NCBI GenBank assembly: GCA_012735575.1 | Contig: JAAYGY010000042.1 | Span: 1 to 62,801 of the forward strand | Reading direction: 5' to 3' | Length of the DNA stretch: 62,801 nt | Source: Clostridiales bacterium | Lineage (GTDB): Bacteria; Bacillota; Clostridia; Caldicoprobacterales; UBA3941 | Part shown: piece by piece, positions 1 through 62,801 of the stretch | How the letters are laid out: the number at the start of each line of letters is the position of its first letter | Numbering within the stretch: position 1 is the stretch's first letter | The notes under the pieces: model-generated | What the model saw: only the letters and a program-made list of their open reading frames with translations | Databases searched by the model: none | What the model was told of the DNA's origin: nothing | Program-made: the position numbers and the translations under genes

Positions 1-63
1 AATGGAAACTACAATGAGGACTGTCCCTAATGCCATCCCTTTTTGTGCTTTTATGATCTTCAT
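1..63 (-). CDS. Pilin-like (PilX-type) prepilin, N-terminal fragment
   Basis: Only the first 21 codons lie in the window; the gene runs off the left edge. The translation starts MKIIKAQKGMALGTVLIVVS: a short basic leader ending in Lys-Gly followed by a hydrophobic stretch, which is the layout of a type IV prepilin cleaved after Gly by prepilin peptidase. The usual Phe/Glu5 pattern is not present, which is more like minor pilins of the PilX class than the major pilin. A strong ribosome site (GAGGAGGG) precedes the ATG. It follows the major pilin gene in the same direction, so it is probably a minor pilin of the same cluster. Family assignment from so short a piece is tentative. Confidence 0.6.
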   Translation of the reverse strand, partial: MKIIKAQKGMALGTVLIVVSI

Positions 64-125
64 GACAGCCCTCCTCAGCTACATACTATAAATACTTGAC
101 CTCTTTCTATATAAAATTAAGTATC

Positions 126-500
126 CTATCCTGGCAAATTTGATTCCGTTTCTTCATAAACTGGTCCAATTATTTTATAAGTTCCATCAGAGTTAACTTC
201 TATGGAATATCTCTCATCACTATCTGGATATTTTGGAACTTCTTTGAGATACCCCTTAGTCACAAGTAAATTTATGTCTAGATCATCAAGTGTACCTCCC
301 TCAGCCAGATACACCTGGATAGCACTTTCAATAATTTTTATGTTTGCATCATTTGCTTTTATTTTTGCGGTAGTCTGTACATTTCTGTATACAGGTACTG
401 CTATAGCTACCAAAATACCAATTATAACTACAACTACCATAAGCTCTACTAATGTAAAACCCTTTTGATTTTTCTTTGATTTTTTAAAATGGTTTTTCAT
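126..500 (-). CDS. Type IV major prepilin (PilA/ComGC/PulG-like)
   Basis: 124 residues. A basic leader ends at KG, followed by FTLVELMVVVVIIGILVAIA, the textbook class III signal with Phe+1 and Glu+5 that prepilin peptidase cleaves and methylates. The hydrophobic helix (about residues 15-38) forms the pilus core; the C-terminal half is a small soluble head with no cysteines. Start supported by AAGGAGAT just upstream. It follows pilB1 after a 90 bp gap that contains a weak GGCGT hairpin, and precedes another prepilin-like gene. Most likely the main pilus subunit of this locus; a pseudopilin role (DNA uptake) cannot be excluded, since dprA and comM lie 26 kb away. Confidence 0.9.
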   Translation of the reverse strand: MKNHFKKSKKNQKGFTLVELMVVVVIIGILVAIAVPVYRNVQTTAKIKANDANIKIIESAIQVYLAEGGTLDDLDINLLVTKGYLKEVPKYPDSDERYSIEVNSDGTYKIIGPVYEETESNLPG

Positions 501-590
501 TTGTATCTCCTTTCTTTTTGTTTTTATTTAATATAGTTTCACGCCGATAATTAATAATTTCTATTGGTGGCGTTTAACTATAAAACAGGC

Positions 591-2348
591 TTAAACAATT
601 ACTCGCAGTAATTCCTCTATGGAAATAGTTCCATCTTTAACCTTCATTAGACCATGCTGTCTAATAGGGATCATTCCTTCTTTTTGAGCAGTTTCATTTA
701 TCTGATACTCCGAAGCACGGTTAAGGATTAATTTTCTGATAGACTCACTTATAGGTAAAATCTCAAATATACCTATTCGTCCCCTATACCCAGTTCGATT
801 ACAGCTGTAACAAGAACCCGCCCGATATAGTTTTATTGTATCTTCATTCTCTTCTAAAGGAAAATCAGAAATACTATTTAAAATCTCTGATCTATTTATC
901 TCGTAAGGTTCCTTGCAATGGGGACAAAGAACCCTAACTAAGCGTTGTGCAATAACACCTGTCAATGCTGATGCGGTTAAAAAGGACTCGATACCCATAT
1001 CGTTTAAACGAGTTATGGCACCTGCAGCACTATTTGTGTGTAGAGTTGATAACACCAGATGGCCTGTCAACGCTGATTCTATGGCGATTCTAGCAGTTTC
1101 TGGATCTCTTATCTCACCCACCATCATAATATCTGGATCATTACGTAAGAAAGAGCGCAGTCCCGATGCAAATGTCATACCGGCTTTTACATTAACCTGG
1201 GATTGATTAATACCATCCAGTCTTCTTTCTATGGGATCCTCAATTGTTATAATATTTTTATCTATAGAATTAAGCTGCATTAAAGCAGCATATAAAGTGG
1301 TACTTTTTCCACTCCCTGTAGGGCCTGTTACTAAAACAAAGCCGTAGGGAAGATTAATAATTCTATAAAAAATATCAAGCTGCCCTTCTGGAAAACCCAG
1401 CTCCGGGAGAGTGATAAACTTTTCACTACGATCCAACAACCTAAGGGTTAGCTTTTCACCATAAGCTGTAGGCAGTGAGGCAACCCGCACATCAATGGTT
1501 TTTGAATGGATACGGAGTGTAATTCTCCCGTCTTGAGGAATTCTTCGATCAGCTATATCCATATTGGCCATAACTTTTATTCTAGAAACCAAAGATGAAT
1601 GAAGTTTCTTTGGTGGATTCATGATTTCATGTAATACACCATCAATTCTAAATCGAATACGCATCTTGTTTTCAAAGGGCTCAATATGAACATCACTAGC
1701 CCTAAATTCTACTGCCTGATTAAAAATTACATTCGCAAGCTGAACTGCTGGTCTATCATTTGCTTCATCAATAACTTCGATATCAAAACTAACGTCCTGT
1801 TCAATCTGTTCATTTTGATTGTCGTCTACTTTGTTAATATAACGAGAGTCCGAATCAGCTCTCTTATGCAAATTAAAGGCTGCTTTTCCCCATACTCCTA
1901 ATTTTGCCTGTTCTAAGGCTGCTTCAAGCTGATAATCAGGAATAATAATAGGCTGTATATCATATCCAGTTAAAATATGAAGATCATCAATAGCAATAAT
2001 ATCTGTAGGATGTATCATAGCAACTAAAAGTTTCTCATTTTCGAAACCTATGGGTACAGCTTTGTATCTAAGCATAACTTCATAAGAAAGCAAAGAAACT
2101 GCCTTTTCATCTATCATATCCTTATCTAGAACCATAAAGGGGACTCCATCTTTCATAGCTAAAGCCAACATAATATCCTTACTAGTACAGTACCCCAGTT
2201 CTACTAAAGTCTGCCCTAATAAACCTACATTTCCCTGTTTCAGCATCTGCTTTTGATATTCCAAAGCCTCTTCCAGTTGCTGCTCATTTATAATACCAGC
2301 CTCGATGAGATAGTCACCCAGTAATTTCTTATTGGCTGTATTCTTCAT
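591..2348 (-). CDS. pilB: Type IV pilus assembly ATPase PilB (GspE family), first copy
   Basis: 585 residues, the usual PilB length. An N-terminal MshEN-like domain (about 1-150) is followed by the secretion ATPase core: Walker A GPTGSGKSTT near residue 342, Asp and His boxes, Walker B region with DPDIMMVGEIRD, and a zinc-binding pair of CxxC motifs near 474 and 510. It hydrolyses ATP at the inner face of the membrane to drive pilin polymerisation. In the N-domain the two LG-containing motifs have Leu where c-di-GMP-binding MshEN domains carry Arg, so nucleotide binding there is doubtful. Ribosome site GAGGTG supports the start. It follows pilO by 24 bp. A second PilB-like ATPase lies at 7006-8526. 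Confidence 0.93.
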   Translation of the reverse strand: MKNTANKKLLGDYLIEAGIINEQQLEEALEYQKQMLKQGNVGLLGQTLVELGYCTSKDIMLALAMKDGVPFMVLDKDMIDEKAVSLLSYEVMLRYKAVPIGFENEKLLVAMIHPTDIIAIDDLHILTGYDIQPIIIPDYQLEAALEQAKLGVWGKAAFNLHKRADSDSRYINKVDDNQNEQIEQDVSFDIEVIDEANDRPAVQLANVIFNQAVEFRASDVHIEPFENKMRIRFRIDGVLHEIMNPPKKLHSSLVSRIKVMANMDIADRRIPQDGRITLRIHSKTIDVRVASLPTAYGEKLTLRLLDRSEKFITLPELGFPEGQLDIFYRIINLPYGFVLVTGPTGSGKSTTLYAALMQLNSIDKNIITIEDPIERRLDGINQSQVNVKAGMTFASGLRSFLRNDPDIMMVGEIRDPETARIAIESALTGHLVLSTLHTNSAAGAITRLNDMGIESFLTASALTGVIAQRLVRVLCPHCKEPYEINRSEILNSISDFPLEENEDTIKLYRAGSCYSCNRTGYRGRIGIFEILPISESIRKLILNRASEYQINETAQKEGMIPIRQHGLMKVKDGTISIEELLRVIV

Positions 2349-2372
2349 TTAAACACCTCAGATCAAAAATTA

Positions 2373-2909
2373 TTAATCAGCTTTATCACTTATAAATGCA
2401 TAGGCGAGAAGATCACAATAAGTCAAATGGTTGTCTGTTTTATCCATATGTAATTGATCTATTCTTAAAGGCTTGCTTCCCATCTTAAAATCTTCGATTA
2501 CATCTATAATGTCACTATATTGTCCTTTCATTGAAAGATTTACTGGTAATTCCTTATAACTCTCTTTATCTATATAGCTATCAAATTCCAATTGTATTAT
2601 CTGCACATTATGTTCTGTAAATATTGAAATTAAGTAGTCCAGTAAATCTACATGATTTTTATGGGATGGGATTATATTCTGCAAAGAATCTAGTCTATCC
2701 ACTAATAGACCCTTATCTTCTACAAGTTTGTTTATATTATCTAGCTCTAGACTAAGTGATTCCATAACGGCTATTTCTTCATTTAACTCTTTATGAGCAT
2801 TGCATATTATTCGCCATTGGTTTGCTAACAGCAACATAATTGAAATTAATACTACAACGGCAATGGTAAAGGGTATTGGTGTTTTTCTCTCTTTAATTGT
2901 TAGTTTCAT
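2373..2909 (-). CDS. pilO: Type IV pilus inner-membrane assembly protein PilO-like
   Basis: 178 residues from the ATG at 2909, chosen because GGAGGAAGGGT lies directly before it; a longer reading to 2945 lacks a ribosome site. A short basic N-terminus, one membrane segment (about residues 13-31), then a coiled-coil-prone stretch and a ferredoxin-like periplasmic-type fold are as expected for PilO. The gene overlaps the end of pilN by 17 bp, which suggests translational coupling. PilM, PilN and PilO form the platform that links the cytoplasmic motor to the extracellular pilus. Sequence identity to named PilO proteins is low, so the call rests on size, topology and gene order. Confidence 0.78.
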   Translation of the reverse strand: MKLTIKERKTPIPFTIAVVVLISIMLLLANQWRIICNAHKELNEEIAVMESLSLELDNINKLVEDKGLLVDRLDSLQNIIPSHKNHVDLLDYLISIFTEHNVQIIQLEFDSYIDKESYKELPVNLSMKGQYSDIIDVIEDFKMGSKPLRIDQLHMDKTDNHLTYCDLLAYAFISDKAD

Positions 2910-3498
2910 ACCCTTCCTCCTTATTATGTGTGTCTTCCTTGTCATGATTATCTAGTTTCAGATAAACTACTATTTCAAATTCAAACTGATCAGCATTTTC
3001 TATATCATGCTGTCTAATAAAACTTAATTTTACCTCATTAACAGATGCTATTTTGCCTATTTCATCCATATAAATCTTGAGGCTTTGCTGGCTAACAGTG
3101 TACCCATTGATTTTGAATTGAGAGACATTGCCTCCATAGTTCCCTTTGACAATATGATTTTTTATATCTTTAGTTGTACACTTATCTATTTCTGTTAGTA
3201 ATTCTGACCATTCGGGAACATTACCCATGACTTTATCCACTATTTTTACTAGGCTATCTATTTCATATTGAGTTACTAGAACATTATTTTTTGATTCAAC
3301 ATACGCATCTGTAGCTACCCTTTGAGATATTAGCTGTTTTAGTTTATTATTAATAACCTTTGTATAGATAAACATAACAGCAAAAGATACAATCCCTATT
3401 ATTATAAGTGATATGGTAACTATAATAGAAATTCGGTATATATAGAACCTTTTTTGCGATAACTTTATTGATGTAGGCAATAAACTTATATCATTCAT
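2893..3498 (-). CDS. pilN: Type IV pilus assembly protein PilN-like
   Basis: 201 residues from the ATG at 3498, which begins MNDISLLP; the N-terminal NDINLLP-type motif is the PilN signature that docks on PilM. One membrane segment covers about residues 22-45, followed by coiled coil and a soluble domain. The start lies 7 bp after the pilM stop and is preceded by GGAG; a longer reading would run back into pilM. The 3' end overlaps pilO. Role: anchors PilM to the membrane and pairs with PilO in the alignment complex. Confidence 0.85.
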   Translation of the reverse strand: MNDISLLPTSIKLSQKRFYIYRISIIVTISLIIIGIVSFAVMFIYTKVINNKLKQLISQRVATDAYVESKNNVLVTQYEIDSLVKIVDKVMGNVPEWSELLTEIDKCTTKDIKNHIVKGNYGGNVSQFKINGYTVSQQSLKIYMDEIGKIASVNEVKLSFIRQHDIENADQFEFEIVVYLKLDNHDKEDTHNKEEGYETNN

Positions 3499-3505
3499 TT
3501 TCTTC

Positions 3506-4486
3506 TCACTCCAAACCAGCAAAGGCCAGACCGATGCATGTGGCATAATCTATAAGCTCATCTTTGATAACCAAATTTTGCTCTACTTCTATCCTTTGAA
3601 TAGGATTAATATAATCTACTGGTATATTTGTACTGTTTTCCAAGGCTTTGTCCAACCCCATAATCCGACAGCCACAGCCACTTAATATAATTTTGTCAAA
3701 TGAGATTATATCTTCATGCGTTTGAAAATACTGTATTGATGACCTTATTTCGTTATATAGAATTTGAGTCCATGTAGATAGAACAATCTCCAACAATTCC
3801 ATTTTATCGGGTGTAGCAGCAGGGTCTAAACCTGTAGCTTGTGCAAGATTAACTCTCAATACTCTAACTAATTTGGGAGACCCGTCTATACTTATAACAA
3901 GGTTAGCCAAATTATTAGCTATATCAACAAAGATTACAACACCTTTAGTTTCACTTTCTTTAACAACATCTAATAATGAAAGAGAAGCGATTTTTATGTC
4001 CTGTATTTTTAACCCATTATTATTAAAGCATTCATAAAAATCCTTTATCATGGGCAACTGGGCTACTGCTAGCAATACCTCAACTTGCTTTACATCTTCT
4101 GTTTCTTTTTCTCCAACTATCATATAGTCTAGAACACAATTATCAAGAGAAAAAGGAATATATTCTTGTGCATGGTTGGATACTAGTAGATCTAATTTTT
4201 CTTTGGGTATATTAGGAAAAGATACTTTTCTTATCATAACATCCTGATTGGACAAGCCTAAGAAGATATTTTTCTTACCAAACTTATTTTTCCCCCACAA
4301 GGTCTTTATATAGTTTTCCAGTTCTTTAGTTTTAGAAACTACCCCATCCTCAACAGTACTAGGTGCTAGTGATATACGATCATATCCAGTAAGGTAAATA
4401 TTATCCTTTTTCTTTTGAAGTAGTACAGCTCTGATTTCTTTATCGTCTATTTCTATTCCTACAGCGATCTTCCTAAATAACACCAT
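3506..4486 (-). CDS. pilM: Type IV pilus assembly protein PilM (actin-like ATPase)
   Basis: 326 residues, close to the usual PilM length. Begins with VGIEIDDKEIRAVLLQKK, the phosphate-1 strand-turn-strand of the FtsA/PilM actin-like fold, and has later blocks (GVVIFVDIANNLANLVIS; DKIILSGCGCRIMGL) that match phosphate-2 and adenosine motifs. PilM binds nucleotide and the N-terminal tail of PilN on the cytoplasmic side. The ribosome site is weak (GGTGA about 16 nt upstream), so expression probably depends on read-through from pilC, which ends 46 bp upstream. A short gap of 7 bp leads to pilN. Confidence 0.88.
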   Translation of the reverse strand: MVLFRKIAVGIEIDDKEIRAVLLQKKKDNIYLTGYDRISLAPSTVEDGVVSKTKELENYIKTLWGKNKFGKKNIFLGLSNQDVMIRKVSFPNIPKEKLDLLVSNHAQEYIPFSLDNCVLDYMIVGEKETEDVKQVEVLLAVAQLPMIKDFYECFNNNGLKIQDIKIASLSLLDVVKESETKGVVIFVDIANNLANLVISIDGSPKLVRVLRVNLAQATGLDPAATPDKMELLEIVLSTWTQILYNEIRSSIQYFQTHEDIISFDKIILSGCGCRIMGLDKALENSTNIPVDYINPIQRIEVEQNLVIKDELIDYATCIGLAFAGLE

Positions 4487-4532
4487 ATTTCTTTTTGTTC
4501 ACCGCCCGAATTTGCATATTTTAATAATATAA

Positions 4533-5747
4533 CTAACTAATATTTGTCTGAGTAATGATAGTAAATATCGGTAAATACAAGGAGATTAGCATGACTCCCA
4601 CTAATATACCAACAAATATAAGAAGTATGGGTTCAATCATAGATGAAATTCCTTTACTAATAGTAGCCACTTCATCCTCATAAAACTCAGCAACTCTATC
4701 TAGTAATGAAGGCAAAGAGCCTGTCTCCTCGCCAACGGTTATCATATAGGAAACCATAGGAGGAAAAATCCACTTTTTTTCAAAGGTTTCTCCAATTTTT
4801 TTGCCTTCTTCTATTTCTACAATGGATTCATGTATAACTTGGGATAATAATTTACTCCCTGTGGACTTGCCTGATGTCTCTAATGCCTGAATAACAGGAA
4901 TTCCACTAGAAAAAAGAGTAGAAAAGGTTCTAGCAAATCTGGTAATAATAGTTTTATGATACAGAGATCCAAAAGCAGGAACATTAAACCATATTTTTTC
5001 TAGTACAGTTGACCCTCTATCGGTTCTAAAATAAATGAGTATTGTGCCAACAAGAAACATCATTATAGCTAGCCATATATACCAAAAATTACGTAGAGAA
5101 TGGGATAAAAAAATCACAATCCTTGAAATAAATGGTATTTCAATGTTTTCTGGAAAAAATCCTTCAAAAATAGGAACTAGAAACACCAGCATTGCCAAAA
5201 CAATTATTACAGAAAAAAGCATTACTGAAAAAGGATATATGGTTGCTGATCTAAGGTTATCCTTTAACACTTTTTCTTTTTGCATTTGGCTAGCTAACCT
5301 GGTTAGAGTTTCCCCTAAATTACCACCTACCTCACCAGCTTTTATCATTCCTATATACAAGTCATTAAATATAGAAGGATAAGAGGCAAAAGCCGAGGAA
5401 ACACTTATGCCACTCTCTATATTTCTAGTTATATCTTCTAGGACATTTCTAAAAGTTGGGTTGTGGGTTTGCTTACTAAGAGTATATAAAGCTCGGGTAA
5501 TTGGAATCCCTATATTTATCATCGCTGATAATTGACGACTAAAAAGAACTTTATCTCCTATAGTTACTCTTTTATTTCTAAAAAAGGATAAGAAAAGCTT
5601 ATTAAACTTATCTTTCTTTTTTATTTGTATTATCATGTATCCTTTATCTTTTAACCTCTGATATGCTTGAACCTCATGTTCTGCATCAATACTGCCATTT
5701 AGGATATTCCCATATTTATCCACTACCTCATAATAAAAAATTTCCAC
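4533..5747 (-). CDS. pilC: Type IV pilus inner-membrane platform protein PilC (GspF family)
   Basis: 404 residues, standard for PilC/GspF. Two repeated T2SF domains (about 65-190 and 270-395), each ending in a membrane helix, plus one more helix near 215-240. Conserved blocks such as FSRQLSAMINIGIPI and ARTFSTLFSSGIPVIQAL mark the two repeats. It is the rotor-like membrane protein on which PilB and PilT act. The start codon is GTG, preceded by GGGGGAGG. It lies 36 bp downstream of pilT and 46 bp upstream of pilM in one transcription unit. Confidence 0.94.
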   Translation of the reverse strand: MEIFYYEVVDKYGNILNGSIDAEHEVQAYQRLKDKGYMIIQIKKKDKFNKLFLSFFRNKRVTIGDKVLFSRQLSAMINIGIPITRALYTLSKQTHNPTFRNVLEDITRNIESGISVSSAFASYPSIFNDLYIGMIKAGEVGGNLGETLTRLASQMQKEKVLKDNLRSATIYPFSVMLFSVIIVLAMLVFLVPIFEGFFPENIEIPFISRIVIFLSHSLRNFWYIWLAIMMFLVGTILIYFRTDRGSTVLEKIWFNVPAFGSLYHKTIITRFARTFSTLFSSGIPVIQALETSGKSTGSKLLSQVIHESIVEIEEGKKIGETFEKKWIFPPMVSYMITVGEETGSLPSLLDRVAEFYEDEVATISKGISSMIEPILLIFVGILVGVMLISLYLPIFTIITQTNIS

Positions 5748-5783
5748 CTTACCTCCCCCTTAGGTATAAAGGTGTATTAATAT

Positions 5784-6860
5784 CTAAATAATTGCCAGCA
5801 TTCTATTCATTTCTTTTTTATCAATACAGAAATTTAAAGCATTTTCCATAGATATTTTCCCTTCACGGTAAAGCCTAAATAAAGATTGATCCATAGTTTG
5901 CATACCTAATGCATTGCCAGTTTGTATTATACTGTAAAGCTGATGTTCTTTACCTTCCCTTATTAAAGTTCTTACTGCTGGAGTATTTAACATAAACTCA
6001 ACCGCAACTACTCTGCCTGTACTATTCTTTCTCGGTATTAACTGTTGAGATACAATACCCTGAAGAGAATTTGATAATTGTTGTCTTATATATGATCTTT
6101 TATCATCATTAAAAACATCAATAATACGGCTTATAGACAAAGGTGCATTTTGAGTATGTAAGCTAGATAAAACCAAATGTCCTGTTTCTGCAGCTGTCAA
6201 AGCTATAGAAATGCTGTCTAAGTCGCGCATTTCACCAATCAAGATTACATCTGGATCATGGCGTAAAGCATGACGTAAAGCCTTTGAAAAGGAATGAGTA
6301 TCACTTCCAACTTCACGCTGACATATAATAGATTTGTCATGTTTATGAAGAAATTCAATAGGATCCTCCAATGTTAAAATATTAAGAGACCTGTTGGAAT
6401 TTATATAATCTATCATAGCTGCCAGAGTTGTCGATTTTCCGCTTCCAGTAGGACCTGTAACCAGTACTAATCCCTGAGATAAAGAACATAAATCTTTAAC
6501 GCCCCTTGGTAGTTCTAGAGTTTCTATGTCTGGAATCTTATAGGGAACTACTCTAAAAGCAGCACCCAAAGTACCTCGTTGGTACAGAATATTTCCACGA
6601 AATCTTGAGACGCCTGATATGGAATAAGCAAAATCTAGTTCAAGCTCCTTTTCAAGAATACTCTTTTGCTGCTCAGTCAATATAGAATATACTAAATTCT
6701 TTAGAGTCTCAGAAGCAATAATAGGCATATCAAGGGGTTCAAGCTTGCCGTCAACCCTAATATAAGGTGGAGCGCCAGGGATTAAGTGTAAATCTGAAGC
6801 ATTTCTCTCTATTGTTATTTTAAAAAGAGAGTTTATATCTATAGAATAGATGCTGTCCAA
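5784..6860 (-). CDS. pilT: Twitching-motility retraction ATPase PilT
   Basis: 358 residues. PAS-like N-terminal domain, then the RecA-like ATPase core with Walker A GPTGSGKSTT near residue 135, an Asp box, DPDVILIGEMRD (Walker B) and the His box. The AIRNLIRE-type retraction motif of PilT is represented by AVRTLIREGKEHQ in the C-terminal part. The protein lacks the MshEN domain and zinc cysteines of PilB, which separates it from the two extension ATPases. Start is TTG with GGAGG six bases before. PilT depolymerises the pilus, so this cell should be able to retract pili. Confidence 0.94.
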   Translation of the reverse strand: MDSIYSIDINSLFKITIERNASDLHLIPGAPPYIRVDGKLEPLDMPIIASETLKNLVYSILTEQQKSILEKELELDFAYSISGVSRFRGNILYQRGTLGAAFRVVPYKIPDIETLELPRGVKDLCSLSQGLVLVTGPTGSGKSTTLAAMIDYINSNRSLNILTLEDPIEFLHKHDKSIICQREVGSDTHSFSKALRHALRHDPDVILIGEMRDLDSISIALTAAETGHLVLSSLHTQNAPLSISRIIDVFNDDKRSYIRQQLSNSLQGIVSQQLIPRKNSTGRVVAVEFMLNTPAVRTLIREGKEHQLYSIIQTGNALGMQTMDQSLFRLYREGKISMENALNFCIDKKEMNRMLAII

Positions 6861-6939
6861 ATCCGGCCTCCTCTCTTAACTTCGACCTTGGTTTTATTGA
6901 TCTTTAATATTATAGGTCTTTAGTCCTATGTAAGAACAT

Positions 6940-6969
6940 TATATAGTAGAATACTGTTTTTTTCATCAA
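6940..6969 (-). promoter_or_regulatory. Candidate sigma-A promoter for pilT
   Basis: On the minus strand TTGATG (6964-6969) and TATATA (6940-6945) are separated by 18 bases; a TATAAT overlapping this -10 would be 20 bases away. It sits in the 145 bp gap between pilB2 and pilT, where no gene is seen, and is followed by a small ATAGG/CCTAT hairpin. It would allow pilT and the downstream pil genes to be transcribed separately from aroE-pilB2. Confidence 0.35.
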
Positions 6970-7005
6970 AAATACTCAATGATTATAATATAATAATTTT
7001 TAAGA

Positions 7006-8526
7006 TTATTCAAAAGTATACAAGATGCGCATGATTTCTTCGTAAGTTGTTATCCCCTTATTAAATGCCTGGATACACCCCTCTTTTAAAGTAATAAAAC
7101 CATTTTGTACTGCATGTTTATTTATAATATCGCTGCTTGCTCCTTCTAATATCAAATTATTAATATCTTTATCTATAGGTAAAATTTCATGTATTGCAGT
7201 TCTACCTTTATAACCCGTATAATTGCATTTAATACAACCAACCTTTTCAAACCAATGTCCATATTCTTCTGGTGAAACACCAATTCTTTCCAAATCATTT
7301 TTTTCTGGTCTATAAGATTTGCGACAATGCGTGCATACCTTTCGTATTAAACGCTGTGAAATAATTCCTGCTAAAGCATCTGCTAACAAATATTTTTTTA
7401 CTCCCATATCCAGAAGACGACTAATGGCTCCAATTGCATTATAGGTGTGAACAGTGCTAAGCACCAAATGACCGGTTATTGCAGCTCTAATTACCATTTC
7501 AGCAGTTTCATGCTCCCTTATTTCTCCTATCATTATTACATCTGGATCCTGCCTTAAAACTGAACGTAAGGAATTGGAGAAAGTAATACCGGCTTTTGGA
7601 TTGATTTGAATTTGGTTTATTCCAGCAATTTTGCATTCCACCGGGTCTTCAATTGTTATTATGTTATCTTTTTCATCATTGATTTCATTTAACATGGTAT
7701 AAAGTGTCGTGCTTTTTCCGCTTCCCGTCGGTCCAGTAACTAAAATTACACCATGGGAAATTTTTAATAAATTATTAAACTTTTCCATATTTTCCTTGGA
7801 AAGCCCAAGTTTTTCTTTTGGGAATAGGAAATAATCACGATCTAAAAGACGCAATACACACTTTTCTCCATATATAGTATTAATAGTTGATATTCTAATA
7901 TCAATATTCCGGTCCATAACCTCTAATTCAAATCTGCCATCCTGCGGCTGCCTCTTTTCACCAATATTCATATTACCTAAGAATTTTAATCTCGTAATAA
8001 TGGGGTTATGGGTCTCCAATGGAAGATTAGTAATATTGCACAATAATCCGTCTATTCTATAGCGAATTCGTACTGAATTTTCCATAGGTTCTATATGAAT
8101 ATCACTGGCACTTTGCTCAATTGCTTGTTTTATCAAGGAGTCTACCAATTTTACTATTGGTGCAGAAGTGATCGGCTCAGCAGGGTAATCCGGTTGATTG
8201 GTTTGTAACCCAGAGGAAACTGGGTACTGTTCGAAAAATTCCTGTAATGCTTTTTCTATAGGCTCATTTTTATATAAATGATTAATATAGTGATGAATTA
8301 CTTCTATAGAAACTTGATAAGGTATCACATCAAAGCCAGTAATTCTCTTAATATGATCTATGGCAACAAAATTATATGGATCTTCCATCGCCACAAGAAG
8401 ATTATTTCCTTCCAGTTTGTAAGGAAATAAATGATATTGTCTGGCCAGGGATGAAGGAATCAAAGCAGCTAAATTATTGGAAACAACATATTCTTTAGCG
8501 TTTCTATTAATTTTGTCCACCCCCAT
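7006..8526 (-). CDS. Type II/IV secretion ATPase, second PilB/GspE-like copy
   Basis: 506 residues. N-terminal part (1-105) is a shortened GspE-II-type domain, followed by the ATPase core: Walker A GPTGSGKSTT near residue 264, DPDVIMIGEIRE as Walker B, and the zinc motifs CTHC and CIKC near 405 and 435. It is shorter than the 585-residue PilB because the first MshEN subdomain is missing. It lies 42 bp downstream of aroE and opens the pilus cluster. No good ribosome site precedes ATG 8526. It could be a specialised extension motor or act in another type II-like machine; the sequence does not decide this. Confidence 0.88.
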   Translation of the reverse strand: MGVDKINRNAKEYVVSNNLAALIPSSLARQYHLFPYKLEGNNLLVAMEDPYNFVAIDHIKRITGFDVIPYQVSIEVIHHYINHLYKNEPIEKALQEFFEQYPVSSGLQTNQPDYPAEPITSAPIVKLVDSLIKQAIEQSASDIHIEPMENSVRIRYRIDGLLCNITNLPLETHNPIITRLKFLGNMNIGEKRQPQDGRFELEVMDRNIDIRISTINTIYGEKCVLRLLDRDYFLFPKEKLGLSKENMEKFNNLLKISHGVILVTGPTGSGKSTTLYTMLNEINDEKDNIITIEDPVECKIAGINQIQINPKAGITFSNSLRSVLRQDPDVIMIGEIREHETAEMVIRAAITGHLVLSTVHTYNAIGAISRLLDMGVKKYLLADALAGIISQRLIRKVCTHCRKSYRPEKNDLERIGVSPEEYGHWFEKVGCIKCNYTGYKGRTAIHEILPIDKDINNLILEGASSDIINKHAVQNGFITLKEGCIQAFNKGITTYEEIMRILYTFE

Positions 8527-8567
8527 AACATATTATATATTCATTTTTACTTTTGCTTACTATTTTA

Positions 8568-9431
8568 TTAACTAATGCTATTTTGCTGCTTTAATTTGTT
8601 GCGTAATTCATCATAGACCATGGTTATTATAGAACTATCGACTTTTTTATCTGCCCAGATTTCAATAGCTTTTACACCTTGGCCTATTAGCATACCTAGA
8701 CCATTAACTGTTAAGCATCCTTGTCCACTAGCTCTTTTTAAAAAAGTAGTCATATATGGATTATATATTATGTCACATACAACAGTTTTAGAGTTAAAAA
8801 CATAACCTTCCAGTGGACTTTGCTCAACATTAGGCCACATTCCTAGTGGTGTGGTATTAATAATTATATCAACATCCTCTGGTACACTATTGACAGCCTT
8901 TGCAATACTGCGTTTTGCAAATTTATTGATATCTAATGCCAACTGTTTACTCCTATCCATCCTACGATTCAATATGATAATTTCTCTTGGATTATGTTCA
9001 ATCAAACAAATGCCAATTGCTCTTGCCGAACCACCTGCCCCTATAATTAGAATTCTACGATTACTACAATAAATATTATTTATTGTCAGAGAATCCAGAA
9101 ATCCTAAGCCATCGGTATTGTAGCCAATAAGTTTCCCATTATCTATCTTAACTGTATTTATAGCACCAATAGCTGCAGCAGCGGGATCAATTGAATCTAG
9201 ATAGGGGATTATGGTCTCTTTATAAGGTATTGTTACATTAAAACCAATAAAACCTAAAGCGCCTAATCCTTTTATGGCCTGTGCAAAGTTATCTTTTGAT
9301 ATATTAAAGGCTAAATAAACTATATCCAAACCCAAAGCTTGGTAAATTCTATTATGAAGCTCAGGCGAAATGCTATGGCTTATAGGATGACCTATAACCG
9401 CTGCACATGATGTGCTGGCTGCTATTTTCAT
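8568..9431 (-). CDS. aroE: Shikimate dehydrogenase (NADP+) AroE
   Basis: 287 residues from ATG 9431, chosen for the perfect AAGGAGGT seven bases upstream; a longer reading would overlap yqeG. Reduces 3-dehydroshikimate to shikimate in the chorismate pathway. N-terminal substrate domain contains GHPISHSISPELHN and NVTIPYKE with the catalytic Lys; the Rossmann domain has GAGGSARAIG and NRRMDRS, whose Arg residues fit NADP+ preference. It sits 5 bp after yqeG and 42 bp before the second pilB, a linkage that is positional rather than functional. Confidence 0.95.
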   Translation of the reverse strand: MKIAASTSCAAVIGHPISHSISPELHNRIYQALGLDIVYLAFNISKDNFAQAIKGLGALGFIGFNVTIPYKETIIPYLDSIDPAAAAIGAINTVKIDNGKLIGYNTDGLGFLDSLTINNIYCSNRRILIIGAGGSARAIGICLIEHNPREIIILNRRMDRSKQLALDINKFAKRSIAKAVNSVPEDVDIIINTTPLGMWPNVEQSPLEGYVFNSKTVVCDIIYNPYMTTFLKRASGQGCLTVNGLGMLIGQGVKAIEIWADKKVDSSIITMVYDELRNKLKQQNSIS

Positions 9432-9436
9432 ATTGG

Positions 9437-9922
9437 TTACCTCCTTTTTACTAATAATCTTTCTAGAAATCGATTGACTTTGGTACCCCAAAACTCCCTG
9501 GTAGAAATAGGATTAACTAATATTGTATAAAGTCCGCAAAGGTTTCCTCCCCATATATCTGTAAATATCTGATCTCCAATCATTATGGTATTGTTTCGAT
9601 TTCCCCTTATATATTTCAAGGCTCTCCTAAAAGCAAAAGAAAAAGGTTTGCCTCCTTTTGGTATAGCAGAAATATTCAACATCTGAGCTAGCTTTCCAAT
9701 TCTCGAAGGACTACTATTTGAGAATAAAAAAACAGAAAAGCCTATTACCTCTGATTGTTTTATCCACTTCCTCAAATTAGCGCTTATTTCATTAGAATTC
9801 CATGGTAAAATAGTGTTGTCAACATCTATCAAAATGTTCCTATATCCTTTTTTATATAAACTTATCAAATCTATATCATGAATGCTATTATAACTTTCAT
9901 TTGGAATAAGTGCTTTAAACAT
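9437..9922 (-). CDS. yqeG: YqeG-family HAD IIIA phosphatase
   Basis: 161 residues from ATG 9922, preceded by AAGGGGG. The HAD nucleophile motif is DVDNTILPWN near residue 40, motif II is LFSNSSPSR, and motif III/IV is MIGDQIFTDIWGG. These fit the YqeG subfamily, which in Firmicutes is usually found in a ribosome-assembly gene cluster and has been linked to phosphatidylglycerophosphate phosphatase-like activity in some lineages. The substrate here is not shown by the sequence. It is followed after 5 bp by aroE, as in many Clostridia. Confidence 0.88.
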   Translation of the reverse strand: MFKALIPNESYNSIHDIDLISLYKKGYRNILIDVDNTILPWNSNEISANLRKWIKQSEVIGFSVFLFSNSSPSRIGKLAQMLNISAIPKGGKPFSFAFRRALKYIRGNRNNTIMIGDQIFTDIWGGNLCGLYTILVNPISTREFWGTKVNRFLERLLVKRR

Positions 9923-9995
9923 ATTTTCCCCCTTCAACAATTTTTTCCTTAAGATTGTATTATTACAGATATATTAACTGAATGTAAAAAAGCTG

Positions 9996-10709
9996 TCAAC
10001 CAGTGTGACAGCTGTCTATATTAAATTCCTTGCTAAGCTTCATTAAGGCTTTCTTTTCAATTCTAGAAACGTAAGAACGGGAAATACCTAAAATCTGTGC
10101 AATTTCCCTTTGTGTCCTGTTTCTTCCATTGACTAAACCATAACGCATTTCCAAAACCATTCTTTCACGCTTTTTCAACGCAGACTGCATTTTATTATAT
10201 AATTTTCGGATTTGTAGTTTTAATTCAACTTCATCCAAAACACTATCTGTATCCGTACCCAAAACGTCAAGCAGAGAAATCTCATTACCCTCTTTATCTG
10301 TACCAATAGGGTCTTGTAATGACACTTCGCCCCTAGATTTTTTATCTGAACGTAATGTCATCAATATCTCATTTTCGATGCAGCGGGCAGCGTAAGTTGC
10401 TAGCCTAGTGTTTTTTTCAGGATTAAACGTTGAAATTGCCTTTATTAGACCAATAGTACCAATAGAAATTAAGTCATCAACTTCTTTCCCTGTATTTGCG
10501 TATTTTTTTACTATATGTGCAACTAAACGTAAATTATGCTCTATTAAAATATTCTTTGATTCTTCTGATCCTTGTGTGCAGCGTTTAATGTGATAGGCTT
10601 CTTCCTCTGGACTAAGAGGTTGGGGAAATGAATAGCTTCCGGATACATGGGAGGCAAGTAAATAAATGCATTTTAATATAGAAACAATCCCGCTGGCAAT
10701 TGAGAGCAT
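9996..10709 (-). CDS. sigK: Sporulation RNA polymerase sigma factor SigK
   Basis: 237 residues from ATG 10709, with GGAGGT eight bases upstream. Regions 2 (ILIEHNLRLVAHIVKKYANT, then EVDDLISIGTIGLIKA), 3 and 4 (RTQREIAQILGISRSYVSRI) are complete. The short hydrophobic N-terminus (about residues 1-20) matches the pro-sequence of SigK, removed late in sporulation. SigK directs late mother-cell transcription, including coat genes. The gene is whole: no skin-type element or rearrangement splits it. A CATACTAT box upstream suggests SigE control. It stands between the PBP terminator and yqeG. Confidence 0.93.
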   Translation of the reverse strand: MLSIASGIVSILKCIYLLASHVSGSYSFPQPLSPEEEAYHIKRCTQGSEESKNILIEHNLRLVAHIVKKYANTGKEVDDLISIGTIGLIKAISTFNPEKNTRLATYAARCIENEILMTLRSDKKSRGEVSLQDPIGTDKEGNEISLLDVLGTDTDSVLDEVELKLQIRKLYNKMQSALKKRERMVLEMRYGLVNGRNRTQREIAQILGISRSYVSRIEKKALMKLSKEFNIDSCHTG

Positions 10710-10742
10710 TATATGGCACCTCCGTAATAATTGTCGTTCTAT

Positions 10743-10750
10743 ATAGTATG
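10743..10750 (-). promoter_or_regulatory. Possible SigE-type -10 box of sigK
   Basis: The minus strand reads CATACTAT, close to the mother-cell SigE -10 consensus CATACANT, 33 bases upstream of the sigK start. I do not find a convincing -35 at the right distance, so this is a half-match only. SigE control of sigK is established in Bacillus subtilis and would make sense here. Confidence 0.35.
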
Positions 10751-10760
10751 AAGGTGATAT

Positions 10761-10799
10761 AAAAAAAGTGCATATCCCATCCATTAAGGGACATGCACT
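10761..10799 (-). terminator. Intrinsic terminator after the PBP gene
   Basis: On the minus strand AGTGCATGTCCC pairs with GGGATATGCACT (12 bp, one G-T pair, 9-base loop) and is followed by seven T. It overlaps the PBP stop codon at 10798-10800 and separates that gene from sigK. Confidence 0.9.
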
Positions 10800-12477
10800 A
10801 TGGAAGTACTATATTTTCAGTATGAATAATAATTTCATCAGCTATTTCCTTGAAGATCTTTGCTGCTTTGTCACCACCTTCAGACTCTTGGCGAACTAAA
10901 ATAACTGTAACATATTTTGGGTCAACTAATGGAAAAAAACCTGCAAACCAACCATAATATTTAGCATCATCATCTCCTGTTATCTGAGGCGTACCCGTTT
11001 TTCCTGCACTACCTCCCACCCTTTTACTAAATGCTTTCTTTCCAGTCCCGTATTCAGTTACATCCATCATCCATGTTTTTAATTCTTTTGCAGTATTATA
11101 ACTTATTACTTGTTCATGTTCATATTGGATATAATTAAAATTCTTTAAAACTTTACCTGATTGATCAATGATGGCTTTAACCAAGGATAATTCCTTTTTA
11201 ATGCCATCATTAGCTATAATGGTCATCATTTGAGCTATTTGTAAAGGAGATGTCTCTACTTTATCCTGTCCAAGAGCAAGATTTCCAATCCCAGCTCCTG
11301 AATATTGGCTTTTTGTGGGTAGATTACCCGGATCGTTATCCAAACCTATATCTAGAGATTGACCTAGTCCCAACTTATTGGCCATATCTATAGTGGCTTG
11401 TCCACCAACTTGTTGAGCAATATTTATGAATAAATCGTTACAGGAATGAGCAAAAGCCTGTCTTATATTAATTTCACCTAAACTTTGAATGCTAGGATTA
11501 CATTTATATGTAATTCCATTAATAGATATTTTCCCGTTACAGGTATAGGGTGTTTCTCCGGTATATAGCCCTTGTTCTATTCCAACGGCAGCAACAACTG
11601 TTTTAAACAATGAGCCGGGAGGGAAAGCCTTCATTGGTACAGACCAAAGGCTATCCTTATCTTTTAATGCTTGGTAAACATTGTTTTGATCAAAATTAGG
11701 TCTGCTAGCTAATGCTAAAATTTCACCAGTTTGCACATCCACAATCACTCCTCCTGCCCTCTCAATATGTCTGTCTAGGACATCCTCCAGTATTTTTTGG
11801 ATATAGTAGTCTATGGTAAGTTGCACATTATAATGGGGTTGGGGAGATTTTTGCAAACTGTATGTTGTACCTGGTAGGAGCCTGTTTTGGGCATCGATTA
11901 TTGCATCAACCATAACAACATCATCAGAATGAAGATATTTGTCATATTCCTTCTCTATACCTGACTGGGGAGAATGATCGTATTCTCTCAAATATCCAAC
12001 TAGATGCCGAGCTATAGATGTATCATCATATCGTTTATTCTTTCGTAATATCATTAAACCAGGATACTCTCCCTGTTTAATTTGCCTTTCCACCTCCTCG
12101 TTTGGATTAATAATCTCATATTCCACAAAAGACTTATTTTGACTTAAAATCTGTACCATTCTTTCATTATTTACTTCTGTCATCTTGCAAATGGTATCTA
12201 AGAGGGGATTATTGTTATCAAAAAATCTTGGAAATATTAACAAAAAGTCACCTTGCTGCCTTCTAGTCAATGGAATTTTATTGCGATCTAATATATCCCC
12301 TCTTACTTTATGAATAGCTATGGGAAGGGTTCTCTGTTCTAATGCTTTTTTAGAGTAAGTTTTACCTAGTATTATTTGTATATGTGCTAATCTAATTGTT
12401 AATGCAAATAATAGTATACTTATAAATAATCCTAAAAAAACAACCCTTTTACGGGTTGATAAATTCTTCATCTTCAT
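10798..12477 (-). CDS. Class B penicillin-binding protein (PBP2/SpoVD-like transpeptidase)
   Basis: 559 residues from ATG 12477, preceded by AAGGAG. One N-terminal membrane anchor (about residues 10-32), a PBP dimer domain (about 50-200), and the transpeptidase domain with SxxK as GSLFKT (near 288), SxN as SCN (near 345) and KTG as GKTGTP (near 491). It cross-links peptidoglycan outside the membrane and would be the target of beta-lactams. No PASTA domain is present, so it is not a PBP2x/SpoVD of the PASTA type. Neighbouring sigK and mltG suggest growth or spore wall synthesis, but the sequence does not decide between elongation and sporulation roles. Confidence 0.88.
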   Translation of the reverse strand: MKMKNLSTRKRVVFLGLFISILLFALTIRLAHIQIILGKTYSKKALEQRTLPIAIHKVRGDILDRNKIPLTRRQQGDFLLIFPRFFDNNNPLLDTICKMTEVNNERMVQILSQNKSFVEYEIINPNEEVERQIKQGEYPGLMILRKNKRYDDTSIARHLVGYLREYDHSPQSGIEKEYDKYLHSDDVVMVDAIIDAQNRLLPGTTYSLQKSPQPHYNVQLTIDYYIQKILEDVLDRHIERAGGVIVDVQTGEILALASRPNFDQNNVYQALKDKDSLWSVPMKAFPPGSLFKTVVAAVGIEQGLYTGETPYTCNGKISINGITYKCNPSIQSLGEINIRQAFAHSCNDLFINIAQQVGGQATIDMANKLGLGQSLDIGLDNDPGNLPTKSQYSGAGIGNLALGQDKVETSPLQIAQMMTIIANDGIKKELSLVKAIIDQSGKVLKNFNYIQYEHEQVISYNTAKELKTWMMDVTEYGTGKKAFSKRVGGSAGKTGTPQITGDDDAKYYGWFAGFFPLVDPKYVTVILVRQESEGGDKAAKIFKEIADEIIIHTENIVLP

Positions 12478-12531
12478 AATAATCTCCTTAGGATAAAACA
12501 TTTATATATATTATCCCAAGAAGGAAAATTT

Positions 12532-13419
12532 TTATTCTATTATCTTTTTTCTCATTATAGAATAAGGCTTTATTTCCCTATCCAAGGGTAAGTATACTGT
12601 TTGCTGGGGATGCGGTGCTTTTAATATGGGTTGCCTATTCTCATCAAGCAGGGTATTAACTTTATATTCTATATATCCTTCACCTGGGACCATGATTTCA
12701 AGTTGATCGCCTACTTCAAAATAATTCCGCTGCTCTACTTCTACTAGTCCCTGCTCCCTATCATATCCTCTTACCATCCCCACAAAATTATATTGCCTGA
12801 TATAATGACTGTCCAAGTATTGATGATCTTGAGCAGTAGGCTTTCTGAAATAAAAACCAGTAGTAAAAGGCCTATGGCTAGCCTTTTTTATTTCCTCCAG
12901 TGAGTCAGGGTCCATATTATAGCCTTCTGGATCTGAAAAATAAGAATCAATTTCTTTGCGATAAGCTTGAACCACAGTTGCTACATAATAGCTAGATTTC
13001 ATTCTCCCTTCAATCTTAAATCCATTAATACCAGCATTAATTAGCTCTGGAATATATTCTATCATGCAAAGGTCCTTGGAATTCATAATATAGGTGCCTC
13101 GTTCATCTTCAAAAACAGGGTAATATTCTCCAGGTCTTTTCTCTTCAACAATAGAATATTTCCATCGGCATGGATGAGCACATTCTCCTCTATTGGCATC
13201 TCTACCAGTAAAAACATTGCTTAAAAGACATCTCCCAGAATAAGAAATACACATAGCTCCATGAACAAAAGTTTCTAGCTCTAGTGTTTTTGGAGTATTT
13301 TGTCTGATCTCTAATATTTCTTTTAGAGAAAGCTCTCTGGCTAAAATAATACGTCTAACTCCCTGTTCATGCCAAAAATTTGCACTATACCAGTTTGTAT
13401 TGTTTGCTTGAGTGCTCAT
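12532..13419 (-). pseudogene. U32 peptidase-family protein (TrhP/YrrO-like), C-terminal part after a frameshift
   Basis: 295 residues that continue the N-terminal fragment at 13416-13763 in a different frame. It begins MSTQANNTNW, the block that in intact U32 proteins directly follows the first TIM-barrel third. It carries ARELSLKEI, the U32 signature ETFVHGAMCISYSGRC, and the cysteines C-x-H-P-C (GECAHPCRWKY) that bind an iron-sulfur cluster in the family, plus a C-terminal beta domain. Family members of this kind (TrhP, YrrN/YrrO) hydroxylate U34 of tRNAs. There is no ribosome site for the apparent ATG 13419. One missing base near 13425-13434 would restore a 410-residue protein. Confidence 0.82.
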
Positions 13420-13763
13420 GTGTATTGGAATATTGGCATAATTTTGCGTGCCAAAGAAAGAATCCCTGGATCTGAAATAATTACTGCATCAACCTCAATT
13501 TCCGACAAAAATTCCATATATTCTTGTATACCTTTAAAATCATCATTATGAGCAAAAATATTCATTGTAATATAAACTTTTTTTCCTATGGAATGAGCGT
13601 ATTGGATAGCTTTTCTTATTTCATCGTTTTCAAAATTGCCTGCAAAAGCACGAAGTCCAAATTGCTTACCGCTCATATAAACAGCATCAGCACCATAGGC
13701 AAAAGCGACTTTTAGCTTTTCAAGATTACCAGCTGGTGCTAACAGTTCTGGTTTTTTTATCAT
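13416..13763 (-). pseudogene. U32 peptidase-family protein (TrhP/YrrO-like), N-terminal part before a frameshift
   Basis: 115 residues starting at ATG 13763 behind a perfect AAAGGAGGT. It has the family opening PELLAPAGNLEKLKVAFAYG and the AVYMSGKQFGLRAFAGNF block, then ends at a TGA after IMPIFQYT, where homologues continue with an Asn/Asp-Ile-Pro-Ile-His-Met-Ser-Thr-Gln-type stretch. That stretch is encoded in the +1-shifted frame, so a single-base deletion has split the gene. mltG lies 60 bp upstream, as in the yrrL-yrrM-yrrN-yrrO order of Bacillus, though no yrrM methyltransferase is present here. Confidence 0.82.
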
Positions 13764-13796
13764 GTAATACCTCCTTTATCCATATAGAAAAAGTGA

Positions 13797-13821
13797 AGGG
13801 TTCACTTATAAGGTGAACCCT
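13797..13821 (-). terminator. Probable terminator hairpin after mltG
   Basis: AGGGTTCAC and GTGAACCCT form a 9 bp stem directly after the mltG stop codon. The following minus-strand tract (TCACTTTTTC) is only partly T-rich, so termination may be incomplete and some transcripts could continue into the U32 gene. Confidence 0.55.
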
Positions 13822-13822
13822 A

Positions 13823-14941
13823 TTATTCACTCCATTCTCCCTCATACTTTTCCTTATCCTTTAAATGCTGGTCATAATCTGTATTGAATACGTGCTCGCC
13901 AGTCTTTGGATCTTTCAGAACAAAGTATAGATAGGGTTTCTTTGGATCCATAAATTCTTCATAGGGATTAACTGCTGACACTAAGGCTAATCGACCAGGT
14001 GAAGCTATAGGACCTATAGGCAAACCTTTGTTTATATAGGTATTATAAGGTGAGTCTATATTCATTTCTTCCTCAGTTAGTATCCAACGATCCTCATTTA
14101 TAAGAAACTGAACAGTTGCACAAGAGCCTAGAGGCATTTCCTTATTAAGCCTATTATGGAACACAGCGGAAATCTTTGCAAAATCTTCACTCATTCTAGC
14201 TTCTCTTTGTATTACTGAAGCTAATGTTACTACTTCATCCATAGTCATTTCTAATGCTTGAGCTTTTTCTAATACTGACTCATTGTAAACCTTTTCAAAC
14301 TGAACCAACATTTTTCTCATTATATCCTCAGGGCTTGCATCCTGGTATACTATATAGGTATCAGGAAAAAGATATCCTTCTAAAGGTGAAGTGCCTACTT
14401 CTCCCTTTTTTCTTTCCTCTGGTATATCCTGCAGAAAAACAAAATCAGTGAAATTCTCTACTTTCGCCGCATCTATAAATTCCTGTTCAGTAAACTGAAA
14501 TTCCTTCTCTTTTACTAGATATCTAGCAATTTTACGAATATCCCAACCTTCTATTATGGTTATAGTTACTGTATCTGATGCAGCATTCCCTGCTAGAAGT
14601 TCATCCATTATTTGTCCTAGTTCCATATTCCTTGATAATTTGTATTTTCCTGCTTTAAGCTGCGATGTCTTGTTTGAAACATCCACGTACAGCTTAAAGG
14701 CAGTTTTACTACGAATCAGATTGTTATCGTAAAGAATCTGTGATATAGCATCTAAAGATGAACCTCTAGGTATTTCAATTTCCACGAGTTCAGTATTATT
14801 AGAATCTACTGGCATAATGTATTTGCTATATACAAAATTTACTCCCATGTATACAGAAGATATAACTATCCCTAAGCTTATGATGAATATAAGCAATTTT
14901 CTAATGAATCTATACAATAAACCCTTTTCTTTCTGCGCCAT
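13823..14941 (-). CDS. mltG: Endolytic peptidoglycan transglycosylase MltG
   Basis: 372 residues from ATG 14941, chosen because GGTGGAGG lies just upstream. One N-terminal membrane helix (about residues 14-36), a LysM-like region, then the YceG/MltG catalytic domain with EGYLFPDTY, LASVIQREA containing the catalytic Glu, and YNTYINKGLPIGPIASPG. It cuts nascent glycan strands at the outer face of the membrane and so sets strand length. Neighbours are RNase J upstream and a U32 family gene downstream, the same order as yrrL in Bacillus. Confidence 0.94.
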   Translation of the reverse strand: MAQKEKGLLYRFIRKLLIFIISLGIVISSVYMGVNFVYSKYIMPVDSNNTELVEIEIPRGSSLDAISQILYDNNLIRSKTAFKLYVDVSNKTSQLKAGKYKLSRNMELGQIMDELLAGNAASDTVTITIIEGWDIRKIARYLVKEKEFQFTEQEFIDAAKVENFTDFVFLQDIPEERKKGEVGTSPLEGYLFPDTYIVYQDASPEDIMRKMLVQFEKVYNESVLEKAQALEMTMDEVVTLASVIQREARMSEDFAKISAVFHNRLNKEMPLGSCATVQFLINEDRWILTEEEMNIDSPYNTYINKGLPIGPIASPGRLALVSAVNPYEEFMDPKKPYLYFVLKDPKTGEHVFNTDYDQHLKDKEKYEGEWSE

Positions 14942-15048
14942 ATTTATCCTCCACCTGTCAACTTGCTTAGCATTATCTAACCATGCTATTATATACTGTT
15001 CTTTCATTATATATGGCCGTATAGTATTTGACAAGTTGAGATTTTATA

Positions 15049-16713
15049 TTATGTTTCCATAATAATTGGTAGTATCATAGGATTACGCTTTGTTTTTTCG
15101 TATAAGAATACTTTCAAGCTTTCTTTAATTTTATATTTTATTGTGGCCCAATCAGAAATCTGATTTTCTTCACATTGATCTAATACCTTACGAACTACCT
15201 CTTTTGCATCTTCCATCAATTGCTCCGACTCCCTAACGTAGACAAATCCCCTAGATATGATATCAGGTCCTGAAATTGTCAAGCCAGAGGCTTTAGAAAT
15301 AGTTACCACTACTACCATTAAACCATCCTGAGAAAGATGTCTTCTATCCCTTAATACGATATTACCTACATCACCAATCCCCAAACCATCGACTAATACG
15401 CCTCCAGCAGTTACTGAACCGGTAACTTTGCAGGAGTTTGGTGTAAATTCTATCACGTCACCTATATTAAGAAGCATTATATTTTGTCTGGGCATACCAA
15501 GGGATTCTGCTAAATTAGCATGCTGCTTTAAATGGCGATACTCTCCATGAACTGGTATAAAGAATTTTGGCTTTACCAGTGTATGAATTAATTTTAATTC
15601 TTCTTGGCATGCATGCCCTGATACATGGATGTCAGCTAGTGATTCATAGATAACGTCAGCACCCCTCATAAATAATTGATTGATAACTTTAGATATTAGT
15701 TTTTCATTACCTGGTATTGGATTTGCGGAAATAATTACCATATCTCCAGGGGTGATCTCAACTTTTCTATGATCCGATGAAGCCATACGAGATAAAGCCG
15801 CCATGGGTTCTCCTTGACTTCCTGTAGTAATAACAACCATTCTATCATCGGGATAGTTTTGGATTTGATCGATATCGATTAAAGTTCCAGTAGGAACTTT
15901 TAAATATCCCAATTCCATAGCCACGGTCATTACATTGACCATGCTACGACCAGAAACACATACTTTTCTATTATACTTCACTGCAGCATTTATAATTTGT
16001 TGAATACGATGAATATTAGAGGCAAAAGTCGCAACAATTATCCTACCCTTAGCTGTACCAAAAATATTTTCTAATGTAGCGCCAACTATCTTTTCAGACA
16101 TGGTGTAACCTGGTCGCTCAACATTGGTGCTGTCAGCAAGCAATGCAAGAACACCTTTCTCCCCTAGCTTAGCAAATTTAGCTAAATCAATTACCTGACC
16201 ATCAATTGGAGTAAAATCTATTTTAAAATCTCCTGTATGCACAATTACTCCTACAGGAGTATGAATAGCCAGAGCAATGGCATCTGCTATACTATGACTG
16301 GTTCTTATCATTTCCACTCTAAATACACCGAACTTGACTTTATCCCCAGCCTTTACACAATGAAGTTTTACCTTGTCTAAAGAGTGTTCTTTAAGCTTAT
16401 CCTCTATTAAACCAAGGGTTAAACGAGTACCATATACCGGCACATTTATTTCCTTTAAAACATAGGGTAATGCCCCTATATGATCCTCATGACCGTGGGT
16501 TATTATAATACCTCTTATCTTTTCTTTATTTTTCAAAAGATAAGTTATGTCAGGAATGACTAAATCTATACCTAACATATCCTCCTCAGGAAAACTAACA
16601 CCACAATCAATTACGATAATATCATTCCCATACTCTAGGAGTGTCATATTTTTACCGATCTCGTTAACACCACCTAAGGGAATTAATTTTAATGTATTAT
16701 TTTTTGATGACAC
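15049..16713 (-). CDS. rnj: Ribonuclease J (beta-CASP metallo-beta-lactamase nuclease)
   Basis: 554 residues, the standard length. Metallo-beta-lactamase motif HGHEDHIGALPY near residues 73-84, then DSTNVERPGYT and the beta-CASP region, followed by SGHACQEELK and the HGEYRHL motif, and a C-terminal domain. It has 5'-3' exonuclease and endonuclease activity in mRNA turnover and rRNA maturation. Start is GTG 16713, preceded by AAGGAGGAGG. Only one RNase J is visible in the window, so I do not choose between J1 and J2. Confidence 0.95.
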   Translation of the reverse strand: MSSKNNTLKLIPLGGVNEIGKNMTLLEYGNDIIVIDCGVSFPEEDMLGIDLVIPDITYLLKNKEKIRGIIITHGHEDHIGALPYVLKEINVPVYGTRLTLGLIEDKLKEHSLDKVKLHCVKAGDKVKFGVFRVEMIRTSHSIADAIALAIHTPVGVIVHTGDFKIDFTPIDGQVIDLAKFAKLGEKGVLALLADSTNVERPGYTMSEKIVGATLENIFGTAKGRIIVATFASNIHRIQQIINAAVKYNRKVCVSGRSMVNVMTVAMELGYLKVPTGTLIDIDQIQNYPDDRMVVITTGSQGEPMAALSRMASSDHRKVEITPGDMVIISANPIPGNEKLISKVINQLFMRGADVIYESLADIHVSGHACQEELKLIHTLVKPKFFIPVHGEYRHLKQHANLAESLGMPRQNIMLLNIGDVIEFTPNSCKVTGSVTAGGVLVDGLGIGDVGNIVLRDRRHLSQDGLMVVVVTISKASGLTISGPDIISRGFVYVRESEQLMEDAKEVVRKVLDQCEENQISDWATIKYKIKESLKVFLYEKTKRNPMILPIIMET

Positions 16714-16800
16714 TAATATTTCTCCTCCTCCTTATATCTAGATTTCCGCTCAAATCCAATAAACACTATTATACTTTATAAATAAATACAAATCAACCTT

Positions 16801-16830
16801 AAAAAAATACTAACCCCGAAAGGTTAGTCT
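16801..16830 (-). terminator. Intrinsic terminator after the mannosyl fusion gene
   Basis: ACTAACC and GGTTAGT form a 7 bp stem with a 6-base loop; on the minus strand it is followed by ATTTTTTT. It lies 12 bp beyond the stop at 16843. Confidence 0.82.
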
Positions 16831-16842
16831 GTGAAATTAGAT

Positions 16843-19272
16843 TTACTGATCTTGTATCCTAGTGATCTCCCTTTCAAAAAAATCATTTAACTCTTCCGCA
16901 TACTCCTCCGATATTCCTTCACTATAGATTCTTATCAACGGTTCATCGGAATCAGGCAAGATAAGGGTCCATCCTTTATCTTGGTTTATTTTTATTCCTT
17001 CGTACATTTCTATATCAAATTCACCTGAGTTGGCACGATCTATTAAGGTTCTCATAACACGTCCCTTTGCATTCCAAGGGCACCTAATTTCTCTTGTAGA
17101 CATATAGATTTTAGGAATAGATTCTATAACTTGAGATAATTCCAGATCTTCTTTAGCCATTAATTCCATCAAGCTCAAGATGGTGGCTATCCCATCAAAA
17201 TAGATAGAAAATCTTTCTAGTGATGTTCTACGATTATTATCTCCTATTTTAAGAATTTCTTCCATAATGGTTTGTTTTTTAGTTTTTGATCTTACAATAT
17301 TGCATTGATAAGTTTTAGCCATCTTTTCAATAGCAGAAGGTGCAAAATAAGGTACTACCACATCAATATTTCTATCCTGCTTTAGGCAAAGTAAACTAAG
17401 AAGAGCAACCATAACTTCTTCTTTTATTTGAAGTCCATTTTTATCAAAAAGCTCTACTTTGTCGCCCTCTCCATCTATTCTAAAGACAAGGTCATATTTA
17501 TCAACTAATACAGCGTCTTTTATATTTTCACTACACCTTGTTATATGACAGTTTAGTTCCCTGGCAATATTATTGAAAAGAGTATAAATGTACTTGTTTT
17601 GTGTATCTAACAAAATCCTAAAATTTCTCTCTCTAATAATTTCCTTATCAATAGAATTAATTAGGCTTTTAATATAGAAGGTTGTAATATCCTTTATAGT
17701 ACTCACTGTATTTATTTTCTCAGGTACCTTAACACAAAACTCACCGTTAATAAAAATGTTTTCTATCTTCCTTTCTACGGAATCAGGCAAATTGGTTCCC
17801 TTACTATTAATTAGTGTTATATGGATCTTGTTAGGATCACTTTCACAACATCCTACATGAATGCCGCCATCCAAGTCCATAAATCTAACTGCATAACGAG
17901 CTATGGGTGTAATAGCGTTGCCTATGTCTATTATTTCTAAACCAGCAGATAGTGCACCCGCAATTAATGCATATTTTAGCATTATACTAGCATTATGATG
18001 ATTTGAACTAATACAAATCCGACTTCCCTCTTTAAGCTCTGTTCCGTATGCAGCACCTAGGCATGAAGCAAACCGGAGATTTATCTCCGTATTATAATAC
18101 CCTTTGATACCATCATTACCAAAGAAAGTTTTTCTTAGCCTAGTTCCCCATATAACATTATCTTCTATCACTATATCCTGTTCTATTGTCTTTCTAGGCC
18201 AAATCTTAACATCTGGTTTTATGGTAACATCTTGTTTAATAAAGGTGTTTTCACCGACTGCACTGCCCTCATAAATTCTAGTATTGTTGCCAACTCTGAT
18301 ATTATTACATAGTATAGAACCTCTAATTTCCACATTCTTATCAAGAATATTGTGATCCCACAAAACACTGTTCTTTATACTTGTATATTGCCCAATATAG
18401 TTGTTTTCCCCAATAACCGTAAAAGGATTAATTTCAGCACCTTCTGCGATTATGGTGTTACGCCCAATAAAGCAAGGCCCCTTAATTTTAGCTTTGGGAT
18501 GGATATATGCTCCTTCTTCTATCCATATATTTTGATCTTTTTTCATTGATTCTATACAAATTCCTGTTCTCCCATCCAACATATCAAAATGGGATTGTAG
18601 GTATGACTTGGTATCTCCAATATCACACCAATATTCATCAGTTATATATCCATACATAGGTTTATTATTCTTTAGTAACATTGGAAAAAGATCTTTGCTA
18701 AAATCAAACTTTATCCCTGGTTCAAAATAATCTAAAACCTCTGGCTCTAATATGTATATGCCTGTATTTACAGTATCACTAAACACTTCTCCCCAACCAG
18801 GTTTTTCTAGGAATCTGGTGATTGTACCATCCTGATCCGTTACTACTACTCCATATTCTAAGGGTACTTCCACTCTTTTTAATATAAGTGTAGCTATTGA
18901 CCTTTTTTTACGATGAAACTTTACTGCTTTTGACAAATCAATATTTGTTAGTGCATCTCCACTTACAACAATAAAAGTCTCATCCAAAAGTTTTTGTGCA
19001 TTTTTTACACTTCCGGCTGTACCCAAAGGACTTTCTTCAATAAAATAATGTAATCGCACTTTATACTTGCTACCATCGCCAAAATAATTCTGTATTACTC
19101 TAGGCAAGTATTGCAGAGTCACCCCTATATCCTCTATCCCATGTTTCTTTAGTAGTTCAACACTATAAAACATAACAGGCTTGTTCATTATTGGTACCAT
19201 TGGTTTTGGCAAGTCACAGGTAAGAGGACGGAGTCTAGATCCAGCGCCTCCTGCCATTATTATACCTTTCAT
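16843..19272 (-). CDS. Mannose-1-phosphate guanylyltransferase / phosphomannomutase-like fusion
   Basis: 809 residues from ATG 19272, preceded by AGGGAGATG. Residues 1-230 are a nucleotidyltransferase with the GTP loop MAGGAGSRLRPLT; about 250-370 are left-handed beta-helix repeats; about 380-809 resemble an alpha-D-phosphohexomutase. In the mutase part the TASHNP serine loop is replaced by GGIHVGCCESDPN, the metal loop reads IDGEGDKVELFD instead of DGDADR, and the phosphate loop reads DSDEPLIRIYSE. The nucleotidyltransferase should work; mutase activity is doubtful because the phosphoserine is missing, so this half may sense a sugar phosphate or have a changed reaction. Product would be an activated hexose (GDP-mannose is the usual annotation). 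Confidence 0.82.
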   Translation of the reverse strand: MKGIIMAGGAGSRLRPLTCDLPKPMVPIMNKPVMFYSVELLKKHGIEDIGVTLQYLPRVIQNYFGDGSKYKVRLHYFIEESPLGTAGSVKNAQKLLDETFIVVSGDALTNIDLSKAVKFHRKKRSIATLILKRVEVPLEYGVVVTDQDGTITRFLEKPGWGEVFSDTVNTGIYILEPEVLDYFEPGIKFDFSKDLFPMLLKNNKPMYGYITDEYWCDIGDTKSYLQSHFDMLDGRTGICIESMKKDQNIWIEEGAYIHPKAKIKGPCFIGRNTIIAEGAEINPFTVIGENNYIGQYTSIKNSVLWDHNILDKNVEIRGSILCNNIRVGNNTRIYEGSAVGENTFIKQDVTIKPDVKIWPRKTIEQDIVIEDNVIWGTRLRKTFFGNDGIKGYYNTEINLRFASCLGAAYGTELKEGSRICISSNHHNASIMLKYALIAGALSAGLEIIDIGNAITPIARYAVRFMDLDGGIHVGCCESDPNKIHITLINSKGTNLPDSVERKIENIFINGEFCVKVPEKINTVSTIKDITTFYIKSLINSIDKEIIRERNFRILLDTQNKYIYTLFNNIARELNCHITRCSENIKDAVLVDKYDLVFRIDGEGDKVELFDKNGLQIKEEVMVALLSLLCLKQDRNIDVVVPYFAPSAIEKMAKTYQCNIVRSKTKKQTIMEEILKIGDNNRRTSLERFSIYFDGIATILSLMELMAKEDLELSQVIESIPKIYMSTREIRCPWNAKGRVMRTLIDRANSGEFDIEMYEGIKINQDKGWTLILPDSDEPLIRIYSEGISEEYAEELNDFFEREITRIQDQ

Positions 19273-19386
19273 ACTACATCTCCCTTTGTTAGAAATTCCA
19301 TAATAGATTCTTGCCAATTTATTATGTGTATCCTTTACCTTAGTTATACCAATTATGAACATGTCTGTATGATCAACAATATGACA

Positions 19387-19421
19387 GAATAAAAACTCTG
19401 CGTTTTTTAATGCAGAGTTTT
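19387..19421 (-). terminator. Intrinsic terminator after the Fur-family gene
   Basis: AAAACTCTGC and GCAGAGTTTT form a 10 bp stem with a 10-base loop overlapping the fur stop codon; on the minus strand the stem ends in TTTTTAT. Confidence 0.85.
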
Positions 19422-19854
19422 ACTGACAGTTTATACAGTGACCATAGAATTTAACCTTATGATTTACTACTTTAAATCCATGTTTTTTGTCAATAATTTC
19501 TTCTAAAGATCCTAGTAGATCCTCTTCAACCTCACTTACCTGCCCACATTTGAGACAAATCAAGTGATGATGGTCATGATCTTCGTCCGGATGGCTTAGT
19601 TCATAACGATATCTTCCATCTTCAAAATTGTGTTTAATTAAGATTCCCAACTCCTCTAGCAAAATCATGGTTCGATATACTGTAGCTAGTCCAATTTGAG
19701 GATGAGCTTTTCTGACCTCATTATATATTTCCTCAGTACTCATGTGTTCTCCCTGACTATTTACCAGAACTTCCAAAGTTGCTCGCCTTTGAGGAGTAAG
19801 TTTATAACCATTCTCTTTCAATATTGACTTCAACCTGATCATTCCATCATTCAT
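19420..19854 (-). CDS. Fur-family metalloregulator (Fur/PerR type)
   Basis: 144 residues. Winged helix (about 1-85) with KLTPQRRATLEVL and the recognition region IGLATVYRTMILLEELG, then a dimerisation domain with the His-rich block HPDEDHDHHHLICLKCG. Two CxxC pairs (CLKC near 100 and CINC at the C-terminus) hold the structural zinc. Whether it senses iron, zinc or peroxide cannot be told from sequence; the DHDHHH block carries the regulatory metal. Start ATG 19854 has a weak AAGAAGTG site. It lies 18 bp beyond codY in the same direction and has its own terminator. Confidence 0.92.
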   Translation of the reverse strand: MNDGMIRLKSILKENGYKLTPQRRATLEVLVNSQGEHMSTEEIYNEVRKAHPQIGLATVYRTMILLEELGILIKHNFEDGRYRYELSHPDEDHDHHHLICLKCGQVSEVEEDLLGSLEEIIDKKHGFKVVNHKVKFYGHCINCQ

Positions 19855-19872
19855 ATAATCACTTCTTTTTAT

Positions 19873-20652
19873 TTATCTATTTTTCTCTAATTCGTCAAAT
19901 AGCTTATCGTTCAATATCTTAATATGAGTTCCCTTCATACCGAGGGATCTGGATTCGATAACACCAGCACTTTCTAGCTTGCGCAAGGCATTTACTATTA
20001 CAGAACGAGTAATACCAACCCTATCTGCAATTTTGCTAGCTACAAGTAATCCTTCATTACCGTCTAACTCGTTTAAAATATGTTCAATAGCCTCTAGTTC
20101 AGAGAAAGATAGAGTCCTAACTGCCATCTGAACCACTGCTTTTTCCCGTGCTTCTTTCTCAATTTCTTCAGTTTTTGCGTTTATAATCTCCATACCCGTT
20201 ATGGTAGCGCAATATTCAGCTAATACAAGGTCATCATCAGTGTACCTTTCTCCTAACCTTTCAATGATTAAAGTTCCCAAACGCTCTCCGCCACAGCTAA
20301 TAGGAATTATGGAAGTAAACTTTCCAAACTTATTATTAGGATTTGCTTCAGTTATGACACAACCCTTCTCTACATTTACGTTTGCCAAGGTCTCGGTTAT
20401 CTTTAATAACTGGTTGTTAGAATTAGTAGAGAATCTAGGTTCTTTAGTCATATCCGCTTCCCAGGTCTCTATGCATTTATCGTCTACTAGAGTATAGCCT
20501 AGCATCCTTCCTTTACGGCTGATAATATATATATTACTCACCAAGAGCTCACTGAGTACTCTTGTCAAATCGGAAAAACGTACAGGATCTGATCCTGACC
20601 TTTGAATAATTCTATTTAACCTTCTAGTTTTCTCCAATAAACTGGTTGACAA
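19873..20652 (-). CDS. codY: GTP- and branched-chain-amino-acid-sensing repressor CodY
   Basis: 259 residues, the standard CodY length. N-terminal GAF domain (about 1-155) binds Ile/Val/Leu, a linker helix follows, and the C-terminal winged helix contains SKIADRVGITRSVIVNALRK. CodY represses amino acid uptake, biosynthesis and stationary-phase genes when GTP and branched-chain amino acids are plentiful. Start is TTG with AAGGAGTGA upstream. It follows hslU by 75 bp, the conserved hslV-hslU-codY order. Confidence 0.97.
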   Translation of the reverse strand: MSTSLLEKTRRLNRIIQRSGSDPVRFSDLTRVLSELLVSNIYIISRKGRMLGYTLVDDKCIETWEADMTKEPRFSTNSNNQLLKITETLANVNVEKGCVITEANPNNKFGKFTSIIPISCGGERLGTLIIERLGERYTDDDLVLAEYCATITGMEIINAKTEEIEKEAREKAVVQMAVRTLSFSELEAIEHILNELDGNEGLLVASKIADRVGITRSVIVNALRKLESAGVIESRSLGMKGTHIKILNDKLFDELEKNR

Positions 20653-20726
20653 AATGATTCACTCCTTGTTAAATTACTTGTAATCATAAGCAATGATGTA
20701 TTTATTAGTCCATATTTCAGTTTAGC

Positions 20727-22124
20727 CTATAGGATAAATCTATGAACATCTTCATCCTCTATAAGTCCCTTTAGTGCCTTATGTACATACTCATTATCTA
20801 TCACAATATCCCTACCTGAAAGATCTTCAGCATTGTAAGACAAATCTTCCATCAATTTTTCCATAACCGTATGTAGCCGGCGAGCACCTATATTCTCCTT
20901 CTGTTGATTAAGTAAATAGGCAATCCTCGCTATTTCAGAAATAGCTTCTTGGGAAAATTCTAAATTTATACTCTCTACCTTCATTAGAGCCTTGTATTGT
21001 TTTAAAAGCGCATTTTCAGGCTGCGTTAGTATTTGCTCAAAGTTTTCCTGGGATAAGCTATCTAATTGCACTCTTATAGGGAATCGCCCCTGAAGCTCCG
21101 GTATTAAATCTGATACTTTGGAAACATGGAAAGCACCAGCCGCAATAAATAATATATGATCTGTTTTAATTGGACCATATTTGCTCATAACGGTAGTTCC
21201 TTCTACTATTGGCAAAATATCTCTTTGCACTCCTTCACGAGATACGTCAGGACCACCGCTCATTTCCTTGCCAGCAATCTTGTCAATTTCATCTATAAAT
21301 ATAATCCCATGTTGCTCCGTAGCTTGTATTGCCTCTTCTATTACCTCATCCATATCTATAAGTTTATCAGCTTCTTCTTGTTGAAAAATTTTCCTTGCTT
21401 CCCTTATAGTGGTCTTCCTCTTCTTAGTTTTACGAGGCATTATACTCCCAAAAACATCCTGAATATGAATCATTATATCTTCGTTACCAAGACCAGGAAT
21501 AAAGCCTATGCCAGAATATTTCGAATCTTCTACTTCGATTTCAATCAATGTATCCTCCATCAGCCCTAGTCTAAGCCTTTGGCGAAATTTTTCTCTGGTG
21601 TTGGATATTGACTGGTATTTTTGATCGTGCTCATCCTCTTCTTCATCTTCATAATCCCCATCATCGGGTTGAAAAAATAGTCCTAAAGGATTAGTAGGTT
21701 TGCGTTTTTTTGTGGGAAGAAGTATGTCTAAGATCCTTTCTTCTGCAGCTATTTCAGCCTTTTCTTTTACAGAATTCATTTTTTTATTTTTCACCATTCG
21801 AATGGCTGCTTCCACGAGATCTCTAACCATTGATTCTACATCACGACCAACATATCCTACCTCGGTAAACTTAGTCGCTTCCACTTTTATAAAGGGAGCT
21901 TCAACTAATTTTGCTAATCGTCTAGCTATTTCCGTTTTACCCACACCGGTAGGTCCCATCATTATTATATTTTTGGGTGTTATGTCTTCTCTCAGTTTTT
22001 CATCTATTAAGCTACGTCTATAGCGATTTCTTAGAGCTACTGCTACAGATTTTTTCGCCTCGTGTTGACCTATGATATAACGATCTAACTGTTGTACAAT
22101 CTGTTTTGGAGTTAAATATTCCAT
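20727..22124 (-). CDS. hslU: HslU, ATPase subunit of the HslVU (ClpYQ) protease
   Basis: 465 residues. AAA+ motor with Walker [15 protein letters not shown] near residue 56, an inserted I-domain with the acidic stretch [16 protein letters not shown], Walker [12 protein letters not shown], sensor motifs, and the C-terminal tail ending VHRFIL that inserts into HslV. It unfolds substrates and feeds them into the HslV chamber. Start ATG 22124 follows GGAGGCGGCGCTC. Lies 12 bp after hslV. Confidence 0.97.
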
Positions 22125-22136
22125 GAGCGCCGCCTC

Positions 22137-22667
22137 CTAAATCTCTTCGATGTAGATATTATTATTAGTATAAACACATATGGACGCTGCAATCTCTAAT
22201 GATTTTTGTACTATCTCCCTGGGTTGCAAGTCTGTATTCTCTAAAAGGGCTTTTGCTGCTGCCATAGCAAAGGAGCCTCCGGATCCAATAGCAGCAATTT
22301 GGTCATCTGGTTCAATCACCTCACCAGTGCCAGAAATTATAAGAAGGGTATCCTTGTCCATTGCTATAAGCATGGCCTCTAATTTGCGAAGCACTTTATC
22401 AGAACGCCATTCCCTAGCTAATTCTACAGCCGCTCGCTCAAGGTTTCCCGAGTATTCCTCCAACTTAGCTTCAAAACGTTCGCTTAGGCTGAAAGCATCT
22501 GCTACAGAACCTGCAAATCCCACCAAAACCTTATTATTATAAAGGCGCCTAACCTTTCTGGCCCCATGTTTCATAATGGTATTTTGTCCAAAGGTAACTT
22601 GTCCATCTCCACCAATTGCTGCTTGATCACCCTTCCTAACCGCTACTATTGTTGTCCCATTTAGCAT
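22137..22667 (-). CDS. hslV: HslV (ClpQ), peptidase subunit of HslVU
   Basis: 176 residues from ATG 22667, chosen for AAAGGAGG ten bases upstream; the longer reading to 22697 has none. The protein starts [13 protein letters not shown]: removal of the short pro-segment would expose the N-terminal threonine nucleophile of the family. Other conserved blocks are [25 protein letters not shown] and [17 protein letters not shown]. It forms two hexameric rings capped by HslU. No xerC-type recombinase gene (codV) separates it from trmFO here, unlike in Bacillus. Confidence 0.95.
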
Positions 22668-22754
22668 ACGCGGCTTTACCTCCTTTGCCGTAATCAACCA
22701 AACAGTGAAATGTTATCATATTATTTCACAAAATTCAAGCATTTTCGATATTAA

Positions 22755-24056
22755 TTATAAAGATTCCATTATTACATCAATGACCTCAAGAGCTCTTTCT
22801 GATAATAATTTATTCCTTTGCTGTTTATTCCTAACCTTGTTATCTAAGGGACGCATTATACCAAAATTAATGTTCATAGGTTGAAAATTATTAATAGCTG
22901 GATTAGATATATAATGGGATAAAGCACCTATAGCAGTAGTATCGGGAAAATCAGGCATAGGCTCGCCTAGTATAGTCTTTGCTAAATGGTATCCAGCAAG
23001 AAACCCGCTAGCTGCTGACTCCACATATCCCTCAACACCTGTTATCTGTCCAGCAAAATAAATTTTAGGATTATCTCTCATTTGATAAAAAGAGTTTAAC
23101 AGTTTTGGGGAATTAATAAAAGTATTTCGATGCATTACACCATATCTTACAAATTCTGCATTTTCCATACCCGGTATTAAGGAAAAGACTCTTTTTTGCT
23201 CTCCAAATTTTAGATTGGTTTGAAAACCTACCATATTGTATAGTGTAGCTCTATGATTATCCTGTCTTAGTTGTACTACTGCATAAGGTTCTTTTCCTGT
23301 TCGGGGATCAACCAATCCAACAGGTTTAAGAGGACCAAATCTTAAGGTATCTATACCTCTTGATGCCATTACCTCAATTGGCATACAACCCTCAAATACT
23401 TTTTTTTCAAAATCTCTCAAAGTAACTACTTCTGCATTGACTAGCTCATTCCAAAATTTCGTATATTCTTCCTTGTTCATAGGACAATTAAGATAGTCAT
23501 CACCTCTACTATAGCGAGAAGCTTTAAACATCTTGCTCCTATCCAGTGATTCGACAGTTACAATTGGTGCTGCAGCATCAAAAAAATACAGATAGTCCTC
23601 CCTAGTGAGCTCAGATATAATTTTTGATATAGATGGAGAAGACAATGGCCCAGTTGCAATAATAGTATACTCTGTATCAGGTAACTCCCTTACCTCTTTA
23701 CGATAAAGAGTAATATTGGGATGAGCACCAATAGTATGTGTTATATATTTTGAAAAATTCTCACGATCTACTGCTAAAGCACCTCCTGCAGGAATACGAT
23801 GAAGGTCAGCAGCCTTAATAATTAGGGAATTGAGCCTCCTCATTTCCTCCTTTAACAAGCCTACTGCATTTTCTAGTCTGTCTGATCTAAGAGAATTGCT
23901 ACATACTAGTTCAGCAAGATATGAAGTTGTATGAGCAGGAGACCTGTTTTCAGGTCTCATTTCGTATAAAGCAACTTTTATTCCTCTATTAGCTAACTGC
24001 CATGCAGCCTCGCAGCCTGCTAATCCTCCACCTATAACAGCAACCTTATAACTCAT
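22755..24056 (-). CDS. trmFO: TrmFO, folate-dependent tRNA (uracil-54-C5)-methyltransferase
   Basis: 433 residues. FAD-binding GGGLAGCEAAWQLA at the N-terminus, then CSNSLRSDRLENAVGLLKEE with the conserved Cys, CPMNKEEY, and GQITGVEGYVESAASG in the C-terminal part. It uses methylene-tetrahydrofolate and FADH2 to make ribothymidine-54 in the tRNA T-loop. The ATG overlaps the topA stop as TAATG, so translation of the two is coupled. The order topA-trmFO-hslV is conserved in Firmicutes. Confidence 0.96.
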   Translation of the reverse strand: MSYKVAVIGGGLAGCEAAWQLANRGIKVALYEMRPENRSPAHTTSYLAELVCSNSLRSDRLENAVGLLKEEMRRLNSLIIKAADLHRIPAGGALAVDRENFSKYITHTIGAHPNITLYRKEVRELPDTEYTIIATGPLSSPSISKIISELTREDYLYFFDAAAPIVTVESLDRSKMFKASRYSRGDDYLNCPMNKEEYTKFWNELVNAEVVTLRDFEKKVFEGCMPIEVMASRGIDTLRFGPLKPVGLVDPRTGKEPYAVVQLRQDNHRATLYNMVGFQTNLKFGEQKRVFSLIPGMENAEFVRYGVMHRNTFINSPKLLNSFYQMRDNPKIYFAGQITGVEGYVESAASGFLAGYHLAKTILGEPMPDFPDTTAIGALSHYISNPAINNFQPMNINFGIMRPLDNKVRNKQQRNKLLSERALEVIDVIMESL

Positions 24057-26146
24057 TATCTACTCATTTCCTTTTTCATTTTATATTTACAGTCGTTATT
24101 TGAACATGAGATAGTTTTTGTTCCCCTATAATTTTTTTCCACCATGAACTCCCCACATTTTGGACAGGATTCTTTTACTGGTGGATCCCAAGACACAAAA
24201 TCGCACTCAGGATATTGACTACAGCCATAAAATTTCCTTCCCCTTTTGGTCTTTCTAGTAACTATATTTGAGCCGCATTTTGGACATGGAACATCTAATT
24301 CTTCTAAAAGGGGCTTGGTATTTCTACATTCTGGAAAGTTAGGGCATGCCAGAAATTTACCATATCGTCCCGTCTTGATTACCATATTTACTCCACATTT
24401 TTCGCATATTACATCAGATTCTTCTTCCTTAATCTCTATTTGCGGAATTTGTCCATCAGCATAATCAAGCAATTTCTTGAAAGAAGGATAGAATTCCCTT
24501 ATTATATCTTTCCAATATTTCTCCCCTTCTTCAACCTTATCTAAAACCTCTTCCATATCTGCAGTAAACTCATAATCCACTATATCGGAGAAGTATTCTG
24601 TCATCAGAGCGTTAACTATAAAACCTAATTCAGTTGGAATCAGGGTCCTTTTATCTCTTTCCACATACCCTCTTGTAGTTATAGTATGAATTGTAGGCGC
24701 ATAAGTACTTGGTCTGCCAATACCCATTTCTTCAAGAGTACGTACCAGGGATGCCTCAGTATAACGGGGAGGAGGCTGTGTAAAATGTTGATTAGGTACT
24801 AGCGCTTTTAAAACTAACTTCTCTCCTGATTCTACTTCGGGTAAATCTATATCCTTTTCTTCTTGAGCATCATCACGTCCTTCTTCGTACAAAACGGAAT
24901 AGCCCTGGAAAATCTTCCGTGAACCAGTAGCTCTAAAGACATACTCTTTACCTTTTATTGTAATAGTCATTGTTTCAAAAACCGCTGGAGTCATTTGACT
25001 AGCTAAAAATCTTTGATAAATTAATTTATATAACCTATACTGATCCCTCTTCAAAGAATTTTTTATAAGTTCAGGATCTCTTAATATACTAGTAGGACGA
25101 ATAGCTTCATGAGCGTCCTGTGCTCCTTTTTTACCTCTAAAAACATTAGGTTTATCAGGCCTATAATCTTTTCCGTATTTAGACAGTATATAGTTTAAAG
25201 CCTCTTGTTGAGCATCATTTGAGATTCGAGTAGAATCCGTCCTTATATATGTGATTAGACCCACAGACCCTTCACCCTCTATATCAATTCCTTCATATAA
25301 CTGTTGAGCAAGCATCATGGTTTTTTGAGCAGTAAATCCAAGTTTTCTAGATGCCTCCTGTTGAAGAGTACTAGTAGTAAAGGGAGGTGATGGATTCCTC
25401 TTTTTTATGCCCTTCTTAACTTCATCAACAACAAAATCCGTTCCATTAAGCTCCTTTATAATCGTTTCAACTTGCTGTTGATTTTTCAGTTCAACCTTTT
25501 TGCCATTACGACCATAGAAATTTGCTTCAAATATCTGAGTATGTCCTGTTTTGTGAAAATTTCCTACCAAAGTCCAATATTCCTCTGGTATAAAGTTTTG
25601 AATTTCTCTTTCTCTTTCACAAATGATCCTGGTAGCCACCGATTGTACACGCCCAGCACTAAGGCCTTTGCGAATTTTTCTCCACAATAGTGGACTTATT
25701 TGATATCCGACTATACGGTCCAATACTCTTCTTGCTTGCTGAGCATCAACTAGATTTTTATTTATAGGTCTGGGTTTCTTTATAGCTTCTTTAACAGCCG
25801 TCTTTGTAATTTCATTAAACTCAATTCTACATGAACTATTAGCATCGATCTTAAGTGCATGCGCTAAATGCCAGGAAATAGCCTCTCCTTCCCTATCCGG
25901 GTCTGTAGCCAGGAATACTTGACTAGCACTTTGTGCTTCCTTTCTTAGTTTCTTTAAGATCTCACCCTTTCCCCTAATGGTGATATATTTAGGTTCAAAA
26001 TCATTGTCTATGTCAACACCTAACTGACTTTTAGGGAGATCCCTAACATGTCCCATAGATGCTTCAACCTTATAGTTTCTTCCTAAAAATTTCTTTATTG
26101 TCCTTGCTTTTGCTGGTGATTCTACTATTACTAGATTTTGTGCCAT
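24056..26146 (-). CDS. topA: DNA topoisomerase I TopA
   Basis: 696 residues from ATG 26146, preceded by TTGGAGG. TOPRIM domain starts NLVIVESPAKARTIKKFLG and holds DPDREGEAISWH; the active-site tyrosine lies in LITYIRTDSTRIS near residue 297. Three C-terminal C4 zinc ribbons follow (around residues 570-690), the third with CPKC...CSNNDC. It relaxes negative supercoils. It overlaps the end of dprA upstream by about 20 bp and trmFO downstream by the TAATG junction. Confidence 0.97.
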   Translation of the reverse strand: MAQNLVIVESPAKARTIKKFLGRNYKVEASMGHVRDLPKSQLGVDIDNDFEPKYITIRGKGEILKKLRKEAQSASQVFLATDPDREGEAISWHLAHALKIDANSSCRIEFNEITKTAVKEAIKKPRPINKNLVDAQQARRVLDRIVGYQISPLLWRKIRKGLSAGRVQSVATRIICEREREIQNFIPEEYWTLVGNFHKTGHTQIFEANFYGRNGKKVELKNQQQVETIIKELNGTDFVVDEVKKGIKKRNPSPPFTTSTLQQEASRKLGFTAQKTMMLAQQLYEGIDIEGEGSVGLITYIRTDSTRISNDAQQEALNYILSKYGKDYRPDKPNVFRGKKGAQDAHEAIRPTSILRDPELIKNSLKRDQYRLYKLIYQRFLASQMTPAVFETMTITIKGKEYVFRATGSRKIFQGYSVLYEEGRDDAQEEKDIDLPEVESGEKLVLKALVPNQHFTQPPPRYTEASLVRTLEEMGIGRPSTYAPTIHTITTRGYVERDKRTLIPTELGFIVNALMTEYFSDIVDYEFTADMEEVLDKVEEGEKYWKDIIREFYPSFKKLLDYADGQIPQIEIKEEESDVICEKCGVNMVIKTGRYGKFLACPNFPECRNTKPLLEELDVPCPKCGSNIVTRKTKRGRKFYGCSQYPECDFVSWDPPVKESCPKCGEFMVEKNYRGTKTISCSNNDCKYKMKKEMSR

Positions 26147-26165
26147 TGTATAACCTCCAATGTTA

Positions 26166-27266
26166 TTAAGCATCCCAGTTTCTAATAAATATTTTGCCTG
26201 GCATTTGTTTTACTATTCCTTTTACTTCAAGCATTGTTAATACCGCATTTAGCCTATTTATATCCAATTTTGTTATCTTTGACAATTCTTCCAAATGTCG
26301 TTCTCCTTCTTGGAGAGCATTATACACCTGGGTTTCGAAAAAATCAAGCTGAACAGATTTAGGCTCATTTTCCACTTTTTCTTTTTGCAACCCAAGATCT
26401 TCGAGAATATCATGAACTTCTGTAACTAATCTTGCTCCCTCTTTTAAAAGTTTATTTGTGCCAACACTTTGAGATACGTTTATATTTCCTGGAAGCGCAT
26501 ATACTTCCCTTCCTTGTTCTAAAGCAAAATCCACTGTTATAAGTGCACCACTTTTTTCTCCTGCCTCAATAACCAATACACCTCTAGTCATTCCACTAAT
26601 AATTCGGTTTCTTGCAGGAAAATTTCCTGCTACAGGGCTTGCACCTGGTGGATATTCGGTTATTATAGTACCCTCTTGTTCCATTTTACTAAACAGCCTT
26701 CTGTTTTCTGGCGGATATATTACATCAATCCCACATCCTAAAACCCCGATTGTCCTTCCTTCAGCCTTCAAAGCACCATAGTGAGCCATAGCGTCTATAC
26801 CTCTTGCTAGTCCGCTTACTATGGTCACTCCAGCTGATGCAAGCTCATAACTAAACTTTTCAGCCATTTGTCTTCCATAAGCAGTAGATCTTCTAGAACC
26901 TACAATAGAAATAGTAGGATGATTGTTTTCTATTGGTAAGCCTTTACAATAAAGAACAGGCGGCGGATCATAGATTTGCCTGAGTAGAACAGGATATTCA
27001 TCATCCAGTAATGTAATAATTCTGAACTCAGTTGAATCCAACATCTTTTTTATTCTATCCAAAGTATTGTTATTTCTTTGGTTTATTATTTCATTCACTA
27101 CATTTCTTCCTAGAGATGGTGCTAAGCCAGTAATATCTTCTTCCGATGCAAACCATACCCGATCAGCCCCGCCGAAATATTCAATTAAAACATGAAAACG
27201 CCTTGCACCAATACCGGGAATTTGAGACAACCATACCCAAAAAATTCTTTCTTCAACCTGTTCCAA
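26166..27266 (-). CDS. dprA: DNA-processing protein DprA (Smf)
   Basis: 366 residues. N-terminal helix-hairpin-helix region (IPGIGARRFHVLIEYFGG), Rossmann-type DprA core with GSRRSTAYGRQMAEKFSYEL, SGLARGIDAMAH and GCGIDVIYPPENRRLF, and a C-terminal winged helix with LSKITKLDINRLNAVLTMLE. It binds single-stranded DNA and loads RecA during transformation. Start is TTG 27266 behind AAGGAGGACC. The nearby comM and type IV pilus genes would fit natural transformation, though none of the uptake-channel genes (comEC, comEA) is in the window. Confidence 0.95.
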   Translation of the reverse strand: MEQVEERIFWVWLSQIPGIGARRFHVLIEYFGGADRVWFASEEDITGLAPSLGRNVVNEIINQRNNNTLDRIKKMLDSTEFRIITLLDDEYPVLLRQIYDPPPVLYCKGLPIENNHPTISIVGSRRSTAYGRQMAEKFSYELASAGVTIVSGLARGIDAMAHYGALKAEGRTIGVLGCGIDVIYPPENRRLFSKMEQEGTIITEYPPGASPVAGNFPARNRIISGMTRGVLVIEAGEKSGALITVDFALEQGREVYALPGNINVSQSVGTNKLLKEGARLVTEVHDILEDLGLQKEKVENEPKSVQLDFFETQVYNALQEGERHLEELSKITKLDINRLNAVLTMLEVKGIVKQMPGKIFIRNWDA

Positions 27267-27317
27267 TCATGGTCCTCCTTACTAAATTAAAGTATTATAC
27301 AATAGGCAATATCACAA

Positions 27318-28853
27318 TTATGACCAATACTGCCTATCTAAAGACCTGTATTGAATGGCTTCAGCTATATGGTGGGTTTGAATATTTTTATCACCTTCTA
27401 AATCAGCTATGGTACGAGACACTTTTAAAATTCTATCATAAGCTCTTGCGCTAAGATTCATAGAAGAAAAAGCTTGCTCCATCAGAGCTCTTGCTGACTT
27501 ATCTAGAACACAATATTTCCTAATTAGTTTTGCACTTAGCTGGGCATTATAGTAAATGCCTTCTTCCTGATAACGCTCCATTTGCCTTTCTCGCCCTTTA
27601 TTAACTCTAGCACGAATACTGGCAGAGGATTCACCTTTATCATTACCGCTTATTTTTTGAAAGGATAAGCTTGGAACCTCAATATGTATATCAAATCGGT
27701 CCATTAAGGGACCTGAAATTTTACCTAAATATCTTCTTATTTGTGTGGGTGTACAAATACATTCTTGATTGCCATTACTTGAACCAAAATAACCGCAATT
27801 GCATGGATTGGCACTACCCACCAGCATAAATTTAGCTGGAAATGTAGCAGTACCATAAGCCCTGGATATTGTTATTTTCCCATCTTCCAAAGGCTGTCTC
27901 AGAACTTCTAATACCTCTTTTTTGAATTCTGGTAATTCATCCAGGAAAAGAACACCATGATGAGCCAGGCTAATTTGACCAGGAACTGGTATTCTACCAC
28001 CTCCAACCAGAGCTGTACTGGATATAGTATGATGGGGAGACATAAATGGTCGATATCGTATTAACCCTTCTCCTTCTTTTAGTAATCCAGCAACACTGTA
28101 AATTTGTGTTATTTCAAGAGCTTCTTTATAGCTTAAGTCAGGAAGAATGGATGGAATCCTTTTTGCCAACATGGTTTTACCTGATCCCGGTGGACCTATC
28201 ATAATTACATTATGGCCTCCTGCAGCTGCTATCTCCAAAGCTCTCTTAACGCTTTCTTGCCCCTTTACGTCGCTGAAATCTTCCATAAATTCAGTCTCAA
28301 AACCAATATCATCATTATCGGATCTTTGAAATGGTGTCAAATTATATTGGCCTCTTAGATATGATACTAGCTCCTTCAAAGTATGAAAGGGATATATGTT
28401 TATTTCAGAAACATTAGCTGCTTCTTCTGCGTTAGAGTAAGGCAGGATTACATCTTTATGGCTATTTCTTATAGATAGAAGCATCGGAAGGACACCTTTT
28501 ACTGGCCTTAATGTACCATCTAAAGACAATTCTCCTAGAAACAAAGGATCAAAACTATCAACATTTGGTATTTGCTCCGTTGCTTTTAGAATACCGATTG
28601 CTATAGCTAAATCAAAAGCCGAACCTTCTTTTTTAGTGTTAGCTGGTGCCATATTCACTGTAATTCGCTTAACAGGAAACTCAAAACCACTATTTTTAAT
28701 AGCCGCCCTTACCCTTTCTCTGGATTCGCGAACCGATAAATCAGGTAATCCAACTATATCAAAAACAGGCAGGCCATTTGATATATCCACTTCTACATCA
28801 ACAATATAACCATCAATACCAAAAATGCCTCCACTCTTAACCCTTGATAGCAT
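27318..28853 (-). CDS. comM: YifB/ComM-family magnesium-chelatase-like AAA+ ATPase
   Basis: 511 residues from ATG 28853 behind AAAGGAGG. N-terminal ChlI-type domain (1-120) starting with SGGIFGIDGYIVDVEVDI, the AAA+ module with Walker A GPPGSGKTMLAKR near residue 215 and Walker B HGVLFLDELPEF, and the C-terminal Mg-chelatase domain. A four-Cys segment (CNCGYFGSSNGNQECIC) lies after the AAA core. In transformable bacteria ComM is a helicase that helps branch migration of incoming DNA. It is placed 51 bp upstream of dprA, the usual arrangement. Confidence 0.93.
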   Translation of the reverse strand: MLSRVKSGGIFGIDGYIVDVEVDISNGLPVFDIVGLPDLSVRESRERVRAAIKNSGFEFPVKRITVNMAPANTKKEGSAFDLAIAIGILKATEQIPNVDSFDPLFLGELSLDGTLRPVKGVLPMLLSIRNSHKDVILPYSNAEEAANVSEINIYPFHTLKELVSYLRGQYNLTPFQRSDNDDIGFETEFMEDFSDVKGQESVKRALEIAAAGGHNVIMIGPPGSGKTMLAKRIPSILPDLSYKEALEITQIYSVAGLLKEGEGLIRYRPFMSPHHTISSTALVGGGRIPVPGQISLAHHGVLFLDELPEFKKEVLEVLRQPLEDGKITISRAYGTATFPAKFMLVGSANPCNCGYFGSSNGNQECICTPTQIRRYLGKISGPLMDRFDIHIEVPSLSFQKISGNDKGESSASIRARVNKGRERQMERYQEEGIYYNAQLSAKLIRKYCVLDKSARALMEQAFSSMNLSARAYDRILKVSRTIADLEGDKNIQTHHIAEAIQYRSLDRQYWS

Positions 28854-28995
28854 TTTTTCCTCCTTTGTTTTCATTGACGCGCAATTGCCATAACCTTATT
28901 AATCAGGACTAGTACAATGTCTCTACCACATCTACTAATCATTATTCTACAATAATTTAGAATTTCCTTCCAAAGAGTTAAAAAGCCTATCTTCC

Positions 28996-29024
28996 TTGAC
29001 AAGAAAAACTTTTTTCCGTATTAT
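28996..29024 (+). promoter_or_regulatory. Sigma-A promoter of lysA
   Basis: TTGACA (28996-29001), 17-base spacer, TATTAT (29019-29024). It leaves a leader of about 35 bases before the lysA ATG, too short for a lysine riboswitch. Confidence 0.75.
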
Positions 29025-29065
29025 AAGATTATTCTACTTCAGCTGTAATATTGGAGGCATAAACT

Positions 29066-30316
29066 ATGGATAATTATTTTACCGAGAAAACCAACTTTTA
29101 TGGTAATACCACTCCACAAGAACTAATAGAAATATATGGTAGCCCCTTATATGTTTACAACGAATCTATTTTGAGACAGCGATGCCGGGAAATGACTTCT
29201 TTGGTTTCATACCCCCATGTTACTGTGAACTATTCCAGTAAGGCTAATTCTAATTTAGAATTGTTGAAGATTATACGAGAAGAAGGACTCCATGCAGATG
29301 CTATATCTCCGGGAGAAGTTTATGTATTGCTTAAAGCCGGATACAAACCTAATGAGATTTTTTACATTAGCAATAACATATCAAAAGATGAAATGTTATA
29401 CGTTATTGATCAGGGAATCCTCATGAGTGTAGATTCTCTTGCCCAGCTAAAGCAGTTTGGCGAAATAAATCCTGGTGGTAGTGTAGCGGTTCGATTAAAT
29501 CCTGGTATTGGAGTTGGTCACCATAAAAAGGTCATAACAGCTGGGGAAGAAACAAAGTTCGGTATTAATTTAGAATATATTCCCCAAATTAAGGATATAG
29601 CCAAAAAATACAACCTAAATATTGTTGGTATAAATCATCATCTAGGTTCCTTATTTATGGATGGAGATATTTTTATTGAAGGTGCAAAGTTACTATTATC
29701 AGCAGCTGAGCAATTTTCCAATCTTGAGTTCATTGATATCGGTGGTGGTTTTGGAATACCTTACCGAAAACAAGAAGGGGAGCCTAGACTGGAACTTAAA
29801 GAATTTGGTAATAAATTAACTCAAGTTTTAAAAAAATGGGCAAATAACTATGGAAATAATATAAAGTTCAAAATTGAACCTGGCCGATATATTGTGGCAG
29901 AATGTGGCGTTGTTTTAGGAACGGTACATGCAAAAAAACAGAATAATCAAACAACCTATATAGGTGGGGATTTAGGTTTTAACGTTTTAGCTCGGCCTAT
30001 GCTATATGATTCCTATCATGATATTGAAGTATATAAAAAGAGTCTAAGCAATAATAATGAATCTTACGAAAAAGTTACAATAGTAGGAAACATCTGTGAA
30101 AGTGGAGATATTATAGCAAAGGATAGACTTTTACCCACAATTGAAGAAGGGGATATTCTGGGTGTTATGGATGCTGGCGCTTATGGATATTCTATGTCTT
30201 CAAATTATAATAATCGCCTAAGACCTGCTGAAGTTTTGATTAAATCCGATGGTAGCCATATGCTTATCAGGCGAAGAGATACCTTAGACGATTTAATGAG
30301 AAACTTTATTATATAA
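29066..30316 (+). CDS. lysA: Diaminopimelate decarboxylase LysA
   Basis: 416 residues, ATG behind TTGGAGG. Makes L-lysine from meso-diaminopimelate with pyridoxal phosphate. The PLP lysine is K59 in NYSSKANSN; the alanine-racemase-like barrel also has HHLGS, GGGFGIPYRK and EPGRYIV, and the second-subunit active-site cysteine lies in CESGDIIAKDR. The family also contains carboxynorspermidine decarboxylases, but CESGD together with the length favours LysA. It is monocistronic with its own promoter and no other lysine gene nearby. Confidence 0.9.
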   Translation: MDNYFTEKTNFYGNTTPQELIEIYGSPLYVYNESILRQRCREMTSLVSYPHVTVNYSSKANSNLELLKIIREEGLHADAISPGEVYVLLKAGYKPNEIFYISNNISKDEMLYVIDQGILMSVDSLAQLKQFGEINPGGSVAVRLNPGIGVGHHKKVITAGEETKFGINLEYIPQIKDIAKKYNLNIVGINHHLGSLFMDGDIFIEGAKLLLSAAEQFSNLEFIDIGGGFGIPYRKQEGEPRLELKEFGNKLTQVLKKWANNYGNNIKFKIEPGRYIVAECGVVLGTVHAKKQNNQTTYIGGDLGFNVLARPMLYDSYHDIEVYKKSLSNNNESYEKVTIVGNICESGDIIAKDRLLPTIEEGDILGVMDAGAYGYSMSSNYNNRLRPAEVLIKSDGSHMLIRRRDTLDDLMRNFII

Positions 30317-30353
30317 ATTTCATTAAATCCTCAGCTCTTCACTTTTTTAAGGT

Positions 30354-30380
30354 TTGAAACAGCCTTTTTTGTGTTATAAT
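30354..30380 (+). promoter_or_regulatory. Possible sigma-A promoter of the degV gene
   Basis: TATAAT at 30375-30380 is a perfect -10; the best -35 is TTGAAA at 30354-30359 with a short 15-base spacer (TTTGAA with 16). Leader to the ATG is about 35 bases. Confidence 0.45.
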
Positions 30381-30421
30381 AACGGACAATAGTCTATAAT
30401 TTAATTTTAAAGGAGGCAAAA

Positions 30422-31288
30422 ATGAAGCCCATTATAATAACCGATTCTTGTAGCGATTTATCTTTGGATTATGTTAAAAAGCGCAATCTACCTGTCTTGA
30501 GTTTCACCTATAATTTTATGGGTAAGGATCTTAAGGATGATCTGGGACAAACCATGTCTTATACTGAATTTTATAAAGCAGTTAGACAAGGCCATATGGC
30601 AACGACTTCTCAAGTAAATTCTCAAACCTATGTTGAATTCTTTAAAAACTATATAGAAGAGGGTAAATCAATTATATATATGTGCTTTTCATCGGCCTTA
30701 AGCGGTAGTTATAATAGTGCTTTATTAGCTCGTGAAATGTTATTGGAAGAATTTCCTGATGCAGTTATAAGTATCATTGATACTCGCTGTGCATCTATGG
30801 GACAAGGGCTTTTGGTGCATTATGCTTTAAACTTTAGAGATAAGGGCTGGGACCATCAACAAATCGTTGAATGGGTAGAAAATAATAAACTAAGAATAGC
30901 CCATTGGTTCACTGTTGACGATCTAGAACACTTAAAAAGAGGGGGCAGGGTTTCTGGAACTGCTGCCTTTGTGGGCAATATACTAAATATCAAGCCAGTT
31001 CTTCATGTAGACAACGAAGGCCGCTTAGTTCCCGTTACAAAAGTAAAAGGTAGAAAAAAATCTATAAAAACCCTCTTCGAAAAAATGAAAGAAACTGCAA
31101 TAACACCTGCTGAGCAAACTGTTTTTATTAGTCATGGCGATTCAGTAGATGATGCAAATTATTTAGCTGACATGATTAAAGAGCAACTAGGTGTAAAAGA
31201 AATTGTAATAAATCCTATTGGACCTGTTATTGGTGCCCACGCTGGTCCAGGTACTATTGCTTTATTCTTTTTGGCTAGTCATAGATAA
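30422..31288 (+). CDS. DegV-family fatty-acid-binding protein
   Basis: 288 residues, ATG behind AAAGGAGG. Begins PIIITDSCSDLS, has SSALSGSYNSA and the late block GPVIGAHAGPGTIALFF, which are the fatty-acid head-group contacts of the DegV/EDD fold. In Firmicutes such proteins are the FakB type that hold a fatty acid for the kinase FakA, which feeds exogenous fatty acids into phospholipid synthesis. No fakA-like gene is visible here, so its partner is elsewhere. A bidirectional terminator follows. Confidence 0.92.
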   Translation: MKPIIITDSCSDLSLDYVKKRNLPVLSFTYNFMGKDLKDDLGQTMSYTEFYKAVRQGHMATTSQVNSQTYVEFFKNYIEEGKSIIYMCFSSALSGSYNSALLAREMLLEEFPDAVISIIDTRCASMGQGLLVHYALNFRDKGWDHQQIVEWVENNKLRIAHWFTVDDLEHLKRGGRVSGTAAFVGNILNIKPVLHVDNEGRLVPVTKVKGRKKSIKTLFEKMKETAITPAEQTVFISHGDSVDDANYLADMIKEQLGVKEIVINPIGPVIGAHAGPGTIALFFLASHR

Positions 31289-31301
31289 TCACGGTGCTAA
31301 G

Positions 31302-31346
31302 AAAAAGCTAGCAAATCTGATACAATCTGCTAGCTTTTTGCTTTTT
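31302..31346. terminator. Bidirectional terminator between degV and the flavodiiron gene
   Basis: AAAAAGCTAGCA and TGCTAGCTTTTT make a 12 bp stem with a 14-base loop, T-rich on both sides. It serves the convergent degV-family and fprA genes. Confidence 0.88.
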
Positions 31347-31348
31347 AT

Positions 31349-32536
31349 CTACAGGCTTTCTGCAAATTTCTTTCCGAAATCTCTGCATCGTTCCAATGCT
31401 GATTGGTCTGGATTCCATATTTCCCTAATTCCTTCGCTTACTACTTCAAAACCAGCTTTTTCTAAATGCTCATTTAATATCTTAAGTGACTCTCCACTCC
31501 AACCATAACATCCAAAGGCTGCAGCTTTTTTGTTCTTAAATCTAAGTCCTTTAATTAAGTCTGTAATTGCTGCCATTGAAGTAAGAATACTGCCATTAAC
31601 TGTTGGTGATCCAAGTATAATAGCCCTTGACTTAAAAACCTCAGTAATTATATCATTTTTATCGGTTTTGGATGCATTGTAAAGTTTTATATTGACTTTG
31701 CTATCAAATGATTTAATACCCTCTGCAATTGCATCTGCCATCCGCCGGGTGCCTTGCCACATGGTATCGTAAATTATGGTTATTTGGTTTTCTTGATAAG
31801 CCTGTGCCCAGTTTTTATATTGCTCAACAATCTGAAGAGGATCTTTTCTCCAAATAATTCCATGGCTTGGGCAAATCATATCTACTGGCAATTCCAGCTT
31901 TATAAGTTCATCGATTTTTCTCTCTACTAAGGTACTGAAGGGATTCAAAATATTGGCATAATATTTTATTGCTTCGCTATAGAGTTCGTCTGGATCCACC
32001 AGATCATTGTACATATACTCTGAAGCATAATGCTGACCGAATGCATCGTTACTAAACAAAATGTTATCATTGGTCATATATGTAAACATACTGTCCGGCC
32101 AATGTAACATCCTGGCTTCAACGAAAATCAGATCATTGGTACCAATATTTATGGTATCTCCCGTTTTTACTGGCACAAAATTCCAGTCTTCATGATAATG
32201 ACCCTTTATAGATTTTATACCATTAGCAGTACAATAAATGGGGGTATCTGGAATTTCTTTCATAAGCTCAGAGAGAGCACCACTATGGTCTACCTCAGCA
32301 TGATTCACGATGATATAGTCGATCTGATTTAAGTGTATTTCCTTTTTAAGATTTTCAATAAATTCTTTTGCATAAGGTTGCCACACCGTATCAATTAAAA
32401 CATTTTTTTCATCTCTAATCAAATAGGCATTATAGCTGGATCCTCTGTGTACAGAATATTCGTATCCGTGAAATTGTCTTAATTCCCAATCTATCTTGCC
32501 AATCCAGGTAACCTTGTCGTTAATTTTAAAACTCAC
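31349..32536 (-). CDS. fprA: Flavodiiron protein FprA (O2/NO reductase)
   Basis: 395 residues. Metallo-beta-lactamase-like domain (1-250) with diiron ligands H79, E81, D83 in NHAEVDHSGAL, later ligands near H147, D166 and H226 (CPSHGIIW), then a flavodoxin domain (about 255-395) with IIYDTMWQGTRRMADAI for FMN. No rubredoxin or NADH domain, so it is the simple class A type that takes electrons from a separate redox protein and reduces O2 to water or NO to N2O. Start is GTG 32536 behind AAGGAGGTACTGTT. A Crp/Fnr regulator gene is 70 bp upstream in the same direction. Confidence 0.94.
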   Translation of the reverse strand: MSFKINDKVTWIGKIDWELRQFHGYEYSVHRGSSYNAYLIRDEKNVLIDTVWQPYAKEFIENLKKEIHLNQIDYIIVNHAEVDHSGALSELMKEIPDTPIYCTANGIKSIKGHYHEDWNFVPVKTGDTINIGTNDLIFVEARMLHWPDSMFTYMTNDNILFSNDAFGQHYASEYMYNDLVDPDELYSEAIKYYANILNPFSTLVERKIDELIKLELPVDMICPSHGIIWRKDPLQIVEQYKNWAQAYQENQITIIYDTMWQGTRRMADAIAEGIKSFDSKVNIKLYNASKTDKNDIITEVFKSRAIILGSPTVNGSILTSMAAITDLIKGLRFKNKKAAAFGCYGWSGESLKILNEHLEKAGFEVVSEGIREIWNPDQSALERCRDFGKKFAESL

Positions 32537-32606
32537 AACAGTACCTCCTTTATATATTTGATTTAGCTTATACTACCATATTATTATTACCAAGACTAGT
32601 ATAAAT

Positions 32607-33302
32607 TTATAGCTCTGCTAAACTTCTTAGCTTTTCTACATTGTTTATTTTTACAGCAGAACGATGGAAATCAATTAGACCCTCATCTCGCATTCTACAC
32701 ATTTCTCTGGAAAGAGAGGGTCTTGGAACATTCAAAAAATCTGCTAGCTCATTACGATTTAAAGGCAAAGTAAAAGTTTTTTTACCTTTATGTTTATATT
32801 GCTCCAACAAGTAATAAACAATCTTACCTCTTATGCTCCTTATGGATAGGTACTCCACCTTTCTATTTAGTATCAGAGCCTTTTGGGAAATAATGCTAAG
32901 CATATTGGTAATCAAAAGCTGATGGCTAACACATAGTTTTTCACACTGGCCTACAATGGCTCTAGGTGAAATAAATATAACTGTGCAGGATTGCTGCGCG
33001 ATTACACTAGAAGGCCATTTGGATTTGCCAGAAAAAGCAGCCATTTCACCAAAAAGATCCCCTGGTTTTAGCATGGAGATAATAACACGATTGCCTGCCG
33101 CATCTTCCTTAACAATCATGGCCTCACCTGCTAAAATTAATCCTATTTCTTTAAAATCATCGCCAGCCAAAGCAATAAATTCATCCTTGCTATATTTTAC
33201 TATTCTAGCACTTATGCATTCTAGCATTGCATTTAACTGTTCTTCCTCCATTCCTTGAAATAGAGGGCTTTTTAATATTACTTTCAACCACTCTTTATAC
33301 AA
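32607..33302 (-). CDS. Crp/Fnr-family transcription regulator (HcpR-like context)
   Basis: 231 residues. N-terminal cyclic-nucleotide-type beta barrel (about 20-130) and a C-terminal HTH with LNRNELADFLNVPRPSLSRE as recognition region. No N-terminal cysteine cluster, so the sensor differs from FNR; HcpR relatives use heme. Start is TTG 33302, six bases after AGGAGGT. The neighbouring fprA (same strand, downstream) and a divergent ferredoxin gene suggest a role in the response to NO or oxygen. A GTAAC-N4-GTTAC palindrome stands 20 bases upstream of its start. Confidence 0.88.
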   Translation of the reverse strand: MYKEWLKVILKSPLFQGMEEEQLNAMLECISARIVKYSKDEFIALAGDDFKEIGLILAGEAMIVKEDAAGNRVIISMLKPGDLFGEMAAFSGKSKWPSSVIAQQSCTVIFISPRAIVGQCEKLCVSHQLLITNMLSIISQKALILNRKVEYLSIRSIRGKIVYYLLEQYKHKGKKTFTLPLNRNELADFLNVPRPSLSREMCRMRDEGLIDFHRSAVKINNVEKLRSLAEL

Positions 33303-33321
33303 AACATAACCTCCTATGGAT

Positions 33322-33335
33322 GTAACGTTTGTTAC
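33322..33335. promoter_or_regulatory. Palindromic operator candidate of the Crp/Fnr regulator
   Basis: GTAAC-GTTT-GTTAC is a perfect 5-4-5 inverted repeat between the divergent regulator and ferredoxin-like genes. The 5-N4-5 layout is that of Crp/Fnr boxes. It overlaps the likely -35 of the ferredoxin gene and lies just upstream of the regulator's ribosome site, so binding could affect both. I did not notice another copy when scanning neighbouring promoters. Confidence 0.55.
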
Positions 33336-33357
33336 CGATCTTAATGAATTTATTATA
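33329..33357 (+). promoter_or_regulatory. Candidate promoter of the ferredoxin-like gene
   Basis: TTGTTA (33329-33334), 17-base spacer, ATTATA (33352-33357). The -35 overlaps the GTAAC-N4-GTTAC palindrome. An alternative -10 TATACT starts two bases later with a 19-base spacer. Confidence 0.4.
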
Positions 33358-33411
33358 CTATAATAAAATTACCAATGCAATTGGATCAGAAAATTTTAGG
33401 AGGAAGAATCT

Positions 33412-34086
33412 ATGGCTAGTAAAGTTATGAGGATAGATGAAGAAAAATGTATCGGATGTGGCCTGTGTGCTAACGTTTGTCAGCAAAGTGCAATTGAAAT
33501 AATTGATGGTAAAGCTAGATTAATAAGCCAATCCCTATGTGATGGCTTAGGTAACTGTCTTCCTGAGTGTCCAACAGGAGCAATAACTTTAGAGGATCGA
33601 GAGAATTCAGAACCTGTATCAAAAAATTTGGCATGTGGATGTCCTGGTACCAATGTAACTACAATTAAAAGAAATAAAAAAAGGGATGAAAGTACTCCAC
33701 AGTATCAAGTATATGCAGAATCTCAATTAAATCAATGGCCTTGCCAGATTCAGTTAGTCCCAGCTAATGCTCCATATTTTGAGAATGCCAAACTATTAGT
33801 AGCTGCTGATTGCACAGCATTTGCCTATGCAAGTTTTCATAATGATTTTATGAAAGATAAAATAACTATAATTGGTTGTCCAAAACTGGATAATGTAGAT
33901 TATTCTGCAAAGCTAACACAAATACTCAAAACCAACAATATAAAAAGTGTCACTGTACTCCGTATGTCAGTACCTTGTTGTAGCGGCCTTTCTTATGCTG
34001 TGCAACAAGCTTTGATAAATAGCAATAAAATGATCCCATGGCAAGTAGTAACCATAGGAACAGACGGTAGCATAATGGATCAATAA
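33412..34086 (+). CDS. 4Fe-4S ferredoxin-domain protein with Cys-rich C-terminal part
   Basis: 224 residues, ATG behind TAGGAGGAAG. N-terminal ferredoxin-like domain: first cluster cysteines C13, C16, C19, C23 (CIGCGLCANVC); the second group C43, C49, C53 has unusual spacing (C-x5-C-x3-C). The rest (about 75-224) contains ACGCPG, VAADCTAFAYASF, IIGCPKLDN and VPCCSGL, which are conserved-looking cysteine positions of unknown use. Such proteins occur beside hcp and Crp/Fnr regulators in Clostridia, so a redox or nitrosative-stress role is likely; it could be the electron donor of FprA. Divergent from the regulator and ends in a terminator. Confidence 0.82.
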   Translation: MASKVMRIDEEKCIGCGLCANVCQQSAIEIIDGKARLISQSLCDGLGNCLPECPTGAITLEDRENSEPVSKNLACGCPGTNVTTIKRNKKRDESTPQYQVYAESQLNQWPCQIQLVPANAPYFENAKLLVAADCTAFAYASFHNDFMKDKITIIGCPKLDNVDYSAKLTQILKTNNIKSVTVLRMSVPCCSGLSYAVQQALINSNKMIPWQVVTIGTDGSIMDQ

Positions 34087-34102
34087 AATATAAAACAAAG
34101 AC

Positions 34103-34147
34103 AAGCCGGTATCTCCAGGCCAAACTTAGGCTATACCGGCTTTTTTT
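34103..34147 (+). terminator. Terminator after the ferredoxin-like gene
   Basis: AAGCCGGTAT and ATACCGGCTT form a 10 bp stem with a 20-base loop, followed by TTTTTTT. The opposite strand has a weaker T-rich tail and may also serve rtcB. Confidence 0.88.
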
Positions 34148-34160
34148 AGAATTCTATATA

Positions 34161-35264
34161 TTATGCTGCTTTAAAGTTATATATTGGTTTGATGACTTCC
34201 AATATCTCAGCAGTGTCCCGTATGCTTTCCATGATCTCATCTATGGACTTATAAGCCATAGGTGCTTCGTCTATAGTTGACTTATTTACCGATGTAGTAT
34301 ATATACCTCTCATGGATTCCTTAAATTCTTCCAATCTAACTTGACGTTTGGCTTCCTTTCTGCTCATTACTCTTCCTGCTCCATGAGGAGCAGAATAATT
34401 CCAATCTTTATTTCCTTTACCCATACATATAAGACTTCCATCCCTCATATTTATTGGGATTAATATCTTTTCTCCTTTTTTTGCTGATATAGCACCTTTT
34501 CTTAGGATCATAAAATCCAAATCAATATAATTATGAATTGTAGTAAACTGTTCTTCTATTTCAAATTTCATCCTATTAATAATTTCATCAACTATTGCTT
34601 TACGGTTATATACAGCATATTTCTGAACTATGGCCATGTCATTTAAATAATTATGGTAATCCTGTCCTTCTAGATAAGCTAAATATTTTTTTATCTTTAT
34701 TGACTTACTTTTTAATTTTACATAGGCTAGTTTTTGATAGTAATCGGCAACCTGTTTACCCAAATGTCTACTTCCAGAGTGGACATTTAAATAAAGCTCG
34801 CCCTTTTCATTCTGATTTACTTCAATAAAATGATTTCCTCCTCCCAAAGTACCGATACTCAGACGTGCTCTTTTTATGTCTACATGATTTCTGCATACTA
34901 AATTATGGAAGGTGATGTTTTGTGCATATTTGTGCTCCTTATTCCTTATGTTAAATCCAGAGGGAATATAATCATAGATGATTCTATCTAATTCTTCCAA
35001 ATCCAATTTCCTGTTTTTAAGCTTTATAGTTTCAATTCCACAACCTATGTCAACTCCCACCAGATTAGGCACTATTTTGTCTTGAATTGTCATAGTTGTT
35101 CCTATGGTGCAACCTAATCCTTCATGTACATCAGGCATAATCCTTATAATACTATCTTTAGCAAACTCTTGATCACAAAGTTCTTTAATTTGGTCTATGG
35201 CACCTTTTTCTATGTTATGTGTAAAAACTAATGCAGTGTTGTATTTTCCTCTTATCTCCAACAT
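34161..35264 (-). CDS. rtcB: RNA-splicing ligase RtcB
   Basis: 367 residues, a short RtcB. Metal ligands are in VGVDIGCGIE, GGGNHFIEV and VHSGSRHLGKQV; the guanylylated histidine lies in SAPHGAGRVMSR. It joins RNA 2',3'-cyclic phosphate and 5'-OH ends with GTP and Mn2+, in tRNA or rRNA repair. No archease gene or RtcR-type regulator is adjacent. The ATG follows GGAGTGAATTAAG. It is a single gene between two terminators. Confidence 0.94.
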   Translation of the reverse strand: MLEIRGKYNTALVFTHNIEKGAIDQIKELCDQEFAKDSIIRIMPDVHEGLGCTIGTTMTIQDKIVPNLVGVDIGCGIETIKLKNRKLDLEELDRIIYDYIPSGFNIRNKEHKYAQNITFHNLVCRNHVDIKRARLSIGTLGGGNHFIEVNQNEKGELYLNVHSGSRHLGKQVADYYQKLAYVKLKSKSIKIKKYLAYLEGQDYHNYLNDMAIVQKYAVYNRKAIVDEIINRMKFEIEEQFTTIHNYIDLDFMILRKGAISAKKGEKILIPINMRDGSLICMGKGNKDWNYSAPHGAGRVMSRKEAKRQVRLEEFKESMRGIYTTSVNKSTIDEAPMAYKSIDEIMESIRDTAEILEVIKPIYNFKAA

Positions 35265-35333
35265 CTTAATTCACTCCATTTTGAATATTTTATTTGCTAT
35301 ACCTGCCAAATTCTTGAGATAAAAAACTGAGAT

Positions 35334-35378
35334 AAAAAAACCCGGCAAAATCATTTATATATGATATTGCTGGGTTTA
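35334..35378 (-). terminator. Terminator after the F420-ligase-like gene
   Basis: On the minus strand AAACCCAGCAA pairs with TTGCCGGGTTT (one A-C mismatch) and is followed by TTTTT. It lies about 40 bp beyond the stop codon at 35414. Confidence 0.82.
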
Positions 35379-35413
35379 GTAGTTAGGCCATGTTTGTAAT
35401 TATATTTGGACAA

Positions 35414-36601
35414 TTATTCTGTAGCAAAGTTATCAAAGTAACCTTGAACCAATACTATGGGAGTTCCCTTGTCCCCACTGCCACTAACTAAATCACACAA
35501 GCTCCCCAGTAAATCCGTTAAATGTCTCGGAGTTGTTCCTAATGACTCAGCTTTGCCAACCAAGTTATCTCCCTTTTGTTTAATTTTATTCTTTAAAAGT
35601 TGCTCCATTTCCTCAGGAGATAAGCTTGCCGACTGACTGTCTGCAATATACTTTAGCTTTATTTCATTGGGTGTACCTTCCAGCCCAGGAGTATAGCCAG
35701 GGGACACTACTGGATCAGCTAATTCCCAAATCTTGCCTCTTGGATCTTTAAATGCTCCATCACCGTAAATCATAACTTCAATATGTTTACCGGTTTTTTC
35801 TTTAAAAGCTTTTTGTATTTCCATAACTATTTTCTTACAGTCTCTTGGAAACAATTTCAAAGTTGTTTCCGTAGCCATATTGGAACCTAATAACCCATAT
35901 TCCTCATTATAGCCTTTTCCAGATATAGGCCTGGTCAAAATATCATCTAAGCATAAGACCTTCTTCGCTCCTGCCTTTAGCAAAATATTCTTTGTCCTAA
36001 TCCTATCATGAATATTAGCCACTAATACTTCCTTTGTATAGTCTAAAACTGCCCTTGGATCTTTGGATAAGTATATTTCAATATTATCGTTAACTCCCAG
36101 ACTTTTGTAGAGCTCTATATAATCAACTCCTGTAAAAGGATGGAGTACTTTTTCTCCAAATAGCTCTCTATACTGTTTTTCTGTTAAAACACCGGTATAG
36201 GAATTAATGCCTTTCTCATACATTTCATCTATATCCATTAGATGGTTTCCAAGTTCATCTGAAGGATAATCTAAAAAAACATAGACTTTTTTCCCGGTCA
36301 TAGCAATGCCCTTAAGAATAAGAGCAAATCTGTTTCGGCTCAAAATAGGAAATACAAGGCCTATATCTCCAGTAAATAAACTATTTATATCTGCGGCCAC
36401 ATCATCAATGGACACATAATTTCCTTGTGCTCGTGCAACCAGGGATTCAGTAATACCAAGTACGTCTCTGTCTCTCAAGCTATAGTTTTCGTTTTTTACA
36501 GACTGAAGTACAGAATCAACTACAATATGTACTAAATCGTCACCTTCTTTAATTATAGGAGTTATTATACCTCTAGCTATAGTACCTACTGTACGCGCCA
36601 T
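35414..36601 (-). CDS. Coenzyme F420-0:gamma-glutamyl ligase (CofE)-like protein
   Basis: 395 residues. The CofE-type core has RDVLGITESLVARAQGNYVS, SRNRFALILKGIAMT, GTARG-like IARGIITPIIKEGDDLV at the start, and MIYGDGAFKDPRGKIWELAD, matching the F420_ligase family. It is longer than archaeal CofE (about 250 residues) because of an insert and a C-terminal extension. No cofC, cofD or FO synthase gene is in the window, and Clostridia are not known as F420 producers, so a different amide-ligase role is likely. Single gene with its own promoter and terminator; TGAGGAATTTTT precedes the ATG. Confidence 0.72.
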   Translation of the reverse strand: MARTVGTIARGIITPIIKEGDDLVHIVVDSVLQSVKNENYSLRDRDVLGITESLVARAQGNYVSIDDVAADINSLFTGDIGLVFPILSRNRFALILKGIAMTGKKVYVFLDYPSDELGNHLMDIDEMYEKGINSYTGVLTEKQYRELFGEKVLHPFTGVDYIELYKSLGVNDNIEIYLSKDPRAVLDYTKEVLVANIHDRIRTKNILLKAGAKKVLCLDDILTRPISGKGYNEEYGLLGSNMATETTLKLFPRDCKKIVMEIQKAFKEKTGKHIEVMIYGDGAFKDPRGKIWELADPVVSPGYTPGLEGTPNEIKLKYIADSQSASLSPEEMEQLLKNKIKQKGDNLVGKAESLGTTPRHLTDLLGSLCDLVSGSGDKGTPIVLVQGYFDNFATE

Positions 36602-36744
36602 AAAAATTCCTCACTCTCTTCTAAGGGTATAAAAATATTATAAAAATAATTATTAGATTATGGAATGCCTTGAAGCCACCTCTATTGGTAGTATTCTGCA
36701 TAAGTATACTATTAAATACAGTTATATTTTACCGTAGCAGATTT

Positions 36745-36773
36745 ATTATATCACAACCCATAATGCCTGTACA
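36745..36773 (-). promoter_or_regulatory. Candidate sigma-A promoter of the F420-ligase-like gene
   Basis: Minus strand TGTACA (36768-36773), 17-base spacer, TATAAT (36745-36750). The -10 is perfect and the -35 matches four of six. It gives a leader of about 135 bases. Confidence 0.5.
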
Positions 36774-36808
36774 GTGAATCTAAAGCCATTATAAATAATC
36801 ATTTAGAC

Positions 36809-36836
36809 ACACTAACCAAAATCTTAACATATTATT
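36809..36836 (+). promoter_or_regulatory. Possible mother-cell (SigK/SigE) promoter of the 36935 gene
   Basis: ACA (36809-36811), 16 bases, then CATATTATT (36828-36836), close to the SigK pattern AC-N16/17-CATAnnnTA but with the final A missing. The start of the gene is about 92 bases further on. Confidence 0.4.
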
Positions 36837-36934
36837 TAATAGGAATATACATGGAGATTAGTTGTCCCTATTTCTTATAGTTATTTTCTGTAAGGGAGTG
36901 ATAGGAAAAGATTTATTAAAAGAGGTGCTATAAC

Positions 36935-37417
36935 ATGGCCAGCCCATACATCTATTCTAATAGTGGGACATCAGCCAGAAAGATTCTTCTTTCTTTGATG
37001 TCACATCCATATTATCAAGATACTGTAAAGAAATCCAATACTACTACAGAAGAAATAGATCTTAATTCACCTAACACACCAATACAACTTGAAATATTGA
37101 ATTTTAAAAACTATGGCAATAAGTTAGAAAAAATCGAGAAAATGATTCAAGCAAATAAAAATGAAATAAGAGAATTACAAATTTTGGTTCAAGAAAAACA
37201 TAAAGCTGATAATTCTATGTATGAAGAAGAGCAAAAAAATCAATTCTATAGTATGCTTGGGGAATGGTTATTGAAACAGGTATATATTTGTGTTAATGGT
37301 CTCAATATTCAAGGCGTGTTAACACAAATTTCCAGGCACTGTTTAACACTTGTGGCTTCAGAAAGCATATATATTATACCATTAAATAGAATTGATTTTG
37401 TTAAGTTGAATGTATAG
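36935..37417 (+). CDS. Putative spore coat protein with C-terminal DUF2642-like domain
   Basis: 160 residues. I do not recognise the N-terminal part; residues 50-90 are a charged coiled coil (LEKIEKMIQANKNEIRELQI). The last 50 residues, with YICVNGLNIQGVLTQIS and YIIPLNRIDFV, have the hydrophobic beta pattern and Y-I-P-L motif of small Sm-like domains found in Bacillus coat proteins such as CotB. No signal peptide. AGAGGTGC precedes the ATG at 36935. A convergent gene ends 55 bp away and carries a comparable C-terminal domain. Most likely a spore outer-layer protein. Confidence 0.6.
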   Translation: MASPYIYSNSGTSARKILLSLMSHPYYQDTVKKSNTTTEEIDLNSPNTPIQLEILNFKNYGNKLEKIEKMIQANKNEIRELQILVQEKHKADNSMYEEEQKNQFYSMLGEWLLKQVYICVNGLNIQGVLTQISRHCLTLVASESIYIIPLNRIDFVKLNV

Positions 37418-37418
37418 T

Positions 37419-37453
37419 ATAATTGCCCCCGTAATAGCTTAGGGGGCAATTAT
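37419..37453. terminator. Shared hairpin between convergent coat-like genes
   Basis: ATAATTGCCCCC and GGGGGCAATTAT form a perfect 12 bp stem with an 11-base loop. The following T-tracts are interrupted, but the stem is strong and lies directly between the two stop codons. Confidence 0.72.
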
Positions 37454-37472
37454 GATTTATATGATTTATCTG

Positions 37473-38048
37473 TTAGGATGGATATTCCACATAGTCAATC
37501 TGGCTTATTTGGAATACTACAATTGCACCAGTCTCTGCGGCAATACCTTTAACATAATTATCTTTTACTTCTATTACTACAACATATCGTGTCTTTTTAC
37601 CGGTCCTAATGCCAACTGTTCGGTTTATAAGCTGTTTTAGTTCATCTTTAAAGGATTCCTTATGGGGTGGTTTGCAAGGATCTTTATCTTTATCTTTATC
37701 TTTATCTCTGTCTTTATCCTTATCTCTGTCTTTATCCTTATCTCTGTCTTTATCCTTATCCTTGTCTTTATCGTCTATATGATCTTTATCTCTTCGTCTC
37801 TTGTTATCACCATATCTTTTGTCGTCCCTGTCTTCGTCTTCATCGTCATCTTCATATCTTGGTTTCTTAGGTTTTTCATGATCTTTATCACAGTCTCCAT
37901 CATGTTTCTTTTTTCTTTCGCATTTCTTTAAATCTTCTCTGCATTCCTTCAGTTTTTCTTTATACCATTCTAAATCTGCTAGACAATCTCTAAGTTCTTC
38001 TTCTAATTCACATTCTCTCCAGTCTTTCCAAGGCTTAAAATCAGTCAT
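37473..38048 (-). CDS. Putative spore-surface protein with Lys-Asp repeat
   Basis: 191 residues. N-terminus (1-50) is a cysteine-bearing coiled coil (ECELEEELRDC, KECREDLKKCERKKK); 50-130 is almost wholly charged, with runs of KDKDRD units; the final 50 residues (TVGIRTGKKTRYVVVIEV, then IVVFQISQIDYVEY) look like the C-terminal beta domain of the convergent neighbour. No signal peptide or membrane segment. GGGGGTG precedes the ATG. A SigK-type promoter lies upstream. The low-complexity run is encoded by near-perfect 18 bp repeats. Highly charged repeats are common in coat proteins; function otherwise unknown. Confidence 0.65.
   Translation of the reverse strand: MTDFKPWKDWRECELEEELRDCLADLEWYKEKLKECREDLKKCERKKKHDGDCDKDHEKPKKPRYEDDDEDEDRDDKRYGDNKRRRDKDHIDDKDKDKDKDRDKDKDRDKDKDRDKDKDKDKDPCKPPHKESFKDELKQLINRTVGIRTGKKTRYVVVIEVKDNYVKGIAAETGAIVVFQISQIDYVEYPS
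37679..37770. repeat. Short tandem repeat encoding Lys-Asp/Arg-Asp units
   Basis: On the plus strand three perfect 18 bp units TCTCTGTCTTTATCCTTA stand at 37705-37722, 37723-37740 and 37741-37758, flanked by 6 bp units TCTTTA/TCCTTA. All changes keep frame because the unit length is a multiple of three. It lies inside the coat-like gene and is a likely site of copy-number variation. Confidence 0.9.
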
Positions 38049-38072
38049 TATAACACCCCCATCAATATTAAG

Positions 38073-38113
38073 GAGCCTATCTGATGTTATATATTATGAT
38101 ATATCCTAGGCTC
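38073..38113 (-). other. Hairpin in the leader of the Lys-Asp repeat gene
   Basis: GAGCCTA and TAGGCTC are complementary 7-base arms separated by 27 AT-rich bases, located between the SigK-type promoter and the ribosome site. It could stabilise the messenger or hide nothing; no known motif fits. Confidence 0.35.
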
Positions 38114-38118
38114 ATTAA

Positions 38119-38146
38119 TATAGTATGAAGGATGCCTCATTTAGGT
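38119..38146 (-). promoter_or_regulatory. SigK-type promoter of the Lys-Asp repeat gene
   Basis: On the minus strand ACC (38144-38146), 16-base spacer, CATACTATA (38119-38127) fits the late mother-cell SigK pattern AC-N16/17-CATAnnnTA fully. It gives a leader of about 64 bases and supports a spore-coat role for the gene. Confidence 0.6.
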
Positions 38147-38157
38147 TACATAATTTT

Positions 38158-38769
38158 TTATTTCCTACCTTTTATGATCAATGCAGCTATTTCTACAGTT
38201 CTCTTAGCTTGATGCTTTACCGTCTCTTTAACATCTTCTACCATATTGCCATCCTCACCAACTGTCACACTGGTCCCGTATGGATTTCCTCCTCCTGCAA
38301 ATATAGAATCATCTGTATATCCTGGTGGTACAATTATAGCACCCCAATGCATCATGGTAGTATATAAGGCCTTGATTGTAGCTTCCTGTCCACCATGAGG
38401 ATTACTTGCGGAAGACATAGCGCTAACCACTTTGTTTGCAAGTTTGCCCTGTGCCCATAAGCCCCCTTGAATATCTAAAAATTGCTTCATCTGAGATGCA
38501 ACATTTCCAAAACGGGTAGGTGTACTAAAGATTATAGCATCTGCCCACTCTAAATCTTCAGATGTTGCTATTGGTACATCTTTAGTTTCTTCATGATGTT
38601 TTCTCCAGGCTGGATTTGAATCAATTGCAACATCTGGTGCTAGTTCTTGAACCTTTAATACTCTGACTTCTGCACCTAGTTCTTTAGCTCCCTCCTCAGC
38701 CCATTTAGCGAGCTGATAATTTGTTCCAGTTGAACTATAATAAATCACTGCTAATTTAACCTTATCCAA
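38158..38769 (-). CDS. wrbA: WrbA-family NAD(P)H:quinone oxidoreductase
   Basis: 203 residues. Flavodoxin-like fold with FMN phosphate loop VIYYSSTGTNYQLAKWAEEG, then FSTPTRFGNVASQMKQFLD and SASNPHGGQEATIKALYTTM, and GAIIVPPGYTD, all WrbA hallmarks. It reduces quinones by two electrons and so avoids semiquinone radicals. Start is TTG 38769 behind AAAGGAG. It is divergent from a MATE exporter gene, and the shared 195 bp region has two inverted repeats, so the two may be co-regulated. Confidence 0.92.
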   Translation of the reverse strand: MDKVKLAVIYYSSTGTNYQLAKWAEEGAKELGAEVRVLKVQELAPDVAIDSNPAWRKHHEETKDVPIATSEDLEWADAIIFSTPTRFGNVASQMKQFLDIQGGLWAQGKLANKVVSAMSSASNPHGGQEATIKALYTTMMHWGAIIVPPGYTDDSIFAGGGNPYGTSVTVGEDGNMVEDVKETVKHQAKRTVEIAALIIKGRK

Positions 38770-38791
38770 TTTAAATTTCTCCTTTCAAAAC

Positions 38792-38807
38792 AATGTATTT
38801 ATACATT
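38792..38807. promoter_or_regulatory. Inverted repeat upstream of wrbA
   Basis: AATGTA-TTTA-TACATT is a perfect 6-4-6 palindrome 22 bases before the wrbA start codon, in a position to act as an operator. No regulator gene adjoins. Confidence 0.4.
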
Positions 38808-38854
38808 AATGTTTATATTATTCTTACCCGTTTTTGTATTTTTAAATCACACTA

Positions 38855-38876
38855 TTGTAACTGACCATGTTTACAA
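38855..38876. promoter_or_regulatory. Inverted repeat between wrbA and the MATE gene
   Basis: TTGTAA-N10-TTACAA, 19 bases upstream of the MATE -35 box. The arm spacing fits a dimeric repressor or activator. It lies in a region without genes. Confidence 0.4.
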
Positions 38877-38894
38877 CTATAATTCCCACATAGG

Positions 38895-38923
38895 TTGACA
38901 ATTTAAAAATACATCTGTATTAT
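38895..38923 (+). promoter_or_regulatory. Sigma-A promoter of the MATE exporter
   Basis: TTGACA (38895-38900), 17-base spacer, TATTAT (38918-38923). It is the best vegetative promoter in the divergent region. Confidence 0.72.
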
Positions 38924-38964
38924 TAGCTCATATCTAATAAATGACAGGAGAAAGGAAAAGGTAT

Positions 38965-40332
38965 ATGCACTCATTACAAAAAAATGGACTTTATAGGAAA
39001 ATTTTGATTCTTGCTGCTCCCATTGCTTTGCAAAATATAATAACTATGGCAGTAGGATTTGCTGATAATATAATGGTGGGTTCTCTAGGTGAGCTGGCTT
39101 TGTCAGGAGTTTATGTTGCTAATCAGCTACAAAACCTTCTACATTCTCTGGTATTAGGGCTAAGTACTGCACTTACCATTTTAGGGGTTCAATACTGGGG
39201 AAAAAGAGATATGCCAAGCATCAAAAACCTAATAGGTATTGCCTTAAAGTTTAGTATATCTGCTGGACTGTTTTTTTTATTAGCAACCCTCTTTTTCCCA
39301 GCTCAAATATTAAGTCTATTTAGTAATGATCCTGAGGTTATAAATGAAGCTCTAAAATACATAAAGATCATACGTTATTCCTATGTTTTCTTCTGTATTA
39401 CTCAGATTTTAATAGCATCCCTGCGATGTGTTGAGACAGTTAAGGTTGGTATGTATCTATCGATCATTACTTTTTTTGTCAACGTGTTTCTAAACTGGGT
39501 ATTTATTTTTGGAAATCTTGGTGCTCCTGCTCTAGGTGTTCAGGGTGCAGCACTTGCCACTCTTATGGCCAGAATAATGGAGGTTCCACTTATGATTTTA
39601 TACATTAAAATTGTGGATGACAAGCTCAACCTTCATTTCAAGGAATTAATAAAAACAAACTACATTCTCCTCAAAGACTTCTTTAAATACGGATTTCCAG
39701 TAATGTTGGGAGATATTTTTTGGGGAATCAATTTAGCTGTTCAAAGTGCCATTATAGGTCGACTAGGCCCTATAGCATTAGCATCAGTTAGTATTGCAAA
39801 CACTGTCTTCTCTATAATCTCTGTTGGAATATATGGTACCGCAGGTGCTACTTCGGTAGTTATTGGTCAAACCGTTGGAGCCGGAGAATATGAAAAGGTA
39901 AAAGAATACACCAAAAAGTTGCAGTTTCTATTTCTCATAATAGGTGTATTTTCAGGCGTTTTTCTATATCTAACAAAAGATTATATATTAATACTTTATA
40001 AAGTTTCCGATGAAGTCATAACTATGTCAAGTAAACTTATGGCTGTATTATCTATTACTATGATAGGTACTTCTTATCAGATGTCATCTCTTACCGGCAT
40101 TGTAAGAGCGGGAGGAGACATATATTTCGTACTTATCAACGATCTGATTTTTGTATGGCTTGTGGTTATACCTTCCGCACTAATCGCAGCATTTGTATTT
40201 CATGCCTCTCCTGTAATAGTTTTTGCATGCCTAAAGTCTGACCAAATTTTAAAATGCGCCGTCGCAGTAGTTAAAGTTAATAGGTTTAAATGGATTAAAA
40301 ATTTAACTCGGGATTCAACTTCTACAGTTTAA
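38965..40332 (+). CDS. MATE-family multidrug/cation antiporter
   Basis: 455 residues from ATG 38965, chosen for AAGGAAAAGG upstream; an earlier ATG 38941 has no ribosome site. Twelve membrane helices in two six-helix halves; conserved MATE features include ILAAPIALQNIITMAVGFAD in helix 1 and the half-2 opening GFPVMLGDIFWGINLAVQSA. MATE proteins export cationic drugs or metabolites using Na+ or H+. The substrate cannot be inferred. It has its own promoter and terminator and faces wrbA. Confidence 0.93.
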   Translation: MHSLQKNGLYRKILILAAPIALQNIITMAVGFADNIMVGSLGELALSGVYVANQLQNLLHSLVLGLSTALTILGVQYWGKRDMPSIKNLIGIALKFSISAGLFFLLATLFFPAQILSLFSNDPEVINEALKYIKIIRYSYVFFCITQILIASLRCVETVKVGMYLSIITFFVNVFLNWVFIFGNLGAPALGVQGAALATLMARIMEVPLMILYIKIVDDKLNLHFKELIKTNYILLKDFFKYGFPVMLGDIFWGINLAVQSAIIGRLGPIALASVSIANTVFSIISVGIYGTAGATSVVIGQTVGAGEYEKVKEYTKKLQFLFLIIGVFSGVFLYLTKDYILILYKVSDEVITMSSKLMAVLSITMIGTSYQMSSLTGIVRAGGDIYFVLINDLIFVWLVVIPSALIAAFVFHASPVIVFACLKSDQILKCAVAVVKVNRFKWIKNLTRDSTSTV

Positions 40333-40337
40333 TAATT

Positions 40338-40357
40338 CATTGAGTCTAAACTCAATG
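40338..40357 (+). other. Short hairpin after the MATE gene
   Basis: CATTGAG and CTCAATG form a 7 bp stem with a 6-base loop six bases after the stop codon, ahead of the main terminator. It lacks a T-tract. Confidence 0.4.
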
Positions 40358-40372
40358 TAAATAAATAATAGC

Positions 40373-40416
40373 ATTAAAGCCCTGATACTTTTGCGTATCA
40401 AGGCTTTAATCTATTT
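40373..40416. terminator. Terminator shared by MATE and the 112-residue gene
   Basis: ATTAAAGCCTTGATACGC-type stem: ATTAAAGCC and GGCTTTAAT pair, with TGATAC/GTATCA continuing inside around one mismatch. T-rich tails on both sides serve the convergent genes. Confidence 0.85.
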
Positions 40417-40418
40417 TA

Positions 40419-40757
40419 CTACCTTATTTGTGTATAAACAGTCAAATGATTACGTATAGCTTCTGCTTCCTCCTCATCCTGCACATCAACATAAATGCGA
40501 TTTCCGTCTCTTGTTACTCGATATCCATCAAAATTTCTTCCTTTAAGGTAACTTTCTATTGCTTTCCATCCCCCATCTCCTTGAGTGATGGATAGCTTAT
40601 CGCCTACGTAATCACCATTTACATAAACCTGATAACTATCATGTGCCATTTTGTTCCCGTCATCGTCCTGCAGATTTGACAAAAAAGGATATACAAAAAA
40701 GCTTTTGTTTCCACCAAAATAACGTCCGTCAAAGTTGTTTCCACCAAAATTATCCAT
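40419..40757 (-). CDS. Small protein of unknown function, Gly/Asn-rich start
   Basis: 112 residues, ATG behind AGAGGGTAG. I do not recognise a family. Residues 1-20 are Gly, Asn and Phe rich (MDNFGGNNFDGRYFGGNKSF); 45-60 hold YQVYVNGDYVGDKLSITQ; the rest has alternating beta/alpha character (GYRVTRDGNRIYVDV, then EEEAEAIRNHLTVY), like a small SPOR-like or beta-alpha-beta fold. No signal peptide or membrane helix. It has a terminator of its own. The low-complexity N-terminus would suit a spore or surface component, but nothing proves it. Confidence 0.6.
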   Translation of the reverse strand: MDNFGGNNFDGRYFGGNKSFFVYPFLSNLQDDDGNKMAHDSYQVYVNGDYVGDKLSITQGDGGWKAIESYLKGRNFDGYRVTRDGNRIYVDVQDEEEAEAIRNHLTVYTQIR

Positions 40758-40844
40758 AGAAATCTACCCTCTTTTCATACAAATTCTAAATTAAATTAAT
40801 ATATATTCTTTGTATTTAGAGTAGATTTGATACAGCCAATCACA

Positions 40845-41786
40845 TCATTGGCTTATTTTTGATTTTGGCGCTGAATTGATAAGCAATATACCCAGAGATA
40901 CTAAAATAGCTGCAGTTATAACGTAAAATCCTAAAAACTTTTCTTGTAGAAAAATATGGGATAATAAAGTTCCAAATAAGGGTATAGTGAATTTATAAAT
41001 ACTAACCCTTCCCACACCATTATATTTTAATAAGATGGTCCATAATGTGAAAGCAGCTGCAGATATAAAGGCCAAGTATAATAAAAGCATAAAGCTTTTT
41101 GAAGTAACGGCAATATTGTTGCCACCACCAATAAACCCTATAAATATTAATATAATGGAGCCTATGAATAATTGATATCCCGAAATGGCAAAGGGAGATA
41201 TGTCTTTGGATATCTTTTTTGTATAAATTCCAGCCATGGCACCTACTAAACTTGAAATAATAACAAAGCCCTCACCTGTAATGGAAAATCCCCCTTGAAC
41301 ACCTCCGCCTCTCATATTTGCAATGACTACTCCTGCAAATCCTAATATTACACCAGCAAGTCTTCTAAAGGTCAGTCTATCAGTCTTGTAAAAAAAGTGA
41401 GCAATAATAACAGTAAAAAAGGTACTACTAGCTGAAAGTATAGATCCCAAAGTACCACTTGTATTAGAAAGTCCTATATAAAAAAAAGTATATTGTATAG
41501 TAGTCTGTAGCAATCCTAAAAATGCCACCCTTGGCATATGAGCTTTTTTCTGCAGCTTTAAAGATCTTCCTGTCAGTAAACAGAAAGCAAGAATTATCAT
41601 AGAAGATAAGAAAAATCTATATCCTGCGAATACCATTTTCTCGTATGTGTCTCCAGCCCCTATAGAAAGAAGGCTGTAACCTACCTTGATTGAGGGAAAA
41701 GCACTGCCCCAAAGAAAACAGCTAATTAGAGCTAAAGCCATAAGTATATATGGATTTGTAAACATTTGTTTCTTTCTATCTTTCAT
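40845..41786 (-). CDS. EamA/DMT-family transporter
   Basis: 313 residues, ATG behind CAGGAGAAG. Ten membrane helices in two EamA halves (about 15-155 and 170-305), each starting with a hydrophobic helix containing a conserved small-residue pattern (FLWGSAFPSIKVGY in the first). Family members export amino acids or metabolites. Substrate unknown. It is followed by no clear terminator; an AGCCAAT/ATTGGCT hairpin overlaps its stop codon. Confidence 0.88.
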   Translation of the reverse strand: MKDRKKQMFTNPYILMALALISCFLWGSAFPSIKVGYSLLSIGAGDTYEKMVFAGYRFFLSSMIILAFCLLTGRSLKLQKKAHMPRVAFLGLLQTTIQYTFFYIGLSNTSGTLGSILSASSTFFTVIIAHFFYKTDRLTFRRLAGVILGFAGVVIANMRGGGVQGGFSITGEGFVIISSLVGAMAGIYTKKISKDISPFAISGYQLFIGSIILIFIGFIGGGNNIAVTSKSFMLLLYLAFISAAAFTLWTILLKYNGVGRVSIYKFTIPLFGTLLSHIFLQEKFLGFYVITAAILVSLGILLINSAPKSKISQ

Positions 41787-41812
41787 TTCTATCTTCTCCT
41801 GTTAAATATAAT

Positions 41813-41848
41813 AGACCCAAACCTGGAAAATAAGCCGAGTTTGGGCCT
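41813..41848 (-). terminator. Probable terminator after the second Crp/Fnr gene
   Basis: CCCAAAC and GTTTGGG pair (with inner partial pairing) 48 bp beyond the regulator stop; the minus-strand tail TCTATTATATTT is moderately T-rich. Confidence 0.6.
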
Positions 41849-41895
41849 TAAGCAGCAAAATTATCAAACATTATATCATAGTGTTTAATAAAGGG

Positions 41896-42582
41896 TCAAT
41901 TTTGAACACTTTCTTCAAGCGCTTCCTTATCCAAAATAATAATTTTTTTATGTCCAATTTGCTGGATAAATCCAAGGTCTTGAAAGGCGGATAGTTTGCG
42001 ACTTAAAGTCTCTCTACTCATACCTAAATGAGATGCTAAATCCTTTCTACTCATTTTGAGTATTATCTCACCTTGTTCATTAGCCATACTGAGTAGCGTA
42101 TCCACCAATCTTCGTTCTACTCCATGCAAACTAATATTTTCAATTAAATTTTCGGCTTTTTCTAATCTGTTACTTAGCTCCTCTAGTACTTTAATAGCAA
42201 TAGTGGGATACTTGGCCATAAGTTTCTTTATTGCGAAACCGTCGATAATGCATACCGTTGTTTTTTCTAAAGCTTCAGCATTATCGGTTAGTGGGTGAGG
42301 ACTAAAAAGGGAAAGTTCTCCCATAAACTGACCTGGTCCCAACACTCTTATTACTTGTTCCTTCCCAGTATTAGATAGTCTGGATATCTTAACTTTTCCT
42401 TTATGTATAACATAAAGTTTTTCTCCTTCATCTCCAGCCATATAAATCATCTCGCCTTTTTCATAAGTTCTATCTGAAGTTATCCTAGCAACTTCCATCA
42501 TCTCATCATAACTTAAATTGCTGAATATAGGAACAAGTTGAATACAGTTCTTTCCTTCTACATTAATACAATTACAATCCAT
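41896..42582 (-). CDS. Crp/Fnr-family regulator with N-terminal cysteines
   Basis: 228 residues, ATG behind TAGGGGG. A beta-barrel sensor domain (about 15-130) and a winged helix with RKDLASHLGMSRETLSRKLS as the recognition part. Cysteines C3, C5 and C13 stand at the N-terminus (MDCNCINVEGKNC), where FNR-type proteins carry Fe-S ligands; a fourth cysteine further in the barrel would complete a cluster. An oxygen or redox sensor is plausible. It is read alone, 60 bp before an EamA transporter in the same direction. Confidence 0.88.
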   Translation of the reverse strand: MDCNCINVEGKNCIQLVPIFSNLSYDEMMEVARITSDRTYEKGEMIYMAGDEGEKLYVIHKGKVKISRLSNTGKEQVIRVLGPGQFMGELSLFSPHPLTDNAEALEKTTVCIIDGFAIKKLMAKYPTIAIKVLEELSNRLEKAENLIENISLHGVERRLVDTLLSMANEQGEIILKMSRKDLASHLGMSRETLSRKLSAFQDLGFIQQIGHKKIIILDKEALEESVQN

Positions 42583-42633
42583 AAATAACCCCCTAAATTG
42601 TAAATACCCTTAACTATTAAATCCAAGATTTAA

Positions 42634-42673
42634 TCAAAAAACAAAGAGTTATATTTATAATATAACTCTTTCC
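42634..42673 (-). terminator. Terminator after the TipA-like gene
   Basis: AAAGAGTTATA and TATAACTCTTT pair (11 bp, 7-base loop), and on the minus strand GTTTTTTG follows. Confidence 0.8.
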
Positions 42674-42746
42674 AACATATTTCAACCTAATTTATTTCAT
42701 GTATAGATTACTAGTTGATCAGTATAGCACTGATTTTAAATTAACA

Positions 42747-43181
42747 TTAATTATTATTTTTATCCATACCAGTATAAATCAATATTGCATCTCTTAAAAA
42801 TTTAGCTAAACCTGGCTGCTCTTTGTCATAATATTTTGTAAACCTCTCATCGTCAACATACATTTGAGCAAGACCTGCATGAGCTTCTTTGTTATAGGAA
42901 GGCCAGGTAAATGCTAACCATTGCTTATGAAGATCAGCAGCTTTTTGTGCTAGGTCACTGGCAGGGTCTCCTGTAACAAATGCTTCTTTCAGAGTTTTTA
43001 TTATTTCAGCTCCCAGACTAGTCCATCTAGTATATTCTTCCTCGGTCATTCCCAATATCTTCTCATTAGATTTGCTGACCTCATCTTCACCATACTTTTC
43101 TCTAATCTCTTGACCATACTTTTTTTCATTTTCTTCAACTAATTTTTGTTTGAATCCTTGGAATTTTTCTTTATTACTCAT
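42747..43181 (-). CDS. Internal-start product: stand-alone TipAS domain
   Basis: 144 residues read from ATG 43181 within the TipA-like gene. AAGGAGG (43189-43195) stands seven bases upstream, at least as good as the site of the full gene. The protein would have only the ligand-binding domain (MSNKEKFQGFKQKL...), acting as a drug sponge. Streptomyces lividans TipA is known to give such a short form from an internal start. Expression here is inferred from the ribosome site alone. Confidence 0.6.
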   Translation of the reverse strand: MSNKEKFQGFKQKLVEENEKKYGQEIREKYGEDEVSKSNEKILGMTEEEYTRWTSLGAEIIKTLKEAFVTGDPASDLAQKAADLHKQWLAFTWPSYNKEAHAGLAQMYVDDERFTKYYDKEQPGLAKFLRDAILIYTGMDKNNN

Positions 43182-43520
43182 TTTTATTCCTCCTTTTCTT
43201 GAAACTAAAGTTTTGTCTACATTTGAAATTAATAGATCCAGTTGTTTTCTTCGCTCAACAAGAGCTTTACGATGTTCCGTTAGAGCCATATCAATATCAA
43301 AGGAAGGGTCATATATTATTTCTTTTATTTTGCTTAAACTAACACCTAATTCTCTATAAAATAGTATCTGCTGTAATAGATCTATCTCTTTTTGTCCATA
43401 GATTCTATATCCAGATGAATTTATTCTGGATGGTTTGAGAATTCCAATTTCATCGTAATACCTAATGGTTCTAGTACTTACACCAGCCAGCTTGCTTAAC
43501 TCATTTACTGTATATTCCAT
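42747..43520 (-). CDS. MerR-family regulator with TipAS drug-binding domain
   Basis: 257 residues, ATG behind GGAGGTGG. MerR helix-turn-helix (1-70: TVNELSKLAGVSTRTIRYYDE), dimerisation coiled coil (75-105), then a TipAS ligand domain (about 120-257) with WTSLGAEIIKTLKEAF and HAGLAQMYVDDERFTKYYD. In Streptomyces TipA, this domain binds thiopeptides. The gene has a second, in-frame start inside (Met114 at 43181) with a perfect AAGGAGG seven bases upstream, which would make a 144-residue TipAS-only protein, the same size as the Streptomyces short form. Activates its own gene on drug binding in the known example. Confidence 0.9.
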   Translation of the reverse strand: MEYTVNELSKLAGVSTRTIRYYDEIGILKPSRINSSGYRIYGQKEIDLLQQILFYRELGVSLSKIKEIIYDPSFDIDMALTEHRKALVERRKQLDLLISNVDKTLVSRKGGIKMSNKEKFQGFKQKLVEENEKKYGQEIREKYGEDEVSKSNEKILGMTEEEYTRWTSLGAEIIKTLKEAFVTGDPASDLAQKAADLHKQWLAFTWPSYNKEAHAGLAQMYVDDERFTKYYDKEQPGLAKFLRDAILIYTGMDKNNN

Positions 43521-43654
43521 ATAACCACCTCCTTTGGATAATACTATACACTTTTACGTAACGTCAATGTCAAATATTTTTTTGCTTTGTTAATGGTCTA
43601 GAACACCAACAAGAATAATGCATCTAATAATGTATCAATTTATAGGGGTTTATA

Positions 43655-43693
43655 AAAAATAAGTATCAGTTTTAAAAAATAACTGATACTTAT
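43655..43693 (-). terminator. Terminator after the phosphoesterase gene
   Basis: AAGTATCAGTT and AACTGATACTT form an 11 bp stem with a 9-base loop; the minus strand continues ATTTTTTAT. Confidence 0.85.
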
Positions 43694-43713
43694 CCTCAAA
43701 AATTTACGCTATT

Positions 43714-44256
43714 TTATAAAATGATTTCTTGAATTATATTTCCTTCAAGATCCTTTATAATAAATTTGTTGTCCACAAGGATTCCATATGAATGAGGACT
43801 ATCCTCTTTAGGTAACGTTATAGAAGCTAAGTTAATAACAAATATACAGTCTTTTTTTATTACTTTGTTTATATGGGTATGACCATAAAATAAGATATCA
43901 CCTGAACTTAATTGGGGGAAATTATCCTTATTGTATATATGTCCGTGGGTTAAGAAGAGACGTCTTCCTTTATATAAAATGATAGAGTAGTCGCTCATTA
44001 TAGGAAAAGAAAGCACCATTTGATCCACTTCACTATCACAGTTCCCCCTTACAGCAATTATCTTATCTGCATACCTATTAAAAAGATTAGCAACTTCTGC
44101 TGGATTATAATCCTTTGTAAGCGGGTTTCTAGCACCATGATATAGAACATCGCCCAAAAGTACAATATAATCTGCATTCTCATTATAAAAGATTTCCAAG
44201 ACTTTGTTAGCATAATAAAGAGATCCATGTATATCTGCAACAAATAAAATTTTCAA
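43714..44256 (-). CDS. YfcE/MJ0936-type metallophosphoesterase
   Basis: 180 residues. Calcineurin-like motifs: DIHGS (GD-x-H equivalent), LLGDVLYHG, VRGNCDSE (GN-H/C-D), LTHGH and YGHTHINK. These place it in the YfcE phosphodiesterase subfamily, which cleaves phosphodiester model substrates with Mn2+; the physiological substrate is unknown. Start is TTG 44256 behind AAAGGAGG. It stands alone with a terminator. Confidence 0.88.
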   Translation of the reverse strand: MKILFVADIHGSLYYANKVLEIFYNENADYIVLLGDVLYHGARNPLTKDYNPAEVANLFNRYADKIIAVRGNCDSEVDQMVLSFPIMSDYSIILYKGRRLFLTHGHIYNKDNFPQLSSGDILFYGHTHINKVIKKDCIFVINLASITLPKEDSPHSYGILVDNKFIIKDLEGNIIQEIIL

Positions 44257-44375
44257 AGTTTTTCCTCCTTTAATTCCTTATAATTTATTAAATCTCTAAT
44301 TTAATTCATTTTATCAAAAGCTGATATAATAAAGCAATAAAATCTAAAAGCTTTTAGCAGGTATGATGCCATTTC

Positions 44376-44383
44376 CATACATT
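44376..44383 (+). promoter_or_regulatory. Sporulation-type -10 box of the DUF3787-like gene
   Basis: CATACATT (followed by ATA) matches both the SigE box CATACANT and the SigK box CATAnnnTA. No clear -35 was found at the right distance. It lies 70 bases upstream of the start of the small spore-surface gene. Confidence 0.4.
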
Positions 44384-44452
44384 ATAAAAATTATATTTTT
44401 GGCAATTATATTATATATAAGCTTTGCTTAAATAATTTCAATGGAGGACAAT

Positions 44453-44620
44453 ATGCCTAATAAAAGGAATAAGTTTAAAAATTTAAAGATGCCCATAGAA
44501 AATCACTATACAGCTGCATGGGCTGATGCTGAAAAACTAAAATCCGATTCAAAAGTCAATCTGCCAAATGAAACCCAAGTAAGAAACGCAAAAGAATATG
44601 TTGAAACAAATCAAAAATGA
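44453..44620 (+). CDS. DUF3787/CDIF630_02480-type small spore-surface protein
   Basis: 55 residues; ATG behind ATGGAGGAC. The sequence MPIENHYTAAWADAEKLKSD followed by VNLPNETQVRNAKEYVETNQ matches, from memory, the pattern of the clostridial DUF3787 family (Ile-Glu-x-His-x-Thr-Ala-Ala-Trp ... Asn-Ala-Lys-Glu-x-Val), one member of which is a Clostridioides difficile spore-surface protein. A CATACATT box upstream agrees with mother-cell expression. A hairpin terminator follows the stop codon directly. The family call should be verified by a profile search. Confidence 0.72.
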   Translation: MPNKRNKFKNLKMPIENHYTAAWADAEKLKSDSKVNLPNETQVRNAKEYVETNQK

Positions 44621-44622
44621 TA

Positions 44623-44645
44623 AGAGGGCTTGCGCCCTCTTTCTA
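44623..44645. terminator. Bidirectional terminator between the DUF3787-type gene and nifJ
   Basis: AGAGGGC-TTGC-GCCCTCT, a GC-rich 7 bp stem with a tetraloop and T-rich tail on the plus strand (TTTCTATTT). Confidence 0.82.
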
Positions 44646-44646
44646 T

Positions 44647-47600
44647 TTATAATATACCTTGTTCTGCTAACCTCTTATATCTTCTATATCTTTCTGATGC
44701 ATGCTGAGCAGATAACTCAAACATATCGTCAGCCATGTCGGGAAACACGTTCATTAGTTGTGAATATCGGACTTCACTATGAATAAATTCCTTATAATCT
44801 TTAGTTGGCTCTTTCGAATCAAGAATAAAAGGATTCTTGCCTTCTTTTTTAAGGTCAGGATTATATCTAAATAGATGCCAATATCCTGCCTCCACAGCTT
44901 TTTTCTCTTGCATCATACTCGTTCCCATCCCAGACTTTATTCCGTGGTTAATACATGGAGAATATGCAATAATCAGGGATGGCCCTTTATACTTTTCTGC
45001 CTCATTTATGGCTCTTATAGTATGGTTCATGTCAGCACCCATGGCTATCTGTGCTACATATACATTTCCATATGTCATTGCCATAAGGCCTAAATCCTTT
45101 TTCTTAGCTTTTTTCCCTGCAGAGGCTAGCTTGGCGACACAAGCTGTTGGTGTAGATTTTGAGCTCTGGCCTCCAGTATTGGAGTATAGTTCAGTATCCA
45201 TAACAAAAATATTTATATCATCTCCACTGGCTAGAACATGATCTAGTCCACCATAACCAATGTCATACGCCCAACCATCTCCTCCTATAGCCCAGAAGGA
45301 TTTTTTGATTAGATGGTCTCTTCTTTTCATAATTTCTTGAATTAATGGGTTGCTCTGATAATCATATCCATCCAATAATTCTAGTATTTTTTCAGTAGCC
45401 TTTTGTGAGCCCTCTCCGTCATCCATATTATCAAGCCAATCTCTAAAGGCGCTTTTTATATTATCAGGAATGGAGGATTCCATCGACTGTTTCATTAGCT
45501 GTGCTATTCTACTTCTAATTTGCTTGGATCCAAGTAGCAATCCATATCCAAATTCAGCTGCATCTTCAAACAAAGGATTTATCCAGGCCGGACCTTTACC
45601 ATTCCAATTGGTAGTATACGCTATAGAAGGCGCTGATGCACCCCATATTGATGAACATCCCGTTGCATTGGATATTACCATCCTCTCACCAAATAGCTGG
45701 GTCAGAAGTTTTATATAAGGAGTTTCTCCACACCCCGGGCAAGCACCATTGAATTCTAATAGAGGTCTTCTAAATTGGCTTCCCTTTAGAGTCTTTGTAT
45801 CTGTTAAATGATCTTTCATTGATACTGTCATAGCAAACTCCCAGTTGTCCCCCTGCATCCTAATTTCCTGTTCAGCAGGCTGCATAATCAAGGCCTTGTC
45901 TTTAGCAGGACAAACATCAGCACAGTTGCCGCATCCTGTACAATCTAGTGGATCTACCTGAACTCTAAAATGGAGATGATTTATCCCTCTGCCCAAAGCC
46001 TTTTTTGTTTCGAAGGTCTCTGGTGCTCTTTTTTTCTCCTCCTCGTCTAATAAGAAAAGTCTTATGGTAGCGTGTGGGCATACGTAAGAACATCGGCCAC
46101 ACTGTATACATTTTTCGATTTGCCACTGAGGAATCATAGGAGCTATACCACGCTTTTCATAAGCTGTCGTACCTAAGGGAAAGGTTCCATCTTCCATTCC
46201 TACAAAGGCACTGACAGGCAACTCATCACCCTCATGTCTAGCCATAGGTACTTGAATATTTGTTACGAAATCTGGTACATCCATTTCATATATATCTTCA
46301 TCCTCTTCAGTTGCCCAGGTTGAAGGGACTTCTATTTTAATCAAGGCTGCTATAGCACTATCAACAGCTCTAATATTCTTGTCGACAATATCTTCTCCCT
46401 TTCTGCCATACATATCTTCTATGGATTTCTTAAGATAATCTAAAGCTTCATCCACAGGAATTACATTTGCCAGTTTAAAAAACACCGCTTGCATTACCAT
46501 ATTTATCCTATTGCCCAGGCCCACTTCAGATGCAATTTTCATAGCATCTATTATATAAAATTTAATATTATTTTGAACAATGTATCTTCTTATGCGTGCT
46601 GGTACATACTCTTCAATTTCATCTGGATCCCAAGAACAGTTTAGAACAAAGGTTCCACCTTTCTTTAGTCCTTTAAGTAAATCAAACTGATAAACATAAG
46701 CCTGATTATGACAAGCAATATAATCAGCGCTATAGACCAAATATGCAGACTTTATGGGCTTTGGTCCGAATCTTAAATGAGATACTGTAACACCACCGGA
46801 TTTTTTACTATCATAAGAAAAATATCCTTGAGCATAAAGGTTCGTGTTATCTCCAATTATCTTAATAGCTGTCTTGTTAGCACCTACTGTACCATCTGAG
46901 CCCAAGCCCCATATCTTGCAACTTATAGTACCTTCTGGTACAGTTTCTATTATTTCTTCCTCGGGTAAAGATGTGTGGGTGACATCATCTACAATTCCGA
47001 TGGTAAATCCATCCTTTGGAGAGTTCTGTTTTAGATTCTTGAATACCGCTAGGATCTGAGATGGTCTTGTATCCTTAGATGAAAGTCCGTATCTACCACC
47101 TACTATAACTGGAATATTATCCTTATTTTTAAATGCCTTGACCACATCTAAGTATAAAGGCTCTCCTATGGAGCCAGGTTCTTTGGTACGATCTAGTACT
47201 GCAATCTTTTTAACGGTCTGAGGAATAACCTGGTGGAAGTGCTCCTCCGAAAATGGCCTGTATAGGTTTACCTTTACCATACCAACTTTTTCTCCCTGAG
47301 CGTTGAGATAGTCCACTACCTCGGATATAGTACCAGTAACTGAAGCCATAGCCACTATGATATACTCTGCATCCTGTGCTCCATAGTAGTCAAACAACTT
47401 ATACTTTCGACCAGTGATATGACTCATCTTGTCCATGTAATTTTGTACTATGCCAGGAACATCATTATAGAAAGGGTTAGCACTTTCCCTCTGTTGGAAA
47501 TAGATATCCGGGTTTTGAGTTGTTCCCCTAACAACAGGGTGTTCTGGATTTAAAGCTCTATTACGAAAATCTTCAAGCGCTTTATAGTCCAGCAATTTTT

Positions 47601-48171
47601 CTGCATCCTTATAATCTACCACATTAACCTTTTGGTATTCATGAGATGTTCGAAATCCATCAAAAAAATGTATAAAGGGCACTCTTGATTTAATGGCAGC
47701 TAAGTGGGAAATAAATCCAAAATCCATAGCTTCTTGGGCATTGCTTGAAGCCAGCATGGCAACTCCTGTTTGCCTGCACGCCATAACATCTTGATGATCT
47801 CCATATATTGATAAAGCATGGGTTGCAATAGATCTAGCGCTGACGTGAAATACTCCTGGCAATAGCTCCCCAGCCATTTTATAGAGACTTGGAATCATTA
47901 AAAGAAGTCCTTGAGAGGCTGTATAGGTGGATGCCAGAGCCCCAGACTGAAGCGCTCCTCTCATCGCTCCAGCAGCACCTGCTTCTGACTGCATCTCAAT
48001 TACCTTTACCTCTTGACCAAAAATATTTTTCTTTCCATGGGCAGCCCATTCATCAACACCTTCAGCCATAGGTGTAGAAGGAGTTATGGGAAAAATAGCT
48101 GCTACTTCTGTAAAAGCATAAGATGCATAAGCAGCTGCCTGATTTCCATCCATAGTTTCTTTTCTATACAT
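44647..48171 (-). CDS. nifJ: Pyruvate:ferredoxin (flavodoxin) oxidoreductase
   Basis: 1174 residues, the single-chain homodimer type. Domain order: N-terminal pyrimidine-binding domain (MDGNQAAAYASYAFTEVAAI), gamma domain, two 4Fe-4S motifs (CIQCGRCSYVCPHA and CTGCGNCADVCPA), CPGCGETPY for the proximal cluster, and the TPP domain with GGDGWAYDIGYGGLDHVLAS and NTGGQSSKSTP. It converts pyruvate and CoA to acetyl-CoA, CO2 and reduced ferredoxin, the central catabolic step of this anaerobe. ATG behind AAAGGAGAG. Single gene. Confidence 0.97.
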   Translation of the reverse strand: MYRKETMDGNQAAAYASYAFTEVAAIFPITPSTPMAEGVDEWAAHGKKNIFGQEVKVIEMQSEAGAAGAMRGALQSGALASTYTASQGLLLMIPSLYKMAGELLPGVFHVSARSIATHALSIYGDHQDVMACRQTGVAMLASSNAQEAMDFGFISHLAAIKSRVPFIHFFDGFRTSHEYQKVNVVDYKDAEKLLDYKALEDFRNRALNPEHPVVRGTTQNPDIYFQQRESANPFYNDVPGIVQNYMDKMSHITGRKYKLFDYYGAQDAEYIIVAMASVTGTISEVVDYLNAQGEKVGMVKVNLYRPFSEEHFHQVIPQTVKKIAVLDRTKEPGSIGEPLYLDVVKAFKNKDNIPVIVGGRYGLSSKDTRPSQILAVFKNLKQNSPKDGFTIGIVDDVTHTSLPEEEIIETVPEGTISCKIWGLGSDGTVGANKTAIKIIGDNTNLYAQGYFSYDSKKSGGVTVSHLRFGPKPIKSAYLVYSADYIACHNQAYVYQFDLLKGLKKGGTFVLNCSWDPDEIEEYVPARIRRYIVQNNIKFYIIDAMKIASEVGLGNRINMVMQAVFFKLANVIPVDEALDYLKKSIEDMYGRKGEDIVDKNIRAVDSAIAALIKIEVPSTWATEEDEDIYEMDVPDFVTNIQVPMARHEGDELPVSAFVGMEDGTFPLGTTAYEKRGIAPMIPQWQIEKCIQCGRCSYVCPHATIRLFLLDEEEKKRAPETFETKKALGRGINHLHFRVQVDPLDCTGCGNCADVCPAKDKALIMQPAEQEIRMQGDNWEFAMTVSMKDHLTDTKTLKGSQFRRPLLEFNGACPGCGETPYIKLLTQLFGERMVISNATGCSSIWGASAPSIAYTTNWNGKGPAWINPLFEDAAEFGYGLLLGSKQIRSRIAQLMKQSMESSIPDNIKSAFRDWLDNMDDGEGSQKATEKILELLDGYDYQSNPLIQEIMKRRDHLIKKSFWAIGGDGWAYDIGYGGLDHVLASGDDINIFVMDTELYSNTGGQSSKSTPTACVAKLASAGKKAKKKDLGLMAMTYGNVYVAQIAMGADMNHTIRAINEAEKYKGPSLIIAYSPCINHGIKSGMGTSMMQEKKAVEAGYWHLFRYNPDLKKEGKNPFILDSKEPTKDYKEFIHSEVRYSQLMNVFPDMADDMFELSAQHASERYRRYKRLAEQGIL

Positions 48172-48487
48172 ATAAACTCTCCTTTACCTTGTATTTTAGG
48201 CAATTTATTATAGTCAGTAATTTTTTACAATATTCTTTAACTAAACATTATTTTGTACAAAGGATGAAATACATATTCAGTGAACATCCAATAAGACTTT
48301 TTGCTGTACTGATTTACCTTAAACTTATAATGGCTAATTGAATGTTCGATCATCAATGGCACATGATTATAGAGTGATAATTGCTGAATTAGAGCAAGAG
48401 ATTAAATCATTAAAGGGATAATATAATCATAAGATGCAAATATTAAAAATTGAAATCTAACAATATTTTTTTCTAAGGAGGGCAAGA
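48172..48487. other. 316-base intergenic region between nifJ and the FMN protein gene
   Basis: No supported gene. The only open stretch is a 21-codon ATG frame at 48356-48421 without a ribosome site. Both flanking genes are transcribed away from it, so their promoters must be here; AT-rich stretches are present but no clear consensus pair stands out. No repeat or RNA element recognised. Confidence 0.6.
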
Positions 48488-48988
48488 ATGAAAAACAAGC
48501 AAATGTCTATTGATGATTTAAAAGACCATATAGTAGACTTTTTAAAAGATCGTAGTCAAGGATCTCTTGCTACATGTGCAGACCATATACCTAGAAGCAG
48601 CCCTGTACGTTATTATCTGGGCAACAATATGAATATCTATATTCTTTCAGCAGGGGGCGAAAAATTTAATACTATTGACCGAAACCCAAAGGTTTGTCTT
48701 TTAGTCAATACCGATTACATTGACTTTAGACAGATTAAAGGAGTTCAGATTTTTGGCAAAGCTGTAACTAGCTTGCAAAAGCCTCATCTTTTTAATGAAG
48801 CACAGCAGCAATGCAGGGAACTAAATGAAAAGGCAGCTCAGCTACATGACTTAATGGTAATTAAAGTAATACCCGAAGAGGTGGTTTATCTAAATTCCCT
48901 CGGAGATGGAGATAGAACAAAGCAATTTTTAAAACTGGACAAGGTAGTTGAGGAAAGCGATGAATATAGATCGACTAAAAAACTTTAA
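48488..48988 (+). CDS. Pyridoxamine-5'-phosphate-oxidase-like FMN-binding protein
   Basis: 166 residues, ATG behind TAAGGAGGG. Split-barrel flavin-binding fold: a strand around LATCADHIPRSSPVRYYLG, the turn LSAGGEKFNTIDRNPKVCLL and VQIFGKAVT are typical of the PNPOx-like superfamily. It is too divergent for a true pyridoxine oxidase; these proteins often reduce small electron acceptors or bind FMN or heme. Its 3' end overlaps the FAD/Rieske gene by 29 bp, so the two form an operon and may act together. Confidence 0.85.
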   Translation: MKNKQMSIDDLKDHIVDFLKDRSQGSLATCADHIPRSSPVRYYLGNNMNIYILSAGGEKFNTIDRNPKVCLLVNTDYIDFRQIKGVQIFGKAVTSLQKPHLFNEAQQQCRELNEKAAQLHDLMVIKVIPEEVVYLNSLGDGDRTKQFLKLDKVVEESDEYRSTKKL

Positions 48989-50528
48989 TAAACCGCCTGA
49001 GTCCTATTGGATTGCATCAACAGAGACTACTAATTATCCTACCCTTAATCAGGATATTAATGTTGATATATTGATTGTAGGTGGAGGATTTGTTGGCTTT
49101 GCCTGTGCCTATAAGTTAATAGAAGAGGGATTCAAAATAGCCATATTAGAAGGTAATCGCATTTTAAATGGGGTTACCGCCTATACAACAGCAAAAATCA
49201 CCTCACAGCATGAGCTTATATACAAGAAACTTCAAAAACAAATGGGCATAGAATTAGCACAACAATATGCTGACGCCAACCAATATGCTATTAAAGAAAT
49301 AAAAAGAATCGCAGAGAAGCATAATATTGAATGCGATTATGTCCCTGAGTCAGCTTTTGCCTTTACCCAGCAGGACAAATATATACAAAAGATTGAAGAT
49401 GAGGTAAAAATAGCTACAGATCTAGGTATCAAAGCAACCTTTGTTGATGAAATACCCTTTAATTTGCCTATTAAAGCAGCTGTTCGTTTTGATGATCAGG
49501 CTCGATTCCATCCACGAAAATTTACCCTGGGCTTGGCAAAATATATAGAAGAAAAGGGTGTACAAATATATGAAAACAGTAGAGCAGTAGATATAGAAGA
49601 GGATAATAATGGTTATATAGTAACCACAGATCAAGGGAAAAAAGTTACTGCAAAAAAGGTAATAATTGCTACACACTATCCTTTCTATAACAAACATGGG
49701 ATGTATTTTTCAAGAATATATGTTGAGAGAGCATATGTTCTTGCCATTCAGGTAAAGGAGAAATATCCGGGAGGTATGTATATAAATATCGATGATCCAG
49801 CACGTTCCTTGCGAAATCAAAAGGCTGAAAATGGCGAGCTTATATTAGTTATCGGCGATCATCACAAAACAGGTCAAGGTAGATCTATGGTAAAGCACTA
49901 CAAAGCTTTGGTAGACTTTGCAAACAATCTGTTTACGGTAGAGAATATACCCTATCGATGGTCTACTCAAGATTGTATGACTTTGGATGGTATACCCTAT
50001 GTAGGAAATTTCACATCTAATACCCCAAATCTTTATATTGCTACAGGTTTCCAAAAATGGGGTATGACCAATAGCATAGTAGCGTCGTTACTAATTAAGG
50101 ATTTAATAATACATGGGGAAAGCCCATGGGAAGATGTTTATAATCCGTCACGAAAAACCATTATCGCTTCCGCCAAAACTTTTATTGTAGAAAATTATAA
50201 TGTAGCCGAGCAACTCATTGACGGGAAGTTGGAGCAACTCCCAAAAGAAGCTGATCTAAAGCCAGGAGATGCTAAGGTCTTAAAAATAGATGGAAAAAGG
50301 GTAGGAGCATATCGTGATAGACAAGGAGAATTGCATTTGGTCAATACCACTTGTACTCATATGGGATGTGAGCTCAATTGGAACTCTGCGGAAGAATCCT
50401 GGGATTGTCCCTGCCATGGTTCACGTTTTACCTATGAAGGAAAAATTATATCAGGTCCTGCCGTAAATCCATTAAAAGCTATCAATGATGTAAATACTAT
50501 CAAAAAATTATTTAGTGAAGATTTTTAA
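48960..50528 (+). CDS. FAD-dependent oxidoreductase with C-terminal Rieske domain
   Basis: 522 residues from ATG 48960, with GAGGAAAGCG upstream; the TTG 12 bases earlier has no better site. DAO-type FAD domain (about 30-400) with VGGGFVGFACAYKLIEEG as dinucleotide loop and NLYIATGFQKWGMTNS near the end, then a Rieske domain: C465-T-H467 and C483-P-C-H486. It resembles Firmicutes oxidoreductases that pass electrons between flavin and a 2Fe-2S cluster, of unknown substrate. Translational overlap with the FMN protein gene suggests a flavin electron relay. Ends at a strong terminator. Confidence 0.92.
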   Translation: MNIDRLKNFNKPPESYWIASTETTNYPTLNQDINVDILIVGGGFVGFACAYKLIEEGFKIAILEGNRILNGVTAYTTAKITSQHELIYKKLQKQMGIELAQQYADANQYAIKEIKRIAEKHNIECDYVPESAFAFTQQDKYIQKIEDEVKIATDLGIKATFVDEIPFNLPIKAAVRFDDQARFHPRKFTLGLAKYIEEKGVQIYENSRAVDIEEDNNGYIVTTDQGKKVTAKKVIIATHYPFYNKHGMYFSRIYVERAYVLAIQVKEKYPGGMYINIDDPARSLRNQKAENGELILVIGDHHKTGQGRSMVKHYKALVDFANNLFTVENIPYRWSTQDCMTLDGIPYVGNFTSNTPNLYIATGFQKWGMTNSIVASLLIKDLIIHGESPWEDVYNPSRKTIIASAKTFIVENYNVAEQLIDGKLEQLPKEADLKPGDAKVLKIDGKRVGAYRDRQGELHLVNTTCTHMGCELNWNSAEESWDCPCHGSRFTYEGKIISGPAVNPLKAINDVNTIKKLFSEDF

Positions 50529-50536
50529 GTTCTATG

Positions 50537-50585
50537 AAAAAGCGGGTTATCCACTTGAAATATTAAGTGAATAACCCGCTTTTTG
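50537..50585. terminator. Strong bidirectional terminator between FAD/Rieske and cooS
   Basis: AAAAAGCGGGTTAT and ATAACCCGCTTTTT pair over 14 bp; an inner CACTT/AAGTG extends the stem. T-rich on both sides. Confidence 0.92.
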
Positions 50586-50594
50586 ATTTTTGTC

Positions 50595-52460
50595 CTAGTT
50601 AAGTCCCAGTTCCCTTCTCTTCTTCTCAATATGATCCACATAGATCTGAACAGTCTTTTCTGCATCCATTTCTACTACAACCTTGCCTAACCCTAAAGTT
50701 TCTGTAGTTTCTGTCAATGTTTTTACAACAAGGTCGCTACCTGTTATTGATGGAACTGGGGCTATATGAACCAGCCATCCCAATGCCACAGCAGTGCAAG
50801 CATCAGCTACAGCTTTTTGTTCTAGGTATTCTGGCGCACCAATTACCAATGGCAGTTTATTAGTATCTACATCCAGAGCATCAGCTAACTCCTTAGCTGT
50901 ATGGGTCATCTTTCCAATATCTACACAAGCACCATAGGATAATACAGGTGGTATTCCTAATTGCTGACACACTGTTTTTAGCCCTTCACCACACTCCTGG
51001 GCAGCTTTGGGGTTTGCAAGACCTGTATACTCCATTACTGCAGAAGTGCAACCACCTGATAATAGAAGAATATTGTTTTCAATTAATCCTTTAGCTATTT
51101 TGAATATGTTGCTTCCACCTTGACCATATCTTGCAGTAGTACATCCTACTATTGTTGCAATTCCTCTAATGTTTCCATTGGCAATTTGTTCTATTAAAGG
51201 ATCAAAGCTTCCTCCTAATGCTTTCTTTATAGACTCGGTACTAAAGCCCACCATACAATTGGAAACATGGGGAGGTATATAGATTTTCCTATTTTCGGAT
51301 TTGCGAGCCTTAAAAGCTTCAATTGCCATATCTAGAGCCTTTGCTGCCTGCTCCCTCATTTTTTCTGGCATAAAATCTAAGGTATCTGTACCTTGAAGCT
51401 TAATAACGGGATGAGTGCTTAGAAGTTTGGTACCAAAACGTTTTGCAAAGATAGGCATTGTTGGTACAGTACAGTTATAATCAAAAATAAATAAATCCAC
51501 CGCTCCTGTTGCCAGTAAATATTCCTGAGATAGCCACTCACCTTCTTGCCCTCCATATGCTCTCTGGTTATGAGTTCCCTCATAGTTAATGAGTTGCTGT
51601 CCTTCACAAACATGTCCAAGTATTTGAATGCCTTCTGCCCCCGCTGCTTTAGCTTTCTGCTGCCATTCATCGGTAGAAGCTAAGTCAATGGCCACATGTG
51701 CCAGAAGGGGCATATGACCATTAGTGACTATGTTTACCATATTTTCTTTTAACAGCCCCATATTCTGTTGTTTCATTTGTATTTCTTGGGTACCCATTAG
51801 AATTTCTTGAATTATATCTAATAGAAATAATCCCTGATATTCATTAGCAATACCTAGTCGTACGCTGTTTAATAAAAAATCCACTGGATCAGAGGAAAAA
51901 TTCGTCATACAGCGAGTCTGAGCATAAGCTACTTCACTGTAACCACCACCGGGAAACAAACCAAGCTTTCTCCAAAGTTCCTTTCTTCTAGTAGGAGCAA
52001 AAACCTCTACTGCCTTAGATTCAACATGATGAGGTGAATGGATATCGTCCATTACCCACTGGGCAAAATCTACTGCAATCTTTTCTATAGGTTGGTTAAT
52101 ATTCACTCCTGCCATATCAGCGTATTTTTTTAACTTTTCTGGGTCACGGATTTTAAGCCCGCTTTCTGGATGTTCTCCAGCAGCTTTTAAGGTTCTGGCA
52201 GCCTGATGACAGTGGAATATATTGGCTGATGTACCTATGGTTACATGCCGATAGACAAAGTTCCTAGCAACCATAGTATGTGCATCCACACCACAAACGC
52301 CTCTTGGGGCCCTTTTGCTAATTCTACAGGGACCATTGGCACAAAGCTGGCAGGACAAGCCTTCAATACAGAATTTGCATTGGGTGGGTTGCTGCTGACT
52401 AAATCTATCAAAAACATTTGTTAACCCTGCATTATGTACTACTTGATACATTTCCCTCAT
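50595..52460 (-). CDS. cooS: Anaerobic Ni-CO dehydrogenase catalytic subunit CooS, main part
   Basis: 621 residues from ATG 52460. Cysteine-rich N-terminus for clusters D and B (C28, C31, C37, C40, C45 in CKFCIEGLSCQLCANGPC), then cluster C ligands in GHVCEGQQL, NCTVPTMP, GCTTARYGQGG, GGCTSAVMEY and YGACVDIGK. It oxidises CO to CO2 or the reverse with ferredoxin. There is no ribosome site before 52460, and the same frame stays open upstream for 22 more codons to a TGA, beyond which a 66-codon piece with a perfect site continues it. The gene is thus one 710-codon frame with an in-frame TGA. No acsB, cooF or cooC nearby. Confidence 0.88.
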   Translation of the reverse strand: MREMYQVVHNAGLTNVFDRFSQQQPTQCKFCIEGLSCQLCANGPCRISKRAPRGVCGVDAHTMVARNFVYRHVTIGTSANIFHCHQAARTLKAAGEHPESGLKIRDPEKLKKYADMAGVNINQPIEKIAVDFAQWVMDDIHSPHHVESKAVEVFAPTRRKELWRKLGLFPGGGYSEVAYAQTRCMTNFSSDPVDFLLNSVRLGIANEYQGLFLLDIIQEILMGTQEIQMKQQNMGLLKENMVNIVTNGHMPLLAHVAIDLASTDEWQQKAKAAGAEGIQILGHVCEGQQLINYEGTHNQRAYGGQEGEWLSQEYLLATGAVDLFIFDYNCTVPTMPIFAKRFGTKLLSTHPVIKLQGTDTLDFMPEKMREQAAKALDMAIEAFKARKSENRKIYIPPHVSNCMVGFSTESIKKALGGSFDPLIEQIANGNIRGIATIVGCTTARYGQGGSNIFKIAKGLIENNILLLSGGCTSAVMEYTGLANPKAAQECGEGLKTVCQQLGIPPVLSYGACVDIGKMTHTAKELADALDVDTNKLPLVIGAPEYLEQKAVADACTAVALGWLVHIAPVPSITGSDLVVKTLTETTETLGLGKVVVEMDAEKTVQIYVDHIEKKRRELGLN

Positions 52461-52526
52461 AGCTGGATCTATTATTACATTTAAAGGATATCCTTCCTTA
52501 GGCTGGTCACCTTTTGCAATATGTTC

Positions 52527-52727
52527 TCATTGCCACCTATGTACTTCTTCCATATCTGACATCTTGTCAATATTAGTGTAATCTATGCTTATCCTTTCAT
52601 GGATATCCTCGTGTAATGCAGGATCATTATAATCCTCTTTGGTTAAGCTAGCTGCAAAGGTTTGTTGATCCCCTCTCATCCTTTGGGCGCTCCGCTCATA
52701 AGATTTTTTTATATCATTGTCTGACAT
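52527..52727 (-). CDS. N-terminal segment of cooS upstream of an in-frame TGA
   Basis: 66 residues, ATG 52727 behind GTAGGAGG. It reads MSDNDIKKSYERSAQRMRGD and ends DMEEVHRWQ before TGA (52527-52529). The frame is the same as cooS (distance 267 = 89 codons), and the 22 codons after TGA (EHIAKGDQPKEGYP...) are open and run into MREMYQ. The piece is not recognised as any separate protein. It is most simply the beginning of cooS cut by a nonsense codon; other options are a separate leader peptide, selenocysteine or read-through. No convincing SECIS hairpin was found behind the TGA. Confidence 0.65.
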   Translation of the reverse strand: MSDNDIKKSYERSAQRMRGDQQTFAASLTKEDYNDPALHEDIHERISIDYTNIDKMSDMEEVHRWQ

Positions 52728-52729
52728 TT

Positions 52730-52784
52730 AAAAACCTCCTACTTTCATAATCATAGTTTCTACACTATTCTTTGTTGTAGGAGG
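52730..52784 (-). terminator. Hairpin combining terminator and cooS ribosome site
   Basis: On the minus strand CCTCCTAC (52777-52784) pairs with GTAGGAGG (52735-52742), with an inner ATAGT/ACTAT helix in the loop and TTTTT after the stem. It is both a possible terminator of the MFS gene upstream and the only ribosome site of the cooS frame, so the stem would hide that site. Confidence 0.6.
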
Positions 52785-52796
52785 CTTAAATATACT

Positions 52797-54032
52797 TTAT
52801 TGTGCTTTTCCTTTTCTCATAAAAGATATGCCTAAAAGCATTATTACCGGAAAAATCATAGCTGTAAATAATCCTGCCTTTAACCCTAACTGTTCTGGAT
52901 CTAAATTAACTGTATGCCCCATAGCTAGCAGTCTGTTGGATTTTTGTGCCAGATCAGATACTAGCCCTGCCATCCAAGGTCCAAAGGATGCACCAATATC
53001 TCCAAATACAGCAAGCATACCAAACATTGCCGTCCCTCCATTAGAGAATTTTTCAGCTGATAAACTGAGAGTTCCCGGCCACATTAGGCTAACGGATAGC
53101 CCACAAAGGGCGCAGCCCAATAAAGCTATAATAGGTGCCTGAACAAATACAGTGGTTCCATAGCATAGGACACAGAGAATACTAGATGCCATCAATGCTT
53201 TTCTAAGATCAATCTTGTGCCCCCAAATTCCATAAACCGTCCTCCCGGTAGCTTGGAAAAAGGCAAAGAATGCTGGCCCCAATAGATCACCAACCACCTT
53301 GGATACTTTTAATCCCTTTTCTGCGAACAATGACGACCACTGGGACATGGTCAATTCGGATGCACCTGCGCTCATCATTAACACTAGAGCAATAATAAAT
53401 AAATGGGAAGATAATAATCTCTTTATAGGCATTTTTTCCTCATCTGAGACTATGGGCATAAGGGGTACTCGTAAAAATTTAAACAGATTATATGCAGGTA
53501 TCATAGACCACATTATAGGCAATAAATTCCATATACCGTTTCCAAACGCTTTTATTATTAAAGTGGATATAATTACTACGGCTAGTTGTCCCCAGCAATA
53601 AAATGAATGTAATAAGCTCATTGCTGATGCTTTTGCATCTCCAGGCAAGGATTCTACAATTGGACTAATTATAACCTCAATTAGTCCACCACCTATAGCA
53701 TAAATAATTACAGAAATAGCAAGACCTATATATGGGCTTGGAAATAATATGGGTAAAACACCTAAACCTACCAATCCCAAAAAAGCAAAAAAATGTGCTA
53801 ATACCGCAGCAATTCTATAACCTATCCTGTCTACATACTTAATGGCTAATATATCTGTTATAATTTGAGTAGTAAAATTTATTAAAATAAGCCGACCAAT
53901 CTTTTCAAAAGAAATACCAAAATTATCATGAAATATAACAAAGAGTAATGGTGCAAGATTATTTACTATGGCCTGTGTTATATAACCTAGATAGCATGCG
54001 TATAATGTGCTCTTGTATGTAGTAGATCTCAA
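52797..54032 (-). CDS. MFS transporter (sugar/FucP-like type)
   Basis: 411 residues with twelve membrane helices. Begins LYACYLGYITQAIVNNLAPL, with IKYVDRIGYR as the loop 2-3 motif; the later GPAFFAFFQATGRTVYGIWG belongs to the equivalent region of the second half. Like many Firmicutes members it is annotated as a general MFS permease; its substrate cannot be read from the sequence. Start is TTG 54032 behind AGGAGGAAG. cooS follows by 70 bp in the same direction. Confidence 0.85.
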   Translation of the reverse strand: MRSTTYKSTLYACYLGYITQAIVNNLAPLLFVIFHDNFGISFEKIGRLILINFTTQIITDILAIKYVDRIGYRIAAVLAHFFAFLGLVGLGVLPILFPSPYIGLAISVIIYAIGGGLIEVIISPIVESLPGDAKASAMSLLHSFYCWGQLAVVIISTLIIKAFGNGIWNLLPIMWSMIPAYNLFKFLRVPLMPIVSDEEKMPIKRLLSSHLFIIALVLMMSAGASELTMSQWSSLFAEKGLKVSKVVGDLLGPAFFAFFQATGRTVYGIWGHKIDLRKALMASSILCVLCYGTTVFVQAPIIALLGCALCGLSVSLMWPGTLSLSAEKFSNGGTAMFGMLAVFGDIGASFGPWMAGLVSDLAQKSNRLLAMGHTVNLDPEQLGLKAGLFTAMIFPVIMLLGISFMRKGKAQ

Positions 54033-54081
54033 CTTACTTCCTCCTAATCAATGTTTTCCTGGGAATTTTTGAAATTGTATC

Positions 54082-54831
54082 TCATATATTATCATTTATT
54101 AAGAATAGTTTCAATATAGCATCTGGTACATGGAGTCTTTCATCATTTATTAGCAAATCATAAAGGTCATTAACCTGGTCATCATTACTCTTAATCTCTA
54201 AGACTTGTTTATGAATATTTTCCATTTTCCTGTCTAATTCTGCTGCGGCATCAGCGGCTCCCTTTAGCTGTCTCATTAATTCTTCGGGCACATCTCTATC
54301 ATATTTGTAATAAATCTTGTGCTCCAGACTAGCCCAAAAATCCATTGCAATGGTGCGAATCTGAATCTCCACGCTTACATTTTCCACTCTATCAGACATA
54401 AATACAGGGACTTTTACTACTAAGTGCAAACTTCGGTAACCGTTTGGCTTAGGATTTTTTATATAGTCCTTGCACATAATGACTTGAATGTCTTCCTGCT
54501 TAGCCAACATTTCACTTATCTTATATATATCTGAAACAAAGGAGCATATAATTCGGATTCCGGCAATATCGTGAATATTTTCTTTTATAGAAGATAGGGA
54601 GAGATCATACCCTTTCCTATATATTTTCTTTAAAATACTCTCAGGAGATTTAAGGCGGGATTTGACGTGCTCTATGGGATTGTACTCATGGATGTAATTA
54701 AATTCTTGATTTAAAATATCTATTTTGGTCTTTACCTCATCAATAGCAAACTTATAAGACATCATGAAACGAGTAAACTCAATTTTTAGCCTTTTAATTT
54801 GTTCCAGATCAAGAGGCTTATTGCTTTTCAT
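54082..54831 (-). CDS. Small alarmone synthetase (RelQ/YjbM-type GTP pyrophosphokinase)
   Basis: 249 residues from ATG 54831, preceded by AAAGGAG. Only the synthetase domain is present: IHDIAGIRIICSF, KDYIKNPKPNGYRSLHLVV with the G-loop, and EIQIRTIAMDFWASLEHKIY. No hydrolase, TGS or ACT domain. It makes (p)ppGpp from ATP and GDP/GTP as a stress response outside the ribosome. The neighbours give no clue to its trigger. Confidence 0.92.
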   Translation of the reverse strand: MKSNKPLDLEQIKRLKIEFTRFMMSYKFAIDEVKTKIDILNQEFNYIHEYNPIEHVKSRLKSPESILKKIYRKGYDLSLSSIKENIHDIAGIRIICSFVSDIYKISEMLAKQEDIQVIMCKDYIKNPKPNGYRSLHLVVKVPVFMSDRVENVSVEIQIRTIAMDFWASLEHKIYYKYDRDVPEELMRQLKGAADAAAELDRKMENIHKQVLEIKSNDDQVNDLYDLLINDERLHVPDAILKLFLINDNI

Positions 54832-54933
54832 TCTATTAACTCCTTTAGTCATCTTTCTCTATAACTTCTTATAATTATATCATATGCATTAATATATTTT
54901 AACAAGCTTTTGGTAGCTAACTCTGGTTTAACT

Positions 54934-54962
54934 TTGAACATTCTTAGGTTTAGTTTTATAAA
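54934..54962 (+). promoter_or_regulatory. Candidate promoter of the osmC-like gene
   Basis: TTGAAC (54934-54939), 17-base spacer, TATAAA (54957-54962). Leader of about 50 bases. Confidence 0.55.
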
Positions 54963-55020
54963 AAGTAGGTTAATGATATAATAATGATGTTATAAAGTAA
55001 AATTGTAGGGAGTGTATCAA

Positions 55021-55440
55021 ATGGCAAAGACTAAAATACATGCTAATCTAAAGGATAATATGGCCTTTGAAATGAACCTGGATGGGCACAAATTGATCAC
55101 CGATGCCTCAGAGGAAGTAGGTGGCAATGGCCTTGGACCAAGACCTAAACAACTGCTATTAGCCGGACTCATTGGATGTACTGGTATTGATGTGATGTCA
55201 ATACTTAAGAAAATGAAGGTTCAGCTTGACGATTGTATTATAAAAGTAGAAGCAGACAATACTGAGGAACATCCAAGAGTTTATGAAAATATACATCTTA
55301 CCTATATTTTTAAAGGTAAAAATCTACCACGTAAAAGCTTAGAGAAAGCAGTAAACCTGTCTCAAGAAAAATATTGTGGAGTTAGTGCTATGTTAAAAAA
55401 GGTTACTCCTATTACCTATGATATAATCATAGAAGAGTAA
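55021..55440 (+). CDS. OsmC-family peroxiredoxin-like protein
   Basis: 139 residues from ATG 55021 behind TAGGGAGTG. Two cysteines at the family positions: C53 in GLIGCTGIDVMSIL and C118 in KYCGVSAML. OsmC/YhfA proteins reduce organic hydroperoxides or bind other thiol-reactive compounds. The LGPRPKQLLLAGLIGCTG block is typical. It is monocistronic and ends in a clear terminator facing the thiol peroxidase gene. Confidence 0.9.
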   Translation: MAKTKIHANLKDNMAFEMNLDGHKLITDASEEVGGNGLGPRPKQLLLAGLIGCTGIDVMSILKKMKVQLDDCIIKVEADNTEEHPRVYENIHLTYIFKGKNLPRKSLEKAVNLSQEKYCGVSAMLKKVTPITYDIIIEE

Positions 55441-55442
55441 TA

Positions 55443-55476
55443 AAGGCTATGAATCTTTTGGTTCATAGCCTTTTTT
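55443..55476. terminator. Terminator between osmC-like and tpx genes
   Basis: AAGGCTATGAA and TTCATAGCCTT pair over 11 bp with an 8-base loop, followed by TTTTTT on the plus strand; the other strand has a shorter T run. Confidence 0.88.
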
Positions 55477-55504
55477 ACATTGGATAAAGTTTATATCTTT
55501 CATC

Positions 55505-56017
55505 CTACAGTAGTCTTATTGCTGCCTCTAAGGCCCTATCATAATCAGGATGCTCTCTTACTTCCTTTACATATTCTACATGCCTCACAATGTTATCTCT
55601 GTCAAGAACCACAATGCCTCTACTTAATAGTCTTAGCTCCTCAATGACAAATCCATAATTCATACCAAAAGAGAGGTCTCTGTGATCAGATAATGTAATC
55701 ACCTTATCTATTCCATTATTGCTACAAAATCTCTTTTGCGCAAAAGGTAAATCAACGCTTATAGTAAGTATTACAACATCTCCAAGGTCGGATGCTGCTT
55801 CATTAAACCTTATGGTTTGCATTTCGCATACTCCTGTATCCAGGGAAGGTACAACACTAATTATCTTTACTTTATCACCTGCATCTTTTAATGAATAAGG
55901 ATTTAAATCTCCTGTAAGAACCGTAAATTCTGGAGCAGCATCCCCAACTTTTATCTCATTTCCTAATAGAGTTATGGGCATACCTCCCATGGTCACCAAT
56001 CCTGCTCTTCTTTCCAT
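55505..56017 (-). CDS. tpx: Thiol peroxidase Tpx
   Basis: 170 residues, ATG behind AAAGGAGAT. Atypical two-Cys peroxiredoxin: peroxidatic C64 in PSLDTGVC and resolving C98 in KRFCSNNG, with the 34-residue spacing of E. coli Tpx. It reduces lipid and alkyl hydroperoxides with thioredoxin. Divergent terminator shared with the OsmC-like gene, so the two peroxide defences are neighbours but separate units. Confidence 0.96.
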   Translation of the reverse strand: MERRAGLVTMGGMPITLLGNEIKVGDAAPEFTVLTGDLNPYSLKDAGDKVKIISVVPSLDTGVCEMQTIRFNEAASDLGDVVILTISVDLPFAQKRFCSNNGIDKVITLSDHRDLSFGMNYGFVIEELRLLSRGIVVLDRDNIVRHVEYVKEVREHPDYDRALEAAIRLL

Positions 56018-56128
56018 CTATATATCTCCTTTCTACAAAAAGCGGTTATCCAATATAGATCTAGCTTTTACATATTCTTACCCTTAAAGGAGATACCTAA
56101 TCAAAGATTGTAAGGAAAATTCAAAAGA

Positions 56129-56992
56129 TTATCTTTCATAATATTTTATTAAAGCTTGGGTGCCCAACTCTTCTAACTGCTGATCAGCTAATTCATTGTA
56201 CATATCTAAAACTTTATTCAATATCTGTAGTTCTAGATCGACGCTCTGTGCCTCTTCTTTGGCAATCGCCATGTCTTTGATAAAATGCTTTATGTAAAAT
56301 CCAGGCTCTAGATCGCCCCTTAAAATACGAGGGGCCATATTTGACATTTGCCAACTTCCTGCAGCACCCGTACTAATGCTATCTAGCATTTTATTTACAT
56401 CCAAACCAACGGATTTTGCATAAGAAATTGCTTCACATACGCTTGCAATAACGCCGGAGATTGCTATTTGATTTGCCATCTTTGTGTGCTGACCAGAGCC
56501 TGCCGGTCCTTCGTAAATAATATTAGTCCCTAAAGATTCGAATATAGGATAACATCTTTCAAATGCTTCTTTATCTCCACCTACCATGATAGACAGGCTA
56601 CCTTTTCTAGCACCAACATCACCACCAGAAACTGGAGCATCCAATGCAAAAATTCCCTTATCCAAAGCTGCATGATATATCTTCTTGCTTAACTTTGGAC
56701 TGGTTGTAGTCATATCAATAACATAGCTTCCAGGCTTTGCATGATTTAAAATACCTTCATCTCCAAAATATACTTCTTCCACATCTTTTGGAAAACCAAC
56801 TATTGTTATGATAGCCTGTACATCTTTAACACAATCCTTGATGGAATCACACCAAATAGCACCTTTATCAATAGCTTCCAATGCCTTGCTTTTTGTACGA
56901 GTATAGATATGCACTTCATATCCTTTTTTTAAGAGATTTAGCACCATAGGTTTTCCCATAACACCAACACCAATAAAACCGATCTTTTTCAT
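56129..56992 (-). CDS. Beta-hydroxyacid dehydrogenase (3-hydroxyisobutyrate/tartronate semialdehyde type)
   Basis: 287 residues from ATG 56992, behind GGGAGG; a longer reading lacks a site. Rossmann domain KIGFIGVGVMGKPMVLNLLK with NAD(P) loop, substrate motif DAPVSGGDVGARKGSLSIMV, and the catalytic lysine in GSGQHTKMANQIAISG. The arginine in IYTRTKSKA after the second strand suggests NADP use. Candidates are 2-hydroxy-3-oxopropionate reductase, 3-hydroxyisobutyrate dehydrogenase or gamma-hydroxybutyrate-type enzymes; sequence alone does not choose. Confidence 0.9.
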   Translation of the reverse strand: MKKIGFIGVGVMGKPMVLNLLKKGYEVHIYTRTKSKALEAIDKGAIWCDSIKDCVKDVQAIITIVGFPKDVEEVYFGDEGILNHAKPGSYVIDMTTTSPKLSKKIYHAALDKGIFALDAPVSGGDVGARKGSLSIMVGGDKEAFERCYPIFESLGTNIIYEGPAGSGQHTKMANQIAISGVIASVCEAISYAKSVGLDVNKMLDSISTGAAGSWQMSNMAPRILRGDLEPGFYIKHFIKDMAIAKEEAQSVDLELQILNKVLDMYNELADQQLEELGTQALIKYYER

Positions 56993-57120
56993 TTTAACCT
57001 CCCATTTCACCGATATATAATTTATTCTCATATTAGCAAATAATTGTTTTATTGGCAAATCTATTTCTGTCTAAAAATATCTATTTTATGTATTATTGTA
57101 AATATAAAGCAAATTGCATA

Positions 57121-57149
57121 TTGACTGAATATTATAGATAATATATTAT
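57121..57149 (+). promoter_or_regulatory. Sigma-A promoter for the small membrane gene and hppA
   Basis: TTGACT (57121-57126), 17-base spacer, TATTAT (57144-57149), 38 bases before the ATG at 57187. Confidence 0.65.
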
Positions 57150-57186
57150 ATAGGTATAAAAGGCATAGTTGTTGTGGAGGTGAAAC

Positions 57187-57645
57187 ATGAATACTCCCAA
57201 TATAAATATATACTTGCTCTCATCTATATTTTTTTTAATGCTTATTCTGCTCTTCTTATATTTTTCCATTTCATTTTTTTTAAATATAAAAAGTTATTCC
57301 CCATCTATTCTTCCATTGATACATGATAATTTTAGAGATACCAATGGTTGCGCTCATAGGGATCTTGTTCAAATAGATATTTCTACTCTCCCCATACATA
57401 ATATTTTTAATAGTGTTAAGCCAATTCAACTAGTATATAATCATATTCAGAATAGACATAAATCAACAACTTGGTATTTATTTACGCATGTCCCTACACT
57501 TATATATGCATCCTTTCTGTTTACTTGCTGTTTTTTCTATTTAACTATGACAGGAAATAATATATCTGTTATGGCCCTTTCTGTTGGTGGAAACGGACCT
57601 CCTATACATCACCACTTGACTATAATTTTATATCTTTTTATGTAA
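57187..57645 (+). CDS. Small membrane protein of unknown function upstream of hppA
   Basis: 152 residues, ATG behind GTGGAGGTG. I do not recognise a family. Two membrane helices (about 9-32 and 105-125) flank a soluble loop; the C-terminus ends with the His-rich stretch GGNGPPIHHHLTIILYLFM. The good promoter and ribosome site make expression likely. It precedes the pyrophosphatase gene by 53 bp with no clear terminator, so it may be co-transcribed and could be an accessory part, but nothing in the sequence proves this. Confidence 0.55.
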   Translation: MNTPNINIYLLSSIFFLMLILLFLYFSISFFLNIKSYSPSILPLIHDNFRDTNGCAHRDLVQIDISTLPIHNIFNSVKPIQLVYNHIQNRHKSTTWYLFTHVPTLIYASFLFTCCFFYLTMTGNNISVMALSVGGNGPPIHHHLTIILYLFM

Positions 57646-57698
57646 GTATAAAAGTTTTTTGTACTTAGTTATAATATTTGTTATTGGAGGAATCGAGT

Positions 57699-59735
57699 AT
57701 GATTTGGGCTATATTTGGAGTTATAGTTTCTTTAGTATCTTTTGGTGTAGCAGCATATTTTTATCAATGGGTAAAATCATTGCCTACTGCAGAAGGCTCA
57801 ATATCTGATATTGGAAATCTAATTCGCAAAGGTGCAATAACCTTTTTATCTCGTGAATATCGTATTTTAGCTATTTTTGTTGGTGTAGTATCTATTTTAC
57901 TGCTTATATTCTTCCCTCAACCTTTCTGGATGGGCAACATTTTAACTAATTTAGGTATGGTAATAGCTTATATCCTTGGCTCTGCATTTTCTGGCCTAGC
58001 TGGATATATTGGTATAAGTATTGCAACTATAGCAAACGTCAAAGCTGCCTCAGCAGCCCGTGAAGGTTTAGCTCCTTCATTTATGGCTGGTTTTCGCGGC
58101 GGTGCTGTTATGGGAATGGCGGTTGTAGGTACATCCCTATTTGGTGCATCTTTACTATATCTTGTTACAAGCGATCCCAATGTTGTCTTGGCTTTTAGCT
58201 TTGGAGCCAGTTCACTAGCCTTATTTGCTAAGGCTGGAGGCGGTATATATACAAAAACTGCTGATATTGCAGCTGACCTAATTGGAAAAGTTGAGCTGGG
58301 TATTCCAGAGGATGATCCTCGAAATCCCGCTGTAATTGCAGATAATGTTGGAGATAATGTGGGCGATGTTGCCGGTATGGGTGCTGATCTATTCGATTCT
58401 AATATAGCTGCTATTGCTGCGGCTATGGTCATTGCACTACCTTTAGGACAGATAGATCTGCTGTTTTGCTTTGCCTCTCTCGGGTTATTAGCATCAATTA
58501 TCGGTGTCCTGTTCTCAAAAGTTGGAGAAAACGGTGATCCAAATGCAGCTCTAAACAGGGGTACTTATCTCACCTGTGGTATTTTCACTATTTTAACTTT
58601 AGCAGCAACTTTAATATTTAACCTAGAGTTCCGTTTATGGGTCGCTACCTTAGTAGGAATGATTGTTGGAGTTATTATTGGGCTTACTAGTGATTATTTC
58701 ACCGGAGACGATAAAAAACCAGTAAAGCAAGTTGCTGAAGCTAGTAAGAGTGGTCCTGCCTTTACCATACTGTCAGGTATATCTTATGGTCTTCTTAGTT
58801 CTTTACCATCGCTTGCTGGAATAGGCGCAGCTTCACTTCTTGCTTATAAAATATGTGAACCCCTTGGAGAAAGTTATCCAGTAATGGGGATTTCCATGGC
58901 AGCTATTGGTATGCTCTCCATTGTAGGTATGATTATGTCAAACGACGCATATGGCCCTATTGTAGATAATGCACGAGGATTAGCAGAAATGTGCGGTCTA
59001 GGAGATGAAGTTCTGGAGATAACTGATCAGCTAGATGCTGCAGGAAATACCTCTAAAGCTATTACCAAAGGGTTTGCTATCGGTGCTGCTGGTCTTACCG
59101 TTATAGCTTTGCTTGCCGCTTTCCGTGAAATTGTATTTGAATACACTGGTGAATTGGTTGCTTTTGACTTGATGGATCCCCTAGTACTGTTTGGTGCCTT
59201 GATAGGAACAGTGGTCCCCGCAGTGTTCTCAGCTATGTTAATGATGGGGGTAAATAGAAACTCACAGATAATGGTAGATGAGATTCATCGTCAGTTTGAT
59301 ACTATTGAAGGTCTTCGCGAAGGTAAGGAAGGGGTACAGCCTGAATATGAAAAATGTATTGATATAGCAACAGTTGGCGCTATTAAGGAGCTGATTCCCG
59401 CTGGTCTTACTTCTATTATAATCACTCTTATTATAGGATTTACCGGCGGAGTTAAAGCCATTGGTGGTTTCTTGTCTGGTAATATTTTGTCTGGACTGTT
59501 ATTGGCTATGCTAATGAGCAATGCTGGAGGACTATGGGATAACGCAAAGAAATATATTGAAGCTGGCAATTGCGGAGGTAAAGGTTCAGATGCTCATAAG
59601 GCAGCTGTTATAGGGGATACGGTAGGTGATCCGTTCAAAGATACAGCAGGCCCGTCTATCAATACTCAAATAACCGTTGTATCATTGGTTTCATCTTTGG
59701 CAGCAATACTGTTTATAACTTATTCTATATTCTAG
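57699..59735 (+). CDS. hppA: Membrane pyrophosphatase, proton-pumping type
   Basis: 678 residues from ATG 57699 behind TTGGAGG. About 16 membrane helices. Catalytic blocks: GGGIYTKTADIAADLIGKVE, DDPRNPAVIADNVGDNVGDV and DTVGDPFKDTAGPS. The ion-type signature reads GNTSKAITKGF: Lys in the position that is Ala in K+-dependent enzymes, followed by Thr, which marks the K+-independent, H+-translocating class. It recovers energy from pyrophosphate by pumping protons out, or makes PPi when run backwards. The upstream membrane gene may share its transcript. Confidence 0.95.
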   Translation: MIWAIFGVIVSLVSFGVAAYFYQWVKSLPTAEGSISDIGNLIRKGAITFLSREYRILAIFVGVVSILLLIFFPQPFWMGNILTNLGMVIAYILGSAFSGLAGYIGISIATIANVKAASAAREGLAPSFMAGFRGGAVMGMAVVGTSLFGASLLYLVTSDPNVVLAFSFGASSLALFAKAGGGIYTKTADIAADLIGKVELGIPEDDPRNPAVIADNVGDNVGDVAGMGADLFDSNIAAIAAAMVIALPLGQIDLLFCFASLGLLASIIGVLFSKVGENGDPNAALNRGTYLTCGIFTILTLAATLIFNLEFRLWVATLVGMIVGVIIGLTSDYFTGDDKKPVKQVAEASKSGPAFTILSGISYGLLSSLPSLAGIGAASLLAYKICEPLGESYPVMGISMAAIGMLSIVGMIMSNDAYGPIVDNARGLAEMCGLGDEVLEITDQLDAAGNTSKAITKGFAIGAAGLTVIALLAAFREIVFEYTGELVAFDLMDPLVLFGALIGTVVPAVFSAMLMMGVNRNSQIMVDEIHRQFDTIEGLREGKEGVQPEYEKCIDIATVGAIKELIPAGLTSIIITLIIGFTGGVKAIGGFLSGNILSGLLLAMLMSNAGGLWDNAKKYIEAGNCGGKGSDAHKAAVIGDTVGDPFKDTAGPSINTQITVVSLVSSLAAILFITYSIF

Positions 59736-59774
59736 AGATTAAGCTATCAACAAAGATGATCAAGAAAATATGAT

Positions 59775-61475
59775 TTAGAAGTTACTAGGTAATATTACTG
59801 TTATCTCTGTTCCTTTATTTTCTTCACTTCTTAGTTCTATAGTACCATTATGGTATTCTACTATATGCTTAACTATAGAAAGACCTAGACCTGTGCTCTG
59901 GGTCTTTCTTGATCTACTTTTATCTACGGTATAAAATCGTTCAAAAACCCTATCCTGATCCTTCTTTGGAATACCTATACCAGTATCGGAAACCTTTATA
60001 TAACAGTAGTCTTCATATTTTTCAATGGATACACTTACTCTCCCAAAAGGCCTTGTATACTTGATTCCATTGTCAATAAGGTTATATAATAGCTCCTCAA
60101 TCATTGTTTGATTACCGTTTATTATGGCCTCATTCCCTGATACCTTTAGATCAATATTCTTATCTAATGCTGCGATTGATAGTTTATTTACTGTATCTTT
60201 TGCTATTGAATACACGTCTATGGGGAAATATTCCTTTACTTGTTTTTCTTCTATTTTAGAAAGCTTCATAATAGAATCAATTAAATATAGTAATCTTGTT
60301 CCTTCCTCCCTTATAATTCTAGAAAATCTTTTTATATCATCCTGTTTTACCATACCGGTTTCGATCATTTCTGCATAGCCATTTATGATGGTCAAAGGAG
60401 TTTTTAGTTCATGGGATACATTGCTGGAAAATTCTCTTCTAGCCATTTCTAACATATGTTTTTCTGTATAATCTACTACTAAAATAAGTGCACCTAGAAT
60501 AGATCCTTCATCCATTATTGGATTAATTAAGATATTAAGATATTTGTCAGAAAGATTTATGGTAATATCTCTACTTTCAACTAAATTAATACAATCATGG
60601 AGTGCTTCATTTATTTCCATATTTCTGCATAACCTTATAAAACTGTTATTAGTATAGGATAATCTTTCAATACCCCCAAGGATTCTTATACTACTTGGAT
60701 TTGCCAATAATATATTTTTATTTTTATCTACTATAATTAGGCCTTCATTCATATTAGATGTAATAGCTTCCATGGTATTAGCTCTTTCCTTTAGGGCTTT
60801 TATATATTTTTTTATTTCTTGGTTCTGTTTAGATACAGCCTGTATAAAGGGGAGTAGTTCATCATAGGTATTTACCTCTCGTAATTCCTTCCCACTTATT
60901 ATACCTTCTATATTTAATGTAGTTTCTTCTAAAGGTTTGAGAATTTTTCTTGTCAGTGCCGGTGCTATAATAAAAGAAATAATTAATATAGAAACTATTA
61001 TTAAAAAAATTCCAGGGATTATCCTTATAAATACCGATATCATGGTATCAATATCACGGGAAATTCTCAAAATCAAATTATTAGGAAGTAAGATGGCATA
61101 ATAATATGTATTTCTTTCTATAGTGGTTGAATACCTGATAGATTCACCATAACCCTGTTCTAAAGCCTCTATTATTTCTTCTCTTTCAATGTGATTATCT
61201 AAATATTCAGGGTCTGTAGCAGTATCAAAGACAACCTTGCCATTGGTTTCCACTATTGTTAACCTGTAACCAGAATTTCCTATATTGGTTATGCTTTCGA
61301 AGTTTTCAAGTTCTATAGTCTCTAAAACATTGACCATTATATGGGAATAGTCCTTTATGGATCGTTTCTGCTCATTAATATAAAAATTATAAAAGATTGT
61401 AACTAGTAGTACACTGACACACAAAACTGCTGAAGATGCCAGAAATGATATGTTTAAATAGATTCTTTTCTTCAA
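59775..61475 (-). CDS. phoR: Sensor histidine kinase PhoR (phosphate type)
   Basis: 566 residues. Membrane helix 10-30, extracellular domain about 35-145, second helix about 150-172, then a linker, PAS domain (about 235-330), HisKA with SSNVSHELKTPLT (phospho-His near 353), and HATPase with NLIDNGIKYTR, VSDTGIGIPKKDQDRVFERF and STGLGLSIVKHI. Start TTG overlaps the stop of the response regulator gene, which is typical of coupled phoPR genes. With phoU in front it should be the phosphate-starvation sensor. Confidence 0.92.
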   Translation of the reverse strand: MKKRIYLNISFLASSAVLCVSVLLVTIFYNFYINEQKRSIKDYSHIMVNVLETIELENFESITNIGNSGYRLTIVETNGKVVFDTATDPEYLDNHIEREEIIEALEQGYGESIRYSTTIERNTYYYAILLPNNLILRISRDIDTMISVFIRIIPGIFLIIVSILIISFIIAPALTRKILKPLEETTLNIEGIISGKELREVNTYDELLPFIQAVSKQNQEIKKYIKALKERANTMEAITSNMNEGLIIVDKNKNILLANPSSIRILGGIERLSYTNNSFIRLCRNMEINEALHDCINLVESRDITINLSDKYLNILINPIMDEGSILGALILVVDYTEKHMLEMARREFSSNVSHELKTPLTIINGYAEMIETGMVKQDDIKRFSRIIREEGTRLLYLIDSIMKLSKIEEKQVKEYFPIDVYSIAKDTVNKLSIAALDKNIDLKVSGNEAIINGNQTMIEELLYNLIDNGIKYTRPFGRVSVSIEKYEDYCYIKVSDTGIGIPKKDQDRVFERFYTVDKSRSRKTQSTGLGLSIVKHIVEYHNGTIELRSEENKGTEITVILPSNF

Positions 61476-62155
61476 ACATCCTCCCCTACCTTATAGCCTA
61501 CATTCCTAACTGTTTTTATAATCTTGCCACTCTCTCCTAGTTTTTGCCGCAATGACCTAATATGAACATCCACTGTCCGGGTTTCACCTTCAAAATCATA
61601 TCCCCAGACATGATTCATGATATTATTACGAGTTAGGACTATTCCCTGATTACTCAATAAATAATACAAAAGTTCAAACTCTTTGTAGGTTAACTGGACT
61701 GGTTTGCCTTTTACATTTACTGTTCTCTTTTCATAATCTAAAACTATGTCATTGAAACTAATTTCTGCAGATGATCGTGTTATAGCAACAGTTCGTCTTA
61801 ACAAGGCTTTTATTCGAGAGATAAGCTCCATAACACCAAAGGGCTTTGTAATATAGTCATCAGCCCCCAAATCCAAACCCTTAACCTTGTCAAATTCGGA
61901 GGTTTTTGCCGATATTATAATGATAGGAATATCCTTAGTTTTAGGATTATTTCTCATTTTTTTCAGGATTTGAAGTCCATCCTCACCTGGCAACATTATA
62001 TCTAACAATACTAAATCTGGGATAGAAAACTCCAAGGCTTTATCAAACTCATTGCTATCTTCAAACCCAAGAGCATCATACCCGTTGGATTTCAATGCAT
62101 AAACTATTAATTCTCTTATGTTTTCCTCATCCTCTACACAATAAATCCTATACAT
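61472..62155 (-). CDS. phoB: PhoB/PhoP-family response regulator
   Basis: 227 residues from ATG 62155, four bases after the phoU stop; longer readings overlap phoU. Receiver domain with acidic pocket E9/D10, phosphoacceptor D52 in LVLLDIMLPGEDG, and signature K in ITKPFGVMELISR; C-terminal OmpR-type winged helix with LTYKEFELLYYLLSNQGIVL and DVHIRSLRQKLG. Together with phoR and phoU it controls the Pho regulon in low phosphate. Confidence 0.93.
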   Translation of the reverse strand: MYRIYCVEDEENIRELIVYALKSNGYDALGFEDSNEFDKALEFSIPDLVLLDIMLPGEDGLQILKKMRNNPKTKDIPIIIISAKTSEFDKVKGLDLGADDYITKPFGVMELISRIKALLRRTVAITRSSAEISFNDIVLDYEKRTVNVKGKPVQLTYKEFELLYYLLSNQGIVLTRNNIMNHVWGYDFEGETRTVDVHIRSLRQKLGESGKIIKTVRNVGYKVGEDV

Positions 62156-62159
62156 GGTA

Positions 62160-62801
62160 TTAATCCTGTATCTTCCTCTCTCCTGCATGCTCACCAGTAA
62201 TTGAAAAAACTACCCATTCAGCGATGTTTTGTGCATGGTCTCCGATACGCTCAAAGTATTTGGCTACCATTAATAAGTCTATAGATTGTTCTCCACTGGT
62301 CATATCATCTCTTATTAAAGCTATCAATTCATCCTTTATTGTTACGAAAAGATTATCAACTACATCATCATACTCAATTACTTGATTGGCTAGATCCATA
62401 TCTCTATTTACAAAAGCATCTATACTTTCTTTAACCATCTTTATAGTTGCTTCGGCCATCTTGGGCAAATAAACTAGATCTCTTTTGAGAGTTTGGTTAG
62501 ATAAGGTTAAAATAATTTCTCCAATATCTTGTGCCTGATCCCCTATTCTCTCTAAATCTGTAATCATTTTCAAAATAGATGATATTAATCTCAAATCCCT
62601 GGCCACTGGATGTTGTTGTAAAATCAATCTAAGACATCTGGCTTCAATATTATTTTCCATATTGTCGATCTCTTTATCAGCTTCTATTACTTCCTTAGCT
62701 AATTCTACATCCTTATAGATCAGTGCTTTTGATGCATCTTCAATAGATTTTTCTACAAGGCTTGCCATTTCAATAAGTTCATTGTTAAGCAAGTCCAATT
62801 C
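62160..62801 (-). CDS. phoU: Phosphate transport regulator PhoU (5' end outside the window)
   Basis: At least 213 codons; the frame is open to the window edge (it begins with GAA TTG GAC), so the true start lies further right. Two repeated three-helix PhoU halves, each with an E/D-x3-D metal motif (MENNIEARCLRL-type in the first half, DDVVDNLFVTIKDE in the second). It restrains PhoR and the Pst transporter. The pst genes are expected just beyond the window. It is followed directly by the response regulator and kinase genes. Confidence 0.93.
   Translation of the reverse strand, partial: ELDLLNNELIEMASLVEKSIEDASKALIYKDVELAKEVIEADKEIDNMENNIEARCLRLILQQHPVARDLRLISSILKMITDLERIGDQAQDIGEIILTLSNQTLKRDLVYLPKMAEATIKMVKESIDAFVNRDMDLANQVIEYDDVVDNLFVTIKDELIALIRDDMTSGEQSIDLLMVAKYFERIGDHAQNIAEWVVFSITGEHAGERKIQD

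What the first reader, a model, noticed from the sequence alone, without database searches (positions are those of the whole stretch)
50595..52727. CO dehydrogenase frame interrupted by a single in-frame TGA
ATG 52727 (with a perfect ribosome site) opens 66 codons that end at TGA 52527-52529. The 22 codons after TGA and the 621-codon cooS body are in the same frame and have no further stop. The downstream ATG 52460 has no ribosome site. So the natural gene is one 710-codon frame with a stop at codon 67. It may be a nonsense mutation, a sequencing error, a read-through or recoded codon, or a leader peptide.
Basis: partly seen in the sequence, partly recalled or inferred. Interest (0 to 1): 0.6.

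Follow-up and report, generated by a model that had tools for sequence, protein, structure and literature searches.

The report
CO dehydrogenase gene with premature stop
A bacterial carbon-monoxide dehydrogenase gene carries a single stop codon where all 51 readable relatives have arginine, most simply a recent one-base nonsense mutation (or a sequencing error) in an otherwise intact gene, not an encoded special amino acid.

Summary
On the minus strand, 52727-50595 is one 710-codon frame with a single TGA at codon 67 (52527-52529), an AGGAGG ribosome site before ATG 52727 and none before ATG 52460. It is one gene: intact relatives in Clostridia and Negativicutes align through the 66-codon piece into the cooS body. 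All 51 copies covering the site have arginine at codon 67, inside a conserved VHKWQREHI motif. The two nearest have AGA, so one A>T change makes the TGA. Selenocysteine is very unlikely: no relative has Cys or Sec there, and no selA, selB or tRNA-Sec was found. No UGA-reading tRNA was found among 39 detected tRNAs, and TGA ends other genes here. The body shows no decay, so the stop is recent, leaky or an error. The expected product is a 66-residue peptide without metal ligands, i.e. a null allele of the genome's only detected CODH. Loss of this gene recurs: three relatives carry decayed copies, and three same-family genomes gave no match. Low-level readthrough, shown in Clostridium autoethanogenum acsA, is possible but has no specific evidence here. 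The reads, which would separate mutation from error, are not available. Ordinary; low interest.

The parts
50595..52727 (-). cooS, anaerobic Ni-Fe CO dehydrogenase catalytic subunit: 710 codons interrupted once
   Evidence: TIGR01702 664 bits over residues 87-709, cut-off 478; only Prismane-domain match in the genome
52527..52529 (-). premature stop TGA at codon 67, Arg in all 51 scored relatives (AGA in the two nearest)
52530..52727 (-). codons 1-66: first three quarters of the conserved N-terminal extension of this CODH group; the only part expected to be translated efficiently
   Evidence: aligned in relatives; dN/dS about 0.04-0.08 between relatives; no Pfam match of its own
52461..52526 (-). 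22 codons between the TGA and ATG 52460; conserved (EHIAKGDQPKEGYPLNVIIDPA)
50598..52460 (-). catalytic body starting at Met90, open throughout; holds the B-, C- and D-cluster cysteines; would need internal initiation without a ribosome site
52732..52742 (-). ribosome binding site TAGGAGGTTTT upstream of ATG 52727, also present in the two nearest relatives
52797..54032 (-). upstream MFS transporter gene, same strand; same neighbour in the two nearest relatives
   Evidence: PF07690; synteny L050, L051
48948..50528 (+). convergent FAD-dependent oxidoreductase with Rieske domain; same neighbour in L050, unbroken
   Evidence: PF01266 + PF00355

Best explanation
A single base substitution (AGA to TGA at codon 67, Arg to stop) interrupts an otherwise intact, vertically inherited, monofunctional CO dehydrogenase gene. 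Translation starts at ATG 52727 and ends after 66 residues, before any metal-cluster cysteine, so the allele is expected to be null or nearly null. Because the rest of the gene shows no decay, the stop must be recent on the branch leading to this genome (or a polymorphism in the population). Shown: the stop, the arginine in all relatives, the one-base path, the intact body, no selenocysteine machinery found. Inferred: that the base is real in the cell, and that no functional enzyme is made.
For: 51 of 51 homologues that cover the site have Arg there (AGA 27, AGG 8, CGN 16); none has a stop, Cys or Sec. The two nearest relatives (93% and 90% identical proteins) have AGA with no indel nearby. 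The body is intact and constrained: on the window's branch 8 replacement to 67 silent codon changes in codons 89-710, on the sister branch 16 to 77, so there is no long history as a pseudogene. The gene is dispensable in this group: three same-family genomes gave no match, one of them 98% complete, and three other relatives keep only decayed copies (L098 lacks residues about 220-529; L102 and L104 keep fragments). Published: in-frame stops in bacterial genes mostly persist only on the time scale of population polymorphism (PMC7918605), and in C. autoethanogenum cooS1 loss was tolerated and even shortened the lag on H2 + CO2 (PMC4895105).
Against: Reads are not available, so a wrong base in a draft consensus (105 contigs) cannot be excluded. 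The lack of decay in the body is equally what readthrough or an error would give. This is the only CODH found in the genome, which might favour keeping it.
Confidence: 0.65

Rival explanations
1. The TGA is a consensus error or a minority allele picked up in assembly; the organism's gene is intact.
For: Draft genome of 105 contigs, 96.3% complete; the change is a single isolated base in a gene with no other lesion.
Against: Four flanking genes align in full with relatives without any break and no other split gene was found in 62.8 kb, so the consensus is generally good. Nothing specific points to an error.
Confidence: 0.2
2. The TGA is real but leaky: a near-cognate tRNA (probably tRNA-Trp with anticodon CCA) reads UGA at low frequency and some full-length CooS is made.
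For: Precedent in a CODH gene: C. autoethanogenum acsA has an internal TGA in place of a Ser codon and makes some full-length protein, apparently without selenocysteine (PMC4895105). TGA is the leakiest stop. The genome has a tRNA-Trp(CCA), and the body is still constrained.
Against: No relative shares the stop, so it is not a conserved recoding site. The RNA after the TGA folds only modestly better than shuffles (z = -1.8, 12 of 200 shuffles as good). No UCA-anticodon tRNA was found among 39 tRNAs. The acsA stop lies in a different CODH type at a different position (about codon 401).
Confidence: 0.1
3. Translation restarts at ATG 52460 and yields a 621-residue enzyme without the N-terminal extension, which corresponds to the length of typical CooS.
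For: TIGR01702 covers residues 87-709 and solved CODHs align from about residue 74-93 onward, so the body could fold on its own. ATG 52460 is the first in-frame start after the stop.
Against: No ribosome site, and 66 bases lie between the stop and the next start. Relatives keep the extension under strong constraint. In C. autoethanogenum acsA the piece after the stop was not translated on its own (PMC4895105).
Confidence: 0.04
4. Selenocysteine is inserted at codon 67.
For: In-frame TGA with the frame open on both sides.
Against: Relatives have Arg, never Cys or Sec. No selA match; selB model finds only matches below its cut-off in proteins shaped like EF-Tu and other translation GTPases; the one tRNA-Sec-model hit over cut-off is tRNA-Ser(TGA); selD matches stay below cut-off. 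The genome is 96% complete, so a small gap remains.
Confidence: 0.01

Closest known systems
cooS of the nearest relatives (L050 JAAYKZ010000133.1, L051 JAAYTG010000178.1; also Geosporobacter, Thermotalea, Anaerosolibacter)
   Same: Same gene, same 710-codon length, same N-terminal extension, same upstream MFS neighbour in the two nearest
   Different: Arg codon (AGA in the two nearest) instead of TGA at codon 67
Clostridium autoethanogenum acsA with internal TGA (PMC4895105)
   Same: In-frame TGA in a Ni-Fe CO dehydrogenase gene of a Firmicute, sense codon in all relatives, no clear selenocysteine role
   Different: CODH of the acetyl-CoA synthase complex, stop near codon 401 replacing Ser; essential for autotrophy; readthrough shown by Western blot. 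Here a stand-alone CooS, stop at codon 67 replacing Arg, no CdhC/ACS match in the genome, no expression data
Decayed cooS in Clostridium folliculivorans (L098), Clostridium sp. OS1-26 (L104) and a MAG (L102)
   Same: Independent loss of the same gene
   Different: Lost by deletions and frame breaks rather than by one nonsense codon

Membership tests
Anaerobic CO dehydrogenase catalytic subunit (CooS, TIGR01702) | Score above the curated cut-off over the full model | tested here: met
   664 bits against cut-off 478, model positions 3-621 of 621, with the TGA read through
Anaerobic CO dehydrogenase catalytic subunit (CooS, TIGR01702) | Cluster-binding cysteines present | tested here: met
   The Cys of CKFCIEGLSCQLCANGPCR and the other invariant Cys columns are conserved in the window protein and its relatives; ligand roles are taken from knowledge of the family
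Anaerobic CO dehydrogenase catalytic subunit (CooS, TIGR01702) | One continuous translated frame | tested here: not met
   TGA at codon 67; so it is a cooS gene, but perhaps not an expressed CooS enzyme
Selenoprotein | selA, selB, selD and tRNA-Sec in the genome | tested here: not met
Selenoprotein | Cys or Sec at the aligned position in relatives | tested here: not met
   Arg in 51 of 51
Selenoprotein | bSECIS hairpin just downstream of TGA | tested here: inconclusive
   A weak stem with z = -1.8; no dedicated SECIS search was run; no Rfam match in the window
Pseudogene by nonsense mutation | Stop at a position that is a sense codon in orthologues | tested here: met
Pseudogene by nonsense mutation | Relaxed selection or further lesions | tested here: not met
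   No other lesion; 8 replacement against 67 silent codon changes in the body. Expected for a recent event, so not decisive
Pseudogene by nonsense mutation | No functional product | not testable with these tools
   Needs protein or activity data
Stop-codon readthrough gene | Full-length product detected | not testable with these tools
   No expression data

The most novel reading that the evidence does not exclude
The TGA is a real, leaky stop that keeps a stand-alone CO dehydrogenase at a low level, a second independent case in a CODH gene of what was reported for C. autoethanogenum acsA.
Probability: 0.1. Interest if true: 0.4.

Novelty: new member of a known kind. Interest (0 to 1): 0.12.

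Why it matters
Little in general: nonsense alleles are common in bacterial genomes. It matters for annotation (one broken cooS, not a leader peptide plus a short CooS) and for predicting this organism's metabolism: the presence of cooS should not be read as proof of CO oxidation, since the only CODH gene found in the genome carries a stop. If readthrough were shown, it would be a second CODH gene using a leaky UGA.

Tried and rejected
Selenocysteine: no machinery found, relatives have Arg. General UGA reassignment: 6 of 42 long frames in the window end in TGA, and no UCA-anticodon tRNA was seen (the tRNA set is incomplete, 39 found). Two separate genes or a leader peptide: relatives have one frame. 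Relaxed selection after the stop: not seen in the body; replacement changes look somewhat denser in the N-terminal part on this branch (5 to 15, against 8 to 67 in the body) but not significantly (Fisher p = 0.14). Structure: an AlphaFold2 model of the intact relative (26 sequences, mean pLDDT 70) puts residue 67 in a helix, 59-72; it is too uncertain to say what the extension does, and no fold search was run. First DNA alignment used wrong locus coordinates and was redone. A first attempt at handing in the report was incomplete.

Full report
Observation. On the minus strand, ATG 52727 follows TAGGAGGTTTTTAA and opens a frame that runs to TAG 50595. It contains one internal stop, TGA at 52527-52529, codon 67. 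The frame is otherwise open for 710 codons. The first in-frame start after the TGA is ATG 52460 (codon 90), with no ribosome site before it.

One gene, not two. With the TGA read through, the protein scores 664 bits against the CO dehydrogenase model TIGR01702 (cut-off 478) over residues 87-709. The first 88 residues are outside that model, but they are not foreign. The same-genus relative (93% identical) and a same-family relative (90%) match from residue 1 to 710 without a stop, and so do most of the 55 loci found among public genomes of Clostridia and Negativicutes. Between the two nearest intact relatives the N-terminal 88 codons have dN/dS about 0.08 and the body about 0.03; silent sites are near saturation, so these are rough. 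The extension is thus a conserved part of this CODH group. It has no Pfam match of its own, and solved CODH chains align only from about residue 74-93 onward.

What the stop replaces. Of 51 homologues that could be scored at codon 67, all have arginine: AGA 27, AGG 8, CGG 6, CGC 4, CGT 4, CGA 2. It sits in the motif VHKWQREHI, where W65, Q66 and H69 are invariant in 26 aligned sequences. The two nearest relatives have AGA, so one A-to-T change gives TGA; there is no indel nearby.

Recoding. There is no selA match. The selB model finds only matches below its cut-off, in proteins that look like EF-Tu and other translation GTPases by size (identification by inference). The single tRNA-Sec-model match over cut-off is a tRNA-Ser with anticodon TGA. 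selD matches remain below cut-off. No conserved RNA family is present, and the 64 bases around and after the TGA fold only modestly better than shuffles (z = -1.8). Among 39 tRNAs detected none has anticodon UCA; tRNA-Trp has CCA. In the window 6 of 42 long frames end in TGA. Selenocysteine and general reassignment are therefore set aside, with the caveat that the genome is 96.3% complete in 105 contigs.

Age of the stop. Counting codon changes with the next relative (L051) as reference, the window's branch has 8 replacement and 67 silent changes in codons 89-710, and the sister branch 16 and 77. There is no relaxation (Fisher p = 0.27). The gene was under selection for most of the time since the split from its nearest relative. 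A recent mutation, an error in the consensus, and leaky readthrough all fit this equally. The neighbourhood (RelA/SpoT-like, MFS, cooS, convergent FAD-Rieske oxidoreductase, PNPOx-like) is the same in the nearest relative and unbroken, and a same-frame scan of the window found no other split gene, so the consensus is not generally poor.

Dispensability. This is the only Prismane/CODH-family gene found in the genome, and no CdhC/acetyl-CoA synthase was found, so it would be a stand-alone CooS. Three other genomes of the family gave no match (G003, G004, G005). Three further relatives hold broken copies: Clostridium folliculivorans L098 (residues about 220-529 missing and a frame change), a MAG contig L102 (fragments 513-589 and 694-710) and Clostridium sp. 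OS1-26 L104 (last 21 codons). Repeated loss makes a nonsense allele unsurprising.

Mechanism. Most likely (0.65) a real, recent nonsense allele: initiation at ATG 52727, termination after 66 residues, no cluster ligand made, no CODH activity. A consensus error is next (0.2). Low-level UGA readthrough (0.1) has a direct precedent in another CODH gene, C. autoethanogenum acsA, where the internal TGA gives mostly truncated and some full-length protein and selenocysteine is considered unlikely (PMC4895105). Nothing in the present sequence singles this site out for readthrough. Internal initiation at Met90 (0.04) lacks a ribosome site. A survey of bacterial in-frame stops finds many genes still under purifying selection and stops that persist only briefly (PMC7918605), which agrees with the picture here.

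Verdict. The finding is true and is one more member of a known kind, a nonsense-interrupted gene. Its biological interest is low unless expression data show readthrough.

Noticed in passing
L098:5001-6190; L102:5001-5283; L104:5001-5063: Decayed copies of the same cooS in Clostridium folliculivorans (internal deletion of about residues 220-529), a Clostridiales MAG (two fragments) and Clostridium sp. OS1-26 (only the last 21 codons): independent losses of this gene.
   Followed up: partly
window 52461-52727 (minus strand): The roughly 88-residue N-terminal extension, with the motif VHKWQREHIxKxDQSKEGYPLNVIIDP, is conserved in this CODH group, lies outside TIGR01702 and has no counterpart in the solved CODH chains found; its role is unknown.
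   Followed up: partly
L052 and L053: Geosporobacter ferrireducens carries two intact copies of this cooS, each 89% identical to the window's protein.
   Followed up: no
window 52362-52377 region (residues 117-129): The cysteine motif CKFCIEGLSC differs from the C-x7-C D-cluster motif recalled for C. hydrogenoformans CODH-II and resembles the CxxC type recalled for the Desulfovibrio enzyme; not tested.
   Followed up: no
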